64,000 nt of DNA, taken from the NCBI RefSeq assembly GCF_017811175.1, contig NZ_JACWIJ010000002.1, forward strand, positions 3,213,501-3,277,500, given 5' to 3'. The stretch comes from Melaminivora jejuensis. GTDB lineage: Bacteria; Pseudomonadota; Gammaproteobacteria; Burkholderiales; Burkholderiaceae_C. How positions within the stretch are numbered: the stretch's first letter is position 1; each line of letters begins with the position of its first letter. Position numbers and translations under genes: made by a program. The notes beneath the pieces are model-generated. The model worked only from the letters and a program-made list of their open reading frames with translations. It did no database searches and had not been told where the DNA came from. Below, one piece after another: positions 1-64,000 of this stretch.

Positions 1-2
1 CC

Positions 3-656
3 ACCAGCACCACCTGGTCGATCGGGCCGGTGGCGCTGTCGGTGCCGCTGTTCGATGCAGGCCGGCGCGCCGCCCAGGCCGAGGCCGCGCAGGCGCGCTA
101 CGAGCTGGCCGCCAGCCGCTACCGCGCCGTGGTGCGCCAGGCCGTGGCCGAGGTCGAGCAAGGCCTGGCGCGCCTGGCCAGCACCGCCGAGCGCGCCGGC
201 AGCGCGCAGCAGGCGGCAGCGGGCTACCGGCGCTCCTTCGAGGCCACGCAGGCGCGTTGGCAGGCCGGCCTGGCCAGCCTGGTCGAGCTCGAAGATGCGC
301 GCCGGATGCAGCTGGCCTCGGAGACGGCGCTGGTGGCGCTGGAGCACGAGCGCCTGTCGGCCTGGATCGCCCTGTACCGCGCTGCCGGCGGGGGCTGGAC
401 GCGCGCGCTGGATGCGCCGGTGGTAGTGGGGGAGCACCCTCACCCCAGCCCTCTCCCGCACGCGGGAGAGGGAGCCAATCCGGCGCCAGCGCCACAGCAC
501 GCAAGCGCGGACGGTGCGACACCGCAGCGTGCGGACGGTGCCGCCGGTGCAACACCACAGCGTGCGGATGGTGCTGCCGCTGTAACGCCACGCTCTGCAG
601 CCGCGCCGTGCATTGCCCCAGCTCCCTCTCCCGCGTGCGGGAGAGGGTGGGGGTGA
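3..656 (+). CDS. RND efflux outer-membrane factor (TolC/NodT family), C-terminal part
   Basis: The 5' end lies outside the window; the frame is open from base 3. The visible start (TWSIGPVALSVPLFDAGRR) is the conserved block near the middle of outer-membrane channel proteins of tripartite efflux pumps, and an alanine-rich helical region typical of the periplasmic tunnel follows. The usual family end is near LYRAAGGGW, around base 395. About 75 further codons are low-complexity and come from an inverted repeat pair plus a 33-nt tandem repeat, so the tail is repeat-derived. The channel would export substrates delivered by the fusion protein and permease encoded next. Family assignment is firm; substrate is unknown. 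Confidence 0.85.
   Translation, partial: TSTTWSIGPVALSVPLFDAGRRAAQAEAAQARYELAASRYRAVVRQAVAEVEQGLARLASTAERAGSAQQAAAGYRRSFEATQARWQAGLASLVELEDARRMQLASETALVALEHERLSAWIALYRAAGGGWTRALDAPVVVGEHPHPSPLPHAGEGANPAPAPQHASADGATPQRADGAAGATPQRADGAAAVTPRSAAAPCIAPAPSPACGRGWG
435..474 (-). repeat. REP-like hairpin, left half of an inverted pair
   Basis: A perfect 11-bp stem (449-459 with 462-472) on a two-base loop, flanked by CACCCTCACCCC. It is the reverse complement of the copy at 621-660 and related to the one at 53571. It lies in frame in the C-terminal tail of the outer-membrane factor gene. Confidence 0.75.
510..600 (+). repeat. 33-nt tandem repeat between the REP halves
   Basis: About three units, the first shortened, each built around CAGCGTGCGGACGGTGC. 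Translated, they give repeated GATPQRADGAA. With the flanking REP halves they make a compact element inserted at the end of the channel gene. Confidence 0.7.
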
Positions 657-660
657 GGGC
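621..660 (+). repeat. REP-like hairpin, right half of the inverted pair
   Basis: The stem CCCTCTCCCGC/GCGGGAGAGGG is followed by TGGGGGTGAGGG. It mirrors 435-474, so the unit resembles a REP doublet (REPIN). The channel gene's stop codon lies inside it. Confidence 0.75.
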
Positions 661-731
661 CTGCGCTCCGCCAGCGCTGCCTGCCCTAGCCCCCTCCACG
701 CCCGACCTACCCCTCTTTTCGCCCACCCGCC

Positions 732-1919
732 ATGCCCCGCCCGAAAACCCTCCAGACCCTGATCGCCCTGGCCGTGCTGGCCCTGGCCGCCGGCAGTGGC
801 GCGCTGCTGGCCAGCCGCGCCTCGCACGCTGACACCCCGGCAGCCGCCGCCCCCGCGCCGCGCCCGGCGCTCACCGTGACCGTGGTGCAGCCGCGCGCCG
901 GCCAGGTGCAGGAGCGCCTGGCGGCCAACGGCAACATCGCCGCTTGGCAGGAGGCCAGCATCGGCTCCGAGGCCAACGGCCTGCGCCTGACCGAGGTGCG
1001 CGTCAACGTCGGCGACCAGGTGCGCGCCGGCCAAGTGCTGGCCACCTTCGCCCCCGAGACCGTGCAGGCCGAGGTGGCGCAGGCGCGCGCCAGCCTGCTG
1101 GAAGCCCGCGCAGCCGCTGCCGACGCCCAGGCCAACGCCGAGCGCGCCAAAACGCTCACCGCCTCGGGCGCCCTGAGCCAGCAGCAGATCCAGCAATACG
1201 CCACTGCCGCGCAGACCGCGCAGGCGCGCGTCGAGGCGGCGCAGGCCATGCTGCACGTGCAGGAGCTGCGCCTCCAGCGCACCCAGGTGCTGGCGCCCGA
1301 TGCCGGCGTGATCTCGGCGCGCAACGCCACCGTGGGCGCCGTGGTCGGCGCCGGCACCGAGCTGTTTCGCCTGGTGCGCCGGGGCCGGCTGGAGTGGCGC
1401 GCCGAGGTCGGCGCGTCCGACCTGCCGCGCATCCGCCCCGGCATGAGCGTGCAGGTCAGCGCCGCCAGCGGCGCGCAGGTGCCGGGCACGGTGCGCATGT
1501 TGGCGCCCACCGTCGATCCGGCCACGCGCAACGCTCTGGTCTATGTCGATCTGCCGCAGCATCCGGACGTGCGCGCCGGCATGTATGCGCGCGGCGACTT
1601 CCGGCTGGGCGAGCGCGCCGGCCTGACGCTGCCGCTGTCGGCTATCGTGGTGCGCGACGGTTTCTCCAACGTCTTCGAAGTCGGCGAGGGCGCGCGCGTC
1701 CACATGCGCCGCGTGCGCACCGGCGAGCGCTCGGGCGAGCGGGTGGAAATCCTGCAGGGCGTGGCCCCGCAGGCGCGCATCGTGCGCCAGGGCGGAACCT
1801 TCCTGAACGACGGCGACACCGTGCGCGTGGCCGCCGACGCCCCCACTCCCGCTCCAGGAGATTCAGAGCCAAATCCGGCGAAAACGCCCGCTGGGCAAGC
1901 GCAGACAGCTATCAAATAA
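732..1919 (+). CDS. RND efflux membrane fusion protein (HlyD/AcrA family)
   Basis: Periplasmic adaptor linking an inner-membrane RND pump to its outer-membrane channel. The 395-residue protein has a basic N-terminus and a hydrophobic segment at about 9-30. The first lipoyl half (around 70-100) contains VNVGDQVRAGQVLATF, a long coiled-coil hairpin rich in Ala, Gln and Glu follows (about 105-185), then the second lipoyl half and beta-barrel domains (GVISARNATVGAVVGAG). The length is normal. The last 18 residues are encoded by a copy of the dispersed comamonad repeat. It lies between the channel gene and the permease; the permease ribosome-binding site overlaps its stop codon. Confidence 0.93.
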   Translation: MPRPKTLQTLIALAVLALAAGSGALLASRASHADTPAAAAPAPRPALTVTVVQPRAGQVQERLAANGNIAAWQEASIGSEANGLRLTEVRVNVGDQVRAGQVLATFAPETVQAEVAQARASLLEARAAAADAQANAERAKTLTASGALSQQQIQQYATAAQTAQARVEAAQAMLHVQELRLQRTQVLAPDAGVISARNATVGAVVGAGTELFRLVRRGRLEWRAEVGASDLPRIRPGMSVQVSAASGAQVPGTVRMLAPTVDPATRNALVYVDLPQHPDVRAGMYARGDFRLGERAGLTLPLSAIVVRDGFSNVFEVGEGARVHMRRVRTGERSGERVEILQGVAPQARIVRQGGTFLNDGDTVRVAADAPTPAPGDSEPNPAKTPAGQAQTAIK

Positions 1920-1920
1920 G
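1868..1920 (-). repeat. Dispersed comamonad repeat, coding copy (fusion protein C-terminus)
   Basis: Reads CGGCGAAAACGCC then GGGCAAGCGCAGACAGCTAT, the reverse orientation of the repeat core. It encodes the final residues (TPAGQAQTAIK) of the fusion protein. Confidence 0.65.
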
Positions 1921-1928
1921 GAGTGGCC

Positions 1929-4900
1929 ATGAACCTCTCGGCCTGGTCTATCCGCAACCCCATACCGGCAGCCATGCTGTTCGTGCTGCTCACCCTGGGC
2001 GGCCTGATGGCGTTTCGCTCCATGAAGGTGCAGAACTTCCCGGACATGGATCTGCCCATCGTCATCGTCCAGGCAGCACTGCCCGGCGCGGCGCCGGGGC
2101 AGCTCGAAGCCGACGTGGCGCGCAAGATCGAGAACGCCATCGCCACCACCCAGGGCCTCAAGCACATCAGCACCACGCTGGTTGATGGCATGGCCTCGAT
2201 TGCCGCCGAGTTCCAGCTGGAAAAGCCGGTGCAGGAGGCGGTGGACGACGTGCGCTCGGCGGTGGCGCGGGTGCGCTCGGATCTGCCAGCCGACCTGCGC
2301 GACCCCATCATCAACAAGTTCGAGTTCACGGCGCAGCCGATTGCGGCGTTCGCCATCTCTTCGAGCGCCATGGACGACGAGGCGCTGTCGTGGTTCATCG
2401 ACGACACGTTGACGCGCCGCCTGCTCACCGTGCCCGGCGTGGGTGCGGTCAGCCGCGTCGGCGGGGTCACGCGCGAGGTGCGCGTGGCGCTCGATCCACT
2501 CAAGCTGCAGGCGCTGGGCGCGACGGCGGCGGATGTCTCGCGCCAGGTGCGCCAGGTGCAGCTGGAGAGCGCCGGCGGACGCGCCGAGATCGCCGGCGCC
2601 GAGCAGGCGCTGCGCACCCAGGCCACGGTGCAGACCGCCGCCGAGCTGGCGCGCCTGGAGATCGCCCTGCCCGGCGGGCGCCATGTGCGCCTGGATCAGC
2701 TGGCGCGCATCGAGGACACCGTGGCCGAGCCGCGCTCGGCGGCCATGCTGGACGGCAAGCCGGTCATCGGCTTCGAGGTCACGCGCAGCCGCGGCGCCAG
2801 CGAGATCGAGGTCGGCGCCGGCGTGCAGCAGGCGCTGGATGCGCTGCGCGCCGAGCACCCCGACCTGCAGATGCAGCGCACGGTGGACTTCGTGGACATC
2901 GCGCAGGACGAGTACGACAGCTCCATGCGGCTGCTCTACGAGGGCGCCATCCTGGCCGTGGTCGTGGTCTGGCTGTTCCTGCGCGACTGGCGCGCCACGG
3001 TGGTCTCGGCGGTGGCGCTGCCGCTGTCGGTCATCCCGGCCTTCATCGGGATGCAGATGCTGGGTTTCTCCATCAACATCATCACGCTGCTGGCGCTGTC
3101 GCTGGTGGTCGGCATCCTGGTGGACGATGCCATTGTCGAGGTGGAAAACATCGTGCGCCACCTGAGGATGGGCAAGACGCCGTACCAGGCGGCGATGGAG
3201 GCGGCCGACGAGATCGGCCTGGCCGTCATTGCCACCACCTTCACGCTGATCGCGGTGTTTTTGCCTACGGCCTTCATGAGCGGCATTGCCGGGCGCTTTT
3301 TCAAGCAGTTCGGCTGGACGGCGGCGCTGGCGGTGTTCTTCTCGCTGGTCGTGGCGCGGCTGCTCACGCCCATGATGTCGGCCTACATGCTCAAGCCCAT
3401 GGTGGACTTGGAGCGCGAGCCGCGCTGGCTGGCCGCCTACATGCGCGCCTCCGAGTGGTGCATCCGCCACCGGCTGTGGACGCTGATCGGCGCGCTGCTG
3501 TTCTTCATCGCTTCGCTGGCGCTGATTCCGCTGCTGCCCTCGGGCTTCATCCCGGCGGACGACAACGCCCAGACCCAGGTCACACTGGAGCTGCCGCCCG
3601 GCACCCGGCTCGACGACACCCGCGCCATTGCCCGCCTGGCCGCCGAGCGCGCCATGCAGGTGGGCCACATCGAGAGCATCTACACGGCCATCGGCGCCGG
3701 CTCGGCAGGGGCTGACCCGGCGTCGAGCAGCGCCGCTTCGGCCGACCCGCGCATCGCCACGCTCACCCTGCGCATGACGCCGCGCAGCGAGCGCCCGCGC
3801 AAGCAGGTCATCGAGGAGCAGTTGCGCGCGGCCATGCAGGACGTGCCGGGCGTGCGCGTCAAGGTGGGCCTGGGCGGCTCCAACGACAAATACATCGTGG
3901 CCCTGGCCAGCGACGACCCGCAGGCGCTGGCCAGCAGCGCGCGCGCCGTCGAGCGCGAGTTGCGCACCATCGGCGGCATCGGCGGCATCAGCTCCAACGC
4001 CAGCCTGGTGCGCCCGGAGATCGCCATCCGCCCCGACTTCGCTCGCGCCGCCGACCTGGGCGTGACCTCGCAGGCCATCGCCGAGACGCTGCGCGTGGCC
4101 ACCGTGGGCGACTACGAGCAATACCTGCCCAAGCTGAATCTGGCGCAGCGCCAGGTGCCCATCGTGGTGCGCCTGCAGGATGCGGCGCGCGAAGACCTGG
4201 CGACACTGCAACGCCTCACCGTGCCGGGCAGCCGTGGGCCGGTGCGCCTCGATGAGGTGGCCGAGCTGGCGCTGGCCGGCGGCCCGGCGGTCATCAAGCG
4301 CTACGACCGCTCGCGCAACGTCAACTTCGAGATCGAGCTGGGCGCACGCGGCCTGGGCGAGGTGACCGAGGCCGTACACAACCTGCCCGCCGTGAAAAGC
4401 CTGCCGGCCAGCGTGCGCCTGATCAACGTCGGCGACGCGGAAATGATGGGCGAGCTGTTCGAGAGTTTCGGCCTGGCCATGCTCACGGGAGTGGTCTGCA
4501 TCTACATCGTGCTGGTGCTGCTGTTCAAGGACTTCCTGCAGCCGGTGACCATCCTGATGGCGCTGCCGCTGTCGCTGGGCGGTGCCTTCGTGGCGCTCTT
4601 GCTGGCGCGCCAGAGCTTTTCCATGCCGTCGCTGATCGGGCTGATCATGCTCATGGGCATTGCCACCAAGAACTCCATCTTGCTGGTCGAGTACGCCATC
4701 ATGGCCCGGCGCGAGCGCGGCATGAGCCGGCTCGACGCGCTACTGGACGCCTGCCACAAGCGCGCCCGGCCCATCATCATGACGACACTGGCCATGGGCG
4801 CTGGCATGATGCCGATCGCGCTGGGCCTGGGCGGCGCGGACATGAGTTTCCGCTCACCCATGGCCGTGGCCGTGATCGGCGGCCTGATCACCTCCACGGT

Positions 4901-5024
4901 GCTCAGCCTGCTGGTCGTGCCGGCCGCGTTCACCTGGGTCGATGATTTCGAGCACTGGCTGATCCGGCTGGTGCGCGGGCGCAGGGCACCAGCGTATGAT
5001 GAACGTTCTGTTACATCGCCATGA
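1929..5024 (+). CDS. RND multidrug efflux permease (AcrB/MexF-like)
   Basis: Proton-driven inner-membrane pump of 1031 residues, normal for the family. The ATG at 1929 follows AAGGAG (1918-1923) at five bases, so I prefer it to the GTG at 1923. TM1 is near residues 9-30. The conserved TM4 stretch GILVDDAIVEVENI is near 395-409 and carries the paired Asp residues used in proton relay. The matching C-terminal motif GIATKNSILLVEYA is near 910. The two halves are internally repeated, with periplasmic porter domains after TM1 and TM7. Last pump gene of the operon; its stop overlaps the next start as ATGA. Substrate cannot be read from sequence. Confidence 0.95.
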   Translation: MNLSAWSIRNPIPAAMLFVLLTLGGLMAFRSMKVQNFPDMDLPIVIVQAALPGAAPGQLEADVARKIENAIATTQGLKHISTTLVDGMASIAAEFQLEKPVQEAVDDVRSAVARVRSDLPADLRDPIINKFEFTAQPIAAFAISSSAMDDEALSWFIDDTLTRRLLTVPGVGAVSRVGGVTREVRVALDPLKLQALGATAADVSRQVRQVQLESAGGRAEIAGAEQALRTQATVQTAAELARLEIALPGGRHVRLDQLARIEDTVAEPRSAAMLDGKPVIGFEVTRSRGASEIEVGAGVQQALDALRAEHPDLQMQRTVDFVDIAQDEYDSSMRLLYEGAILAVVVVWLFLRDWRATVVSAVALPLSVIPAFIGMQMLGFSINIITLLALSLVVGILVDDAIVEVENIVRHLRMGKTPYQAAMEAADEIGLAVIATTFTLIAVFLPTAFMSGIAGRFFKQFGWTAALAVFFSLVVARLLTPMMSAYMLKPMVDLEREPRWLAAYMRASEWCIRHRLWTLIGALLFFIASLALIPLLPSGFIPADDNAQTQVTLELPPGTRLDDTRAIARLAAERAMQVGHIESIYTAIGAGSAGADPASSSAASADPRIATLTLRMTPRSERPRKQVIEEQLRAAMQDVPGVRVKVGLGGSNDKYIVALASDDPQALASSARAVERELRTIGGIGGISSNASLVRPEIAIRPDFARAADLGVTSQAIAETLRVATVGDYEQYLPKLNLAQRQVPIVVRLQDAAREDLATLQRLTVPGSRGPVRLDEVAELALAGGPAVIKRYDRSRNVNFEIELGARGLGEVTEAVHNLPAVKSLPASVRLINVGDAEMMGELFESFGLAMLTGVVCIYIVLVLLFKDFLQPVTILMALPLSLGGAFVALLLARQSFSMPSLIGLIMLMGIATKNSILLVEYAIMARRERGMSRLDALLDACHKRARPIIMTTLAMGAGMMPIALGLGGADMSFRSPMAVAVIGGLITSTVLSLLVVPAAFTWVDDFEHWLIRLVRGRRAPAYDERSVTSP

Positions 5025-6220
5025 AACTGGTTACTCTCGAAATTGACACCATCCCGCTCGGCCAGCCGCTGCCGTTTGCGCTGCGCGGCGCCGATGGCAA
5101 GCTGCTGGCCCACAAGGGCTATGTGATCCGCAACCGCCAGGATCTGGGCGTGCTGCTGGCGCGAGGCATCAAGTTGTGCATCGACACCCATGAGTCGGGC
5201 GACAGCCATCGCGCCTATCTGGCGCAGATGCAGCAGATGCTGCTGGCCGATGCCTCGCTGGGCCAGATCGCCGCCATGAAGCTGTCGGCTGCCCAGGCTA
5301 TCCAGCACAACCCGGAGGGCGCCGCCGCCGACTGGGCCGAGCTGCAGATGCGGGCTTCGCAGCTGTTGCGCGCGCCGGGCAGCAGCGACTTCCCGCAGCG
5401 CCTGCTGGATCTGCACGAGGAGCTGGAGCGCCAATGCCAGCAAACCCCCGACAGCCTGCTGCTGGCGCTGATCTACCTGACCGGGCGCGAGACACGCATG
5501 TACAGCGCTACCCACGCCATGCTGGTGGCCAGCGTGTGCATGTTGGTGGCTGGCGAGACCCTGGGCTGGCCCGAGGCCAAGGTGGCGCGCCTGGGTCAGG
5601 CGGCGCTGTCCATGAACATCGCAATGACGGCGCTGCAGGACGATTTGGCGCAGCAGACCGACCCGCTGACTGCGGCGCAGATCGACGCCATCTCCGACCA
5701 TGCCGAGCACTCCGAGGCGCTCTTGCGCCAGATGGGCATGAGCGATCCGGTCTGGCTGGAAGCCGTGCGCCACCACCATGCGCGCATCCCCGGCCCGCTG
5801 GCCGAGCGCAGCGAGGGGCTGCAGATGGCGCGGCTGATCCAGCGCGCCGACGTGTTCGGCGCGCGCATCGCGCCGCGCGCCACGCGCCAGCCGCTGGCCT
5901 CCACGGCCGCCATGCAGGCCAGCTACTACGACGAGCAGCGCCAGGTGGACGAGGCCGGCGCGGCACTGGTCAAGACGCTGGGCGTCTATCCCCCCGGCAC
6001 GCATGTGCGCCTGGCCACGCAGGAAGTGGCGCTGGTGCTGCGCCGTGGCGCCAGCGCCACCACGCCGCGCGTGGCCGTGGTGGTGAACCGCGAGGGGATG
6101 CCTACCGGCGAGCTGATCCCGCGCGACACCACCCAGGCGCAGTGGAAGATCACCGCTGCCGTGCCCGGCAACGAGGTGCGCGTACACCTGCCGCTGGCGC
6201 GGCTGCTGCCGCTGGTCTGA
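5021..6220 (+). CDS. Degenerate HD-GYP domain protein
   Basis: A 399-residue protein whose central region (about 155-285) follows the HD-GYP fold, the class of cyclic-di-GMP phosphodiesterases. The first metal-ligand His survives (YSATHAML) and so does an HHH cluster in place of HHE. The defining HD pair is replaced by SMN (AALSMNIAMT), and the GYP loop reads GPL. The N-terminus resembles the short beta domain often preceding HD-GYP; a C-terminal beta domain follows. Catalysis is therefore unlikely; binding or scaffolding is possible. Its ATG overlaps the permease stop by four bases, so it is probably translated with the pump. Confidence 0.75.
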   Translation: MKLVTLEIDTIPLGQPLPFALRGADGKLLAHKGYVIRNRQDLGVLLARGIKLCIDTHESGDSHRAYLAQMQQMLLADASLGQIAAMKLSAAQAIQHNPEGAAADWAELQMRASQLLRAPGSSDFPQRLLDLHEELERQCQQTPDSLLLALIYLTGRETRMYSATHAMLVASVCMLVAGETLGWPEAKVARLGQAALSMNIAMTALQDDLAQQTDPLTAAQIDAISDHAEHSEALLRQMGMSDPVWLEAVRHHHARIPGPLAERSEGLQMARLIQRADVFGARIAPRATRQPLASTAAMQASYYDEQRQVDEAGAALVKTLGVYPPGTHVRLATQEVALVLRRGASATTPRVAVVVNREGMPTGELIPRDTTQAQWKITAAVPGNEVRVHLPLARLLPLV

Positions 6221-6521
6221 ACGGTCGCGGCGCGCTGCACCATGGCCAGGCGCGGCAGTCCTGCGAAACCCCGCGCGGTGCGGGTGCATGGACGCCAGCG
6301 CCTGCAGGCCTGGCCCGGCCATGGTGCAATGCCTGTTGCCGTGTGCGCTGCCTGCCTTGTGCGCAGTTGCCATGTACGGCGGTGCAAAAATTTTCATGCC
6401 GGCCCTGGAACTTTCGCGCTGCGGCCCCACTCTGCAGTGGGTGCCCGGCAGGCCAGCCAGCCGGGCACCGATCATCAGCTTTCACGTTGCGAGGCCTGCG
6501 GACACCCTCCGCCGACAGCTC

Positions 6522-8063
<1,542 letters not shown>

Positions 8064-8125
8064 GGCGCGGCGGCACGGCTCGGGGAGCTGCCCCGGTCTT
8101 GCCGCTTTGGCTTTATCGATTTTTC

Positions 8126-8166
8126 GCTGCCCGCCCTTGTGTAGCAAGCGCGGGCAGCTCTTTTTT
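8126..8166 (+). terminator. Intrinsic terminator after purB
   Basis: GCTGCCCGC (8126-8134) pairs with GCGGGCAGC (8150-8158), followed by TCTTTTTT. It lies only 13 bases before the yaeQ start, so yaeQ either reads through it or has an unseen promoter. Confidence 0.8.
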
Positions 8167-8179
8167 CAGGAGCAAGAGC

Positions 8180-8740
8180 ATGGCGCTCAAGTCCACCATC
8201 TTCAAGGCGCATCTGGCGATCGCCGACATCGACCACGGCTACTACGCCGATCACCAGCTCACCCTGGCGCGCCACCCCAGCGAGACCGACGAGCGCATGA
8301 TGGTGCGCCTGGCCGCGCTGGCGCTGCAGGCGCACGAGCTGCACGACACCTGCGGCGGCGATGGCCAGCTGGCCTTTGGCGCCGGCCTGTCCGACCCGGA
8401 CGACCCGGATGTGTCGCTGACTGATTTCACCGGCAGGAAACGCCTGTGGATAGAGGTTGGCCAGCCCGAGGACAAGCCGCTGGCCAAGGCCGCCTCCCGC
8501 GCCGATGCGGTGCTGGTCTATGCCTTCCACCACGCCGCCGAGGTCTGGTGGCGCGGCATCGAGAGCAAGCTCACACGCCTCGATCGGCTGCAGGTCTGGC
8601 GCATCCCCGCCGAGCAGTCCCAGGCCCTGGCGCAACTGGCCGAGCGCAGTATGCAGCTGCAGGCCACGGTGCAGGACGGCGCACTCACCCTGAGCAGCGC
8701 CCTGGGCAGCGTGCATCTGGAGCCGCTGCGCTGGAAGTGA
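8180..8740 (+). CDS. yaeQ: YaeQ family protein
   Basis: A 186-residue YaeQ homologue. The start MALKSTIFKAHLAIADIDHG and the block LTDFTGRKRLWIEVGQPEDK are characteristic. The family has a nuclease-like (PD-(D/E)XK) fold; residues fitting a degenerate site are visible (D..., WIEVGQP). Biochemical role is not established; older literature links E. coli YaeQ to suppression of RfaH loss. The start is chosen because CAGGAG precedes the ATG by eight bases. Confidence 0.9.
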   Translation: MALKSTIFKAHLAIADIDHGYYADHQLTLARHPSETDERMMVRLAALALQAHELHDTCGGDGQLAFGAGLSDPDDPDVSLTDFTGRKRLWIEVGQPEDKPLAKAASRADAVLVYAFHHAAEVWWRGIESKLTRLDRLQVWRIPAEQSQALAQLAERSMQLQATVQDGALTLSSALGSVHLEPLRWK

Positions 8741-8782
8741 ACAAGAGCCGCAGAAAGCCGTTGAAGCGGCTAGGATTTGGAT

Positions 8783-8842
8783 AAAAACCGGCTCAAACCC
8801 TTGCCAGTCAAGCGCTGGCAGCTATCAATTTTTGATTATTCT
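8783..8842 (-). repeat. Dispersed comamonad repeat, intergenic copy
   Basis: Contains AACCCTTGCCAGTCAAGCGC then TGGCAGCTATCAATTTTTGA, a near-consensus copy in reverse orientation between yaeQ and the convergent DUF2007 gene. Confidence 0.8.
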
Positions 8843-8896
8843 GGCGACGCTGCAGCGGCCCTGGCCTGGCCTGCCCCGTCCCGCCCGCCGACAGCT

Positions 8897-9244
8897 CTAC
8901 CTTGGCATCAGCGCGCCGCAGTTCCAGCACTGCTCGAAGCCGCCCTCCACGCACTCGCCGCAGCCGGGGCAGAACCATTGGCGCTGCGGCAGGCGCTCCA
9001 GCTCGTGCAGCAGGGCGCGGGCGCGCTCCAGGTGCTCGGGGTATTGCAGCCAGACTTCGGGCAGGCATTCGCCCGGCGGCAGGTGGCCGGCGGCGGCGCC
9101 CAGGTGCTGGCGCTGCACGCTGGCGGGCAGACCGGCCTGGCACAGCAGGTCGCGCCACAGCGTGGCAATCGCGATGTTGGGGCCTGGGTCAAGCGCTGCA
9201 TAGTGGCGGCCACCATAGCCGGGCGGGTGCGCGGCGGCAAGCAC
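8897..9244 (-). CDS. DUF2007-type putative signal-transducing protein with zinc ribbon
   Basis: 115 residues. The N-terminal half matches the DUF2007 pattern (a short ferredoxin-like fold: WRDLLCQAGLPASV then LGAAAGHLPPGE and PEVWL). The C-terminus carries two Cys pairs (CPGCGECVEG and CWNCG), a zinc ribbon. Function of the family is unknown. The GTG start follows directly on the stop of the upstream gene (TGAGTG), implying translational coupling with the DUF3717/DUF1289 gene. An internal start is possible. Confidence 0.7.
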   Translation of the reverse strand: MLAAAHPPGYGGRHYAALDPGPNIAIATLWRDLLCQAGLPASVQRQHLGAAAGHLPPGECLPEVWLQYPEHLERARALLHELERLPQRQWFCPGCGECVEGGFEQCWNCGALMPR

Positions 9245-9709
9245 TCAACCGAGGGCGGCACGTTCGGCGTAGCGCGTGAAGCGCAGCGCGCTGCCCTGGC
9301 GGGTGATGCGCTGCCAGACGGCGCGCTTGCGCAGCGGGCTGTAGGCCAGCCAGTGCTGCACTTCCTCGAAACTGCGCCCGCAGCCCTTGCACCAGGCGTC
9401 GCCCTGGCTGGTCGAGCAGATGGCGATGCAGGGCGTGTCGGGTGTGCTGTCGTACCAGGCCAGCCAGGCCATGCGCGCGGCGGCGGGCATGTCGGCCTCG
9501 GGCAGCGCGCGCCGGCCCGTGTGCGCCAGGCGCGCACAGACCTCGGCCAGCGCCGCCACCTCGGACGCCAGGTGGATGCCGTCGGGCGAGGGCGCGCGGG
9601 CGCGCCAGAAGTCGAGGGCGGCCTCGATGTCGGACAAAAAGAAGCAAGCGGTGCAGCAGTGCGTGGAACAGTCCGGAGAGGCGGCAGGAGCAGGCATGGG
9701 CCGGATCAT
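9245..9709 (-). CDS. DUF3717-DUF1289 fusion protein
   Basis: The N-terminal part fits DUF3717 (SDIEAALDFWRARAPSPDG followed by SEVAALAEVCA and ALPEADM). The C-terminal part fits DUF1289, a short Cys-containing domain (PCIAICSTSQGD then WCKGCGRSFEEVQ). No biochemical role is known for either. Starts at 9709 or 9697 (both ATG) are possible; a TTG at 9757 would lie inside the divergent riboswitch helix and is unlikely. A Cys-rich N-terminus (CSTHCCTACF) may bind metal. Confidence 0.7.
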   Translation of the reverse strand: MIRPMPAPAASPDCSTHCCTACFFLSDIEAALDFWRARAPSPDGIHLASEVAALAEVCARLAHTGRRALPEADMPAAARMAWLAWYDSTPDTPCIAICSTSQGDAWCKGCGRSFEEVQHWLAYSPLRKRAVWQRITRQGSALRFTRYAERAALG

Positions 9710-9754
9710 AGGCAGCGCCTGGATGCCCTGCACTTGTGTTCCAATAGCCGGCTT

Positions 9755-9907
9755 CAAAGGGGAGTAGCTCCCCGCCGGTAGTCCTTTTCATCGGGCGCAC
9801 CGGCGGATGGCAGGTCGTCAAGACGAAGCCCACCGGCTTCCGGCCTGCCAGGCAGCGTGGCGCCACGACATGGACGTGGGCAGCACCTGCGCCGGGCAAG
9901 ACCTTTG
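9755..9907 (+). ncRNA. yybP-ykoY manganese riboswitch
   Basis: Closing helix CAAAGG (9755-9760) pairs with CCTTTG (9902-9907). Inside it are the two conserved loops of this class: GGGGAGTAGC at the 5' side and GGGCAAGACC at the 3' side, the regions that bind Mn2+. It precedes a TerC-family membrane gene, a known target class of this riboswitch. About 130 bases separate it from the start codon and would hold the expression platform; no clear terminator hairpin with a T run is visible, so control may act on translation. Confidence 0.88.
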
Positions 9908-10036
9908 GGCGCCTGGGCGGCATTGCGTCGCCGTGGCCGGCCCGAAGTGTCGCTCCTGTCCTTCCTCAGGCGACGCCTTGCGTCCGTGCTGCCCAGGCAT
10001 CGTGAACCCACAATGCAGCTGCTGAGGTAATCGCAC

Positions 10037-10792
10037 ATGGACTTGGACTTTCTCACCCACACCCCGTTCTGGATCGCGCTCGGCCAGATCATCATCATTG
10101 ACATCCTGCTGGGCGGCGACAACGCCGTGGTCATCGCCCTGGCCTGTCGCAAGCTGCCGCCGGCCCAGCGCACCAAGGGCATCATCTGGGGCACGGCAGG
10201 TGCGATTGCCCTACGCGTGGTGCTGATCGTGTTCGCCATGCAACTGCTCAATCTGCCGGCGCTCAAGGCGATTGGCGCACTCTTGCTGGTGTGGATTGGC
10301 GTCAAGCTGATCGCCCCGCAAGATGAGGACGAGCACGGCAAGATCCAGGGCAGCGACAAGCTGCTGGCCGCCATCAAAACCATCATCGTGGCCGATCTGG
10401 TCATGAGCGTGGACAACGTGATCGCCATCGCCGGGGCGGCGCAAGGCTCGGGCGAGCACCAGACGCTGCTGGTGGTGCTGGGCCTGTTGATCTCGGTGCC
10501 CATCATCGTCTGGGGCTCGCAGATCGTCATCCGGCTGATGGAGCGCTTCCCGCTGGTCATCGTCGCCGGCGGCATGTTGCTGGGCTGGATCGCCGGCGGG
10601 ATGCTGGCCACCGATCCGCTGTTCGTGAACCACGGCGAATGGCTGTGGGCGCCCAAGTGGGGCACCTCGGACGGCCAGGGCCATGCCGAGCTGCCCACGG
10701 CAGTCTATTGGGCCGCGCACCTGGCCGGCGCCCTGATCGTGCTGGCCCTGGGCAAGCTGGTGGCCGCGCGCCGCGCGCGTGCCGGCACCTGA
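10037..10792 (+). CDS. TerC/YjbE family membrane protein, riboswitch-controlled Mn2+ exporter candidate
   Basis: 251 residues with about seven membrane segments. Two inverted family motifs are present: DILLGGDNAVVIALA near residues 22-36 and DLVMSVDNVIAIAGAA in the second half, each with the Asp/Asn residues thought to bind metal. The upstream yybP-ykoY element supports a role in manganese efflux or homeostasis; the YjbE subgroup was defined by this association. The C-terminus is cytoplasmic and basic. Assignment is strong for family and inferred for substrate. Confidence 0.9.
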   Translation: MDLDFLTHTPFWIALGQIIIIDILLGGDNAVVIALACRKLPPAQRTKGIIWGTAGAIALRVVLIVFAMQLLNLPALKAIGALLLVWIGVKLIAPQDEDEHGKIQGSDKLLAAIKTIIVADLVMSVDNVIAIAGAAQGSGEHQTLLVVLGLLISVPIIVWGSQIVIRLMERFPLVIVAGGMLLGWIAGGMLATDPLFVNHGEWLWAPKWGTSDGQGHAELPTAVYWAAHLAGALIVLALGKLVAARRARAGT

Positions 10793-10909
10793 AAAGGCCG
10801 CATCCGCTCAGGACAAACCGGGCCGGGCTTTACATTCGCAGCACTTTGTCCGACCATCGGGGAGCTTGCCGGCACGGGTTGCCGGCAAATGCGCAAACGG
10901 AGAAACACC

Positions 10910-11245
10910 ATGGCAGCCATCGAATTTGCAGTACGCCGCCTGGCCTCGGATTCGGCCAGCATCCAGCCGGCACTGGCGCCCAGCACCCGCGCGTCCGACC
11001 TGCAGGCCCTGCGCGCCGAGGAGGCGCGCCAGGAGCGCCGCGCCCAGCCCGGCCAGCAGGCCATGTCGGTCGAGGGCACCAAGGTGACCATCAGCGAGCG
11101 CGCCCGGGAGCTGGCCGCGCAGCAGGACGCCGAGCCTGCGCGCAACCAGCAAAGCGACACCCGGCGCGTGCAGGAGCGCGAGGCCGTGCTGCAGATGCCC
11201 CAGCTCAGCGACCAGGTGCTGCGCACCTACGCCTCGGCCACGTAA
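10910..11245 (+). CDS. Hypothetical protein
   Basis: 111 residues, no recognised domain. The ATG at 10910 has GGAGAAACACC in front. The middle carries VTISERARELAAQQD, resembling the short 'V-x-I-S' motif seen in FlgM-like and other small regulators, but this is too short to assign. Hydrophilic, with no signal peptide. It is followed 40 bases later by another small uncharacterised gene on the same strand, possibly one transcript. Confidence 0.65.
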   Translation: MAAIEFAVRRLASDSASIQPALAPSTRASDLQALRAEEARQERRAQPGQQAMSVEGTKVTISERARELAAQQDAEPARNQQSDTRRVQEREAVLQMPQLSDQVLRTYASAT

Positions 11246-11285
11246 GCGCCACCATCAGGCCCGTCACAAGAACAGGAGAGACCCC

Positions 11286-11636
11286 ATGTCGGCTGCCATT
11301 GCCCCCATCGCTGCCGGAGCAGCCGGCGCATCCCGCCAGGTGCAAAGCGCCCAGCGCAATGCCCAGCAGGCCGAGCAGGCCGCCCAGCGCCTGCGCTCCG
11401 AGGCGGAGGCCGCCCAGCGCAGCGCCGACCGCGAGCAGCGCCGCGCCGATGGCCTGGAGATCCGGGCCAGCGATGCCAACACCCGCCTGGATCGCGCACG
11501 CGGCGCCCTGCACTCGGCCCACCATGCCCAGGCCATCGATGTCGTGCGGCTGCAGCCGGAGCCGGCGCAGGCCCAGGCGCCCTTCATGAACTTCGCCGGC
11601 CAGGCCACAGGCCTGATCCTGAACGTCATGGTCTGA
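11286..11636 (+). CDS. Hypothetical coiled-coil protein
   Basis: 116 residues. Residues 15-75 are rich in Ala, Gln, Arg and Glu with heptad spacing (QSAQRNAQQAEQAAQRLRSE), a probable coiled coil. A short hydrophobic end (GQATGLILNVMV) follows. A good ribosome-binding site (AGGAGAG) precedes the ATG. Not recognised; lies between another small hypothetical gene and a membrane protein gene. Confidence 0.65.
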   Translation: MSAAIAPIAAGAAGASRQVQSAQRNAQQAEQAAQRLRSEAEAAQRSADREQRRADGLEIRASDANTRLDRARGALHSAHHAQAIDVVRLQPEPAQAQAPFMNFAGQATGLILNVMV

Positions 11637-11648
11637 AAGGCAGGCTTC

Positions 11649-12005
11649 ATGCGCCTGCTTGCCAAATGGATCCTGAGCGCCGTGGCGCTGCTGTGCGTGG
11701 CCTACATGTACGGCGGCGTACAGGTACACAGCTTCGGTGCCGCCATGGGGGCCGCCTTCGTGATCGGCCTGCTCAACGTGGTGCTGCGCCCCATCCTGGT
11801 CATCCTGACGCTGCCGGTGACCATCCTGACGCTGGGCCTGTTCCTGTTCATCATCAACGCGCTGATGTTCTGGGCCGCCTCGGGCCTGCTGGGCGACGGC
11901 TTTCAGGTGCGCGGCTTCGGCGCCGCGCTGCTGGGCTCGCTGATGTACTCGGTGCTGGGCCTGGTGATCGAGTCAGCGCTCGGCGGCCTGTTCTCGAAGA
12001 AGTGA
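11649..12005 (+). CDS. YvlD / phage-holin superfamily IV small membrane protein
   Basis: 118 residues with four hydrophobic segments. The block LLNVVLRPILVILTLPVTIL with its Arg-Pro turn is characteristic of the YvlD family (DUF360, 'Mycobacterial 4 TMS phage holin'). The holin label is historical; nothing phage-like surrounds it. Starts 13 bases after the preceding stop. Its 3' end overlaps the convergent protease gene by 33 bases. Confidence 0.85.
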   Translation: MRLLAKWILSAVALLCVAYMYGGVQVHSFGAAMGAAFVIGLLNVVLRPILVILTLPVTILTLGLFLFIINALMFWAASGLLGDGFQVRGFGAALLGSLMYSVLGLVIESALGGLFSKK

Positions 12006-13514
12006 CTCCACGGCGCGCAGCCGCGTGTCGATGATCGACGCCTCGATGTAGTCGGCTGCCGCGCCGCTCCTGCGCGCCAGATCCTGCCCGGCCTTGAAGC
12101 GATCCACCGCCGCCGTGTAGTCGCGTAGCGCCACCTGCGCCTCGGCATCGGCGCGGATGGCGCGCAAGGCCTGGCCCTGCTGCTGCCAGACCTGGGCCAG
12201 CAGTTGCCAGGCAGCCGCGTCGTGCGGCTGCCTGGCCACCTGGGTCTGCAGCGGGCTGGTCATCTCGGCGGCATCACCAGTGCGCAGCGCGGCCTGGGCG
12301 CGCAGCAGCAGTTCGGGCCGGCCCATGCGCTGTGCCTTGCCCCCAGGGGCGGTATCGAGCAATTTCAACGCGGCCTGCGGTGTGCCGGCGGCCAGCTCCA
12401 GCTCGGCGCCCAGCAACCGTGCCTGGCGCGTGGCGGCGGCGTCCCCCTGCGCCGTCTGCTGCAGCCCGGCCAGCGCCTTGCGCGCTGCCGGCCAGTCGGC
12501 CAACTGCACGGCGCTCAGGGCGGCGGCGTACCAGGCGGTGGCGCGCTCACGCTGCGGGCGCTGGGCAAAGCCCGCGTCCTGCGGCTCGGCCAGCCATTGG
12601 CGCCAGGCATCCTGGCCCGGACGCGCCAGCACGCGCGCGCGCGCAGCCATCAGGGCGTGCTCCAGCGGCGCCGGGGCTGGGCGCTCGGCACCGTGCGCGA
12701 TGCGGCCCTGCATGTCGGCGATGCGCTGCGTGGTCAGCGGGTGGCTGCGCAGATAAGGCCAGCTGCCGTTGTCGTTGATGCGGTTGGCCTGCTGCAGCCG
12801 GTCGAACATGGCAACGAAGCCCTGCGGCGCAAAGCCTGCCGGCTGCATCAGGCCGTAGCCGATGCGGTCGGCCTCGCGCTCCATGTCGCGCGAGAAGTTG
12901 AGCTGGTTCTGCACCGCCAGCGCCTGTCCGCCGACCATCAGCGCCTGCCCGGCCTCGGGGCTTTTGCTGGCTGCCAGCGCGCCCAGGATCAGCGCGCCGA
13001 CCATCAGCGGCGTCTGCCGGCCCTGCTGCGCGATCAGGCGCGAGATGTGGCGCTGCGTGACGTGGCTGATCTCGTGCGCCAGCACCGAGGCCAGTTCATC
13101 GGGCGTGCCGACCACGCCGATCAGCCCCAGGTGCAGGCCGAAATAGCCGCCGGGCAGGGCGAAGGCGTTGACCGTGCGGTCGCGCCCCAGCAGCACCTCC
13201 CAGGCAAAGCGCTCGTCGATGTCGCTGCCTAGCTCGCCGCGCGCGCGCGCGGCCGCCAGCAGCGGCTGGAAGATGCCCTGGACGTACTCCAGCAGCACGG
13301 CATCGTCGAGGTAGTCCGGGTCGCGGTAGAGCTCGCGGATGATGCGGTCGCCCAGCTTGCGCTCGGCGGCAGCCGTCAGCTCCAGGCCGTCGCCCAGCGC
13401 GGGCAGGGCCGGCTGGGCATGTATTGCACCCAGCGAGAATGCTGCGATTAATATAGCTGCCAGCGATTGTCTGGCAAGGCTTTGAGGCCGATTTGGCTTG
13501 AAAATTGGATGCAC
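11973..13514 (-). CDS. bepA: BepA-like M48 metalloprotease with TPR domain
   Basis: Periplasmic zinc protease and chaperone of the YfgC/BepA type, involved in outer-membrane protein and LPS-transport quality control. 513 residues. Signal peptide about 1-34, ending near IHAQP. The zinc motif [10 protein letters not shown] lies around residue 145, with a third ligand in READRIG about 65 residues later. The C-terminal half is helical and TPR-like. The first 25 residues are encoded by a copy of the dispersed repeat, so the signal peptide appears repeat-derived or replaced. Divergent from moaC; its 3' end overlaps the YvlD-type gene. Confidence 0.9.
13447..13505 (+). repeat. Dispersed comamonad repeat, coding copy (bepA signal peptide)
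   Basis: Contains ATAGCTGCCAGCGATTGTCT then GGCAAGGCTTTGAGGCCGAT, a close match to the repeat. On the minus strand it encodes about residues 4-23 of the BepA-like protease. Confidence 0.8.
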
Positions 13515-13647
13515 CTTGCTCCTCGGACGGCGACACGGCCAGGGGTGTGGTCAGCACCGTATGATGCCCCGGCTGGCCCAAGGTTTCCTGTTGCGGGTTG
13601 CCCGGCTGGCCCGTCCTTCCTGCCCTGTCTCCAATGCCGCTCCTGCC

Positions 13648-14184
13648 ATGACCCAGCCTGCCGCCCCTGCCACCAGCCCGCTCACCCACTTCGACGCCCA
13701 GGGCCAGGCCCACATGGTGGACGTGGGCGCCAAGCCGGCCACGCACCGCACGGCGGTGGCCAGCGGGCGCATCGTCATGCAGCCGGCCACGCTGGAGCTG
13801 ATCGAGACCGGCAGCGCCAAGAAGGGCGACGTGCTGGGTGTGGCGCGCATCGCCGCCATCATGGCCGCCAAGAAGACCAGCGAGCTGATCCCCCTGTGCC
13901 ACCCGCTGGCGCTCACCCGCGTGGCCGTGGAATTCGAGCTGCAGCCCCAAGCCAGCAGCGTGCAATGCATCGCCACCGTGCAGACGCTGGGCCAGACCGG
14001 CGTCGAGATGGAGGCGCTGACGGCGGTGCAGGTGGCGCTGCTGACCATCTACGACATGTGCAAGGCCGCCGACAAGCACATGGTCATGCAGGACGTGCGC
14101 GTGCTGGAAAAGCACGGCGGCAAGTCGGGCAGTTTTGTGGCTGTGGATCGGGGTGTGCCAGCGCCTGGAAGCCCGGCCAAATGA
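13648..14184 (+). CDS. moaC: Cyclic pyranopterin monophosphate synthase
   Basis: Second step of molybdenum-cofactor synthesis, forming cPMP after MoaA. 178 residues, slightly longer than usual because of a tail (VPAPGSPAK). Active-site regions are present: [13 protein letters not shown] with the catalytic His, [25 protein letters not shown] and GGKSG. The start MTQPAAPA is chosen for normal N-terminal length; an in-frame extension upstream has no family similarity. No other moa genes are nearby. Confidence 0.95.
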
Positions 14185-14236
14185 GGCTCTATTTGCGAGC
14201 CTGGGTAAATGAATCAAAGAAGATATATCGTTTCCC

Positions 14237-14422
14237 ATGAATGGCAGAGACGTCATCGCCAGGCTCAAGGCCGCTGGATGGGTGCTGGACAGGGTGAATG
14301 GTAGTCACCACATCATGGTCAAGGACGGGCGGGCCGTGCCGATTCCGGTGCATGGCGCGCGCGACATCGGTGCCGGTCTGCTGGCTGCCATTGCCCGGCA
14401 GACAGGTGTGAAACTGAAGTGA
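14237..14422 (+). CDS. hicA: HicA-family toxin (mRNA interferase)
   Basis: 61 residues with a dsRNA-binding-like fold. The motif NGSHHIMVKDGR carries the catalytic His of HicA toxins, and VPIPVHGARDIGAGLL is the conserved second half. HicA cleaves mRNA and is held inactive by HicB. The adjacent hicB starts nine bases downstream. In many hicAB loci the toxin gene comes first, as here. Confidence 0.88.
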   Translation: MNGRDVIARLKAAGWVLDRVNGSHHIMVKDGRAVPIPVHGARDIGAGLLAAIARQTGVKLK

Positions 14423-14430
14423 GGTGCTGT

Positions 14431-14847
14431 ATGGAAATCCGTTATCCCGCCACATTCGAGCCGCAGGAAGGGGGCGGCTACCTCGTGCAGTTCGTGGATC
14501 TGCCCGATACCTTCACCGAAGGCGCGACGCTGGAGGAGGCGCAGTTCAACGCCTCGGAGGTCTTGTCGGCCATGCTGGGCTTCAAGCTCGACGCTGGCGA
14601 GGCCATTGCGCCGCCCACAGCAGATGTTGCCGGGGCGCAGTACATCGCGCCCGACGCCAGGACGCAGGCCGCCTACCTGATCCGCCAGGCGCGGGCGGAT
14701 CGCAGTCTGTCGGATTTGGCGCGTGCTCTGGAGACCAGCTGGCCGGCAGCCAAGAAGCTCGAAGACCCGAAACATTGGCCATCGCTGCGCCAGCTTGAGC
14801 GCGCGGCAGCGGCGTTGGGCAAACGGCTGGTGCTGTCGCTGGAGTGA
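14431..14847 (+). CDS. hicB: HicB-family antitoxin with DNA-binding C-terminus
   Basis: 138 residues. The N-terminal HicB domain (YPATFEPQEGGGYLVQF then LPDTFTEGATLEEA) is a partly degenerate RNase H fold. The C-terminus (about 85-138) looks like a helix-turn-helix and probably binds the operon operator. The ATG at 14431 follows GAGGTG within the hicA stop region. Forms a toxin-antitoxin pair with hicA. Confidence 0.88.
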   Translation: MEIRYPATFEPQEGGGYLVQFVDLPDTFTEGATLEEAQFNASEVLSAMLGFKLDAGEAIAPPTADVAGAQYIAPDARTQAAYLIRQARADRSLSDLARALETSWPAAKKLEDPKHWPSLRQLERAAAALGKRLVLSLE

Positions 14848-14895
14848 GGGCCACCGCCGTCTTGCAGTGTCTTGCAAGGGTGTGAAATGGCGCTA

Positions 14896-14972
14896 TGGCC
14901 TGCCCGGAGGGACTCGAACCCCCGACCTATTGCTTAGAAGGCAATTGCTCTATCCGGTTGAGCTACGGGCAG
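14896..14972 (-). tRNA. tRNA-Arg(TCT)
   Basis: Read on the minus strand it folds as a cloverleaf: acceptor CTGCCCG/CGGGCAG, D arm beginning TAGCTC, anticodon stem ATTGC/GCAAT around loop CTTCTAA (anticodon TCT), T arm with GGTTCGAGTCC, and an encoded CCA end (14896-14898). Decodes AGA/AGG arginine codons. Confidence 0.96.
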
Positions 14973-15102
14973 TGAGGCTGGCGCTGCCAAGGGTCGGCAT
15001 CATACTGCCGGTGCATCGGCCTTCGCCATGACCGGCGCGCCCACTGCGGTTGAAAAGCCCTTGAACGCCACCACCCCCTAGAGACAGCAAAGGAGCACAG
15101 CC

Positions 15103-15783
15103 ATGAATGCCAACGCCCAGATCCGGGGCTCCATCAGCGTGCAGGAATACCTGGACGGCGAGCAGCGCACCGACATGCGCCATGAATATCTGGCTGGCCA
15201 AGTCGTCGCCATGGGCGGGGCCAGCCGCTCGCATGGCCTGGTCGCCGGCTCGCTCTACGCGCTGCTGCTGCCCCACGCCCGGCGCAAGGGTTGCCAGCTC
15301 TTCGTGGCCGACATGAAGGTGCGCGTCGAGCACGAGGGGGATGACTGGTTTTACTACCCCGACCTGGTGCTCGCCTGCGACCCGGCCGACCGGGCTGCGC
15401 TGTACGTGCGCAACCCCTGCCTGCTGGTCGAAGTCCTCTCGCCCAGCACCGAGCAGACCGACACGCGCGAAAAACTCCTGGCCTACCGCCTGCTGCCCGA
15501 CCTGCGCGAATACCTGCTGCTGCGCCAGGATCGGGTGCAGGCCGATCTGTACCGGCGCGGCGAGGATGGGCGCTGGCAGCACCTGCGCTTTGAAAGTCCG
15601 GATGGCGCGCTAGCGCTGTCGTGCCTGGACGTGCAGCCCACCTTGCGCGACATCTATGCCGACCTGCCCGAGCTGCTGGCTGCGCCGGGCGGGGCGGATA
15701 GGCGGGCGTCCCTTATTTCGATCCCGGCTGGTAGTTTCCGGCCTCGGTGCGAAACGCCACCGACAGCCGGTTCCAGCCATTGA
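15103..15783 (+). CDS. Uma2 family (DUF820) putative endonuclease
   Basis: 226 residues. The PD-(D/E)XK-like fold of the Uma2 family is indicated by RHEYLAGQVVAMGGAS (with the conserved E), YYPDLVLACD (the D) and LLVEVLSPSTEQTDTREK (ExL then K). Function is not known; a nuclease role is inferred from fold. AAAGGAG precedes the ATG. The last ~24 residues are antisense to the end of the convergent AhpD-like gene and do not resemble the family, so the tail may be an extension through a lost stop. Confidence 0.8.
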   Translation: MNANAQIRGSISVQEYLDGEQRTDMRHEYLAGQVVAMGGASRSHGLVAGSLYALLLPHARRKGCQLFVADMKVRVEHEGDDWFYYPDLVLACDPADRAALYVRNPCLLVEVLSPSTEQTDTREKLLAYRLLPDLREYLLLRQDRVQADLYRRGEDGRWQHLRFESPDGALALSCLDVQPTLRDIYADLPELLAAPGGADRRASLISIPAGSFRPRCETPPTAGSSH

Positions 15784-16171
15784 TGGCCACGATGGCCAGC
15801 GTCAGATCGACCAGCTGGCGCTCGTCGAACTCGGCGCGGGCCTGCTGCCAGGCGGCGTCGTCCACCTCGTGGTTCTTCAGCAGCGTGACCGCCTCGGCCC
15901 AGGCCAGCGCGGCGCGCTCGCGCGGCGTGTAGCAGGGCGCCTCGCGCCAGGCGGACAGCAGGTACAGGCGCTGTTCGCTCTCGCCGGCGGCGCGGGCATC
16001 CTTGGTGTGCATGTCCAGGCAATAGGCGCAGCCGTTGAGCTGCGAGACGCGCGTCTTGACCAGCTCCAGCAGGCTCGGCTCCAGCCCGCTCGTGCGTGCG
16101 TGCTGCTCCAGCCCCAGCATGGCGGCAAAGCCGCGCGGGGAGGCTTGTGCATAGTTCAGACGCTGACTCAT
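15713..16171 (-). CDS. Carboxymuconolactone decarboxylase / AhpD family protein
   Basis: 152 residues, all-helical. The redox motif GCAYCLDMH with two Cys and a following His is the AhpD-type active site, supporting peroxidase or alkylhydroperoxidase-like activity. ARASP-like N-terminus and the C-terminal INGWNRLSVAF fit the family. The start at 16171 gives normal length. Its 3' end overlaps the convergent Uma2 gene by 71 bases. Confidence 0.9.
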   Translation of the reverse strand: MSQRLNYAQASPRGFAAMLGLEQHARTSGLEPSLLELVKTRVSQLNGCAYCLDMHTKDARAAGESEQRLYLLSAWREAPCYTPRERAALAWAEAVTLLKNHEVDDAAWQQARAEFDERQLVDLTLAIVAINGWNRLSVAFRTEAGNYQPGSK

Positions 16172-16262
16172 GGTTTGCCTTTCGTTGCGGTCGGAAGGCA
16201 GGCATTCTTGTCCATCCCCGGCCTGGCCGCCTGCCTGGGCTGAGGGAGCCAGCGCACAGACC

Positions 16263-16869
16263 TCAGGGCGTGTGCCCTGCGTTGGGTGGCCCGTCGAACA
16301 CCTCGGCCAGCGTGCGCGCATCCAGCAGCCGATCCGTCCATGCCTCCAGCTGCTCGGAGTCGGGGCTGCCCAGCGCCGCCAGCGTCTGCTGCGACAGCGG
16401 GCCGAAGCGGGCGACCAGCAGGCGCTGCAGCAGGCGCGATTCGCCTTCCATGCGGCCTTCGAGCCGCCCTTCCTGCCGGCCCTCCTGCCGGTATTGCTGC
16501 GCCCATTCCTCAAAACGCACGGCCAGTGTCATCTTCGACTCCTTCAAATCCTGCACCTTGGGCAGGGCCAGGCGGTTCTTGCTCTGGCGCAGCAGCACGG
16601 CGCGAATCCAGATGGCAAAAATGCGCGTCAGCTCCGGATTGCCGGCCAGCCAGTCCTGGAGCTGCTCGATCAGCTCCAGCACCTCGCCCTGGCTTTGTGG
16701 CCTTTGCAGCCGCATCATGGCCGCCGCCAGGTTGTGAGTAGTCCAGGCTGTGCAGCCACTCGTCGGGCACGAAGCCCAGGATCAGGTCGCGCACCAGCTC
16801 GGGTGCGGAAAACAGCAGCTTGTAGGAGGCGTCGTGCCGGGCATGGGAGGAAGGTAAAAACAGCGTCAA
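16263..16869 (-). pseudogene. Rpn family recombination-promoting nuclease, internal deletion and frameshift
   Basis: The N-terminal part (HDASYKLLFSAPELVRDLIL) and the C-terminal part (ELIEQLQDWLAGNPELTR, then a REGRQEGRLEGRMEGE coiled tail) are both typical of Rpn/YhgA-like proteins, which run to about 300 residues. Here they are joined after LHSLDYS directly to NLAAAMMRLQ in another frame, so roughly 130 central residues with the PD-(D/E)XK core are missing. A working protein is not expected. Confidence 0.85.
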
Positions 16870-16873
16870 GCAA

Positions 16874-16935
16874 CTCTTGTTTTGATAGCTGTCAGCGCTT
16901 GCTACACAAGGGTTTCAGGCCGAAAACACCTGTAA
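16874..16935 (+). repeat. Dispersed comamonad repeat, forward copy of an inverted pair
   Basis: Contains TTTTGATAGCTGTCAGCGCT then TGCTACACAAGGGTTTCAGG. A reverse copy lies at 17030-17092. The ~95 bases between them show no gene. Confidence 0.8.
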
Positions 16936-17029
16936 AAAAGCAGGCAGACGGCCAAAATTTGGCCCGGCAGCAGGCAAAAGGCCGTGCGGCGGCTGATGGG
17001 CGCTTGAAAAAGGCGGGTTTCAAGCAATA

Positions 17030-17092
17030 AATTGACCTCAAACCATTGCCAGGAAAGCGCTGTCAGCTATCAATTTTGAAAAATATTCTGCC
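17030..17092 (-). repeat. Dispersed comamonad repeat, reverse copy of an inverted pair
   Basis: Contains AACCATTGCCAGGAAAGCGC then TGTCAGCTATCAATTTTGAA. Inverted relative to the copy at 16874. It ends about 60 bases beyond the 3' end of the second pilin gene. Confidence 0.8.
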
Positions 17093-17153
17093 GCCTACTT
17101 ATGTCAAACCCGCGCCTGGTTTGGGTTGTCAGGGCCGGTGGTCAGGGCCGGTC

Positions 17154-17672
17154 TCAGCGGCACTCGCTGGGGACGTACTTGCTGGGCAGGGTGCCCGTGC
17201 CCGAAACCAGACTGCGGTTGCCGGCAGTCGTGTTGCTGGTCGAGGCGCAGGCCCAGTCGATGGCGCCGACGGAGGTGGCGCTCAGCGCCGCGCCCTGCAC
17301 GTTGGGGGTGAGGAGCAGCGTCTTGCTTTGTGCATCCGTAGGCAGGCCGGAGGCCGCGCCGGCGCTGGTCACGGTGACCACGCCCGTGGTCGTGTCGATC
17401 TGGATGTTGGCGACGAACTTGGACTGCTTCTGGGCAATCGGGCGGGCGTTGTACTCGGTGGCCGCCAGGCCCACGCCGGTATAGCCCCCGGACTGGAAGC
17501 CCTCGGACACCAGCTCCTTGCCGGCATTGCCGGCCACCAGGATTTCCGCCATCTTGGCGCGGGCCGTGTAGTCCTGATAGGCAGGCAGAGCCGTGGCTGC
17601 CAGGATGCCAATAATGGCTACCACGATCATCAGCTCGATCAGGGTGAAGCCGGCCTGCAGGGTGTTTCTCAT
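17154..17672 (-). CDS. Type IV pilin (PilA-like), second copy
   Basis: 172 residues. The class III leader MRNTLQAG is cut before [16 protein letters not shown], with Glu at +5 of the mature pilin, followed by the usual YQDYTARAK of the alpha-1 helix. The C-terminus has a Cys pair (WACAS ... SECR) that would form the D-loop disulfide. ATG 17672 is chosen because AGAGGT precedes it and it gives an eight-residue leader. A sigma-54-type promoter lies 49 bases upstream. Closely related to the pilin at 18701 but diverged in the surface-exposed middle. Confidence 0.93.
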
Positions 17673-17720
17673 GGAAGGCACCTCTTTATGGTCATGAGGA
17701 TGAAGGGATAGACCTTAATC

Positions 17721-17736
17721 AGCAACAAATGTGCCA
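17721..17736 (-). promoter_or_regulatory. Sigma-54 promoter of the second pilin gene
   Basis: On the minus strand TGGCACATTTGTTGCT matches the -24/-12 consensus TGGCAC-N5-TTGC with exact spacing. It lies about 49 bases before the pilin ATG. Pilin promoters driven by RpoN with PilR are well known. Confidence 0.85.
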
Positions 17737-17805
17737 ATTCTTTTCACCTCGGCATGGCAAGGGCAGCAAGAATCGAAATTCAAAGGCGGCAAGGGGCCAG
17801 GCGCC

Positions 17806-18579
17806 TCAAAAAGCATCGATCGGCGCATAGCCGACGATCCGCATGTCGGCATCCAGCAGGGCAGTCCACTCCTTGACCTTGCGCGTGGTCAGCGGCAGGT
17901 AGCGCAGTTGCCCGGCGGTCAGGCCCGTGGCGGCGATGGCCTCGTGCAGTGTGGCGGCGTCCTGCGGGCGGCGCTCTAGCAGCTCGCCCACCGGTCGGGC
18001 GCGCGCGCGCATCGCGGGCAGGGCGCTGTCCCAGGGCGTCCACCAGTCCGGGCGCATGGCCGGGGAGATGCCGCTCAGGCCCAGCTTCATGCTCTGGAAG
18101 AACTCGTCGTTGCTGGCGGCCTTGCGCGTGCCTACCTGCTGCAGGCCCCACCAGGGCAGGCGGCGCAGGCCTTGCGGGGCCTGGGCCAGCGCATCGATTT
18201 GCACTTCGGTGGCGCTGATGGCCATCAGCCGGTCGGACTCGAAGGCCAGCACCGCCGGGCGCGCCACCCAGACGCTGTGCAGGCCATACAGCAGCGCCGC
18301 CAGTTGCACCAGGCCGACCAGGGAAAAATCCAGCCAGCGCTCGCGGCGGGACTTTTTCGGGTTGGCCACGATCAGCGTCAGCAGCGGGCCGCAGACCACA
18401 TCCACCGCCAGCAGCAGGAAGAACATGCTGCCCACCCCGAACAGGAGGTGCCACGGCGGCGGGTACAGCAGGCGAAAGACCAGGACGGCGGCGGCCACGG
18501 CCACGGCAGCGGAAATCAGCAGATGGCGCAGCGCATACCGCAGCGCATGGCGCACGCGGGTGACGGGGGCAGCTTGCAT
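17806..18579 (-). CDS. TfpX/TfpZ family type IV pilin accessory protein
   Basis: 257 residues with four N-terminal hydrophobic segments (about 18-110) including PPPWHLLFGVGSMFFLLLAV and DVVCGPLLTLIVANPKKS, the hallmark of TfpX/TfpZ proteins. The C-terminal ~130 residues are periplasmic and soluble (TAGQLRYLPLTTRKVKEW). Members sit next to pilin genes and help surface presentation of the cognate pilin; it lies between two pilin genes here. Which pilin it serves cannot be told. Confidence 0.88.
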   Translation of the reverse strand: MQAAPVTRVRHALRYALRHLLISAAVAVAAAVLVFRLLYPPPWHLLFGVGSMFFLLLAVDVVCGPLLTLIVANPKKSRRERWLDFSLVGLVQLAALLYGLHSVWVARPAVLAFESDRLMAISATEVQIDALAQAPQGLRRLPWWGLQQVGTRKAASNDEFFQSMKLGLSGISPAMRPDWWTPWDSALPAMRARARPVGELLERRPQDAATLHEAIAATGLTAGQLRYLPLTTRKVKEWTALLDADMRIVGYAPIDAF

Positions 18580-18617
18580 GGGGTGGGGCCGGGGGGACTC
18601 CGGCGGCAGCGGGGAAA

Positions 18618-18643
18618 GAAAAAAGGGCGCCTTGCGGGCGCCC
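18618..18643 (-). terminator. Intrinsic terminator after the first pilin gene
   Basis: On the minus strand a GGGCGCC-type stem with loop GCAA is followed by CCTTTTTTC. It separates the pilin at 18701 from the TfpX/TfpZ gene. Confidence 0.85.
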
Positions 18644-18700
18644 TCTCGGGTGATCTGGATCAGGCAGGTCGGCTGGCTGGCCGCACCCGCCTGTCAGGCA

Positions 18701-19228
18701 TCAGCGGCACTCGGAAGGTGCGTACTTGGCGGGCATGGTGCCCGGTGTACCCACTACCAGGCCGCGTGCAGTGGCGGTGGTGTTGGTGGTCGAGGCGCAA
18801 GCCCAGTCGATGGCGCCCGAAACCCCGGCAGCCAGGAGAGCGCCCTGCACGTTGGGCGTCCAGGTCAGCGTTGTGGTCTGGGCATCGCTGGGCAAGCCGC
18901 CGCCAGTCACGCTGGTCACGGTGATCACGCCGTTGGCGCCGTCGATCTGGATGTTGTCCACAATCTTCGACTGCTTCTCAGTCTGAGCGCGGGCGTTGTA
19001 CTCGGTCGCAGCAGCGGCCACGCCGGCCAGACTGTCGGCTTGGAAGGCCTCGCTGATCAGGCTCTTGGGCGAGCTGGCGGCGATGATGATTTCAGAGATC
19101 TTGGCGCGGGCGGTGTAGTCCTGGTAGGCGGGCAGGGCCACGGCGGCCAGGATGCCGATGATCGCCACGACGATCATCAGTTCGATCAGGGTGAAGCCCT
19201 TTTGTACGGAGCGCATGGTGCGTTGCAT
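18701..19228 (-). CDS. Type IV pilin (PilA-like), first copy
   Basis: 175 residues. Leader [11 protein letters not shown], then [16 protein letters not shown] with Glu at +5. Mature region carries [12 protein letters not shown] and a C-terminal Cys pair ([10 protein letters not shown] ... SECR). ATG 19228 has GGAGGACACC in front; longer in-frame reading upstream is untranslated leader. A sigma-54-type promoter lies about 67 bases upstream and an intrinsic terminator downstream, so it is a single-gene unit. It resembles the pilin at 17154 throughout the N-terminal 50 residues and at the C-terminus. Confidence 0.94.
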
Positions 19229-19294
19229 GGTGTCCTCCTCGGAACATTGTTTGAAAAACCCCCGCTGGACGGCCCGGCGGGTTGCAGGAGGTAG

Positions 19295-19310
19295 CGCAGC
19301 ATCCGTGCCA
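19295..19310 (-). promoter_or_regulatory. Sigma-54 promoter of the first pilin gene
   Basis: On the minus strand TGGCACGGATGCTGCG has GG and GC at the exact -24/-12 spacing of the RpoN consensus. PilR-type control is inferred from the gene class. Confidence 0.8.
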
Positions 19311-19377
19311 GCAAACAATTCGCTACACCAAGAACGCAATCCTTACTTTCATAGGGCTTTGCTGGTACTGGATCAAC

Positions 19378-19435
19378 TATGTTTTTGATAGCTTCCAGCG
19401 CTTGCCAGTATTGGCTTTGACCCTGTTTTGACCAT
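19378..19435 (+). repeat. Dispersed comamonad repeat, intergenic copy
   Basis: Contains TTTTTGATAGCTTCCAGCGC then TTGCCAGTATTGGCTTTGAC. It lies between the pilin promoter and the remnant of the DUF1778 gene. The rest of 19311-19560 shows nothing recognisable. Confidence 0.75.
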
Positions 19436-19559
19436 GAATTCCGGCAGTCTGGCACTGGGCTGCTGCCGCGCCCAGCCTGCGGCTGACGATCATGCTTGTC
19501 AGTCAACGCCTGCCATTTTTGTAAGGCAAAAACGTAGGTTGGCCGGCAGTTGGTGCTGT

Positions 19560-19738
19560 TTTGCGGCAGCCTCAGCGGCTTGGGTGGGGGCTGGCTGGCA
19601 CGTTTGGGCGCGAGGTCAGATTGCGGCCGATCCAGCATTTCCAACAGCGCTTGATATTGGCTGCCGGACACCATGAACAGCCGCTGGTCGAGCAAGGTCT
19701 GCTCGGCAGCACGGTACGCCGCGTCCAGGATGAAATCG
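19560..19738 (-). pseudogene. DUF1778 (TacA-like) antitoxin, C-terminal fragment
   Basis: Reads DFILDAAYRAAEQTLLDQRL followed by SGSQYQALLEMLDRP, the second half of a DUF1778 antitoxin. It is cut at base 19738 by the tnpB element; the N-terminal half continues at 21119. The frame runs on without an early stop into unrelated sequence, so the true 3' end is unclear. No GNAT toxin gene, the usual partner, is visible nearby. Confidence 0.8.
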
Positions 19739-19880
19739 TTGACATCCTCCCCGGCCTGAAGGCCGGAGATTCCTACGGCGCTCCAACCAGCACGTGGCTG
19801 GATGGAGTCGCTTCGGCGGGTTCCTGCTTCGCCGAGGCTGCACGCTTGGCCCTTGCGGGCCTTGCACGGCTGACGTCCTC
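19739..19880 (-). ncRNA. Predicted right-end guide (omega) RNA of the tnpB element
   Basis: In characterised TnpB elements the guide RNA covers the end of tnpB and the right end, and its guide is the flanking host sequence. Here the last ~110 coding bases plus 34 bases with a CCGGCC-TGAA-GGCCGG hairpin would form the scaffold. The guide would begin CGATTTCATCC, in the interrupted DUF1778 gene. This is inference from the family; the 5' limit is arbitrary. Confidence 0.5.
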
Positions 19881-21029
19881 TCCACAGGCTGCAACGCGGT
19901 GTCCCCGCGCCAGTATGTTGATCGCGCCGATGTGATCGGCGTGGCCTTCGCGCCCGCATTCGACGCAGCGAAATACTGCTTGCGTTTTGCGGTTGTCCGC
20001 GCTCACGCAGCCGCACTCGGGGCAGGTTCTGCTGGTGTTGTGCGGCGGCACGGCAATCAGCATTTCTCCCTTCCAGGCCAGCTTGTATTCCAACTGCCGT
20101 CGGAACTCGAACCAGCCCTGGTCGAGGATGGCTTTGTTCAGGCCGCTCTTGGCCCGCACGTTGTTACCCGGCTGTTCGGCGCTGCCCTTGGCTGACTTGG
20201 ACATGTTGCGTACCTGCAAGTCCTCGATGACGACCATCGCGTGGTTTTGGCTGATGGCTGTCGTGGCTTTGTGCAGGTAGTCGCGCCGGGCGTTGCCAAT
20301 GCGGGTGTGGATACGTTGTACCTTGGCTTTCGATTTCTTCCAGTTGCTGCTGAATTTGGTCTTGCGGCTCATGGCCCGCTGGTAGCGGCGCAAGCGGGCT
20401 TCGTGCTTCTTAAAGCTCGCCAGCGGCTCCAGATAGGAGCCGTCGCTGAAGGTGGCGAAGCGGGCCACCCCTACGTCTATGCCAACGGCGCTGCTGGCCT
20501 GGGGGATGGGCGGCTCTACCTCTCGCTCGGTCTGGATGCTGACGAACCATTTGCCGCTGGACTGGCTCACGGTGATATTTTTCACCGCGCCCAGCACCTC
20601 GCGGCTTTGCCGATAGCGCAGCCAGCCCAGCTTGGGCAGGAAGATGCGGCTGCTCGCTTGGTCGAGCTTGATCTGCTTGGCGTCGGGGTAGCGAAAGCTG
20701 TCCCGCTGGCCTTTTTTCTTGAAGCGCGGGAATGCCGCCCGCTTGGCGAAGAAGTTGCTGTATGCCCGCTCCAAATCCTTGAGCGTCTGCTGCAACGGGT
20801 GAACCGGCGCATCGGCCAGCCAAGCCGTCTCCATGCTGCCCCGCCACTCGGTGAGCAGCTTGCACAGGCCGGCGTAGCCGAGCTTCTTCTGGCCACGCGC
20901 GTAGCGTTCTTTGTGCAGCGCCAGCGCCTTGTTGAACACGAAGCGGCACGAGCCAGCGAAGCGGCGCATTTGCCGCTCTTGCTGGCCGTCTGGCATCAGT
21001 TCGTATTTGAAGGCTTGCAGGCGTTGCAT
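19773..21029 (-). CDS. tnpB: TnpB RNA-guided endonuclease
   Basis: 418 residues, ancestral relative of Cas12. N-terminal helix-turn-helix/REC-like region (SCRFVFNKALALHKERY), then a RuvC nuclease with all three acidic residues: D185 in GIDVGVARFATF, E269 in VVIEDLQVRNM and D365 in HADHIGAINIL. A four-Cys zinc finger lies between the last two (CPECG ... CVECG). All features of an active nuclease are present. The last ~45 residues are basic and low-complexity and overlap the predicted guide RNA. The ATG lies about 90 bases inside the left end. Confidence 0.95.
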   Translation of the reverse strand: MQRLQAFKYELMPDGQQERQMRRFAGSCRFVFNKALALHKERYARGQKKLGYAGLCKLLTEWRGSMETAWLADAPVHPLQQTLKDLERAYSNFFAKRAAFPRFKKKGQRDSFRYPDAKQIKLDQASSRIFLPKLGWLRYRQSREVLGAVKNITVSQSSGKWFVSIQTEREVEPPIPQASSAVGIDVGVARFATFSDGSYLEPLASFKKHEARLRRYQRAMSRKTKFSSNWKKSKAKVQRIHTRIGNARRDYLHKATTAISQNHAMVVIEDLQVRNMSKSAKGSAEQPGNNVRAKSGLNKAILDQGWFEFRRQLEYKLAWKGEMLIAVPPHNTSRTCPECGCVSADNRKTQAVFRCVECGREGHADHIGAINILARGHRVAACGEDVSRARPARAKRAASAKQEPAEATPSSHVLVGAP

Positions 21030-21055
21030 GGCTGGCTAAATATACAGTTGTTTGA

Positions 21056-21072
21056 GGACGGCTACGCCGTCC
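21056..21072 (-). promoter_or_regulatory. Hairpin in the tnpB leader
   Basis: GGACGGC-TAC-GCCGTCC, a perfect seven-base stem 27 bases before the tnpB start. It may limit entry of transcription or translation into tnpB, as short leader hairpins do in other insertion sequences. Confidence 0.4.
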
Positions 21073-21118
21073 GCGCTAGCCTGCCCCGGCCTGAAGGCCG
21101 AGGCTTGTCGCGCACCGG

Positions 21119-21212
21119 GTCAACGACTTGTGTGCCACTTCGGCGGCACGACGCAGCACCGTCTCTTGCTGGGGAGTCGCACGTAGCCCAAGCCGGGCGG
21201 AGCGCGCGCTTG
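21119..21212 (-). pseudogene. DUF1778 (TacA-like) antitoxin, N-terminal fragment
   Basis: Minus strand reads ARSARLGLRATPQQETVL then RRAAEVAHKSLT, the ribbon-helix-helix start of a DUF1778 antitoxin, ending at the TTGAC target of the tnpB element. The frame has a TGA just upstream (near 21219) and no start codon where one is expected, so the gene may have been damaged at its 5' end as well. Confidence 0.8.
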
Positions 21213-21239
21213 ATGCTCAGGCAGAACTGGATGGCCGCA

Positions 21240-21848
21240 TCACACCTGCCGAAACTCCATCTCTGCCCCGGCCAGCGCGATGCGGTCGCCGTTTTGCAGC
21301 GCCACCGCGCCCGGCCCCAGGGCGCCGCCGTTGAGCAGTGGCCGCTCCTCGCCCTCGACATGCGTCAGCACGAAGCCATGCGGGCGGCGGGTGATGGAGG
21401 CCACCGCCACGCCGGGCTTGCCCAGGGTGGTGACGACCTTGGTCAGTGCGACTTCGCGCCCCGTGGCCGGGCCGCTGATGACGCGCACCAGCGCGGCGTG
21501 TACCGGCGGCGCGCTGGGCGCGGGGGGCGGCATGGCCTGCGCCAGGTCGGGCCAGGCTTCGTCGGTCAGAAAGCGCAGGCGGTATTTGCCCGCCTCCACC
21601 GTGTCGCCATGCTGCAGCGCCTGGCGCTGCACGCTCTGGCCGTTGACGGTGGTGCCGTTGGTGCTGTCCAGATCCTGGATCTGGACGCTGCCGTCGTGCG
21701 CCATCAGCAGCACGGCGTGTTCGCCGCTGACGGCCAGGTGGTCGAGCACGATGTCGTTGTAGGGGCGCCGGCCGATGGTGGTGCGCTCCTGGGTGAGGGT
21801 GACTTCCTTGACGAGGGCGCCATCGATCGTTACGGCCATTCGGGGCAT
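21240..21848 (-). CDS. FHA domain protein
   Basis: 202 residues. A first forkhead-associated domain (about 5-95) has the phosphothreonine-binding elements: TTIGRRPYNDIVL, SGEHAVLL and DLDSTNGTTVNG. A second, more diverged FHA-like domain follows a Pro-rich linker (TKVVTTLGKPG and PLLNGGALGPG). Such proteins read Ser/Thr phosphorylation. It follows a PP2C phosphatase gene by 95 bases on the same strand; no Ser/Thr kinase gene is in view. Confidence 0.9.
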   Translation of the reverse strand: MPRMAVTIDGALVKEVTLTQERTTIGRRPYNDIVLDHLAVSGEHAVLLMAHDGSVQIQDLDSTNGTTVNGQSVQRQALQHGDTVEAGKYRLRFLTDEAWPDLAQAMPPPAPSAPPVHAALVRVISGPATGREVALTKVVTTLGKPGVAVASITRRPHGFVLTHVEGEERPLLNGGALGPGAVALQNGDRIALAGAEMEFRQV

Positions 21849-21943
21849 GGTGCGGGCTTCCTTGGTCAGCGGGGCAGGGAAATTCACGGAAGAAACAAAA
21901 GAAACAGGATGTTGGTAGGGGATTGTGGCAAGCAAGTTCCGGG

Positions 21944-22717
21944 CTAGCCAGCAGGCGCTGCAGCCTGCGCGACCTGGGCCAGCACCAGGCTGATGTTGTC
22001 GCGCCCGCCCAGGTCGTTGGCCAGTGCCACCATGCGGCGTGCTTTCTCGGCCAGGGGTGCGTTCTGGCGGGCGAGTTCCTGCAGCTCGGCGTGCGTCATC
22101 TGGTCGATCAGGCCGTCGGAGCACAGCAGGTACAGGTCGCCCGGCTGGGTGGGCAGCGCGGTGATGTCCAGTTCGGCATGGCCCTGCGCGCCCAGGGCGC
22201 GGGTGATGAGGTTGCGCTGGTGCGAGCTGGCGGCCTGCGCCGGGGTGAGCCAGCCGGCGTCGAGCTGCTCTTGCAGCCAGGAGTGGTCGCGCGTGAGCTG
22301 CTCCAGCGCGCCGGCGCGCAGCCGGTAGCCGCGCGAGTCGCCGGCGTGGCCCAGGATCAGCCAGTCGCCGTGGAGCACGCCGGCGATCAGGGTGGTGCCC
22401 ATGCCCCGGTACTGCGGCTCGGCGTGCGCGGCCTCCAGGATGGCGCGGTTGGCCTGCTGGGCGCTCTGGCGCAGCATGGCGCCGACGGCTTCGGGCGTGG
22501 CCTGGCGGCCTTTGTGGCTGGTCAGCCAGGGCAGCAGTTGCGTGCCGATGTGCTCGATGGCCAGGGTGCTGGCGACTTCGCCGGCGTTGTAGCCGCCCAT
22601 GCCGTCGGCCAGCAGCATCAGCCCGGCGTGGGCATGGACGGCGATGGCGTCCTCGTTGTGCGCGCGTACGCGGCCAATGTCGGTCAGGGCATGGAATTCA
22701 AAGGGCGGCGTGGCCAT
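21944..22717 (-). CDS. PP2C-type protein Ser/Thr phosphatase (Stp1/PrpC-like)
   Basis: 257 residues, the compact bacterial PP2C form. Metal-binding and catalytic blocks are all present: TDIGRVRAHNEDA, LLADGMGGYNAGEVAS, GMGTTL, LGHAGDSRGYRL, LCSDGLIDQM and GGRDNISLVL, with the Asp residues intact. Dephosphorylates Ser/Thr phosphoproteins with Mn2+ or Mg2+. Upstream of and probably co-transcribed with the FHA gene. Confidence 0.94.
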   Translation of the reverse strand: MATPPFEFHALTDIGRVRAHNEDAIAVHAHAGLMLLADGMGGYNAGEVASTLAIEHIGTQLLPWLTSHKGRQATPEAVGAMLRQSAQQANRAILEAAHAEPQYRGMGTTLIAGVLHGDWLILGHAGDSRGYRLRAGALEQLTRDHSWLQEQLDAGWLTPAQAASSHQRNLITRALGAQGHAELDITALPTQPGDLYLLCSDGLIDQMTHAELQELARQNAPLAEKARRMVALANDLGGRDNISLVLAQVAQAAAPAG

Positions 22718-22906
22718 GGGCGGGGCGGGGGAGGGGCTGCGGGGTGGTGGCGCATCATAGGAGACAGGGACGCGGCGGGCCTGTCGGCCAAGGGATGTGT
22801 TTGCGATTGTTCATCCTGCCTGGCCGCTGTCGCCCTTCAGGGCGACGGTCGCGCCTGGGGTTTGCGTCTGATCTGGAAAGAGCCCCCGTCTGTGCCGGTA
22901 GCAATC

Positions 22907-22940
22907 AAAAAAGCCAGCCGGGTCGCCCCGCTGGCTTTTT
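22907..22940 (-). terminator. Intrinsic terminator after sucCD
   Basis: AAAAAAGCCAGC (22907-22918) and GCTGGCTTTTT (22930-22940) flank an 11-base loop. The A and T tracts make it effective in both directions; it lies 63 bases beyond the sucD stop. Confidence 0.9.
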
Positions 22941-23002
22941 GTCTGGTGGCTGCCTGCCTGCGCCGTGTGGGCTGGGCAGGCTGGCGTGCCTGGGTGCCGG
23001 GC

Positions 23003-23896
23003 TTACAGCAGGCCCTTGAGCAGGCGGCCCATCTCGGAGGGGTTGCGCGTGATGGTGAAGCCGCATTCCTCCATGATGGCCAGCTTGGCGTCGGCGGTGT
23101 CGGCGCCGCCGGAGATCAGCGCGCCGGCGTGGCCCATGCGCTTGCCGGGAGGGGCGGTGACGCCGGCGATGAAGCCGACGATGGGCTTTTTCATGTTGTC
23201 CTTGCACCAGCGGGCGGCCTCGGCCTCGTCCGGCCCGCCGATCTCGCCGATCATGATCACGGCGTCGGTGTCGGGGTCGTCGTTGAAGGCGCGCATGACG
23301 TCGATGTGCTTGAGGCCGTTGATCGGGTCGCCGCCGATGCCGACGGCGCTCGACTGGCCGATGCCCAGCTCGGTCAGCTGCGCCACGGCTTCATAGGTCA
23401 GCGTGCCGGAGCGGCTCACCACCCCGACGCGGCCCTTCTTGTGGATGTGGCCGGGCATGATGCCGATCTTGATCTCGTCGGGCGTGATCAGGCCGGGGCA
23501 GTTGGGGCCGAGCAGCAGGGTGCGCTTGCCGCCGGCGGCTTCCTTGGCCAGCATCTTGTTGCGCACTTCCAGCATGTCGCGCACGGGGATGCCTTCGGTG
23601 ATGCAAATCGCCATGTCCAGGTCGGCCTCGACGGCTTCCCAGATGGCAGCGGCGGCGCCTGCCGGGGGCACGTAGATCACGCTGACGGTGGCGCCGGTCT
23701 GCTGCGCGGCCTCGCGCACGCTGGCGTAGATCGGGATGTTGAAGATCGACTCGCCGGCCTTCTTGGGGTTCACGCCGGCGACGAAGCAGTTCTTGCCGTT
23801 GGCGTATTCCTGGCATTTTTCCGTGTGGAACTGGCCGGTCTTGCCGGTGATGCCCTGGGTGATGACCTTGGTGTCTTTGTTGATGTAAATCGACAT
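23003..23896 (-). CDS. sucD: Succinate-CoA ligase, alpha subunit
   Basis: TCA-cycle enzyme interconverting succinyl-CoA and succinate with nucleotide phosphorylation. 297 residues. CoA-binding Rossmann domain at the N-terminus (VITQGITGKTGQFHTEKC), then the ligase domain with GHAGALISGGADTADAK, which carries the phosphorylated His. LGPNCPGLITP is typical. Starts 17 bases after the sucC stop on the same strand; forms the alpha-beta complex with SucC. Confidence 0.97.
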   Translation of the reverse strand: MSIYINKDTKVITQGITGKTGQFHTEKCQEYANGKNCFVAGVNPKKAGESIFNIPIYASVREAAQQTGATVSVIYVPPAGAAAAIWEAVEADLDMAICITEGIPVRDMLEVRNKMLAKEAAGGKRTLLLGPNCPGLITPDEIKIGIMPGHIHKKGRVGVVSRSGTLTYEAVAQLTELGIGQSSAVGIGGDPINGLKHIDVMRAFNDDPDTDAVIMIGEIGGPDEAEAARWCKDNMKKPIVGFIAGVTAPPGKRMGHAGALISGGADTADAKLAIMEECGFTITRNPSEMGRLLKGLL

Positions 23897-23913
23897 GTTG
23901 TGCTCTCCAGGGC

Positions 23914-25074
<1,161 letters not shown>

Positions 25075-25286
25075 GAGGAGGTCTCTCTCAGGAGGAAGGT
25101 GGGTTTACGACCCGTGCGCGACACGCGGCATGAGAAGACAACAACCATCAAGGGCAGTCGAACCGCAGGCTCAGGGCAGTCGGGACAGGCAGCCGGCAAC
25201 TGTATCATGCTGCATCGCACCATTGTCTTGCGCAAACTTACTGGGACTTGACGGCCCGCCGCAGGGCCGCAACAAAGGAGTGCTCC

Positions 25287-26231
25287 ATGTCCACACCGGT
25301 CTTCAAGGTTTTCATCGATGGCGAGGCGGGCACGACCGGCCTGCAGATCCGCGAGCGCCTGCAAGCCATGCCGCAGGTGGAGCTGGTCAGCATCGCCCCC
25401 GAGCGGCGCAAGGACGCCGCTGCCAAGCGCGAGCTGCTGGCCGGCGTCGATCTGGTGGTGCTGTGCCTGCATGACGATGCGGCGCGCGAGAGCGTGGCGC
25501 TGGTCGATGCGGTGTCCGCCGAGACGGGGCGCGACATCCGCGTGATCGATGCCTCGACGGCGCACCGCACGGCGGCTGGCTGGGTGTTTGGCTTCCCGGA
25601 GCTGTGCGCCGGCCAGGCGCAGGCGGTGCGCGAGGCCACGCGCGTGGCCAACCCAGGCTGCTATTCGACGGGTGCCATCGCGCTGCTGCGCCCGCTGGTC
25701 GATGCCGGCCTGATCCCGCCCGACCATGCGCTGGCGCTGCCCTCGGTCAGCGGCTACTCGGGCGGCGGGCGCGCCATGATCGAGGCCTACGAGGCCGGCA
25801 GCGCCGAGCCTTTCGAGCTGTATGCGCTGGGCCTGTCGCACAAGCACCTGCCCGAGATCCTGCAATACACCGGCCTGACGCGCCGGCCCATCTTCACCCC
25901 GTCGGTGGGCAACTTCCGCCAGGGCATGTTGGTGCAGCTGCCGCTGCACCTGGACTTGCTGCCGGGCCAGCCGCGCGCGGCCGATCTGCACGATGCGCTG
26001 GCCGCGCACTACGCGGGCAGCAACACGCCCGAGCAGTGGGTGCGTGTGCTGGCGCCCACCGAGGACGGCAAGCTGGGCGCCACCGCACTCAACGACACCA
26101 ACCAATTGGAGCTGCGCGTGTTCGCCAACGAGGAGCACCGCCATGCCGTGCTGGTGGCGCGCCTGGACAACCTGGGCAAGGGCGCCAGCGGCGCGGCGGT
26201 GCAGAACCTGCGCCTGATGCTGGGGCTGTGA
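25287..26231 (+). CDS. argC: N-acetyl-gamma-glutamyl-phosphate reductase, short type
   Basis: Third step of arginine synthesis, NADPH-dependent. 314 residues, the short (type 2) ArgC form. N-terminal [13 protein letters not shown] is the dinucleotide-binding loop; the catalytic Cys sits in [21 protein letters not shown] supplies a conserved His. AAAGGAG precedes ATG 25287. Divergent from sucCD. No other arg genes are nearby. Confidence 0.95.
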
Positions 26232-26321
26232 GGGGGCATCCATGATCCTGGTGGTGCCTCTGCGGATGGTTGTGCGTTGGGCGATGAGCGCTTTGCGTAC
26301 AACCACGCACAATGCACAATT

Positions 26322-26390
26322 GCTACATAAATGATAGCTGTCAGCGCTTGCCTGTGGCCGGTTTGAGGCCGATTTGACCAATATCTTGTT
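26322..26390 (+). repeat. Dispersed comamonad repeat, intergenic copy
   Basis: Contains AATGATAGCTGTCAGCGCTT then GGCCGGTTTGAGGCCGATTT. It fills most of the gap between argC and the MFS gene. Confidence 0.85.
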
Positions 26391-26441
26391 CTCCATTCCC
26401 GATCCGTGCCAGCCAGCCCACCACCCCGTCCCACCACCGCC

Positions 26442-27743
26442 ATGACACCGCAGGAGCGCCGCGCCAGCATTGGCCTGGCGCTGATCTTTGCGCTGCGCAT
26501 GTTGGGCCTGTTCCTGGTGCTGCCGGTGTTCATGCTGGAGGCGCGCAAGTACCCCGGCGGCGACGACCCGGCGCTGGTCGGCCTGGCCATGGGTGTCTAT
26601 GGCCTGACGCAGGCCTTTCTGCAACTGCCGGTGGGCCTGGCCTCGGATCGGCTGGGCCGCAAGCGCGTGATCGTTGCCGGCCTGCTGGTGTTTGCCGCCG
26701 GCAGCCTGTGGGCGGCGTTGGCGGGCAGCGTCCTGGAGCTGCTGCTGGGCCGGGCGCTGCAGGGCGCGGGGGCGGTGTCGGCGGCGGTGACGGCGCTGCT
26801 GGCCGACCAGACGCGTGAGGTGGTGCGCACCAAGGCGATGGCGCTGGTGGGCATCAGCATCGGCCTGATGTTCGCCATTGCCCTGGTGGCGGCGCCGCCG
26901 CTGACGGCGCTGGTGGGCCTGTCCGGCCTGTTCGGCCTGACCTGCGCGCTGGCGCTGGCCGGCATTGCGCTGGTGCTGTGGGTGGTGCCGCCCGAGCCGG
27001 TGCGGGCGCCGGATGCGCCGCGCGCGCCGCTGTCCGCCGTGTGGCGCCATGCCGACCTGCTGCGCCTGAATGCCGGCGTGTTCGCGCTGCACACGGTGCA
27101 GATGGCGATGTGGGTGGCCGTGCCGGCCCTGCTGGTGCAGGCCGGCCTGGGCAAGAGCGCGCACTGGCAGGTCTATCTGCCGGCGCTGGTGCTGTCGGTG
27201 CTGGCCATGGGCGCGCTGTTCGCCATGGAGCGCCGGGGCCGCCTGCGTGCGGCGCTGCTGCTGTCGATCGCCCTGGTGCTGGCCGTGCAGGCAGCGCTGG
27301 CGCTGCTGACGGCGGCGGGCATGCCGCTCTCGGTGTGGCTGCTGGGCGGCCTGCTGTTCGTGTTTTTCTGCGGCTTCAACATGCTGGAGGCGACGCAGCC
27401 CAGCCTGGTTTCGCGCATGGCACCGGACAACCTGCGCGGCGCAGCGCTGGGGGCCTACAACACGCTGCAGTCGCTGGGCCTGTTTGCCGGCGGCGCCATC
27501 GGCGGGGCGCTGGCCAAGTGGGCCGGCGCGCCGGGCCTGTTTGCAGCCACCGCCGTGCTGGCGGCGCTGTGGCTGGCCATCACCTGGCCGCTGCAGCCGG
27601 TGGGCGGGACACGCCCAGCCGCTGATCCGGCGGGGCTGGCAGGCCCGCAGCGGCTTGCAAACATATATTTCACCCGCATTTTCAGCCGGTGCGCGGGCGC
27701 GCGGGCTGCAGGGCCGCTATGCTGCGCTCCGGTGGCCGTCTGA
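26442..27743 (+). CDS. MFS transporter (YajR-like)
   Basis: 433 residues with about 12 membrane segments. The loop 2-3 motif [13 protein letters not shown] and the proton-coupled region [20 protein letters not shown] fit the drug:H+ antiporter YajR group. I take ATG 26442; a GTG at 26406 would add 12 Pro-rich residues. The last ~30 residues (after TWPLQPVGG) are unlike the family, and the stop codon lies in the loop of the terminator hairpin, so the end may be extended. Substrate unknown. Confidence 0.88.
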
Positions 27744-27761
27744 CCGACGGCCACCGTTTTT
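27730..27761 (+). terminator. Intrinsic terminator after the MFS gene
   Basis: CGGTGGCCGTC (27730-27740), loop TGACC, GACGGCCACCG (27746-27756), then TTTTT. The MFS stop codon TGA is in the loop. Ends 62 bases before ssb. Confidence 0.92.
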
Positions 27762-27823
27762 ATCTGGCCCGGATCCTTCCCTTGCCATCCGGGCTGTCAC
27801 CAACCCAAGAGGAATCAACTGCC

Positions 27824-28381
27824 ATGGCATCCGTCAACAAAGTCATCATCGTGGGCAACCTGGGTCGCGACCCGGAAATGCGCACTTTCCCCAGCGGGGA
27901 CCAGGTGGCCAACGTCCGCATCGCCACCACCGACCGCTGGCGCGACAAGAACACGGGCGAGAACAAGGAAGCCACCGAGTGGCACAGCGTGGTCTTCAAT
28001 GGCCGGCTGGCCGAGATCGTCGGGCAATACCTGCGCAAAGGCTCGCAGGTCTATGTGGAAGGCAGCCTGCGCACGCGCAAATGGACTGACCAGAGCGGCC
28101 AGGAGCGCTACATGACCGAAATCCGCGCTGACACCATGCAGATGCTGGGCAGCCGCCAGGGCATGGGCGGCCCGGGCGGTGGTGGCGGCGGCGGCGGGTA
28201 CGCTGGCGGCGGCTATGACGATGGCGGCTTCGGCGGCGATGCCGGCGGCGGCTACGAGGCGCAGCGCCGCAGCCCCGCTGCGGCGCGCGCCCCGGCGGCC
28301 CGCCCGGCCCCGGCGCCCATGCCCGCCCCTCCGCGCGCGACCTCGGGCTTCGACGACATGGACGAAGAGATACCGTTCTGA
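27824..28381 (+). CDS. ssb: Single-stranded DNA-binding protein
   Basis: 185 residues. OB fold at 1-110 ([33 protein letters not shown]), then a Gly-rich and Ala/Pro-rich linker, then the acidic tip DMDEEIPF that recruits repair and replication partners. ATG 27824 is the conserved start, preceded by AGAGGAATC. An intrinsic terminator follows. Confidence 0.97.
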
Positions 28382-28463
28382 CGGCGCTGTTCGTCGATCG
28401 TTGACACTGGAGCCGCCGGCGGCGCCCGGCTGCAACGCATAATTGCGGCGACGTTTGGCCATC

Positions 28464-28500
28464 GACGCCGCACCCACTGCAGTGCGGCGTCTTTGTCTGT
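28464..28500 (+). terminator. Intrinsic terminator after ssb
   Basis: GACGCCGCAC (28464-28473) pairs with GTGCGGCGTC (28482-28491) over eight bases, followed by TTTGTCTGTT. Confidence 0.8.
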
Positions 28501-28528
28501 TCATATATCTGACGACAAGGTTGCACCC

Positions 28529-30205
28529 ATGCGCTTTCCCGCTCCCATGATTCGTGCCAGCCGCTGGATCGGCCTGGGCCTGGCAGTGGCGCTGACCGCC
28601 TGCGGTGGAGGCTCCGATGGCGATGCCGACGTCGGCCCGCCCGCCGGCACGCAGCAATACCCCGGCGGCATCTGGGAGGGCACCAGCGGCAGCGGCGCGG
28701 CGCAGCGCACCATGGTCGGCTTCGTCGATCCGGGCGTCGATGGCAAGGGCGGCGAGTTCTACTTTGCGCGCGGCGCGGCGGGCTCCGCCGGCTACGACAG
28801 CCTGTACGGCCTGCTGCGCACCAACGTTACTGCCGTCCAGGCCACGGGGGTGACGTATTTCTCGGTGCAGGATGGCAAGTTCGCCGAAGGTCTGAGTCTG
28901 CGCGGCACAGCGGCCTCGCACCCCACGACCGGGCGCCCGGCTACTCTGAGCGGCAACTACACCAGCCCGGCCGGCACGGCGGCGGCCACCGGCAGCCCGA
29001 CCAGCTTCAAGCTGAACTACAGCGCCCTCAACAACCACCCGGCGCGCGCCGACCTGCTGGCCGGCACCTATCGGGGTGCGGGCGTGTTCGGCGGCCAGTG
29101 GGTCTTCACCATCTCGCCGCGCGGCGTGCTGTCCGGGCGCGTGGGCGGCTGCAACGTCCAGGGCACGGCCACGCCGCGCGCGCCGGATTCGGCGCTGTAC
29201 TCGGTGACCATGAACCTGTCGGGCGACGAGATCACCTGCGGCGCCTACTCCGGCTCGCAGCAGTCGGGCGTGGCCTTCCTGCGCTTCGACGACGCCAATG
29301 TGCCCAACGGTATCTGGATGTTCACGCGCAATGCCACGGGCACGTCCAACACCTATGTGCTCAATGGCCTGGCCGATCCGCGCCAGCCCAGCATCCCCTC
29401 GCCCACGCCGCTGTCGATTGCCGGCAACTGGGCCGGCACGCTCAGGCTGCCCGCCGGCGTCACCGGCGACGAGAGCATCTGGGGCTCGGTGCTGCCCGAT
29501 GGCGGCTTCTTCTTCTATACCAACAGCAGCTTCAACCACAACGCGCTGTATGGCCGCCTGATCCGCTACCACGAGGACGAGAGCTTCAACCGCTTCGTGA
29601 CCGCGCAGGATGGCGTGTACTTCGACCGCCTGCTGGGCGGCACCGGCGACTACCAGGGCGGCTATGTGGGCGGCGTGCTGGTCGATGCCACGCTGGAGAG
29701 CATGGACGCCAGCGGCGCGGCCACGCGCCTGACCGGCACCTACAGCTACGCCGGCCAGCCCGGCGGCTATCCCACCGGGATGGTCATGCAGCCCGACTCC
29801 AAATACACGCTGCCGCGCAACCGCGAGCCCAACATCAACCTGATCGTGGGCAGCTACCGGATGCCGGGCACGGGCTTTGGCGGGCACACGACGGACATCA
29901 TGGTGGCAGCGGACGGCTCCATCACCGGCACCACCACCAACGGCTGCGAGATCGTCGGCATGTTGCTCGGCGGTGTGGGCAGCGGCCTGAACCTGTACCG
30001 CGTCGAAGCCTTCGGCTACATCGAGAGCAGCCTGGTGCCGTCCAACACCATCGGCTGCGAGCTGTCCACCGGCCCATCGCAGTCGGGCTCGGCGGCGGCC
30101 ATCTTCGACCCCGAGGGCCGGGTCATCGGCCTGCGCATCCTGACGGCGGGCCTGCAGGTCTCGGGCAAGCGCGCGCATACGGTGTTCGTGGGCGACCGGC
30201 GCTGA
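28529..30205 (+). CDS. Lipoprotein with two tandem modules, unknown function
   Basis: 558 residues. Signal peptide with lipobox LTAC (lipidated Cys near residue 25), then GGGSDGDAD linker. The body is a duplication: module 1 runs from GGIWEGTSG through LLAGTYRGAGVFGG and GGCNVQG; module 2 from IAGNWAGTLRLPAG through LIVGSYRMPGTGFGG and NGCEIVG. Both carry a YDSLYGLLR/NALYGRLIR-like strand. Each looks like an all-beta fold with a conserved Cys. I do not recognise a named family. ATG 28529 is chosen for the signal peptide. A strong terminator follows. Confidence 0.8.
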   Translation: MRFPAPMIRASRWIGLGLAVALTACGGGSDGDADVGPPAGTQQYPGGIWEGTSGSGAAQRTMVGFVDPGVDGKGGEFYFARGAAGSAGYDSLYGLLRTNVTAVQATGVTYFSVQDGKFAEGLSLRGTAASHPTTGRPATLSGNYTSPAGTAAATGSPTSFKLNYSALNNHPARADLLAGTYRGAGVFGGQWVFTISPRGVLSGRVGGCNVQGTATPRAPDSALYSVTMNLSGDEITCGAYSGSQQSGVAFLRFDDANVPNGIWMFTRNATGTSNTYVLNGLADPRQPSIPSPTPLSIAGNWAGTLRLPAGVTGDESIWGSVLPDGGFFFYTNSSFNHNALYGRLIRYHEDESFNRFVTAQDGVYFDRLLGGTGDYQGGYVGGVLVDATLESMDASGAATRLTGTYSYAGQPGGYPTGMVMQPDSKYTLPRNREPNINLIVGSYRMPGTGFGGHTTDIMVAADGSITGTTTNGCEIVGMLLGGVGSGLNLYRVEAFGYIESSLVPSNTIGCELSTGPSQSGSAAAIFDPEGRVIGLRILTAGLQVSGKRAHTVFVGDRR

Positions 30206-30228
30206 GGCGCCCGCAGCGCGCCGGGCAG

Positions 30229-30268
30229 ACGCGCCGCATCCTGCAACTGGCAGGGGCGGCGCGTTTTT
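30229..30268 (+). terminator. Intrinsic terminator after the two-module lipoprotein gene
   Basis: ACGCGCCGC (30229-30237) pairs with GCGGCGCGT (30256-30264), followed by TTTT. Only 21 bases before the convergent corA stop. Confidence 0.85.
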
Positions 30269-30289
30269 GTTTGCGCTGCCGTCCTGCTG

Positions 30290-31276
30290 CTATTTCAGCC
30301 AGCCGCGCTTGCGGAAGTACAGCATCGGCCCAAGGGCGCTGGCGACCATGAGCGCGATGGCATAGGGATAGCCGTACTTCCACTCCACCTCGGGCATGAA
30401 GGTGAAGTTCATGCCATAGACGCTGGCGATCAGCGTCGGCGGCAGCAGCGCCACGCTTGCCACCGAGAAGATTTTGATGATCTTGTTCTGGTTGATGTTC
30501 AGGAAGCCCACCAGCGCATCCATCAGGAAGTTGATCTTGTCGAACAGGAACTGCGTGTGGCTGTCCAGCGATTCGATGTCGCGCAGGATCTGGCGCGCGT
30601 CCTCGAATTGCTCGGCGCCCAGCATTTTGCTGCGCATCATGAAGCTCACGGCGCGGCGCGTGTCCAGCATGTTGCGCCGGATGCGGCCATTGAGGTCTTC
30701 CTGCCAGGCGATGTCGGCCAGCACGCTTTGCGCGTAGTCATCGCTCACGTTGCCGTCCAGCACGCGCACGCTGACCTCCTTGAGGTCGTCGTAGATGCCC
30801 TCCAGCGTGTCGGCGGAATATTCCACGTCGGTGTCGAACAGCGCCAGCAGCACATCCTTGGCGTCGTCGATCAGGCCGGGCGCCCGGCGCGCCCTCATGC
30901 GCAGCAGGCGAAACACCGGGATGTCCTCGTCGTGGATGGAAAACAGCACGCCGCAGCTTTTCAGTTCGGTGTTGTGCTGGTTCACGATGAAGGCCACGCG
31001 CACGCTGCGCGGCTCCTCGTCATCGTCGACCAGGAAGTCGCTCCTGAGGTGCAGTTCGCCGTTGTCTTCTTCATAGAAGCGCGCCGACTCCTCGATGTCC
31101 TCGTCCATTACGTCCTCGGGGATGGACAGGCCGTAGTGCTGCTTGATCCAGCGCTTTTCCTGCGCCGTGGGCGACTGCAGATCGACCCAGATGGGCTGAA
31201 AGCGCGCCAGCTCCTCCAGCGATTCGATCTCTTCCTGAACCAGCCGGCCATTGGCCAGCGAAAAGATGTTGAGCAT
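30290..31276 (-). CDS. corA: CorA magnesium/cobalt channel
   Basis: 328 residues. Long acidic cytoplasmic domain followed by two C-terminal membrane helices. The selectivity motif YGMNF (residues about 287-291) ends TM1, and the protein ends on the basic RKRGWLK as in E. coli-type CorA. Forms a pentameric Mg2+ channel. Starts four bases after the stop of the upstream uracil-DNA-glycosylase-like gene, so it is the last gene of the tsaB-rimI-udg-corA unit. Confidence 0.95.
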   Translation of the reverse strand: MLNIFSLANGRLVQEEIESLEELARFQPIWVDLQSPTAQEKRWIKQHYGLSIPEDVMDEDIEESARFYEEDNGELHLRSDFLVDDDEEPRSVRVAFIVNQHNTELKSCGVLFSIHDEDIPVFRLLRMRARRAPGLIDDAKDVLLALFDTDVEYSADTLEGIYDDLKEVSVRVLDGNVSDDYAQSVLADIAWQEDLNGRIRRNMLDTRRAVSFMMRSKMLGAEQFEDARQILRDIESLDSHTQFLFDKINFLMDALVGFLNINQNKIIKIFSVASVALLPPTLIASVYGMNFTFMPEVEWKYGYPYAIALMVASALGPMLYFRKRGWLK

Positions 31277-31280
31277 GGCT

Positions 31281-32099
31281 TTAGCTTCCCTGTGTATTCG
31301 AGTTGTGCGGGGTGGCGCCGCGCGCCAGGGCCAGGGCGCGGCTCAGGTCGAGCCAGGTGGCCGCCTTGGCCTGCGGGGCGCGCAGCAGATAGGCCGGGTC
31401 GTGGCTGACGACTGCCGGCGTGCCATCGGCCAGCCGGTGGCTGCCGGCGCGCAGCTGGGCCAGGGTCTGGCCCTGGCTGCCCAGCACGGCGCGCGCCGCG
31501 CCCAGGCCGAGCAGCAGCACCATGGACGGCTGCAGCCGGGCCAGCGTCTGCTCCAGGCTGGCCTGTCCCGCCGCCGGGCCGGGGTTGGCGTCGGGGCGCG
31601 CCGGCGGACGCAGCACCGCAGCGATGCTGGTGTCGGGCCGGTGGTGCAGGCCCATGGCGCGCAGCATGTTGTCCAGCAGCACGCCGGCGTTGCCGGCCAG
31701 CGGGTCGCCGGGCTGGGTGCATTCCAGCAGCACCAGCCAGCCGCCGGTCGCTGGTTCGGCCTTGGCATCTGCTGGGGTGACGTAGGGCTGGATCGGCAGG
31801 GCCAGCATGGCCGGCAATGCTGCCCTGCTGCCGGCTGGGCGCGGCGCTGCAGCGGCTGCCGGGCCAGGGACTGCCGGTGGCCGGGCCGGGGCTGGGGCTG
31901 GACGTGGCCTGACCCCGGCGGGCGCTGCGGCTGGTGCGGGGGCAGGGGTGGGTGCAGGGGCGGGCAGTCCGGCGCCGGGGGCAGCCGGTGCAGCCGGCGC
32001 AGCGGGTGCGGCGGGTGCGGCGGACGCCGGCAGCACGGGCAGGGCAATGCCCATCTCCTGCAGCATGGCGCGCTGGCGGGCACTCAGATGCAGCGTCAT
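31281..32099 (-). CDS. Uracil-DNA glycosylase-like protein, degenerate motif
   Basis: 272 residues. After a 70-residue Ala/Pro-rich stretch, the C-terminal part fits the family 4/5 UDG fold: NAGVLLDNMLRAMGL, VLLLGLGAARAVLG and VVSHDPAYLLRAPQAKA. The first motif, normally GEAPG with a catalytic acid, reads LLECTQPGDPLAG, so activity is uncertain. The His of the last motif is shifted (SHDP instead of YHP). It overlaps rimI by four bases (ATGA). Repair or tRNA-cluster passenger roles are both possible. Confidence 0.7.
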   Translation of the reverse strand: MTLHLSARQRAMLQEMGIALPVLPASAAPAAPAAPAAPAAPGAGLPAPAPTPAPAPAAAPAGVRPRPAPAPARPPAVPGPAAAAAPRPAGSRAALPAMLALPIQPYVTPADAKAEPATGGWLVLLECTQPGDPLAGNAGVLLDNMLRAMGLHHRPDTSIAAVLRPPARPDANPGPAAGQASLEQTLARLQPSMVLLLGLGAARAVLGSQGQTLAQLRAGSHRLADGTPAVVSHDPAYLLRAPQAKAATWLDLSRALALARGATPHNSNTQGS

Positions 32100-32590
32100 A
32101 GGGCCAGGCTCATGACGAAGGCATCCTCGCGCTGGCCGTCGGCAGCCGGGTAGTAGCCCTTGCGCTGGCCGACCAGGCGGTAGCCGTGCTGCTCGTAGAT
32201 GGCCCTGGCGCGCGTGTTGCTGACGCGCACTTCCAGCCAGATGCAGTGTGCCGACTGCGCGCGCGCCCACAGGTCGAGCGCATCGAGCAGCAGCCACGCC
32301 CAGCCCTGGTGCTGGTACTTGGGCGCGACGGTGATGTTCAGCAGATGGACTTCATCGACGCCGCGCATGGCGACGAAATAGCCCAGCAACTCATCGAGCC
32401 CCCCCAGCAGCAGCAGGCACTGGTGGCCTGCCGCCATGGCATCCATGAAATTGCCGCGCGTCCAGGGGTGGGAGTAGGCGCTTTGCTCGACCGCCATCAG
32501 CGCCTCCAGGCGCTCGGCGGTGAGCCTCTCGAAGCGCGCCTGATCGGCCTGCGGAGCGGCGCCGGAGGTGGCGGCGGGCCGGGTGTTCAT
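32096..32590 (-). CDS. rimI: Ribosomal-protein S18 alanine N-acetyltransferase
   Basis: 164 residues, GNAT fold. The acetyl-CoA loop reads VAPKYQHQGWAWLLL (Q/RxxG/A pattern slightly altered to QHQGWA). NTRARAIYEQHGY is the conserved C-terminal block. Acetylates the N-terminus of S18 and possibly others. Overlaps tsaB upstream and the UDG-like gene downstream, each by four bases. Confidence 0.93.
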   Translation of the reverse strand: MNTRPAATSGAAPQADQARFERLTAERLEALMAVEQSAYSHPWTRGNFMDAMAAGHQCLLLLGGLDELLGYFVAMRGVDEVHLLNITVAPKYQHQGWAWLLLDALDLWARAQSAHCIWLEVRVSNTRARAIYEQHGYRLVGQRKGYYPAADGQREDAFVMSLAL

Positions 32591-33315
32591 GGCTGGGCTG
32601 CGGCAGCGGCCTGGCGGGCGGCCTCGCGCTCGGCGCTGGTCTGGGCCACCTTGTCGCGCACGTAGTGCGGCAGGGCATCTTCGGGGGCGACGGTCGCGCC
32701 GCGTGCCAGCAGGGCGGGCGCCAGGGCCAGCAGCGCTGCTGCCGTGGGCAAGGCCGGAGCGTGTGCGGCTGCGCTGATCCGCTCACCGTAGGCCGTGCGG
32801 GCATTGCCGGCCAGCGTCCAGCCTGCTGGCACGAGCACGGCCTCGGGGGCGGTCAACTGGAAGTCCGTCGGGCCGCTCCAGTGGCCTTCGTCTGCAGCGC
32901 CATCGCCCGCGCCCTGCCACTCGAAGGGCGCCCAATAGACCTCGTCCATGCGTGCATCGAGCGCCGCCAGCACCCGGGTGCAACCGTGCTGGCGGCGTGC
33001 CTGCTCGGCCACGGCCAGCAGGGTATCGACCGGCAGCACATCGATGCCTTGGCCGGCGCGCGCGCCGAAGGCCAGGCCCTGGGCTACCGAGCACGCCGTG
33101 CGCAGCCCGGTGAACGAACCCGGGCCGCGTCCGAAGACCACGGCCCGCAGGTCGTCCACGCCCAGGCCAGCCTGCAGCAGCAGCGCGCGGATGGCCGGGA
33201 TCAGCGTGATGGAGGCCTGCGCGCCGCCCGGGCCGATGTGCTCCAGCACCTGCGCGCCATGCTGCACGGCGATGGAGAGCGTGTCGGTACTGGTGTCGAA
33301 GGCGAGCAGGTTCAT
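32587..33315 (-). CDS. tsaB: tRNA t6A biosynthesis protein TsaB
   Basis: 242 residues, ASKHA fold. FDTSTDTLSIAV at the N-terminus and GRGPGSFTGLRTACSVAQGL are diagnostic. TsaB scaffolds TsaD and TsaE in transfer of threonylcarbamoyl to tRNA A37. The donor-making enzyme TsaC is encoded at 38 kb. First gene of the unit tsaB-rimI-udg-corA; divergent from dacB. Confidence 0.94.
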   Translation of the reverse strand: MNLLAFDTSTDTLSIAVQHGAQVLEHIGPGGAQASITLIPAIRALLLQAGLGVDDLRAVVFGRGPGSFTGLRTACSVAQGLAFGARAGQGIDVLPVDTLLAVAEQARRQHGCTRVLAALDARMDEVYWAPFEWQGAGDGAADEGHWSGPTDFQLTAPEAVLVPAGWTLAGNARTAYGERISAAAHAPALPTAAALLALAPALLARGATVAPEDALPHYVRDKVAQTSAEREAARQAAAAAQP

Positions 33316-33479
33316 GGTGCGCGGATTATCCCTGCCCTAGACTTTGCGCCATGCCCGTCCCGCCCGTCCTGCCTGGCCCCGCGCCTGCTGCTGCCGCCCC
33401 ACCCGCCGCTGCCTCCATCCGCTCACCTACCGCCTTGCCCAATCCTCGTCCGGCCCGCATCCTGTCTGGCTGCCGCTGG

Positions 33480-34961
33480 ATGCACCGGCTGGCCCGAGGC
33501 GTCTTGCCTGTCCTGATCGCTGGCCTGGGCCTGCCAGTGCTGGCTGCCGGGCCGGCGCCCACTCCAGCTGCGCCGACAGCTTCCGCAGCCGCCGTCGCCT
33601 TGCCGCCCGCCGTGGCGACTGCCTTGGCGCGCGCCCAGGTGCCGCGCGAGGCGCTGGCTGCCGTGGTGGTCGATGTCGAGGGCCGCGAGCCGCCGCGCCT
33701 GGCGCTGCAGCCCGATGCGCTGCTCAATCCGGCCTCGGTCATGAAGCTGGTGACCACCCAGGCCGCGCTGGAGCTGCTCGGCCCGGCCTTCGTGTGGGAG
33801 ACGCCGGTCTATCTGGATGCCCGGCCCGAGGCAGGCCGGCTGCGCGGCAACGTCTATATCAAGGGCCAGGGCGATCCCAAGCTGGTCTCCGAGCGCTTGT
33901 GGCTGCTCATGCGCCGCCTGCGCGCCCAGGGCATCGGCGTGATCGTCGGCGACATCGTGCTCGACCGCAGCGCCTTTGCGCTGGCGCCGCACGATGCTGC
34001 GCAGTTCGACGGTGAGCCTTGGCGGCCCTACAACGTCGCGCCCGATGCGCTGCTGCTGAACTACAAGGCCATGACCCTGGCCTTCGTGCCCGATGCCGCC
34101 GCCGGCGTGGCGCACATCAGCCACGAGCCGCCGCTGGCGCAGCTGGAGGTACCGGCCAGCGTCCCGCTGGCGCCCGATGGCACGCCTTGCGGCGACTGGC
34201 GCACGGCACTGCGCGCCGATCTGGCCAGCGCCGGACGCATCGCCCTGATGGGCAGCTATGCAGCCAGCTGCGGCGAGCGCCAATGGTCGATCGCACCGGC
34301 CGACCCGCAGGGCTTTGCCGCGCGCGCCGTCGAGGGCATGTGGCGCGAGCTGGGCGGCAAGCTGACCGGGCAGGTGCGCGACGGTACGGTGCCGCCGGGC
34401 CTGGTACCGGCCTTCAGCGTGCAGTCGCCGGCGCTGGCCGAGGTGGTGCGCGACATCAACAAATACAGCAACAACGTCATGACGCAGCAACTGTTTCTGA
34501 CGCTGGCGCTGCAGCGCAGCGGCCAGGGCAGCCTGGCGCAGGCGCGCGCCCTGATCACCCAGTGGTGGCAGGATTACACCGGCCTGCCCGGCACGCTGGT
34601 GGTGGACAACGGCGCCGGCCTGAGCCGCGACGCCCGCCTGAGTGCCCACGCCCTGGCGCGCATGTTGCAACGCGCCTGGGCCTCGCCGGTCATGCCCGAG
34701 CTGATGGCCTCGCTGCCGATTGCCGGCGTCGATGGCACGCTGCGCCGCCGCCCCAGCCAGGCCAGCGGGGCCGCGCACCTCAAGACCGGCACGCTGCGCG
34801 ATGTCACGGCGGTGGCCGGCTACGTGCTGGGCGCCAGTGGCCAGCGCCATGTGCTGGTGGCCATCGTCAACCACGCCAACGCCCCGGCAGCGCGCCCGGC
34901 GCTGGATGCGCTGGTGGAGTGGGCGCGCCACGACAAGCCGATGCCGCGCACGCACAAATGA
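33480..34961 (+). CDS. dacB: D-alanyl-D-alanine carboxypeptidase/endopeptidase (PBP4)
   Basis: 493 residues from this start. Signal peptide MHRLARGVLPVLIAGLGLPV ending near LAAG. The penicillin-binding triad is complete: SxxK in ASVMK (S86), SNN in KYSNNVM near 329 and KTGT at 435-438. Class C PBP with an inserted domain between motifs 1 and 2, which trims peptidoglycan cross-links in the periplasm. An ATG at 33351 in the same frame would add 43 Pro/Ala-rich residues; a TAGACT -10-like box sits just before it, so the true start is unsettled. Confidence 0.92.
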   Translation: MHRLARGVLPVLIAGLGLPVLAAGPAPTPAAPTASAAAVALPPAVATALARAQVPREALAAVVVDVEGREPPRLALQPDALLNPASVMKLVTTQAALELLGPAFVWETPVYLDARPEAGRLRGNVYIKGQGDPKLVSERLWLLMRRLRAQGIGVIVGDIVLDRSAFALAPHDAAQFDGEPWRPYNVAPDALLLNYKAMTLAFVPDAAAGVAHISHEPPLAQLEVPASVPLAPDGTPCGDWRTALRADLASAGRIALMGSYAASCGERQWSIAPADPQGFAARAVEGMWRELGGKLTGQVRDGTVPPGLVPAFSVQSPALAEVVRDINKYSNNVMTQQLFLTLALQRSGQGSLAQARALITQWWQDYTGLPGTLVVDNGAGLSRDARLSAHALARMLQRAWASPVMPELMASLPIAGVDGTLRRRPSQASGAAHLKTGTLRDVTAVAGYVLGASGQRHVLVAIVNHANAPAARPALDALVEWARHDKPMPRTHK

Positions 34962-35085
34962 GCCTTGGCAGGACACGAAAAATCCCGGCGCCCTGGTAGT
35001 TACCCGCACATGGCCCTGTCAGGCCGGCTGTAAGATGAATAATCGAACGACCGTGCTTTTTAATGCTTTTCGACAGGAGCCCCCC

Positions 35086-36228
35086 ATGAACTTCCCTGTG
35101 CGCCGGGCAGCCGCTGCTGCCGCCATTGCCGTCTCCGCCCTGCTGGCCGCCTGCGGCGGTGGCGGCTCCGACATCACGCCTGCCGCGCAGGTGACCTCGG
35201 TCAAGGTGGTGGGCGACAGCCTGGCTGACAGCGGCGCCTATGGCCTGAAGTTCACCGTGCAGGGCACGGCAGCCAGCGGCGCCGGCTCCAGTGCCATCTG
35301 GCCCGAGCGCGTGGCCGCCAGCTATGGCCAGACGCTGTGCCCGCACTACGACCTGACCGGCGCCAGCGTGGCCGTGCGCCCAGCCTGCACCAACTACGCC
35401 GTGGCTCGTGGCGCCATCAACTACATGAAGGAGGCCAACGCGCCGCAGTCCATCCTGCGCCAGCTGGCCGACGCGGGCGCCGCCGGCTACGGCCCGGGCG
35501 ATCTGCTGCTGGTGGTGGGCGGCGGCAACGACGCTGCCGACATCATCAGCCCCTACCTGGCCGCACCCCGCGATGGTGGCGCCGCTTACCAGGCCGTGCT
35601 GGCCAGCGTGCTCGACGCCGCCACAGTGCAGCAGCTGCTGGCCGGCGGCCAGGCCGGCATGGCACAGGCCGGGGCCGTCTATATGCAGGCGCTGGCGACG
35701 CGCTTTGCCGGCGCCATCAAGGCCCAGGCGCTGGACAAGGGCGCGCCCCGCGTGGCCGTGCTGAACATGCCCGGCATCACGTTGACGCCCAAGTTCCGCA
35801 TGGTGCTGGCCTCGGTGGCCCAATCCGCCGGCCCGGTCGCTGCCGCCCAGGCCGAAGCCCTGTTCGACGGCTGGATCCGCGCCTTCAACACCCGCCTGGC
35901 CGAGCAGTTTGCGGGTGACAGCCGCGTGGCCGTGGTGGACTTCTACGGCTCCTTCAAGGATCAGTATGAGCACCCGGCGCAGTACGCCTACACCAACGTC
36001 ACCACCCCGGCTTGCCCGGTCACGGGCGTCGATGGCAACGGCCTGCCGGCCTACAACTTCGCCACCTGCACCGGCGCCGCGCTGTCGGCCAACCCGCCAG
36101 CGGGTACCAGCGGCGCCGGCTGGTGGGAGCGCTATGCGTTTTCCGACTCCTTCCACCCCACGCCGTACTCGCACCAGCTGATCGGGCAGCTGGTCTCGCG
36201 CTCGCTGTCCCAGGCCGGCTGGCTTTGA
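35086..36228 (+). CDS. SGNH/GDSL-family hydrolase lipoprotein
   Basis: 380 residues. Lipobox LLAAC (Cys 23) followed by GGGGSD. Catalytic blocks are intact: GDSLADSG with Ser45, VVGGGNDAAD (block III Asn) and SDSFHPTPYSHQ (Asp-x-x-His). Probably an outer-membrane-anchored esterase or lipase. CAGGAG precedes the ATG. Its relative at 36998 has lost these residues. An OmpW-like gene follows by 39 bases. Confidence 0.88.
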   Translation: MNFPVRRAAAAAAIAVSALLAACGGGGSDITPAAQVTSVKVVGDSLADSGAYGLKFTVQGTAASGAGSSAIWPERVAASYGQTLCPHYDLTGASVAVRPACTNYAVARGAINYMKEANAPQSILRQLADAGAAGYGPGDLLLVVGGGNDAADIISPYLAAPRDGGAAYQAVLASVLDAATVQQLLAGGQAGMAQAGAVYMQALATRFAGAIKAQALDKGAPRVAVLNMPGITLTPKFRMVLASVAQSAGPVAAAQAEALFDGWIRAFNTRLAEQFAGDSRVAVVDFYGSFKDQYEHPAQYAYTNVTTPACPVTGVDGNGLPAYNFATCTGAALSANPPAGTSGAGWWERYAFSDSFHPTPYSHQLIGQLVSRSLSQAGWL

Positions 36229-36267
36229 GCTGCTCTTTCTCCCGAAGCTCCCACTCCTTTCTCTCTC

Positions 36268-36945
36268 ATGACCTTGCAACCCTTGCGGGCCGGCTGCGCG
36301 CTGGCCCTGCTGCTGGCCGCCTGCGTCGCCGCCCAGGCCCAGGTGGCCGGCTCCTGGAGCGTGCGCGCCGGCGCCACCCGCATCACCCCCCAGACCCGCA
36401 GCGGCGACCTGAGCGCGCCCAGCTTCCCGCACACCCGCGTCGATGTCGGCGCGGCCAGTGCGCTCACCGGCGGCATCACCTACATGCTGACCGACCATGT
36501 GGCGCTGGACATGCCGCTGGGCCTGCCCTTCAAGCATTCGTTCTACGGCGACGGCGCCATCGACGGCGTTGGCAAGCTGGGCCAGACCAAGGTCGTGCCG
36601 GCCACGCTGCTGGCGCAGTACCGCTTCGGCGCGCCCCAGGCCACGTTTCGGCCCTATGTCGGCCTGGGCGTGACCTACAGCAAGTTCTTCAAGAACCGCA
36701 GCACGGCGGCCCTGACGGCGGTGACCGGCGGCTCGCCGGCCTACCCGACCACGGCGCGCCTGGACAATAAATTCGGCCTGACGCCGCAAGTCGGCGTGGT
36801 GTGGAACTTCAGCGAGCGCATGTTCCTGGACGTGGCCTATTACAAGAGCCTGCTCAAGACCACGGCGCACCTGTCCAGCGGCCAGCGCATCGCCATGCGG
36901 CTGAACCCGGACGTGCTGGCGATTGGCATCGGCTGGCGTTTCTGA
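36268..36945 (+). CDS. OmpW family outer-membrane protein
   Basis: 225 residues. Signal peptide ends near AQAQ. Beta-barrel pattern with SWSVRAGATRITPQTRSGD, FRPYVGLGVTYSKFF and the C-terminal WRF ending on Phe for BAM recognition. OmpW proteins form small eight-stranded barrels that pass hydrophobic molecules. It may work with the esterase upstream, but this is only neighbourhood. A terminator follows directly. Confidence 0.9.
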   Translation: MTLQPLRAGCALALLLAACVAAQAQVAGSWSVRAGATRITPQTRSGDLSAPSFPHTRVDVGAASALTGGITYMLTDHVALDMPLGLPFKHSFYGDGAIDGVGKLGQTKVVPATLLAQYRFGAPQATFRPYVGLGVTYSKFFKNRSTAALTAVTGGSPAYPTTARLDNKFGLTPQVGVVWNFSERMFLDVAYYKSLLKTTAHLSSGQRIAMRLNPDVLAIGIGWRF

Positions 36946-36948
36946 CGC

Positions 36949-36983
36949 AAAAAGGCCGGCCCCTTGCGGGAGCCGGCCTTTTT
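36949..36983 (+). terminator. Bidirectional intrinsic terminator between convergent genes
   Basis: AAAAAGGCCGGC (36949-36960) and GCCGGCCTTTTT (36972-36983) around an 11-base loop. Serves the OmpW gene and the convergent GDSL-like gene. Confidence 0.93.
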
Positions 36984-36997
36984 GCTGGCTGCCAACC

Positions 36998-37951
36998 TTA
37001 CCAGCGCGCGCGCAGGCGGTCGTAGGTCAGGTCGCCGATCTGGCGCTGCGCCGCCGGCGTCAGATAGACCTTGTCGGCAAAGACATAACGCACCGGGTCG
37101 ATGCCCGGCACCAGCGTGCCGGTGGTACACAGTGCGGAGTTGACCTCGCCGGCGCCAATGCCGATGCCCGGGCCGGGATCGACCGAGGTGCAGGCCGGCG
37201 TCTTGCCGTCGTTGAAGCCATAGGAGCCGGGCGAGCCCTCGAAGATGTTGACGTAGTAGGCAATGTCCACGTACAGCACGCTCTTGCCCAGGTCTTCGAT
37301 GTTCACCAGCAGGCCCTGGTTGAAGGCATCGCTGGCGCGGCTGATCAGATCCTGCTGGCCCAGCGCTTTGGCCCAGGGCGTGCGGCCTAGGTTGTAAGTG
37401 CCTGTCATCAGCACGTGCTCGGCGCCGGCGCCGACCAGGCGGCGCACCTGCGCGGCCAGGTCTTCGCCAGCCCGGCGCGCGCCGGCCACGTACTGCTCCG
37501 GCGTCTGGGCGCCGGCGCGCACGGCGGCCATGCCGGCGATCAGGTCGGCAGTCCCGGCGCTCAGCAGCACCAGGTCACTGGCGGCAAAGCGCTGGCCGGC
37601 CAGGAAGCGGTCGATCTGCTGCGCCACCGTGGGCGTGCCCGGCCTGCCGGCAGCGTCCGGCGTGGCCAGCACGCGGGCATTGCCCTGGGCAAAGCCCAGG
37701 CCACCGGCGGCTGCCGGCTGCAGGGGCTTGCCGTAGTGCGCGGCCACCTGCAGCGGCCAGGTGTTCACGCTGCCGTCGTTGATGGTGTAGCGCGAGCCTT
37801 GCTGGCCCACGTCGGTCAGGGCGTCGCCGAAGGTGATCAGGCGCTCGGGTGTCAAGGCCGATTCGGTGGAGCTGGAGCCGCAGGCGGCCAGCAGCGCTGC
37901 CGAGGCACAGGCCACGGCGACAAGGGTTCGGCGCATCCAATTTGCTGCCAT
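36998..37951 (-). CDS. GDSL-like lipoprotein without catalytic residues (pseudoenzyme)
   Basis: 317 residues. Lipobox LAAC (Cys 24). The fold follows SGNH/GDSL hydrolases, but block I reads FGDALTDVG with Ala44 (GCC) in place of the nucleophile Ser. Block III reads SAGTADLI with Ala for Asn, and the Asp-x-x-His block reads ADKVYLTP with no His. Otherwise complete, with no frameshift and with a good ribosome-binding site (GGAGAA). Convergent with the OmpW gene, and a relative of the intact enzyme at 35086. Confidence 0.85.
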   Translation of the reverse strand: MAANWMRRTLVAVACASAALLAACGSSSTESALTPERLITFGDALTDVGQQGSRYTINDGSVNTWPLQVAAHYGKPLQPAAAGGLGFAQGNARVLATPDAAGRPGTPTVAQQIDRFLAGQRFAASDLVLLSAGTADLIAGMAAVRAGAQTPEQYVAGARRAGEDLAAQVRRLVGAGAEHVLMTGTYNLGRTPWAKALGQQDLISRASDAFNQGLLVNIEDLGKSVLYVDIAYYVNIFEGSPGSYGFNDGKTPACTSVDPGPGIGIGAGEVNSALCTTGTLVPGIDPVRYVFADKVYLTPAAQRQIGDLTYDRLRARW

Positions 37952-38006
37952 GGGGTTCTCCGCAAGAAAAGTCGGCAAAGTTTAACGAGGGACGCTGCCA
38001 GCGGCG

Positions 38007-39062
38007 TCAGCCGGCGGCAGCGGCGCGCGCTAGCCGGTCGCGCACGCCCTCCCATTCGGGGCTGTCGGGCGGAGCCTCGACCCAGATCAGGCGCACACCG
38101 GCGTCGTCGAAGTCGCGCAGCGCGGCAAACAGCTCGCGCGCCGCAGCGGCCGCGTCCTGGGGCATGGCACGCAGCAGCACCTGGCGCGAGGCCGAGCGCA
38201 GCGGCGTGCGCGCATAGACCGCCAGCTGGCGCGCATCGGCACCCAGCACGTCCAGGGCGGCCTGCAGTTGGCGCGCTTCCATCAGGCGCACCTGCGCTGT
38301 TGGGGCATAGTGAGCCAAAAGCGTGCCAGAGGCCCGTGGGGCAAGCGCTGGCAGCTCTTCTTTTGATAGTGGACGCTGGCCGCAGGCACGCTCGATGTCG
38401 GCGCGCGTGATGGCGCCCGGGCGCAGCAGCACCGGCACGCCGCGCGTGCAGTCCACGATGGTCGATTCGATGCCCACTGGGCAGGCGCCGCCGTCGAGCA
38501 CCAGCAGCTGCGCACCGAATTCGTCCTGCACATGTGCCGCCGTGGTCGGGCTGACGCGGCCAAAGCGGTTGGCGCTGGGCGCGGCCAGGCCGTGGATGGG
38601 CGGCTCCAGGCGCAGGCATTCGGCCAGCACGGCCTGGGCCGCCGGGTGCGCCGGGCAGCGCAGGCCAATGCTGTCCTGCCCGCCGGCAGCGGCGGCGGCG
38701 CGCTCGGGCCGGCGCGGCAGGATCAGCGTCAGCGGGCCAGGCCAGAAGGCGTCCATGAGCTGCTGGGCAAACAGCGGCACTTCGCGGGCGTAGTGCAGCA
38801 CGCCGGGGTTGATGTTGGCACAGGCACCGGAGGGGGCCAGCGGGCTGGCCGCCACATGCACGATCAGCGGATGGTCGGCAGGCCGGCCCTTGGTGGCGAA
38901 GATGCGTGCCACGGCGGCTGCGTCGTCGGCGTTGGCGGCCAGGCCATAGACGGTCTCGGTCGGCAGGCCCAGCAACTCGCCCCGTGCCAGTGCCTGGGCG
39001 GCGGCCTGGAGGGCGGTGGTCTGTGTGGCGTCGAGCAGCATGGCGGGGGTTCTGGCGGGCAT
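38007..39062 (-). CDS. tsaC: L-threonylcarbamoyladenylate synthase (Sua5 type)
   Basis: Makes the threonylcarbamoyl-AMP used for tRNA t6A. 351 residues: YrdC domain (LPTETVYGLAANADD, KGRPADHPLIVHV, SANRFGRVSPTTA) and a C-terminal Sua5 domain (RQLAVYARTPL). The linker is encoded within a copy of the dispersed repeat and ends in the conserved HYAP. Its ATG shares one base with the purK stop (TGATG), so it is coupled to purEK. ATG 39041 is an alternative start. Confidence 0.92.
   Translation of the reverse strand: MPARTPAMLLDATQTTALQAAAQALARGELLGLPTETVYGLAANADDAAAVARIFATKGRPADHPLIVHVAASPLAPSGACANINPGVLHYAREVPLFAQQLMDAFWPGPLTLILPRRPERAAAAAGGQDSIGLRCPAHPAAQAVLAECLRLEPPIHGLAAPSANRFGRVSPTTAAHVQDEFGAQLLVLDGGACPVGIESTIVDCTRGVPVLLRPGAITRADIERACGQRPLSKEELPALAPRASGTLLAHYAPTAQVRLMEARQLQAALDVLGADARQLAVYARTPLRSASRQVLLRAMPQDAAAAARELFAALRDFDDAGVRLIWVEAPPDSPEWEGVRDRLARAAAAG
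38318..38378 (-). repeat. Dispersed comamonad repeat, coding copy (tsaC linker)
   Basis: GGGGCAAGCGCTGGCAGCTC followed by TTCTTTTGATAG. Encodes the linker between the two domains of the threonylcarbamoyladenylate synthase. Confidence 0.6.
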
Positions 39063-40236
39063 CAGAACGGCGCGATGCCCAGCAGCGCCGCTGCCTGCAG
39101 CGCCGTGGCGCGCACCGCCTCGGGCGTGGCGCCGGTGATGTTCAGATGGCCCATCTTGCGCCCGGGCTTGGCGTCCTTCTTGCCGTACAGGTGCAGGTGG
39201 CAGCCGGGCAGCTGCAGCACCTGCGCCCAGGGCGGCGTGCGCGCTGCGGCGCCGCCGTGCGCAAACCACAGATCGCCCAGCAGGTTGAGCATGGTGGCCG
39301 GGCTGTGTTGGCGCGGCTGCGTCAGCGGCAGGCCGGCCATGCAGCGCACCTGCAGCTCGAACTGCGACACGTCGGCGCCGTTGACGCTCCAGTGGCCGCT
39401 GTTGTGCGGGCGCGGCGCCATCTCGTTGACGACCAGGCTGCCGTCCTGCAGCACAAAGAATTCCACGCACAGTACGCCCACGTAGTGCAGGCCATTTGCT
39501 ATGGATTTCGCAGCTATCAGCGCTTGACTGGCAAGGCTTTGCGGCACATTTCCTTCAAAAACTTCGGTCACGGCCAGGATGCCGTCCCGGTGCAGGTTGC
39601 GCTGCACCGGCAGATGCACCAGCGCGCCGTCGCGGCCCCGTGCGACGATGACCGAGCACTCCTGCGCCAGCGGCAGCATTTTTTCCAACACGCAGGGCAC
39701 GCAGTCCAGTTGCTGCCAGGCTGTGGCCAGCTCGGCAGGCGTGCGCACGCGCAGCTGGCCCTTGCCGTCGTAGCCCAGGCGGGCGGTCTTCAGGATGCCG
39801 GGCAGCAGCGCCAGCGCGTCCACGGCGGCCAGGCTTTGTTCGCTGTCGATCAACGCGTGCGGCGCCACCGGCACGCCGCAGCGCACGAAGTGGGCTTTTT
39901 CCGCCGCGCGATCCTGGGCGATGGCCACGGCCCCGGCGGCGGGCGCCACCGGCAGATGCTGCGCCAGTTGCTGCAGCGCGGCAGCGGGCACGTTCTCGAA
40001 CTCGGTGGTCACCGCTGCGCAGGTCTGCGCCAGCGTGGCCAGGGCCTGCGCGTCGTCATAGGCGGCGCGCAGGTACTGGTGGCTGACCAGGCCGGCGGGG
40101 CTGTGCGCGTCGGCATCCAGCACTGCCGTGGCGTAGCCCAGGGCCTGCGCCGCATGGACGAACATGCGCCCGAGCTGCCCGCCCCGAGCACGCCCAGCGT
40201 GGCGCCGGGCAGGATGGGTGCTGCGCCAGCGCTCAT
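39062..40236 (-). CDS. purK: 5-(Carboxyamino)imidazole ribonucleotide synthase, frameshifted near the start
   Basis: ATP-grasp enzyme converting AIR and bicarbonate to N5-CAIR. The body is complete ([38 protein letters not shown]). The start [11 protein letters not shown] then ATLGVLGAG is in one frame, and [16 protein letters not shown] in another. One G lost from a run at about 40178-40181 explains it: GCGGGCAG should read GCGGGGCAG. The ATG overlaps the purE stop (ATGA). Either sequence error or a recent mutation. Confidence 0.88.
39492..39558 (+). repeat. Dispersed comamonad repeat, coding copy (purK)
   Basis: CGCAGCTATCAGCGCTTGAC then TGGCAAGGCTTTGCGG. Antisense to the purK reading frame, where it encodes [15 protein letters not shown]. 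Confidence 0.7.
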
Positions 40237-40730
40237 GGCGCCACCGGGGGCAGCTGCATGGCGCGGGCGGCGGCGGTCTGCTCGGCGCGGAAGGCTTGCA
40301 GGCGCCCCTGCAGCGCGGCGTCCGCGCCGGCCAGCAGCGCCACGGCAAACAGGGCGGCGTTGGCCGCGCCGGCCGCGCCGATGGCAAAAGTGGCCACCGG
40401 CACGCCCCTGGGCATTTGCACGATGGAATGCAGCGAGTCCACGCCCTGCAGATGGCGGCTGGCCACCGGCACGCCCAGCACCGGCACAACGGTCTTGGCG
40501 GCGATCATGCCCGGCAGGTGGGCTGCGCCGCCAGCGCCGGCGATGATGGCCTTGAGGCCGCGCCCGAGGGCAGCCTCGGCGTAGGCGAACATGTCGTCGG
40601 GCATCCGGTGCGCCGAGACCACGCGCGCCTCGTGGGGGATGCCGAATTGCTGGAGGATGGCCACTGCGTGCTGCATGGTCTCCCAATCGCTGGAAGAGCC
40701 CATGACCACGCCGATCTGGATGGATTGCAT
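40233..40730 (-). CDS. purE: N5-carboxyaminoimidazole ribonucleotide mutase
   Basis: 165 residues, class I PurE. Conserved blocks: [26 protein letters not shown] (catalytic His) and [17 protein letters not shown]. Rearranges N5-CAIR to CAIR, directly after PurK. The start at 40730 is the family start. First gene of the coupled unit purE-purK-tsaC. Confidence 0.96.
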
Positions 40731-40884
40731 GATGGGTGGGAATGCGCCGGCAGCGCACACCTGGCTGAAACGGCAGGATTTTAGGCGGGCGCGTGCTTTG
40801 CCAGACAATCCGCACCGACAGCGCTGCGGTGGCGCCTGCCCGCTACCCGGCTGCCCCGCGCTCGCTCACATTGCATACAGGGAC

Positions 40885-41799
40885 ATGAACATGATGGACA
40901 TCACCGTAGAGAATTTTGAAACCGAAGTCATCGCCGCCTCCGCGCAGGTGCCGGTGCTGGTCGATTTCTGGGCGCCCTGGTGCGGCCCGTGCAAGACGCT
41001 CGGCCCGGTGCTGGAGCAGCTGGAGGTCGAGTACGCCGGGCGCTTCAAGCTGGCCAAGATCAACTCGGACGAGCAGCAGCAAATTGCCGCCATGTTCGGC
41101 ATCCGCAGCATCCCGACCTGCTACCTGATGATCAATGGCCAGCCGGTCGATGGCTTTGCTGGCGCGCAAAGCGCCGGCCAGATCCGCGCCTTCCTGGACA
41201 AGCACCTGCCCAGCGCGGAGGAGCTCGCCGGCCAGGAGCAGGAGGAAGCCGCCCAGCAGGCGCTGGCCGAGGGCGATACCGACGCCGCGCTGGAGCGCCT
41301 GCAGCACGCCGTGGCCACCGACCCGGCCAACGACGAAGCGCGCTTTGACTATGTGCGCCTGCTGCTGCAGCTCGGGCGCGAGGACGATGCCAAGGTGGCC
41401 TTTGCCCCGGTCATCGCCAAGGCTGCCGCCGTGCAGCGCCTGGGCGCGCTCAAGGTCTGGCTCGATGCTATTGATTCAGTAGCTGTCGCCGCTTATCCGG
41501 CGGGCGTTGAGGCCGAATTCGATGCAAAAATTACCGCCAACCGGCGCGACTTCGACACGCGCTTTGCCCGCGCGCGCTGGCTGATGGTGCAGCAGCGCTG
41601 GACGGATGCGCTCGACGAGCTGCTGGAGATCCTGATGCGCGACAAGGGCTGGAGCGAGGGCGCGGCGCGCAAGGCCTATGTGGCCATCCTGGACATCATC
41701 GAGCCGCCCAAGCCCAAGGTGGCCGACGGCCAGATCCCGCCCGAAGACCCGACGGTGGCCAGCTACCGCCGCCGCCTGTCCAGCGTAGTGCTGAGCTGA
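40885..41799 (+). CDS. cnoX: Thioredoxin-TPR co-chaperone (CnoX/YbbN-like)
   Basis: 304 residues. N-terminal thioredoxin domain with an intact CGPC site (FWAPWCGPCKTLGPVLEQL), unlike E. coli CnoX whose site is altered. Then a TPR-like region (AALERLQHAVATDPANDEAR and WTDALDELLEILMRD). CnoX protects and hands on unfolded proteins under oxidative stress. Residues about 195-215 are encoded by a copy of the dispersed repeat. ATGs at 40885, 40891 and 40894 are all usable. Confidence 0.9.
   Translation: MNMMDITVENFETEVIAASAQVPVLVDFWAPWCGPCKTLGPVLEQLEVEYAGRFKLAKINSDEQQQIAAMFGIRSIPTCYLMINGQPVDGFAGAQSAGQIRAFLDKHLPSAEELAGQEQEEAAQQALAEGDTDAALERLQHAVATDPANDEARFDYVRLLLQLGREDDAKVAFAPVIAKAAAVQRLGALKVWLDAIDSVAVAAYPAGVEAEFDAKITANRRDFDTRFARARWLMVQQRWTDALDELLEILMRDKGWSEGAARKAYVAILDIIEPPKPKVADGQIPPEDPTVASYRRRLSSVVLS
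41466..41536 (+). repeat. Dispersed comamonad repeat, coding copy (cnoX)
   Basis: CAGTAGCTGTCGCCGCTTAT then GGCGTTGAGGCCGAATTC, a more diverged copy. Encodes DSVAVAAYPAGVEAEFDAK in the thioredoxin-TPR protein. Confidence 0.6.
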
Positions 41800-41829
41800 G
41801 GCCGGCAGCGGCTCAGGTTCAGATCCGAT

Positions 41830-42750
41830 TCAGGTCGTGAGGCGCTGCAGCGCCTCGCGGTACTTGGCGGCGGTGCGCTCGACCACCTCCTGCGGCAGGC
41901 GCGGCGCCGGGGCGGTCTTGTCCCAGGGACGGCCACTGACGCGGGCCTGCTCCAGCCAGTCGCGCACGAACTGCTTGTCGTAGCTGGGCGGGTTCTCGCC
42001 GGCGGCCAGGGCGGCCTCGTAGCCCTCGACGGGCCAGTAGCGCGAACTGTCGGGCGTCAGCACCTCGTCCATCAGCACCAGCTCACCCGCCTCGTCCAGG
42101 CCGAACTCGAACTTGGTGTCGGCAATGATCATGCCCTTTTGCAGCGCAATCGCTGCTGCCGCCTGGTACAGCTCGATGGAGACGTCGCGGATGCGTGTGG
42201 CCAGCTCCAGACCGATCATCTCCACCGTGCGCTCGAAGGTAATGTTCTCGTCGTGCTCGCCCACGGCGGCCTTGGCAGCGGGCGTGTAGATCGGGTGGGG
42301 CAGGCGCGCGGCGTTGGTCAGGCCAGCGGGCAGCGGCACGCCGCACACCGAGCGCGACTCCTGGTATTCCTTCCAGCCGCTGCCGGCCAGGTAGCCGCGC
42401 ACCACGGCCTCCACGGGGATGGGCCGCAGGCGGCGCACCAGCATGGAGCGGCCCTGCACCTGGGGCAGATCCTCGGGGGCGACCACGCTCTCGGGGGCTT
42501 CGCCCGTCAGGTGGTTGGGCGCGATGTGGCCCAGCCGCTCGAACCAGAACAGCGCCATCTGCGTGAGCAGCTGGCCCTTGCCGGGGATGGGCTCGCCCAT
42601 GATCACGTCGAAGGCCGACAGGCGGTCGCTGGCCAGCATCAGGATGCGATCTTCACCAACGGCGTAGTTATCGCGCACCTTGCCGCGCGCCAGCAGTGGC
42701 AGCGATTTCAGGGAAGAAGTGTGCAGGGCGGCGGCGCGGGGCTGGGTCAT
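41830..42750 (-). CDS. purC: SAICAR synthase
   Basis: Joins CAIR and aspartate to SAICAR with ATP. 306 residues, the longer form typical of beta-proteobacteria and fungi. Conserved blocks [49 protein letters not shown] and [11 protein letters not shown] are intact. ATG 42750 is the family start; an upstream extension has no similarity. The 335-base gap to hpf holds two perfect hairpins. Confidence 0.96.
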
Positions 42751-42836
42751 GGCGGGCAATCGGAAGGGAGAGCGGGCGGCGAGGCCGTGCAGGGCCGGGA
42801 CTGGCGCTGCGGCGCGCGATTCTAGGCGTTGCCGGC

Positions 42837-42863
42837 GCCCTGGCCCGGGGCGCGGGCCAGGGC
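42837..42863. repeat. Perfect 10-bp palindromic hairpin between purC and hpf
   Basis: GCCCTGGCCC (42837-42846), loop GGGGCGC, GGGCCAGGGC (42854-42863). No T run. Another hairpin with arms TTTCCCGG/CCGGGAAA sits at 42913-42937. The divergent promoters of purC and hpf must be in this gap, but no clear -35/-10 pair was found. Confidence 0.5.
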
Positions 42864-43085
42864 CAAGCCGATGATTGTGCGGCCTTTTGCCGGCGCTGGC
42901 ACCTGCCGGCCATTTCCCGGAGGTGCGGCCCGGGAAACGCATTGCCTTTGCCCGGTGGCGCGCGCATAGTGGGCGGCAGTTTCCAGGGTTTTGGATGCGT
43001 TCCCTTCATCCCCGCCGCCAGCCCTTGCAGCCCTTTTGCAACCGGGCGCGGCATTCCCCCAGTGTGAGTCGCAGGAGGCTTATTC

Positions 43086-43436
43086 ATGAACTTGACGATC
43101 AGCGGTCATCACCTCGAAGTCACCCCGGCATTGCGCAGCTACGTGACCACCAAGCTGGAGCGCATCTTGCGCCACTTCGATCAGGTGGTCGATGTCAAGG
43201 TGCTGCTGACGGTGGAAAACCAGAAGGAGAAAGACCGGCGCCAGCGTGCCGAATGCACGCTGCGCGTCAAGGGCAGCGACTTGTTCGTGGAGAGCATGAA
43301 TGCTGACCTGTACGCGGCCATCGACGAGCTGATGGACAGGCTCGACCGCATGGTGGTGCGCTACAAGGACAAGGTGCAGGATCACCAGGCCGGCGTGCGC
43401 CGCGCCACCCTGCAGGCAGCTGGCGCCGCAGCCTGA
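43086..43436 (+). CDS. hpf: Ribosome hibernation-promoting factor
   Basis: 116 residues with the beta-alpha-beta-beta-beta-alpha HPF/YfiA fold ([59 protein letters not shown]). The length fits short-to-medium HPF. Binds idle ribosomes in the decoding region. Usually follows rpoN in this class, but here purC is upstream instead. A terminator lies between it and ptsN. Confidence 0.94.
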
Positions 43437-43487
43437 GTCAACTTCTGTCAGCCAGCGCCAGCATCTGTGGCCTGTACGCTGCGCCCG

Positions 43488-43510
43488 ACCGCCCTTCGGG
43501 GCGGTTTTTT
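43488..43510 (+). terminator. Intrinsic terminator after hpf
   Basis: ACCGCCC, loop TTCG, GGGCGGT then TTTTT. A tetraloop hairpin with a proper T run, 51 bases past the hpf stop. Confidence 0.93.
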
Positions 43511-43573
43511 GTTGCTGCTGGATACACTCCAAGGGTTTTCGCCAGGGGGGTGCATAATCCTCGCTCACTCACC

Positions 43574-44056
43574 ATGAACCGACTCGCTTCCATACTGCCT
43601 GCCGCGCACGTGCTCGTGAGCGTTGACGCCACCAGCAAGAAACGTGCTTTCGAAGAGGCCGGGCTGCTGTTCGAGAGCCAGCACGGCCTGTCGCGGGCCT
43701 TGATCACCGACAGCCTGTTCGCGCGCGAACGCCTGGGTTCGACCGGCCTGGGGCATGGCGTGGCCATCCCGCATGGCCGCATCAAGGGCCTGAAGGCACC
43801 CATGGCGGCAGTCTTTCAGCTGGCCCAGCCCATCGGTTTCGATGCACCGGACGAGCAGCCCGTCTCGCTGCTGATCTTTCTGCTGGTGCCCGAGGCGGCG
43901 ACGCAAAAGCACCTGGAAATCCTGTCCGAGATTGCCGAGCTGCTCAGCGACAGCAGCCTGCGCGAGCGCATGAAGACCCCGCAGGATGCCGCCTCACTGC
44001 ACCACATGATCGCCAGCTGGCAATCTTCCCAGCCGCAGGTGCCGGCCTCGGTGTGA
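43574..44056 (+). CDS. ptsN: PTS IIA-like nitrogen-regulatory protein
   Basis: 160 residues. The phosphorylated His is in [12 protein letters not shown]. Part of the PTS-Ntr phosphorelay controlling potassium transport and nitrogen functions. Start MNRLASIL is taken at 43574; a GCATAATCC -10-like element lies just upstream, after the hpf terminator. Followed by hprK 40 bases on. Confidence 0.94.
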
Positions 44057-44096
44057 GGCTGCGCGCCATGTCCACCGCTCCATCGCCTGCTGCGCC

Positions 44097-45053
44097 GTGA
44101 GACCCAGCGTCGTCAGCGCGGATGTCCTGTTCGAGGAGTTCCGCGCCCTGCTGCAGTGGCGCTGGATCGCTGGCAAGGGTGCCCCTGAGCGCCGCTTCAC
44201 CGAAGTGGCGGTGCGCGCCGCGCGCTCCAGCGCCGATCTGGTCGGCTACCTGAACTACATCCATCCGTACCGCGCGCAGATCATGGGCGAGCGCGAAATC
44301 GCCTACCTGTGCAACGGCTCGCACGAGGATTGCCAGCGGCGCATCGCGCGCATCGTCACGCTGGAGCCGCCAGTGCTGGTGCTGGCCGATGGCCAGGAGG
44401 CGCCGCAGGAATTGCTGTCGATGTGCGAGCGCGCGCAGATCCCGTTGTTTGCCACGCAGGAATCCGCCGCCTTCGTGATCGACGTGCTGCGCACCTTCCT
44501 GTCCAAGCACTTCGCCGAGCGCACCACCATGCATGGCGTGTTCATGGACATCCTGGGCCTGGGGGTGCTGATCACGGGCGAATCCGGCTTGGGCAAGAGC
44601 GAGCTGGGCCTGGAGCTGATCTCGCGCGGCAACGGACTGGTGGCCGACGACGCGGTCGATCTGTACCGCATTAACCAGACCACCATCGAAGGCAAGTGCC
44701 CCGACCTGCTGCAGAACCTGCTGGAAGTGCGCGGCATCGGCCTGCTGGACATCCGCACCATCTTTGGCGAGTCGGCGGTGCGCCGGCGTATGCGCCTCAA
44801 GCTCATCGTGCATCTGGTGCGCAAGGAGACGCTGGAGCGCGACTACGAACGCCTGCCGGCGGCGCCGCTGACGCAGGATGTGTTGGGTGTGCCGGTGCTC
44901 AAGGTCATCATCCAGGTCGTGGCCGGGCGCAACATCGCCGTGCTGGTCGAGGCGGCGGTGCGCAACACCATCCTGCAGCTGCGCGGCATCGATACCTATC
45001 AGGAATTCCTGGAGCGCCACCGCCGGGCCATGGAGCGCGGCGGCAGCGACTGA
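44097..45053 (+). CDS. hprK: HPr kinase/phosphorylase
   Basis: 318 residues. Walker [15 protein letters not shown], the capping-helix region around [10 protein letters not shown], and the HprK signature [10 protein letters not shown] are intact. The start is GTG at 44097 ([15 protein letters not shown]); no ATG fits the family N-terminus. Phosphorylates HPr on Ser. In proteobacteria it pairs with PTS-Ntr components such as the adjacent PtsN. Confidence 0.95.
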
Positions 45054-45090
45054 CGCCACGTCGCTTCCTGGAGTTCAATCCCCCGGCGCG

Positions 45091-45519
45091 TCAGGCCGCG
45101 TCCTTGGCCACGCACTTGGCGCAGTGCCCGTACAGCGCCATGGCGTGGTCATGCACCACCCAGCCCTTGCCCTGGGCGATCAGGTTCTGGCGCTTTTCGA
45201 TCTCGGGGTCGTAGAACTCCTCCACCCGACCGCAGCCGGTGCAGATGAAGTGGTCGTGGTGCTGGCCCTCGTTGAGTTCGTAGATGGCCTTGCCGCCCTC
45301 GAAATTGCTGCGGATCAGGATGCCGGCCTGCTCGAACTGCGTCAGCACCCGATAGACCGTGGCCAGGCCGATGTCCGAGCGCTCATCGAGCAGCACGCGA
45401 AACACATCCTCGGCGGTCATGTGGCGCTGCGCGCCGCTTTGGAAGATCTCCAGGATCTTCAGGCGCGGCAAAGTGGCTTTCAGACCGGTGCTTTTGAGTT
45501 CTTCGATGTTCTGATTCAT
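45091..45519 (-). CDS. fur: Ferric uptake regulator
   Basis: 142 residues. Winged helix at the N-terminus ([32 protein letters not shown]) and the metal-binding dimer domain with [16 protein letters not shown] and a second Cys pair CAKCV near the end. Represses iron-uptake genes when loaded with Fe2+. Divergent from bamE; a small palindrome at 45575-45588 may be its own site. Confidence 0.96.
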
Positions 45520-45570
45520 AAGGCAAAAGCTCCTGACAAGCTGCGCGCAAGGCCCTGAAAATCCTGCCGC

Positions 45571-45588
45571 TACAATGATTCGGATCAT
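45571..45588 (+). promoter_or_regulatory. bamE promoter -10 with a possible Fur site
   Basis: TACAAT at 45571-45576, overlapped by ATGAT-TCGG-ATCAT (45575-45588). The palindrome resembles part of a Fur box but its spacing differs from the 7-1-7 consensus, so Fur binding is a guess. The region serves both fur and bamE. Confidence 0.4.
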
Positions 45589-45607
45589 AGTCTTTCAGCC
45601 TTTTGCC

Positions 45608-46153
45608 ATGCTTGTTGCCGCCCATTGGCTCACCCGCTGCGCTGCCGTCCTCCTGCTTGCCGCCACTGCAGCCGGCTGTGCGGACACGGCGCACCGCATG
45701 GTCAGCGCCGTCACCCCCTACAAGGTCGAAGTGGTGCAGGGCAACTTCATCTCCCGCGAGCAGGTCGCCGCGCTGCAGCCCGGCATGGGCCGCCAGCAGG
45801 TGCGCGACATCCTGGGCACGCCGCTGATGGCCAGCGTGTTCCACGCCGACCGCTGGGAATACGTCTTCTCCCTCAAGCGCCCGGGCCTGGAGGCGCAGTC
45901 GCGCCGCCTGACGGTGTTCTTCAAGGACAACGTGCTGGAGCGCACCGAGGGCGACGAGATGCCCAGCGAAGCCGAGTTCGTCGCCTCGCTGTCGTCCAAG
46001 GTCGGCCAGCCCAAGGTGCCGCAGCTCGAAGCCACCGAGGCGCAGCTCGCACGCTTCCCGGCCAGGCCAGCCCCGGCAGCGCCGCTGGATGCCCAGCCGC
46101 CCGCCGCTGCGCCGGCCACGCATTACCCGCCGCTCGAAACTCCGCGCCGCTGA
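45608..46153 (+). CDS. bamE: Outer-membrane protein assembly factor BamE
   Basis: 181 residues. Lipobox AAGC (Cys 24). The BamE/SmpA domain carries VVQGNFISREQVAALQPGM and VRDILGTPLMASVFHADRWE. The Pro/Ala-rich C-terminal tail is longer than in E. coli. Component of the BAM complex inserting beta-barrels. Divergent from fur, the usual arrangement in this order. Confidence 0.95.
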   Translation: MLVAAHWLTRCAAVLLLAATAAGCADTAHRMVSAVTPYKVEVVQGNFISREQVAALQPGMGRQQVRDILGTPLMASVFHADRWEYVFSLKRPGLEAQSRRLTVFFKDNVLERTEGDEMPSEAEFVASLSSKVGQPKVPQLEATEAQLARFPARPAPAAPLDAQPPAAAPATHYPPLETPRR

Positions 46154-46224
46154 CGCCGCGCCCGCGTGCTGCCCGCCGCCGGCCCGTGGCCAGCCCCTGC
46201 ACCGTTCTTGCCTTGCCTGAATCC

Positions 46225-47057
46225 ATGACTGCTGCCTCCTCCTCTTTCTCCACCCCCGCCGCGTAGCCGTAGCCGGCGCCAGCGGGCGCATGGGCCGCAT
46301 GTTGATCGAGGCCATCCTGGCCAGCGGCGACCTGCAGCTGGCCGGCGCGCTGGATGTGGCCGGCAGCCCGGCCATGGGCCAGGACGCTGCTGCCTTCCTG
46401 GGACAAAACACTGGCGTGGCCATCACCGCCGACCTGCGCGCCGGCCTGGCCGATGCCGATGTGCTGATCGATTTCACCCGCCCCGAAGGTACGCTGGCGC
46501 ACGCGGCAGTGTGTACCGAACTGGGCGTGCAGATGGTCATCGGCACCACCGGCTTTTCCGAGGAGCAAAAGCGCCAGCTGCAGCAGGCCGCTGAAACCAT
46601 CGCCCTGGTGCTGGCACCCAACATGAGCGTGGGTGTCAACGTCACGCTCAAGCTGCTGCAGCAGGCCGCGCGCGCTCTCGACGACAGCTACGACATCGAG
46701 GTCATCGAAGCGCACCACAAGCACAAGGTGGATGCGCCCTCGGGTACGGCGCTGAAGATGGGCGAGGTCATCGCCCAGGCCCAGGGCACGCGCCTGGCCG
46801 ACCGGGCCGTCTATGAGCGCTACGGCCATACCGGCGAGCGCAAGAGCGGCAGCATCGGCTTTGCCACCGTGCGCGGCGGCGACATCGTGGGCGACCACAC
46901 GGTGCTGTTCGCCGGCACCGGCGAGCGCCTGGAGATCACGCACAAGTCCAGCAGCCGCGCCGGCTACGCCCAGGGCAGCCTGCGCGCCGTGCGCTTCCTG
47001 GCCGGCCAGCGCTCGGGCATGTACGACATGTTCGACGTGCTTGGACTGCAGGACTGA
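46225..47057 (+). CDS. dapB: 4-Hydroxy-tetrahydrodipicolinate reductase, frameshifted near the start
   Basis: Lysine/diaminopimelate pathway. The start [13 protein letters not shown] runs into TAG, while [19 protein letters not shown] continues in the next frame. Adding one G at about 46262-46264 (GCGTAGCC to GCGGTAGCC) restores a normal protein. The NAD(P)-binding loop would be lost if translation began at 46290. The remainder is intact ([30 protein letters not shown]). DapB is normally essential, so sequence error is likely. Confidence 0.88.
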
Positions 47058-47077
47058 CGGGCCGGACGAATCTGCAT

Positions 47078-47770
47078 ATGGACGCCCTGCAGTGGCTGCG
47101 CCAGGGCGATGCCGTCACCCAAGGCACGGCAGCGCTGCTGCTGGCGATGTCGGTGGCCAGCTGGGTCGCCATCCTGTGGAAGCTGCACCTGACCGGGCGC
47201 GCCCGCGCCGACGTGCCGCGCGCCACCGCCGCCTTCTGGCAGACCGCCACGCTGGCCGAGGCGCCGGCGCGGGTCGGCCTGTTCGACCGCGCCAGCCTGC
47301 TGCTGCCCTTGGTGCAGGCTGCCGCCCGCGTTGCCGCGCCCGAGTCTGCCAGCGCTGCTCCCGCGCTGGCCGGCCAGGGCGGCCTGGATCAGCGCCTGAC
47401 GCGCCAGCTGCGTGATGCCCTGCACGGCGTGCTGATGCGCCTGCAATGGGGCCAGGTGCTGCTGGCCACCGTGGGTGCGACTGCCCCCTTCGTCGGCCTG
47501 TTGGGCACCGTCTGGGGTATCCACCACGCGCTGGCAGCGCTGGCCGGCAGCCAGCAGATCACCATCGAGCGCCTGGCCGGCCCGGTGGGCGAGGCCCTGG
47601 TCATGACCGCCGCCGGCCTGGCCGTGGCAATACCTGCCGTGCTGGCCTACAACTGGTTTGGTCGCACGATTGCCAATGTCGAAGCCGAACTCGAAGGCTT
47701 CGCCCACGACCTGCGCGCCCTGGTGCTGGACGCAGGCGGGTGCGGTGCCAGCGCCGGCGCCGAAGGCTGA
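47078..47770 (+). CDS. exbB: MotA/TolQ/ExbB proton-channel protein
   Basis: 230 residues, three membrane helices. TM1 near 18-38 (LLLAMSVASWVAILWKL); the long cytoplasmic loop; then TM2/TM3 with VGATAPFVGLLGTVWGI and the C-terminal MTAAGLAVAIPAVLAYNWF. The protein energises TonB-dependent transport (ExbB) or Tol (TolQ). The adjacent exbD-like gene and lack of tolA/tolB favour the ExbB label. Starts 20 bases after dapB. Confidence 0.88.
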   Translation: MDALQWLRQGDAVTQGTAALLLAMSVASWVAILWKLHLTGRARADVPRATAAFWQTATLAEAPARVGLFDRASLLLPLVQAAARVAAPESASAAPALAGQGGLDQRLTRQLRDALHGVLMRLQWGQVLLATVGATAPFVGLLGTVWGIHHALAALAGSQQITIERLAGPVGEALVMTAAGLAVAIPAVLAYNWFGRTIANVEAELEGFAHDLRALVLDAGGCGASAGAEG

Positions 47771-47782
47771 TACAGGGCGGGC

Positions 47783-48220
47783 ATGGCCTTCGGACGCCTG
47801 CAACGCCCGCGCGGTGACAAGCCCATGAGCGACATCAACGTCACCCCGCTGGTGGACGTGATGCTGGTGCTGGTGGTCATCTTCATCCTGTCGGCGCCGC
47901 TGCTGGCAAGTTCGCTGCGCCTGCAGTTGCCAGTTGCGCAGCAGGCGCAGCCGGGCGCGGGCGCTGGCGTGCTTGCCGTGGCACTCGACGCCCAGGGGCA
48001 GTTGTCCGTCGATGGGCAAGACCTTGCGCCAGAGGCGCTGGCCGAACGACTCCAGGCCGCCGCTGCCCGCCAGCCCGGCTTGGAAGTCCAGCTCCATGCC
48101 GACGCCGCCGTGCCCTACGGCCAGATCGTGCGGATCATCGATGCCGCGCGTGCTGCGGGGCTGCAGCGCATCGCCTTTGCTGCCCAGGCTGCTCAGGACG
48201 TGCCCAGAGAGCGTGAATAG
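47783..48220 (+). CDS. exbD: ExbD/TolR family protein
   Basis: 145 residues. A single membrane helix near 25-43 carries the conserved Asp ([19 protein letters not shown]), and the periplasmic domain includes [20 protein letters not shown]. Works with the ExbB-like protein 12 bases upstream. No tonB gene follows. Its last 28 bases overlap the convergent hemerythrin gene. Confidence 0.9.
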
Positions 48221-48702
48221 GACACAGCCGGCTGGCGGGCGGGTTTTTTGCCCTGGAAGCGACCAAAGAACCGCCCCAGCAGCGAGGTGCTGTGCTCCTC
48301 GGCATGAAACTGCTGGGTGTAGCGCCGATCTTCGACCAGGATATGGTTGGCCAGCCAGTCGCGCAGGAAGTGCAGCAGCTCCAGGCTGGGGCGCTGGCCG
48401 TGCAGGATCTTGTTCTTTTCATCGACGATCTTTTGCACGAAGCGCCGGTGCAGCGCCACATGGGCGTCGAAATGCGGGTAGCCGATGCCGCGCATGAACA
48501 TCTCTTCTTCGGTGAAATGCTGCACGGTGTAGTGCTCCAGTTCCTGGAGCACCTGGGCCATTTCCGCCAAAGCGGCGTTGCTCACGATGCCCGCCCACAG
48601 GCGGTTCATGATGTCGAACAGCGTCTTGTGCTGGGCATCGATTTCTTCCAGGCCAAGGGCGTAGTCGTCTTGCCAGGTGACGAGTGAGGCTGCAAGAGTC
48701 AT
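48193..48702 (-). CDS. Bacteriohemerythrin
   Basis: 169 residues. The di-iron ligands are all visible: [41 protein letters not shown] and [12 protein letters not shown]. Binds O2 at a non-haem di-iron site, for oxygen storage or sensing. The C-terminal ~30 residues are extra and basic ([12 protein letters not shown]). Confidence 0.92.
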
Positions 48703-48719
48703 GGGGCGGTTGTCTCTGT

Positions 48720-48778
48720 GTTTTGATAGTTGCGATGGTCATGGCCGGTATCCTGCCCAGCCTGGATACACAAATTAA
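48720..48778 (+). repeat. Diverged copy of the dispersed comamonad repeat
   Basis: TGTTTTGATAGTTGCGATGG then ATGGCCGGTATCCTGCCCAG. Only the first part matches well. It sits in the gap before leuS. Confidence 0.4.
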
Positions 48779-48908
48779 TATCGTGGCTGTGACTTTGGAG
48801 GTTGCGCTCCGCTGGCGCCGTCTTGACCATCTGCCGGTCTCGTGCGCAAGGGATGGCGCCCGCCGGCAGTGCCCGCAGCCGCCAGAAATGCCCTGCAGGC
48901 CAAGCGCC

Positions 48909-48914
48909 TAAAAT
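48909..48914 (+). promoter_or_regulatory. Candidate -10 box of leuS
   Basis: TAAAAT 57 bases before the leuS ATG. No clear -35 partner. The leader contains no obvious leucine attenuator peptide. Confidence 0.4.
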
Positions 48915-48971
48915 GCACCGCCTGCCTGGAGCGCCAGCGCCCAGGCTGCCCTTTCAGCCGTACTCCCGCCC

Positions 48972-51707
48972 ATGCAAGATAAATACAGCCCCGCCGAGGT
49001 GGAGCGCGCCGCGCACGCCCATTGGAATGCCCGCGACGCCTACCGTGTGACCGAGGACGCCTCCCGCCCAAAGTTCTACGCCTGCTCCATGCTGCCCTAT
49101 CCCAGCGGCAAGCTGCACATGGGCCACGTGCGCAACTACACCATCAACGACATGCTCACGCGCCAGTTGCGCATGTCGGGCTACAACGTCCTGATGCCCA
49201 TGGGCTGGGACGCTTTCGGCCTGCCGGCGGAAAACGCTGCGCTCAAGAACAAGGTGCCGCCGGCGCAGTGGACGTGGGACAACATCGCCTACATGAAGCG
49301 CCAGATGCAGGCCATGGGCCTGGCCATCGACTGGAGCCGTGAGATCGCCACCTGCGACCCCGCTTACTACAAGTGGAACCAGTGGCTGTTCCTGAAGATG
49401 CTGGAGCGTGGCATCGCCTACCGCAAGACCCAGGTCGTGAACTGGGATCCGGTCGATCAGACCGTTCTGGCCAATGAGCAGGTCATCGACGGCAAGGGTT
49501 GGCGCACCGGCGCGCCTGTCGAGAAGCGCGAAATCCCCGGCTACTACCTCAAGATCACCGACTACGCCCAGGAGCTGCTCGACCACGTGCAGCTCGGCAA
49601 CGACAAGGCGACGCTGACCGGCTGGCCCGACAAGGTGCGGCTGATGCAGGAAAACTGGATTGGCAAATCCAGCGGCGTGCGCTTTGCCTTCACGCACGAC
49701 ATCCGGGGCGCGGATGGTGCGCCCATCCAGGATGGCCGCATGTACGTCTTCACCACCCGCGCCGACACCATCATGGGCGTGACGTTCTGCGCCGTCGCGC
49801 CCGAGCATCCACTGGCGCTGCACGCGGCAGCCGGCAACCCGCAGCTGGCCGCCTTCATCGAGGAATGCAAGAAGGGCGGTACCACCGAGGCGGAACTGGC
49901 CGCCCGCGAGAAATCCGGCCTGCCCACCGGCCTGTCCGTGACGCATCCCCTGACCGGCGAGCAAATCCCCGTCTGGGTCGGCAACTACGTGCTGATGGGC
50001 TATGGCGACGGCGCCGTCATGGGCGTGCCGGCGCACGACGAGCGCGACTTCGCCTTCGCCCTGAAATACCGCCTGCCCATCAAGCAAGTCATCCTGGTCG
50101 ATGGCGAAACCTTCGACTTCCACAACTGGCAGGACTGGTACGCCGACAAGGCCAGCGGCGTGACCATCAACTCGGACAACTTCAGCGGCCTGAGCCACCA
50201 GGACGCCGTGGCCGCCGTGGCCCGCGCGCTGCAGGCCAAGGGCCTGGGCGAGCTGAAAACCACCTGGCGCCTGCGCGACTGGGGCATCTCGCGCCAGCGC
50301 TACTGGGGCACGCCGATCCCCATCATCCACTGCGCGGACTGCGGCGCCCAGCCCGTGCCCGAAAAAGATCTGCCCGTGGTGCTGCCCGAAGGCCTGGTGC
50401 CCGATGGCTCGGGCAACCCGCTCATCAAGAGCGAGGAATTCCATGCCGGCGTGACCTGCCCATGCTGCGGCAAAGCCGCGCGGCGCGAGACCGACACCAT
50501 GGACACCTTCGTGGACTCGTCGTGGTACTTCATGCGCTACTGCGACGCGGGCAACCACGAGCAGATGGTGGGCAGCGGCACCGACTACTGGATGCGCGAT
50601 GCCAACAATGCCACTGGCGGCAGCGGCATGGATCAATACATCGGCGGCATCGAGCACGCCATCCTGCACCTGCTGTATGCGCGCTTCTGGACCAAGGTCA
50701 TGCGCGACCTGGGCCTGGTCAAGGTCGATGAGCCCTTCACCCGGCTCCTCACCCAGGGCATGGTGCTCAACCACATCTACAGCCGGCGCACGGCGCGCGG
50801 CGGCAAGGAATACTTCTGGCCGCACGATGTCGAGCACATCACCGACGAGTCCGGCAAGAGCATCGGCACGCGGCTGAAGAACGCCGTCGAGAGCGCCGAT
50901 GGCCTGCTGCCCGTGGGCACGCCCATCGACTACGAGGGCGTGGGCACCATGTCCAAGTCCAAGAACAACGGCGTCGATCCGCAGGACTTGATCGAGCGCT
51001 ACGGCGCCGACACCGCGCGGCTGTACACCATGTTCACCTCGCCGCCCGAGCTGACGCTGGAGTGGAACGATGCCGCCGTCGAGGGCAGCCACCGCTTCCT
51101 GCGCCGCGTGTGGAACTTCGGCGTGCGGCTGGCCGCCATCGACCGCGAGGCCGCCCTGGCCAGCGTGGCCGGCGCCACCAGCCTGGCTGGCGTGAGCTTC
51201 GGCCCGGCGGCGCGTGCGCTGCGGCTGGAGATCCACACCGTGCTCAAGCAAGTCAACTACGACTACCAGCGAATGCAATACAACACCGTGGTGTCGGGCT
51301 GCATGAAGATGATCAACGCGCTGGAGGACTTCAAGGCCCACGGCGACGCCGGCGCGCAGGTCGCGCTGATCGAGGGCTTTGGCATCCTGCTGCGCGTGCT
51401 GTACCCGGCCACGCCGCACATCACCCATGCGCTGTGGCAGGAGCTGGGCTATGCCGGCGCCCTGGGCGACCTGCTGGACGCCCCCTGGCCGCAGGTCGAT
51501 CCGGACGCCCTGGTGCAGGACGAGCTGGAGCTGGTGCTGCAGGTCAACGGCAAGCTGCGCGGCGCGCTGCGCGTACCGGCCAGCGCCGACAAGGCGGCCA
51601 TCGAGCAGGCGGCGCTGGCGTCGGCGGAGTTCGAGAAATTCTCCGAAGGCCGCCCCGCGAAAAAAGTCGTGGTCGTGCCGGGCCGCCTGGTCAACATCGT
51701 GGTCTGA
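48972..51707 (+). CDS. leuS: Leucyl-tRNA synthetase
   Basis: 911 residues. HIGH motif as [12 protein letters not shown] near 40-51, class I catalytic core, CP1 editing domain ([19 protein letters not shown]), KMSKS as [12 protein letters not shown] near 659, and the C-terminal anticodon domain ending in [14 protein letters not shown]. The length is slightly above E. coli LeuS. A Cys-rich insert CADCG ... CPCCG near 455-500 is typical for the family. Confidence 0.98.
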
Positions 51708-51770
51708 GGGCTTCACGAGCGCTGCGGTGGCCCCGCACAACGAACGCCCAACCCACAACCTCCCCAGTCC

Positions 51771-52292
51771 ATGCACAAGCGCACCCTGCTCCTGGCCACC
51801 CTCGGCACTGCCGCTGCGGCAACGCTGTCCGCCTGCGGCTTTCGCCTGCGCGGCGTGCCGCACCTGGCGTTTTCCTCGCTGTACGTGCAGGCCCCCGCCG
51901 GCTCGGGCGTTGCGCGTGAATTGATCCGCACGCTGCAAAGCGTCAACGCGGGCCTGAACCTGCTGACCGAGCCGGCGCAACTGCCCCAGGCGCAGGTCGT
52001 GCTGGACATCCTGTCCGAGGCGCCCGAGCGCGTCATCGTCGGCCAGAGCGCCACCGGCCAGGTGCGCGAGCTGCAACTGCGCCTGCGCCTGCGCTTTCGC
52101 CTGCGCGACCAGGCCGGGCAGGAGTGGATCGCCCCGACCGAAATCGTGCAGACGCGCGATGTCAGTTACAGCGAGACCATCGCCCTGTCCAAGGAGGGCG
52201 AGGAGGCTTTGCTGTTCCGCAACATGCAGACCGACCTGGTGCAGCAGCTCATGCGGCGCCTGGCGACGGTCAAGGGGCCGCTGCGGCAGTGA
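51771..52292 (+). CDS. lptE: LPS-assembly lipoprotein LptE
   Basis: 173 residues. Signal peptide with lipobox LSAC and the diagnostic CGFRLRGVPHLAFSSLYV at the mature start. Plugs the LptD barrel and guides LPS to the surface. Standard position between leuS and holA. Confidence 0.95.
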   Translation: MHKRTLLLATLGTAAAATLSACGFRLRGVPHLAFSSLYVQAPAGSGVARELIRTLQSVNAGLNLLTEPAQLPQAQVVLDILSEAPERVIVGQSATGQVRELQLRLRLRFRLRDQAGQEWIAPTEIVQTRDVSYSETIALSKEGEEALLFRNMQTDLVQQLMRRLATVKGPLRQ

Positions 52293-52295
52293 AAA

Positions 52296-52346
52296 ATTCG
52301 ATAGCTGCTCGCGCTTCTTCCACGCCGGCCAAAAGCCTTTCCTCCT
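52296..52346 (+). repeat. Dispersed comamonad repeat, intergenic copy (partial)
   Basis: AAATTCGATAGCTGCTCGCG then CTTCTTCCACGCCGGCCAAA. Overlaps the gap after lptE and runs into a REP-like unit. Confidence 0.6.
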
Positions 52347-52462
52347 GCTCCCTCCCCCCTGGGGGAGGGCTGGGGTGGGGGCCAGCGGCGCTGGCTTGTC
52401 CCCTGCGGCACGCCAGCGCCAGCCGGCCCCCATCCCCGCCTTCCCGCAATGGGGCAAGGAGT
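52347..52462. repeat. REP doublet (REPIN-like) between lptE and holA
   Basis: Two imperfect inverted ~48-base arms, CTCCCTCCCCCCTGGGGGAG... and its complement ending CCGCAATGGGGCAAGGAG, with GCCAGCG/CGCTGGC at the centre. Its outer right end carries the AAGGAG that serves as the holA ribosome-binding site. Confidence 0.7.
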
Positions 52463-52472
52463 AGGGACGGCC

Positions 52473-53522
52473 ATGCACCTGCCCCTGCCCCAGCTCCCCG
52501 CCCACCTGCAAAAAGGCCCGCTGCGCCCCCTGTATGTGCTGCACGGCGACGAGCCGCTGTTGCAGCAGGAGGCGCAAGACGCCATCCGCGCCGCCGCCCG
52601 CGCGCAGGGCTACACCGAGCGCTCAAGCTTCACCGTCGCCGGCGCGCATTTCGACTGGAGCGCCGTGCTGGCCGCCGGCGGCTCGCTGTCGCTGTTTGCC
52701 GAGCGGCAGATCGTCGAAGTCCGCATCCCCGGCGGCAAGCCCGGCAAGGACGGCTCGGCCGCGCTGCAGCAGATCGCCGCCAGCGCCCCCGGCAACGACG
52801 CCCTGCTCACCCTCATCAGCCTGCCGCGCCTGGACAAGGCCACGCGCACCAGCGCCTGGTTCACGGCCCTGGAGGGCGCCGGCGCCGCCATCCAGATCGA
52901 CCCCGTCGAGCGCGCCCAGCTGCCCGCCTGGATCGCCCAGCGCCTGGCCGCCCAGGGCCAGCGCGTGCCGCCGGGCGAGGCCGGCCAGCGCACGCTGCAA
53001 TTTTTTGCCGACCGGGTCGAGGGCAACCTGCTGGCCGCGCACCAGGAGATCAGCAAACTGGCCCTGCTGCACCCGCCGGGCGAGCTGCCGGGTGGCGCAG
53101 TCGAAGCCGCCGTGCTCAACGTTGCGCGCTACGACGTGTTCAAGCTGTCCGAAGCCGTGCTGGCCGGCCAGGTGCTGCGCGTGCAGAAAATGCTCGACGG
53201 CCTGGAGGCCGAGGGCACGGCGGCTGTGCTGGTGCATTGGACGCTGGCCGAGGACATCCGCGCGCTCAAGCGCTGCAAGGACGCCCTGGCCGCCGGCAAA
53301 CCCCTGCCCGTGGCGCTGCGCGAAAACCGCATCTGGGGCGCCAGGGAGCGCGCCTTTGCCCACCTCCTGGGCCGCGCCAGCGACGCGCAGCTGACGCGCC
53401 TGCTGCAAGCGGCGCATCAGGTGGATGGCATTGTCAAGGGTCTGAAAGTGCCCGACTGGCCGCAGGATGCCTGGCAGGCGCTGGCCCGGCTGGCGCTGCA
53501 GGTGGCCCGGCTGGCGCGCTGA
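52473..53522 (+). CDS. holA: DNA polymerase III, delta subunit
   Basis: 349 residues, clamp-loader subunit. AAA+-like fold: LYVLHGDEPLLQQEAQDAIR at the N-terminus, ERQIVEVRIPGGKPGKDG, then the collar domain (DVFKLSEAVLAGQVLRVQKM, WTLAEDIRALKR). Opens the beta clamp. ATG 52473 gives the family N-terminus; its ribosome-binding site lies at the end of the upstream repeat. Confidence 0.95.
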   Translation: MHLPLPQLPAHLQKGPLRPLYVLHGDEPLLQQEAQDAIRAAARAQGYTERSSFTVAGAHFDWSAVLAAGGSLSLFAERQIVEVRIPGGKPGKDGSAALQQIAASAPGNDALLTLISLPRLDKATRTSAWFTALEGAGAAIQIDPVERAQLPAWIAQRLAAQGQRVPPGEAGQRTLQFFADRVEGNLLAAHQEISKLALLHPPGELPGGAVEAAVLNVARYDVFKLSEAVLAGQVLRVQKMLDGLEAEGTAAVLVHWTLAEDIRALKRCKDALAAGKPLPVALRENRIWGARERAFAHLLGRASDAQLTRLLQAAHQVDGIVKGLKVPDWPQDAWQALARLALQVARLAR

Positions 53523-53570
53523 GTGCGGCTGAACGAGGCTCCCATGACCGGCGCGACCAGTCGGCTTTCG

Positions 53571-53610
53571 GCTCCCTCGCCCCTTGGGGGAGAGGGTGGG
53601 GGTGAGGGGG
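53571..53610 (+). repeat. REP-like hairpin at the truncated end of the MmeI-like gene
   Basis: GCTCCCTCGCCCCTTGGGGG then AGAGGGTGGGGGTGAGGGGG, the same family as 621-660. It sits where the MmeI-like gene is cut. Confidence 0.7.
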
Positions 53611-53649
53611 TGAAACGGGCGCGGCGGCGGCTGGGGACGCGGGCCACGC

Positions 53650-54697
53650 CAGCAGCGCATCGCGGCATTCGATCTGCTCCAGCGGCTCCAGCACCGGGTT
53701 GGTCTTGGGCGGGTAGCCGTGGGCGATGCGCCACTGGATTTCGCCGATCCACAGCGACACGCGCGCCAGCTCGGCAGCGTATTCATTGAGCTCGATGCCC
53801 AGCATGTTGTGTACGCCGGTGACCAGATCCTGCTCGCGATCCAGCCCGAGGTCGGCAGCGGCGGTGATGGTGAGCAGCTCCACGTCCTTGAGCGCCTTCA
53901 GGCCCAGAAACAAAAAATTGCCACTGCCGCAGGCCGGATCAAGCGCGCGGTAATTGCGCAGCACCTCCAGCCACTGCACGAAGCGGTTGTATGGTGGCAA
54001 ACAGGCTGGCCAGGCCTTGCGTCAGGCGCTCGCTGGTGAGCTGGCGGTTGTTCACCAGGCGCTCGAACATGCGCGCCGGCAGCAGGCCCACGTCCTCGGC
54101 GAAGAAGCAAAACAGGCACTGCGTCAGAAAGTGCGCCACGACATCCGCATGGTGGCCGCGCCGGCGCAGTTGCTCGGCCAGAAGGGCGAAGCTGTGCGCG
54201 GCCTCTTCGGTGATGTCGCGGTTGGTCTGGCGCGGGCGAAAGCTCTCCGGGGCCAGCCACAGGCGGCGCAGCAGCTCGCAGCTGGCGGCCTGGTCGAGCT
54301 GGTCGATGCGCACGGTGTGCGTCTCGCTCGGGTGGCCGTTGAACTGGGTGTGGACGCGGATCGTCAGCCGGTCGCACACCACCAGCAGCGGCGGGTTGGC
54401 CAGCGCCAGGCTGTATTGCTGCAGCTGGCGCAGCGCGGCGTCGAGGTTCTTGCCGGGGGCCTTGTTCTCCCAGGCGAAGTGGTTGCGATAGAACACATCG
54501 GCATAGCCACGCGCCTCGCCCAGCACCAGGGAGCGGCGCTCGAACAGGTATTCATCGGCGGCCTCGGGGCTGCCGGGCTTGGGCACCTGCAGCAGCTCGC
54601 ACAGGTCGAGAAAGTGGCTTTGCGCGCCCTGCTCCTCGTTCAGGTGGGCGCTGGAGCCGCCCGGCCCCCATTTGGCGATGAATTGGGCAGGGGTCAT
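53650..54697 (-). pseudogene. MmeI-like type IIG restriction-modification enzyme, internally deleted and truncated
   Basis: The N-terminal nuclease-like part is present (QSHFLDLCELLQVPKPGSPE, then FAWENKAPGKNLDAALRQL with an ExK). The methyltransferase motif I region YRALDPACGSGNFLFLGL and ELNEYAAELARVSLWIGEIQ are in another frame after an internal deletion near 54000. The motif IV NPPY region and everything after it (hundreds of residues) are gone; the sequence ends at ECRDALLAW against a REP hairpin. Full-length relatives have about 900 residues. Confidence 0.85.
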
Positions 54698-54709
54698 GGT
54701 GTGCGGAAA

Positions 54710-54770
54710 TTCTTTTTTTGATAGCTGTCAGCGCTTGTCTGGTAAGGGCTGGAGCCGGATTTGATGCTTG
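54710..54770 (+). repeat. Dispersed comamonad repeat, intergenic copy
   Basis: TTTTTTTGATAGCTGTCAGC then GCTTGTCTGGTAAGGGCTGG. Lies just upstream of the MmeI-like pseudogene start. Confidence 0.8.
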
Positions 54771-54791
54771 TGGCGTGCCGGGTGTGGCGCT

Positions 54792-54995
54792 TCAGGCCGC
54801 ATCCAGCGCCTGGCCGGCCCTGGCAACCCACTGGCCGACCGATTCGACCAGCGCGCCGTGGCTGAAGGAGCAGCAGCAGCCCTCGTCGGTGAAGGTGGCG
54901 CCGGCCTCCAGGCGGTCGAGCAGGTCGAGCAGCACCTGGCCATAGCGCGGCGGCAGGGCTTGCAGCAGGGCGGTGTGGGCGCGGGCGTGGCTCAT
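54792..54995 (-). CDS. Small hypothetical protein, shorter paralogue
   Basis: 67 residues. LLQALPPRYGQVLLDLLDRL then EAGATFTDEG and SFSHGALVESVGQW match the protein encoded at 55157 almost throughout. Compared with that, about 29 residues after MSHARAHT are missing, an in-frame internal deletion. No known domain; predicted helical. Function unknown. Confidence 0.65.
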   Translation of the reverse strand: MSHARAHTALLQALPPRYGQVLLDLLDRLEAGATFTDEGCCCSFSHGALVESVGQWVARAGQALDAA

Positions 54996-55156
54996 GGCGG
55001 GTCGGGGGAGGTGGAGGCAGCGCAGGCCATCCCGGGTAATGGGTTGTCACAGCTGGCCGCGCTTCGCTTGTCTGCCCGGGGGACAAGGGCTGATTGTGTC
55101 CCGCATCGGGGGCGGGGCCAGCGGGGGAAGGGGCATGAGGGGGTGTGCGGTGGGTG

Positions 55157-55459
55157 TCAGGTGTTCGGCCCGGCCTGGGCCTGCAGCGCCGCCTCGGCCT
55201 TGCTGGCCCACTGCGTCAGCGCATCGACCAGTGCGCTGTGGCTGAACGAGCAGCTTTCCTCGGTGAACATGGCGCCGGCCTCCAGCCGGTCGAGCAGGCC
55301 CAGCAAGACCTCGCCATAGCGCGGCGGCAGGCTCTGGAGCAGTTCGCCCTGGGCGCGGGCGGCGGCGCTGAAGGCGTGGTTGCTGATGCGCTGGCCGGCC
55401 AGTTGCTGCAGGTCGGCGCGCAGGTTGTCGAGTTGGGTGCGGGCAAGGGCGTGGTTCAT
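55157..55459 (-). CDS. Small hypothetical protein, longer paralogue
   Basis: 100 residues, helical and hydrophilic. N-terminus [20 protein letters not shown]; the C-terminal half [20 protein letters not shown] with [15 protein letters not shown] is shared with the neighbour at 54792. I do not recognise the family. The pair lies on the minus strand between the MmeI-like pseudogene and proA. Confidence 0.65.
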
Positions 55460-55530
55460 GGGCGCCAAGGGTAGCGCGCTGCGGCGCGCTGTCAGGAAGG
55501 GGCATGGCATCTGGGCCAGAATCGCGCCCC

Positions 55531-56814
55531 ATGAACGCGCTCAATATCGCTGAATACACCCATACCCTTGGTTTGCAGGCAAAAGCGGCCTCAGCCCTTA
55601 TGGCGCAAGCGCCAGCAGCTATCAAAAACAAAGCGTTGCTGGCCTTGGCCCGGCTGTTGCGCGCCAGTGGCGAGGCCCTGGCGGCGGCCAATGTGCAGGA
55701 TCTGGAGCGCGCCCGCGCCGCCGGTCTGGCCGAGCCGATGGTCGATCGCCTCAAGCTCACGCCCAGGGTCATCGAGACCTGCGCCCAGGGCTGCGAGCAG
55801 CTGGCCGCTATGCCCGACATCATTGGCGAGGTGCAGGGCATGATGCAGCAGCCCAGCGGCATCCGCGTGGGCCGGATGCGCGTGCCCATCGGCGTGTTCG
55901 GCATGATCTACGAGAGCCGGCCCAATGTGACCATCGAGGCGGCCAGTCTGTCCATCAAGAGCGGCAATGCGGCGATTTTGCGCGGCGGCTCGGAGGCGAT
56001 TGATTCCAACCGCGCGCTGGCGGCGCTGGTCACCCAGGCGCTGGCCGAGGCCGGCCTGCCCGAGCACGCGGTGCAGCTGGTGGCGACGACCGACCGCGCC
56101 GCCGTCGGCCAGCTGATCGCCATGCCCGAGTATGTGGACGTGATCATCCCGCGCGGCGGCAAGGGCCTGATCGAGCGCATCAGCGCGGAGGCCAAGGTGC
56201 CGGTCATCAAGCACCTGGACGGCAACTGCCATACCTATGTCGATGACCCCTGCGACCTCGACATGGCGGTGCAGGTGGCCGACAACGCCAAGACCAGCAA
56301 GTACAGCCCCTGCAATGCCACCGAGAGCCTGCTGGTGGCGCGCGGCGTGGCGGGGGATTTTTTGCCCAGGATCGGCGCCGTCTATGCCGCCAAGGGCGTG
56401 CAGATGCGCGCTTGCCCCGAGGCGCTGGCCATCCTGCGCGCCAGCGTGCCGGGCGCCGATCTGGCCGAGGCCAGCGAGCACGATTGGAGCGAGGAATACC
56501 TGGCGCCCATCATCAGCGTCAAGGTGGTGGCGGGGCTGGATGAGGCCATTGCCCACATCAACCGCTTCGGCAGCCACCACACGGATGCCATCCTGACGCG
56601 CGACCATATGCACGCTCAGCGCTTTCTGCGCGATGTGGATTCGGCCAGTTGCATGGTGAATGCCAGCACGCGCTTTGCCGATGGCTTCGAGTACGGCCTG
56701 GGCGCGGAGATCGGCATCAGCACGGACAAGTTCCACGCCCGCGGGCCGGTGGGCATCGAGGGGCTGACCTCGCTCAAATGGGTGGTGCTGGGCGAGGGCG
56801 ACGTGCGCCTGTGA
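55531..56814 (+). CDS. proA: Gamma-glutamyl phosphate reductase
   Basis: Second step of proline synthesis. 427 residues, aldehyde-dehydrogenase fold. Catalytic Cys in [13 protein letters not shown] (residue about 260); [17 protein letters not shown] and [18 protein letters not shown] are typical. Residues about 13-34 are encoded by a copy of the dispersed repeat. ATG 55531 is the family start. Confidence 0.96.
55567..55637 (-). repeat. Dispersed comamonad repeat, coding copy (proA N-terminus)
   Basis: CAAAAGCGGCCTCAGCCCTT then GGCGCAAGCGCCAGCAGCTA. Encodes [20 protein letters not shown] of ProA, in reverse orientation. Confidence 0.7.
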
Positions 56815-56829
56815 GGCGCCCGCAAGCCT

Positions 56830-58322
56830 ATGCCGCAGGCCTTGAAAATCATCATCCTGGGCGCGGGCCGGGTCGGCCAGAGCGTGGCCGAGAGCCTGGT
56901 GTCGGAGAAGAACGACATCACCGTGATCGACACCGATGCGCGCCGCCTGCGCGAGCTGCAGGAGCGCCATGACCTGCGCGGGTGGTCGGCAATGGCATCG
57001 ACCCGGCGGTGTTGCTGGATGCGGGGGCGCGCGACACGGATTTGCTGATTGCCTGCGCCGCGCAGGATGAGACCAATCTGGTGTGCTGCAAGGTGGCGCA
57101 ACTGGTGTTCAACATCCCGACGCGCATCGCGCGCGTGCGCTCGTCGGGGTTTGCCTTTGCCGGCGACGATGCGCTGCTGGGCAAGGAGGGCTTTGGCGTC
57201 GATCGCATCATCTGCCCGGAAGAATCGCTCACGCGCTACATCGGCAAGCTGGTGCAGTACCCCGAGGCGCTGCAGGTGCGCGAGTTTGCCGGCGGGCGGG
57301 CCTGCCTGGTGTCGGTGCGCGCGCGCGCCGGCGCGCCCCTGACCGGGATGCAGATTGCCACCATGCGCGAGCGGGCGCCGGATGTGGCGATGCGCATCGT
57401 GGCCATCTACCGGCGCTTTGCCGATGAGCCCGATCGCTTCTTGCCCTGCGATGGCGCAACGCGCGTGGAGCCGATGGATGAGGTCTTCGTGCTGGCTGGG
57501 CGCGAGCGGGTGGCGCAGATCCTGTCGGCGCTGCATTGCCGCAATGGCCAGCCGACGCGGCCGGTGCGCCGCGTCATGATCGCCGGCGGCGGGCGCGTGG
57601 GCCTGCGCCTGGCGCGCCAGCTGGCGCACGAGCAGCGCTTTCACATCAAGGTGCTGGAAGAAGATGCCGAGCGCTGCATGGTGCTGGCCTCGGAGCTGCC
57701 GCCCGAGGTACTGGTGCTGCAGGGCGATGCCACGGACGAGGATTTGCTGGGCGGCGAGGGCATCGAGGAGGTCGATCTGTTCCTGGCCCTGACCGATGAC
57801 GACGAGGACAACATCATGGCCTGCCTGCTGGCCAAGAAGATGGGCGCGCGCCGGGTGCTGGCGCTGATCAACCGGCGCAGCTACGCCGACCTGATGCACG
57901 GCACGCAGATCGACATTGCCCTGTCGCCGGCGCAGGCCATGCTGGGCGAGTTGCTGGCCTTTGTGCGCCGGGGCGATGTGCAGGCCGTACACAGCCTGCG
58001 CCGGGGCGTGGCCGAGGCGCTGGAGATCGTGGCGCGGGGCGATCGCAAGACCTCGCGCGTGGTGGGCCGGCGCGTGGAGGAGATCCGCCTACCGGCGGAA
58101 GTCCACATGGGCCTGATCGTGCGCGGCCTGCCCGATCCGCTGGCACCGGCGGCGACGGCGCCCGGGGCGGTGGATGCGCCACCGGCGGGGGAGCCGCAGG
58201 TCATCATCCCGCGCAGCAGCACGGTGATCGAGAGCAACGACCATGTGGTGTTTTTCCTGCCGCACAAGCGCCTGGTGCGCGATGTCGAGCGGCTGTTTCG
58301 CGTCAGCGCGACGTTTTTCTGA
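56830..58322 (+). CDS. trkA: Trk potassium uptake regulatory protein TrkA, frameshifted
   Basis: Two RCK-type NAD(H)-binding halves: [17 protein letters not shown] at the start and [17 protein letters not shown] in the middle. The first 50 residues (to HDLRG) and the rest ([15 protein letters not shown] onward) are in different frames. One G missing from CGCGGGTGG near 56980-56982 explains it. With the base restored the protein has about 497 residues. Gates TrkH. The C-terminal ~60 residues are longer than in E. coli TrkA. Confidence 0.88.
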
Positions 58323-58369
58323 CGCCCTGGGCGTTGGGCTTCTTCCCGCTTCTTTTTTCTTTTCCCTAC

Positions 58370-59835
58370 ATGTCCGACCTGCTGCCCGTCCTGCGCGTGC
58401 TCGGCGCCCTGCTGGGCATGTTCGCGCTGTCGCTGGGCGTGCCGCTGGCGGCCTCGCTGTGGGCCGGCGAGCGCCTGTGGCACGAGTACGCGCTGGCCAT
58501 CAGCGTGACGCTGGGCTTTGCCGCGCTGCTGTGGTGGGGCCTGCGTGAGCACCGGCGCGAGTTGCTGCCGCGCCACGGCGTGCTGCTGGTGTCGCTGGTG
58601 TGGCTGGTCACGCCGTTTTTTGCCGCGCTGCCGCTGCTGCTGGTCATGCACGAGATCGACCGGCCCATGTCCTTCACCCATGCGTATTTCGAGGCGGTGT
58701 CGGGGCTGACGACCACCGGCTCGACGGTGCTGGCGCAGCTCGATGCGCTGCCGCTGTCGGTGAACATGTGGCGCACCTTCATGCAGTGGGTCGGCGGCAT
58801 GGGCATCCTGATCCTGGCGGTGGCCATCTTGCCGGTGCTGGGCGTGGGCGGCAGCCAGTTGTTCAAGGCCGAGGCGGCCGGGCCGGTCAAGGACACCAAG
58901 CTGACGCCGCGCATGACCGAGACGGCCAAGGGCCTGTGGGGCGTGTACGTGCTGTTTTCGCTGGCCTGCGCGCTGGCCTACTGGCTGGGCGGCATGACGC
59001 CGCCGGACGCCATCATGCACATGTTCGCCACCGTGAGCCTGGGCGGGCTGTCGCCGCATGACGCGAGTTTTGGCTACTTCGCCTCGCCGCTGCTGGAAGC
59101 CATCTGCCTGGTCTTCATGCTGGCGGCGAGCTGCAATTTCGCGCTGTATTTCGTGGCCATCCGCAAGGGGCACTGGGGGGCTTTTGGTGCGACGAGGAGG
59201 TGCGTGCGACCTTGACCGCGCTGATCGGCGGCGGCCTGCTGGTGGCGCTGCTGCTGTGGCTCAAGGGCATGTACGAGCCGCTGCAGGCGCTGCGCCTGGG
59301 GCTGTTCCATGTGGTGTCGGTGGCGACGACGACGGGCTATGCGACGACCGACTACCTGGCCTGGCCGGTGTTTGCGCCGGTCTTCATGCTGTTGCTGTCG
59401 GGCGTGGCGACCAGCGCCGGCTCCACGGGCGGGGGCATCAAGATGGTGCGGATGCTGATCTTGCTCAAGCAGGCGCGGCGCGAGATGACGCGCACCGTAC
59501 ACCCGCGCGCCGTGCAGCCGCTGCGCCTGGGCACGCGCGTGGTGGAGAGCCGCATGGTGTTTTCCGTGCTGGCTTTCATGCTGATGTATGGCGCGACGGT
59601 GCTGACCCTGAGCATGGTGCTGCTGCTGACCGACCTGGACATGGTGACGGCGTTTTCCGCCGTGTTGGCCAGCGTCCATTGCACCGGCCCGGGCCTGGGC
59701 CTGCTGGGGCCGGCGTCCAACTACGCGGTGCTGACGGATTTCCAGTTGTGGGTCTGCACGCTGGGGATGCTGCTGGGGCGGCTGGAGATCCTGAGCTTTA
59801 TGGCGCTGCTGACGCCGGCGTTCTGGCGGCGCTGA
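58370..59835 (+). CDS. trkH: Trk potassium transporter, membrane subunit TrkH, frameshifted
   Basis: Repeated membrane-pore-membrane units with selectivity filters: EAVSGLTTTGSTVL, MFATVSLGGLSPHDASFG, VSVATTTGYATTDY and VLASVHCTGPGLG. The first part ends AIRKGHWGAF and the second continues WCDEEVRATLTALIGG in another frame. One base missing near 59175-59186 (a T or G run) restores about 488 residues. Start MSDLLPVL at 58370. Follows trkA by 47 bases. Confidence 0.88.
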
Positions 59836-59899
59836 GGCGGCCTGTGCGCCAGGCAGGCGCGAGGGAAAAATGCGTACAGGCAGGACGCAGGCCCATCCC

Positions 59900-59905
59900 T
59901 ACAAT
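59900..59905 (+). promoter_or_regulatory. Candidate -10 box of gshA
   Basis: TACAAT about 35 bases before the gshA ATG, in the 105-base gap after trkH. No strong -35. Confidence 0.4.
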
Positions 59906-59940
59906 GGCCCGTTTCGCTTGACGCAACAGCAGGGCTTTGA

Positions 59941-61236
59941 ATGGTTCCGCATCTCATCACCGCGCTCGCCGGCCCGATCAACGAGCTGGAGCAGCGCATC
60001 CTGGACTCCATGCCAGCTATTGAGCGCTGGTTCCGCCTGGAGTGGATGGAGCACACGCCGCCGTTCTACGCTTCGGTGGACATCCGCAATGCCGGCTTCA
60101 AGCTGGCGCCGGTGGATACCAATCTGTTCCCCGCGGGCTGGAACCACCTGACGGACGACATGCTGCCGCTGGCGGTGCAGGCGACCATGGCGGCCATCGA
60201 GAAGATCTGCCCGGAGGCGCGCAATCTGCTGATCGTGCCGGAGAACCACTCGCGCGGCACTTCCTACCTGGCCAACATCGCGCAGCTGGTGCGCATCTTC
60301 AACATGGCCGGGCTGCATGTGCGCGTGGGCTCCATCGACCCGGACGTGAAGAAGGCCACCACCATTGCCCTGCCGCATGGCGAGCAGGTGGTGCTGGAGC
60401 CGGCGCTGCGCACGCGCCACCGCCTGGGCCTGAAGTATTTCGACCCGTGCACCATCTTGCTCAACAACGACCTGTCCGCCGGGGCGCCGGGCATCCTGGA
60501 GGAGCTGTACGAGCAGTACCTGCTGCCGCCGCTGCACGCCGGCTGGAGCGTGCGCAGAAAGAGCCGCCACTTCCAGTGCTACGAGGAGGTGGCCAAGCGC
60601 TTCGGCAAGATGCTGGGCATAGACCCGTGGCTGATCAACCCGCTGTTCGCGCGCGTGCCGGGCGTGGATTTCCAGGCCGATGCCGGGCTGGAGGGCCTGC
60701 GTGGCGCCGTGGATGCCACGCTGACCCGCGTGCGGCGCAAGTACAAGGAGTACGGCATCAACGAAAAGCCCTTCGTGCTGGTCAAGGCCGACAACGGCAC
60801 CAGCGGCATGGGCATCATGACGGTGCGCGATGTGCGCGAGCTGGACAACCTCAGCCGCAAGGCGCGCACGGCGATGACGCAGCTCAAGGATGGCCTGGCC
60901 GTCCACGACGTCATCGTGCAGGAGGGCGTGCTGACGCAGGAGCGCGTGCATGAGGCGGTGGCCGAGCCGGTGGTCTATACCGTCGATCGCTATGTGGTCG
61001 GGGGCTTTTACCGGGTTCACGCCGAGCGCGGCACGGATGAGAACCTCAATGCTCCGGGGGCCAATTTCGTGCCGCTGGCTTTCGAGCACAGCACCCGGCT
61101 GCCCCAGCCCGGCGCCCGGCCCGGCGCCAGTGCGCCCAACCGCTTCTATATGTATGGCGTGATCGCCCGCCTGGCGACGGTGGCGGCCAGCTATGAGCTG
61201 GAGGCCACCGACCCCGAGGCCGAGGTGTACGACTGA
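59941..61236 (+). CDS. gshA: Glutamate-cysteine ligase, proteobacterial (ferrooxidans) type
   Basis: First step of glutathione synthesis. 431 residues, unlike E. coli GshA and matching the type first found in Acidithiobacillus (TIGR02049-like). Features: APVDTNLFPAGWNHL, VPENHSRGTSYLANIAQLV, VKADNGTSGMGIMTVRD. It sits between trkH and kup. Glutathione gates K+ efflux in proteobacteria, so the location may be meaningful, but this is only context. Confidence 0.9.
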   Translation: MVPHLITALAGPINELEQRILDSMPAIERWFRLEWMEHTPPFYASVDIRNAGFKLAPVDTNLFPAGWNHLTDDMLPLAVQATMAAIEKICPEARNLLIVPENHSRGTSYLANIAQLVRIFNMAGLHVRVGSIDPDVKKATTIALPHGEQVVLEPALRTRHRLGLKYFDPCTILLNNDLSAGAPGILEELYEQYLLPPLHAGWSVRRKSRHFQCYEEVAKRFGKMLGIDPWLINPLFARVPGVDFQADAGLEGLRGAVDATLTRVRRKYKEYGINEKPFVLVKADNGTSGMGIMTVRDVRELDNLSRKARTAMTQLKDGLAVHDVIVQEGVLTQERVHEAVAEPVVYTVDRYVVGGFYRVHAERGTDENLNAPGANFVPLAFEHSTRLPQPGARPGASAPNRFYMYGVIARLATVAASYELEATDPEAEVYD

Positions 61237-61269
61237 AGCATTCGCCCGCCAGGCGCCGAAAGGCTGCTC

Positions 61270-63141
61270 ATGCAAACCGGCAAATCCTCCCTGCCTGCAC
61301 TGACGCTGGGCGCCGTCGGCATCGTCTATGGCGACATCGGCACCAGCGTGCTGTACACGCTCAAGGAGGTGTTCGGCACCGGCCATGTGCCATTCACGCC
61401 GGCCAATGTCTATGGCGTGCTGTCCATCGTCTTCTGGACGTTGACGCTCATCGTCTCGGTCAAGTACGTGACGCTGGTGCTGCGCGCCGACAACGAGGGC
61501 GAGGGCGGCCTGGTGGCCATGCTGGCGCTGGCCTCGCAGTTGGTGAAGGACAAGGCGCCGGGGCTGCGCAAGTGGATGCTCCTGATCGGCATTTTCGGCA
61601 CCTGCCTGTTCTATGGCGATGGCGTCATCACGCCGGCCATCACGGTGCTGTCGGCGGTGGAGGGGCTGGATGTGGTCTCGCCGGCTTTGCGGCGCGCGGT
61701 CATCCCCCTGACGCTGGCGATTCTGTTCGTGCTGTTTGTGGTGCAGCGCCACGGCACGGCGGGCATAGGGCGTTTTTTCGGGCCGGTCATGGTGCTGTGG
61801 TTCATCTGCATCGCGGCGCTGGGGCTGTTCCACATCGCCGGGCAGCCGCAGATTCTGGCGGCGCTCGGCCCGCACCATGCGCTGGGCTTCATCTGGCGGC
61901 ACCCGGGCATCAGCTTCATCATCCTGGGCGCGGTGGTGCTGTGCGTGACCGGGGCCGAGGCACTGTATGCCGACATGGGGCACTTTGGCCGCCAGCCGAT
62001 CCGCATTGCCTGGTTTTCCGTGGTCATGCCGGCGCTGACGCTGAACTATTTCGGCCAGGGCGCACTGCTGCTGGCCAATCCCGAGGCGGTGAAGAATCCG
62101 TTTTTCATGCTGGCGCCCGAGTGGCTGATGCTGCCGCTGGTCGGCCTGGCCACGGTGGCGGCGGTGATTGCCTCGCAGGCGTTGATCTCGGGCGCCTTCA
62201 GCGTGACGCGCCAGGTCATCCAGCTGGGCTATCTGCCGCGCCTGAAGGTCTGCCACACCAGCACGCGCGACACCGGGCAGATTTATCTGCCCTTCGTGAA
62301 CTGGGCGCTGTTTGCCATGATCGTGCTGGCGGTGGTGCTGTTTCGCTCGTCGTCCAACCTGGCGGCGGCCTACGGCATTGCGGTGACGCTGGATATGACC
62401 ATCACCACGGTGCTCACCTTCTTCGTCGTGCGCTATGGCTGGAACTATCCGCTGGGACTGGTGCTGGCGGCCACGGCGTTCTTCCTGGCCATTGACCTGG
62501 CGTTCTTCGGCTCCAATCTGCTCAAGCTGCTCGACGGCGGCTGGTTCCCCATCCTGATCGGCGGCGCAGTGTTCGTGCTGATGACGACCTGGAAGGACGG
62601 GCGCGAGCTGCTGACGCAAACCCTGCGCCAGGATTCGGTCGATCTGAAGTCTTTCCTGGAGGCGGTCTTCATCAGTCCGCCGGCGCGCGTGGCCGGGACG
62701 GCAGTCTTCCTGACCGCGCAGCCGGGCATGGTGCCCAATGCGTTGATGCACAACCTCAAGCACAACAAGGTGCTGCACGAGCGCAACCTGTTCGTCACCG
62801 TACACAACCACGAGGTGCCGTGGATCGGCATGGAGCGGCGCCTGGAGGCTCGGCCGCTGGGGCGCAACTGCTGGCAGGTCATGGTGCATTACGGTTTCAA
62901 GAACGGGCCGGATCTGCCTCGGGCGCTGGCGCTGCTGCAGGGGCATGGCGTGGCGCTGGAGCCGATGGCGACCAGCTACTTCCTGTCGCGCGACATCGTC
63001 ACGCCGACGCTGGGTTCGGGCCTGGCGCCTTGGCGCGAAAAACTCTTTGCCCACATGCACCACAGCGCCACGGCGGCAGCGGAGTTCCTGAACCTGCCCA
63101 GCAATGCGGTGGTGGAGCTTGGTTCGGTGGTGGAGATCTGA
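61270..63141 (+). CDS. kup: Low-affinity potassium transporter Kup
   Basis: 623 residues with about 12 membrane helices. N-terminal [20 protein letters not shown] is the KUP signature. [20 protein letters not shown] and [13 protein letters not shown] are conserved. A C-terminal cytoplasmic tail follows. H+/K+ symport. With trkA and trkH it makes a potassium-uptake region. Confidence 0.96.
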
Positions 63142-63149
63142 GGGTTTGT

Positions 63150-63212
63150 GGATTTCAAGCGTTTTTGGCCTCAAAGCCTTGTCCAGCAAGCGCTGCCAGC
63201 TATCAATAACGA
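63150..63212 (-). repeat. Dispersed comamonad repeat, intergenic copy
   Basis: TTTTTGGCCTCAAAGCCTTG then AGCAAGCGCTGCCAGCTATC. Lies between kup and benE. Confidence 0.8.
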
Positions 63213-63261
63213 AGTTCTGGCGGTCAGCATGGTTGCGCCGCTGGTGCCACAATCGCCCGCC

Positions 63262-64000
63262 ATGCGCTTCTTCCGAGACTTGAGCCTGTCTGCCGCCACG
63301 GCGGGCTTCGTTGCCGTGCTGGTGGGTTTCACCAGTTCCGTGGCGCTGGTGTTTCAGGCGGCGCAGGCCTTCGGCGCGACGCCGGCGCAGATCACCTCGT
63401 GGATGTGGGCGCTGGGGCTGGGCATGGGGCTGTGCTCGCTGGTGCCCTCGCTCATCCTGCGCCAGCCGGTCATGGTGGCCTGGTCCACGCCGGGCGCTGC
63501 GGTGCTGGCAGCGGCAGCGGCGGGCGGCGCTTTTGGCATGGCCGAGGCGGTGGGTGCCTTCATCGCCTGCGCGCTCTTGATCGTGCTGTCGGGGGCGACG
63601 GGCTGGTTCGAACGCATCATGAACCGCATCCCGATGGAGATTGCCTCGGCGCTGCTGGCCGGCGTGCTGGCACGTTTTGGGATGCAGGCGTTTTCTGCGC
63701 TGCAGACGGCGCTGGGGCTGGTGCTGGCCATGCTGGGCACATATTTGCTGGCGCGCCGGCTGCTGCCGCGCTATGCGGTGGTGCTGACGCTGGCGGCTGG
63801 CGTCGCCTGGGCGGCGGTCGGCGGGCAGATGCAGTGGTCGGCCGTGCGGCTGGAGCTGGCGCAGCCGGTGTTCACCATGCCGGTGTTCACCTTCCCGGCC
63901 TTCATGAGTCTGGCCTTGCCTTTGTTCATCGTGACCATGGCCTCGCAGAACCTGCCGGGCGTGGCCGTCATGCGGGCCACGGGCTACCGGCTCCCGGTCT
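63262..64000 (+). CDS. benE: BenE family benzoate/H+ symporter, N-terminal part
   Basis: Open from ATG 63262 to the window end with no stop, 246 residues visible. Hydrophobic throughout (DLSLSAATAGFVAVLVGFTS, then LGLGMGLCSLVPSLILRQPV). MVAWSTPGAAVL, PMEIASALLAGVLARFGMQA and PLFIVTMASQNLPGVAVMRA are BenE blocks. The likely role is uptake of benzoate or a similar aromatic acid. CCACAATC lies just before the start. No catabolic genes are in view. Confidence 0.9.
   Translation, partial: MRFFRDLSLSAATAGFVAVLVGFTSSVALVFQAAQAFGATPAQITSWMWALGLGMGLCSLVPSLILRQPVMVAWSTPGAAVLAAAAAGGAFGMAEAVGAFIACALLIVLSGATGWFERIMNRIPMEIASALLAGVLARFGMQAFSALQTALGLVLAMLGTYLLARRLLPRYAVVLTLAAGVAWAAVGGQMQWSAVRLELAQPVFTMPVFTFPAFMSLALPLFIVTMASQNLPGVAVMRATGYRLPV

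Follow-up and report, generated by a model that had tools for sequence, protein, structure and literature searches.

A tnpB-only element within an antitoxin fragment of Melaminivora jejuensis and the different predicted guide of its counterpart in a sister species

The 64,000-nucleotide stretch of Melaminivora jejuensis DNA analysed here (the window) carries a 1380-bp tnpB-only element of the IS200/IS605 type on the minus strand at 19739..21118, and the sister species Melaminivora alkalimesophila has the same insertion with a different predicted guide. The preferred account, at a probability of roughly 0.7, is that an element once occupied a second motif, CTGAC, at a distance of 124 bases and that the arrangement was resolved differently in the two lineages, leaving the two copies of a presumably RNA-guided nuclease with differing guides. 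Its family membership is that of an ordinary TnpB transposon, presumably RNA-guided; what merits pursuit is that the predicted guides of the two species differ. TnpB would bind an omega-RNA made from the 3′ end of tnpB and the right end of the element, the right flank would supply a guide of about 16 nt, and TGAC-flanked copies of that flank would be cut, an empty allele then being repaired from the occupied one. A TnpB is generally expected to acquire a new guide upon transposition. Here the same insertion may have had its guide rewritten between two species, a local rearrangement between neighbouring motifs, perhaps through a transposase acting on nothing but the right end, reprogramming the TnpB with the left end unmoved, a tentative reading that falls somewhat short of an even bet.

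Both ends of the element can be placed exactly. The M. jejuensis genome holds 16 matches to the window TnpB, comprising near-full copies, fragments and more distant TnpBs; five are near-full (L001-L005, L001 being the window copy), L005 has an internal TAG, and several copies are truncated or carry a stop. Right ends were located by the pattern GA(G/T)GATGTCAA, terminal GTCAA included, and the eight copies found in this way diverge from the next base onward, which in the window is 19738, the start of the right flank CGATTTCATCC (minus strand). Six copies have in common the left start C(C/T)GGTGCGCG; in the fragments L007 and L009 the left ends have diverged. The empty sites come from family homologues of the interrupted antitoxin at 72-86% DNA identity, found in 6 of 249 other family genomes and uninterrupted in all of them. 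Each runs from (H/Q)KSLT into DF(I/V)LD without an insert, so the original prediction was right about the ends, about the 1380-bp length and about a split between HKSLT and DFILDAA, while the last five nucleotides of its range 19739..21123 belong to the target motif. No target duplication is seen against these homologues, and the insertion lies 3′ of a fixed short motif, as in the IS200/IS605 family. Within the genus no empty site was found for this locus: G002 and G004 have no antitoxin match, and the window right flank has long matches only in M. jejuensis itself (G000) and, without 124 bp discussed below, in M. alkalimesophila (G001). A contig search of genomes returned 506 relatives, and together with the family scores these place the likeness of element and TnpB beyond chance. 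L016 (G000:C2:2091956-2092042), a remnant lying some 1.2 kb away from L002, stands after CTGAC and has the first bases of a left end fused to the 3′ part of tnpB, and a dispersed repeat at about 19370-19450 (CCAATACTGGCAAGCGCTGGAAGCTATCAAAA) has about 40 further matches in M. jejuensis and 18 in G004.

The interrupted sequence is what remains of a DUF1778/TacA antitoxin, read on the minus strand. Its left part (21119..21208) has lost the N-terminus, and its right part comprises 124 bp (19615..19738; PF08681, E 8e-9; 85% identical to the homologue L134). Antitoxin sequence is indeed split by the element, as had been predicted, but the gene is now a fragment: an in-frame TGA at 21217-21219 is followed by no start codon, and homology to L134 and L135 stops at 19615, short of the C-terminus. 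The fragment resembles known TacA/DUF1778-GNAT pairs in being TacA sequence. In L134 an intact TacA antitoxin is followed by a GNAT gene, and the window differs in having neither the start nor the C-terminus of the antitoxin and no toxin in the adjoining gene, the next one downstream, which reads as a type IV pilin. A functional pair, with an intact antitoxin and an adjacent GNAT toxin, is thus not what the window holds.

The corresponding locus of M. alkalimesophila CY1 (L020; L100 and L187 of the same genome lie on the same contig) shares the left junction with the window. The left flank is identical at 126 of 126 positions, 21030-21113 at 84 of 84 and the right end at 34 of 34, and tnpB is 96.6% identical. 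At its right end, L020 is joined directly to the base that corresponds to 19614 in the window, and the 124 bp from 19615 to 19738 are absent. In the window the antitoxin homology stops at the very base where this L020 junction falls, exactly after a second motif, CTGAC, at 19615..19619 (minus strand), so that two landmarks, homology end and sister junction, mark 19615/19614 as a probable excision scar. TGAC has a density of 3.0 per kb in the window and is found at three places within the 738 nt right of the element, from which a single breakpoint placed at random is estimated to fall exactly on such a motif in about 0.3% of cases. Between the predicted guide of L020 and the window scar, 18 of 20 positions agree; the nuclease of M. 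alkalimesophila would thus be directed against the very site vacated in the M. jejuensis lineage. The homologues L136-L139 count against a former occupant, since their BLAST homology stops ten bases earlier than 19615.

Two breakpoints at one motif are best explained by an element that once stood at CTGAC with CTCGCG to its right (right flank CTCGCGCCC), although the occupant itself is deduced from the junctions only. In the M. jejuensis lineage the CTGAC site would have been vacated, leaving CTGAC|CTCGCG, with the element now 124 nt upstream at TTGAC and guided by antitoxin sequence; in M. alkalimesophila the sequence separating the motifs (124 bp) would have been lost, and the element there would have a CTCGCG guide. 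A tandem pair in the ancestor, TTGAC-E-124 bp-CTGAC-E-CTCGCG, is favoured as the likeliest starting point, the second copy being precisely excised in the window lineage and the two copies recombining in the sister; as a close alternative, one element may have moved by 124 nt. Such a move would rewrite the target of the nuclease and free the old scar from cutting. That CTGAC is followed by CTCGCG instead of the antitoxin C-terminus would require a further, unobserved deletion. Within tnpB, copies can be seen to have recombined: where the sequences differ between 20563 and 20616 (22 sites), the window agrees with L002-L004, and L020 agrees with L005 at 21. L020 comes from a draft assembly of 840 contigs, in which the assembler could have collapsed tandem copies; in that case the sister would hold the proposed ancestor rather than a deletion.

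The same junctions can be read with the window state as ancestral. A single insertion at TTGAC would have been followed, in the sister, by one-sided joining of the right end past CTGAC by TnpA, with loss of the 124 bp and a swap of guide. The L020 junction links the right-end cleavage site exactly to the base that follows TGAC, both being cuts that TnpA chemistry would make, and the overlap at the junction is only 1 nt (C), which argues against an ordinary repeat-mediated deletion. This history leaves unexplained why the window antitoxin homology should stop at the same base, and a comparison of flanks (75 left, 78 right, at E 1e-8) shows L001/L020 as the only pair with one flank shared and the other not; it is accordingly judged unlikely. 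A limited literature search gave no match by title or abstract for deletions next to the right end, which is no claim of absence from print. Coincidence would demand that the antitoxin end and the toxin were lost in an unrelated deletion and that a second, unrelated deletion of 124 bp in the sister took the same breakpoint. The locus is degenerate in both lineages and deletions are common in pseudogenes, yet two breakpoints at one base directly after a motif present three times per kb make this very improbable. The preferred reading remains a former occupant at CTGAC.

The nuclease itself is an intact TnpB of 418 aa (19773..21029, minus strand), the sole gene inside the element and without an internal stop. 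It scores 360 bits against the cut-off of 100 for guided_TnpB (NCBIfam NF040570), 305 against 425 for the IS200_TnpB exception model (NF038281) and 180 against 350 for the IS607_TnpB model, and because it falls below the IS200_TnpB cut-off it is filed under the broader guided_TnpB model. Cas12f was considered as an identity and rejected, the Cas12f2 model giving 67 bits, below the CRISPR effector cut-off of 450. Pfam finds the OrfB_IS605, Cas12f1-like_TNB and HTH_OrfB_IS605 domains in the window TnpB. The RuvC triad D185, E269 and D365 is present at the positions that had been predicted, as is the zinc ribbon with its CxxC pairs CPEC (336) and CVEC (355), and these catalytic and zinc residues align with those of the solved ISDra2 TnpB of Deinococcus radiodurans. 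The homology to that protein extends over the whole length (194 bits), and this comparison settles the TnpB identity; the top PDB match is an AI-designed nuclease, 9yyg, at 218 bits. With the family score, the RuvC triad and zinc ribbon, and a predicted structured right-end RNA at the boundary, the locus has the sequence features by which OMEGA systems are recognised, and motif-dependent guided cleavage of DNA would be expected of it. A Y1 HUH transposase, TnpA, is not found inside the element, which is why it is filed as a non-autonomous, tnpB-only derivative of the IS200/IS605 type rather than as an autonomous member, and in this it is unlike ISDra2. Among the best 80 of the 506 relatives, IS605-type elements share the left end, right end and TnpB at 69-97% best-segment identity. 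One of them, the autonomous L028 of Marinobacter lutaoensis, has beside tnpB, on the opposite strand, a Y1_Tnp transposase (155 bits) that the window element lacks; other relatives have about 500 bp between the left end and tnpB.

The right end is predicted to encode the scaffold of an omega-RNA (reRNA) at 19739..19868, minus strand, overlapping the 3′ end of tnpB and containing the right-end hairpin (19747-19768). GAAT at 19769-19772, before the hairpin, and the cleavage site TCAA at 19739-19742 have the arrangement described for IS608 of Helicobacter pylori (PMC5934647). The fold was derived from 44 right ends: those of 42 relatives out of 68 distinct ones, that of the window and that of L003, which is one base short; several of the 26 relatives left out have a visibly different right-end sequence. 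RNAalifold predicts 22 pairs, of which 13 show two-sided changes, and 97.2% of the cells are paired, compared with 38-46% in slid controls, while none of 500 shuffles reaches any of five measures; since the alignment that yielded the structure also served to test it, and kinship among sequences can itself lift them above shuffles, this covariation is support and not proof. A search of Rfam at the gathering threshold returned only a tRNA. In ISDra2 the reRNA is described as about 150 nt long with the last 16 nt or so taken from the flank (PMC8612924), and by analogy the guide in the window would be the 16 nt of antitoxin sequence at 19738-19723, CGATTTCATCCTGGAC (minus strand), in the place where the original prediction had put it.

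That this guide would match the empty antitoxin site stands only in part: CTGAC lies beside the site in L134, L136, L138 and L139, but there are 3 mismatches in 16, and in L135 and L137 the script extracted no clean guide site. Across five genus genomes, targets with up to 3 mismatches comprise only the element's own flank and scattered sites with 2-3 mismatches. The guide falls within a conserved stretch of the antitoxin family, which could suggest that TnpB was co-opted, either for RNA-guided regulation or to ward off TacA-type antitoxin genes arriving from outside. Nuclease-dead TnpB regulators do not have intact RuvC residues, whereas those of the window TnpB are intact; moreover, the nearest antitoxin sites carry the 3 of 16 mismatches, no exact 19-nt target occurs in the viral contigs searched, and plasmid matches, scored without regard to the motif, are weak. 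A domesticated regulator or an anti-plasmid role is judged highly improbable and finds no support in these searches.

On the left, the element adjoins TTGAC (21119..21123, minus strand), the motif that had been predicted as target-adjacent. A survey of 86 loci (the best 80 of the 506 relatives and six own-genome copies) gave 11 without a usable left-end match and 6 with an unresolved motif, and the remaining 69 sites, in which L001 and L020 are both counted as one insertion seen twice, divide into TTGAC (24), CTGAC (18), TTGAT (15), ATGAC (7), CTGAT (2), TTAAC (2) and CTAAC (1). The predicted motif is therefore one form of a core, TGAC or TGAT (66 of 69; TAAC in 3), whose fifth base is free. 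The six readable own-genome junctions are CTGAC in L003-L006, CTAAC in L002 and TTGAC in the window. The five-nucleotide target of ISDra2 likewise ends in TGAY, being given as TTGAT in PMC8612924, against TTGAC and CTGAC in the M. jejuensis elements, and its predicted guide too comes from the right flank.

Target choice may follow the rule described for IS608, where TTAC is recognised through the left guide AAAG, positions −3 and −4 forming A-T pairs (PMC5934647); a G-C pair at −1 is our own reading of the two tetranucleotides. In the window the left guide tetranucleotide would be CAAG (21104..21107), next to a left-end hairpin identified by eye, CCTCGGCC-TTCA-GGCCGGGG (21084..21103, both minus strand), a 17-nt piece of whose region is found again at the right end. 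CAAG is predicted to pair with the target TGAC as AAAG does with TTAC, the base changes between the two pairs matching. Seven of 75 loci had an unreadable left end; of the 68 remaining elements 65 obey the rule (49 TGAC/CAAG, 15 TGAT/CAAA and 1 TTAC/AAAG), the exceptions being three TAAC elements. The search patterns admitted only T at −4, only A at −2 and only AA in the middle of the guide, which leaves −3 and −1 as the positions put to the test. Fifteen elements match the T/A change at −1; one (TAAC/CAAA) does not, and L051 (TGAT with CAAC), from the unreadable loci, also appears unmatched; at −3 one of four variants is matched, TTAC/AAAG, and the three TAAC elements are not. The counts are of relatives, which are not independent, and draw their support mainly from −1; even so, the agreement of guide and target supports IS200/IS605-type target choice. 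The TTAC/AAAG element is L088 of Nitrincola sp. A-D6, in effect an IS608 pair within the TGAC/CAAG family.

Whether the element can still move bears on its present role. The Y1 model has three matches in M. jejuensis, read as pieces of one gene and separated by about 1.3 kb that hold a 371-aa DDE transposase (DDE_Tnp_1, DUF772), and it finds no intact TnpA in the genome. A distantly related tnpB adjoins this split tnpA locus (L186, G000:C2:579700-583600). TnpB retention is reportedly the subject of a study by Meers and others (2023). In the retention model, presented in PMC8612924 and PMC11870625, TnpB cuts excised sites. The original prediction had the nuclease favour its own retention by cutting unoccupied alleles, which is plausible as history, but as the only Y1 transposase found lies in pieces, such cutting after a fresh excision probably no longer takes place here, and the model would fit the past of the window copy better than its present. 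Outside one tract of tnpB, the block at about 19267-21269 shares about 98-100% identity with its counterpart in M. alkalimesophila, compared with 71-73% for the neighbouring FHA gene and 71-75% for the FHA and PP2C genes together. This locus beside the pilin gene was thus probably exchanged recently between the species, and for this reason the shared insertion is no evidence of long retention.

It is a serious possibility, though the odds run against it, that the element is a dead remnant with a TnpB that is unexpressed or inactive, kept by drift and gene exchange, a state that fits any of the histories above. The fragmented Y1 gene, the truncated or stop-bearing copies elsewhere in the genome and the recent exchange of the block all fit such decay, as does a dN/dS of 0.52 between the window and L020; that value and the 1.19 between L002 and L003 both stem from few changes. 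The open reading frame, the catalytic residues and the right-end RNA fold are nonetheless intact, and dN/dS is 0.14-0.25 between more diverged copies.

The target motif can also double as a stop codon. Its TGA or TAA closes a same-strand open frame of at least 139 codons in five of the six own-genome copies (L002-L006), the window copy with 39 codons being the exception, although the closed frames need not all be genes and that of L003 looks doubtful. Of the 66 sites for which 1000 nt or more of upstream sequence is available, 21 close at least 100 open codons, compared with 11.6% of 761 control motif sites taken from the upstream flanks (binomial p about 1e-5, with related sites and a rough control). 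The genes at L002, L004 and L006 have 11 homologues in the genus, of which, by our reading, 10 end at the same codon and L181 runs four codons further, and the right flank is also found nearby in 8 of the 11. Since a gene stays whole when an element lands directly behind its stop codon, the excess may reflect survival bias. None of the literature matches listed describes, by title or abstract, a target motif that doubles as a stop codon, and absence from print is not claimed.

Downstream of the probable scar, a comparison with 250 family genomes recovered the whole M. jejuensis locus and, in seven other genomes, matches that are short and weak, with G001 absent from the output. For the wider family, relatives at TGAC, at TGAT and, in one case, at TTAC would mean that target choice by TnpA and the target-adjacent motif preference of TnpB have changed together, if both are active. 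For the two Melaminivora species, a shared left end with different guides would offer a natural and testable case of TnpB reprogramming. The pair would also bear on how the scar of an earlier excision may survive once the nuclease targets elsewhere.
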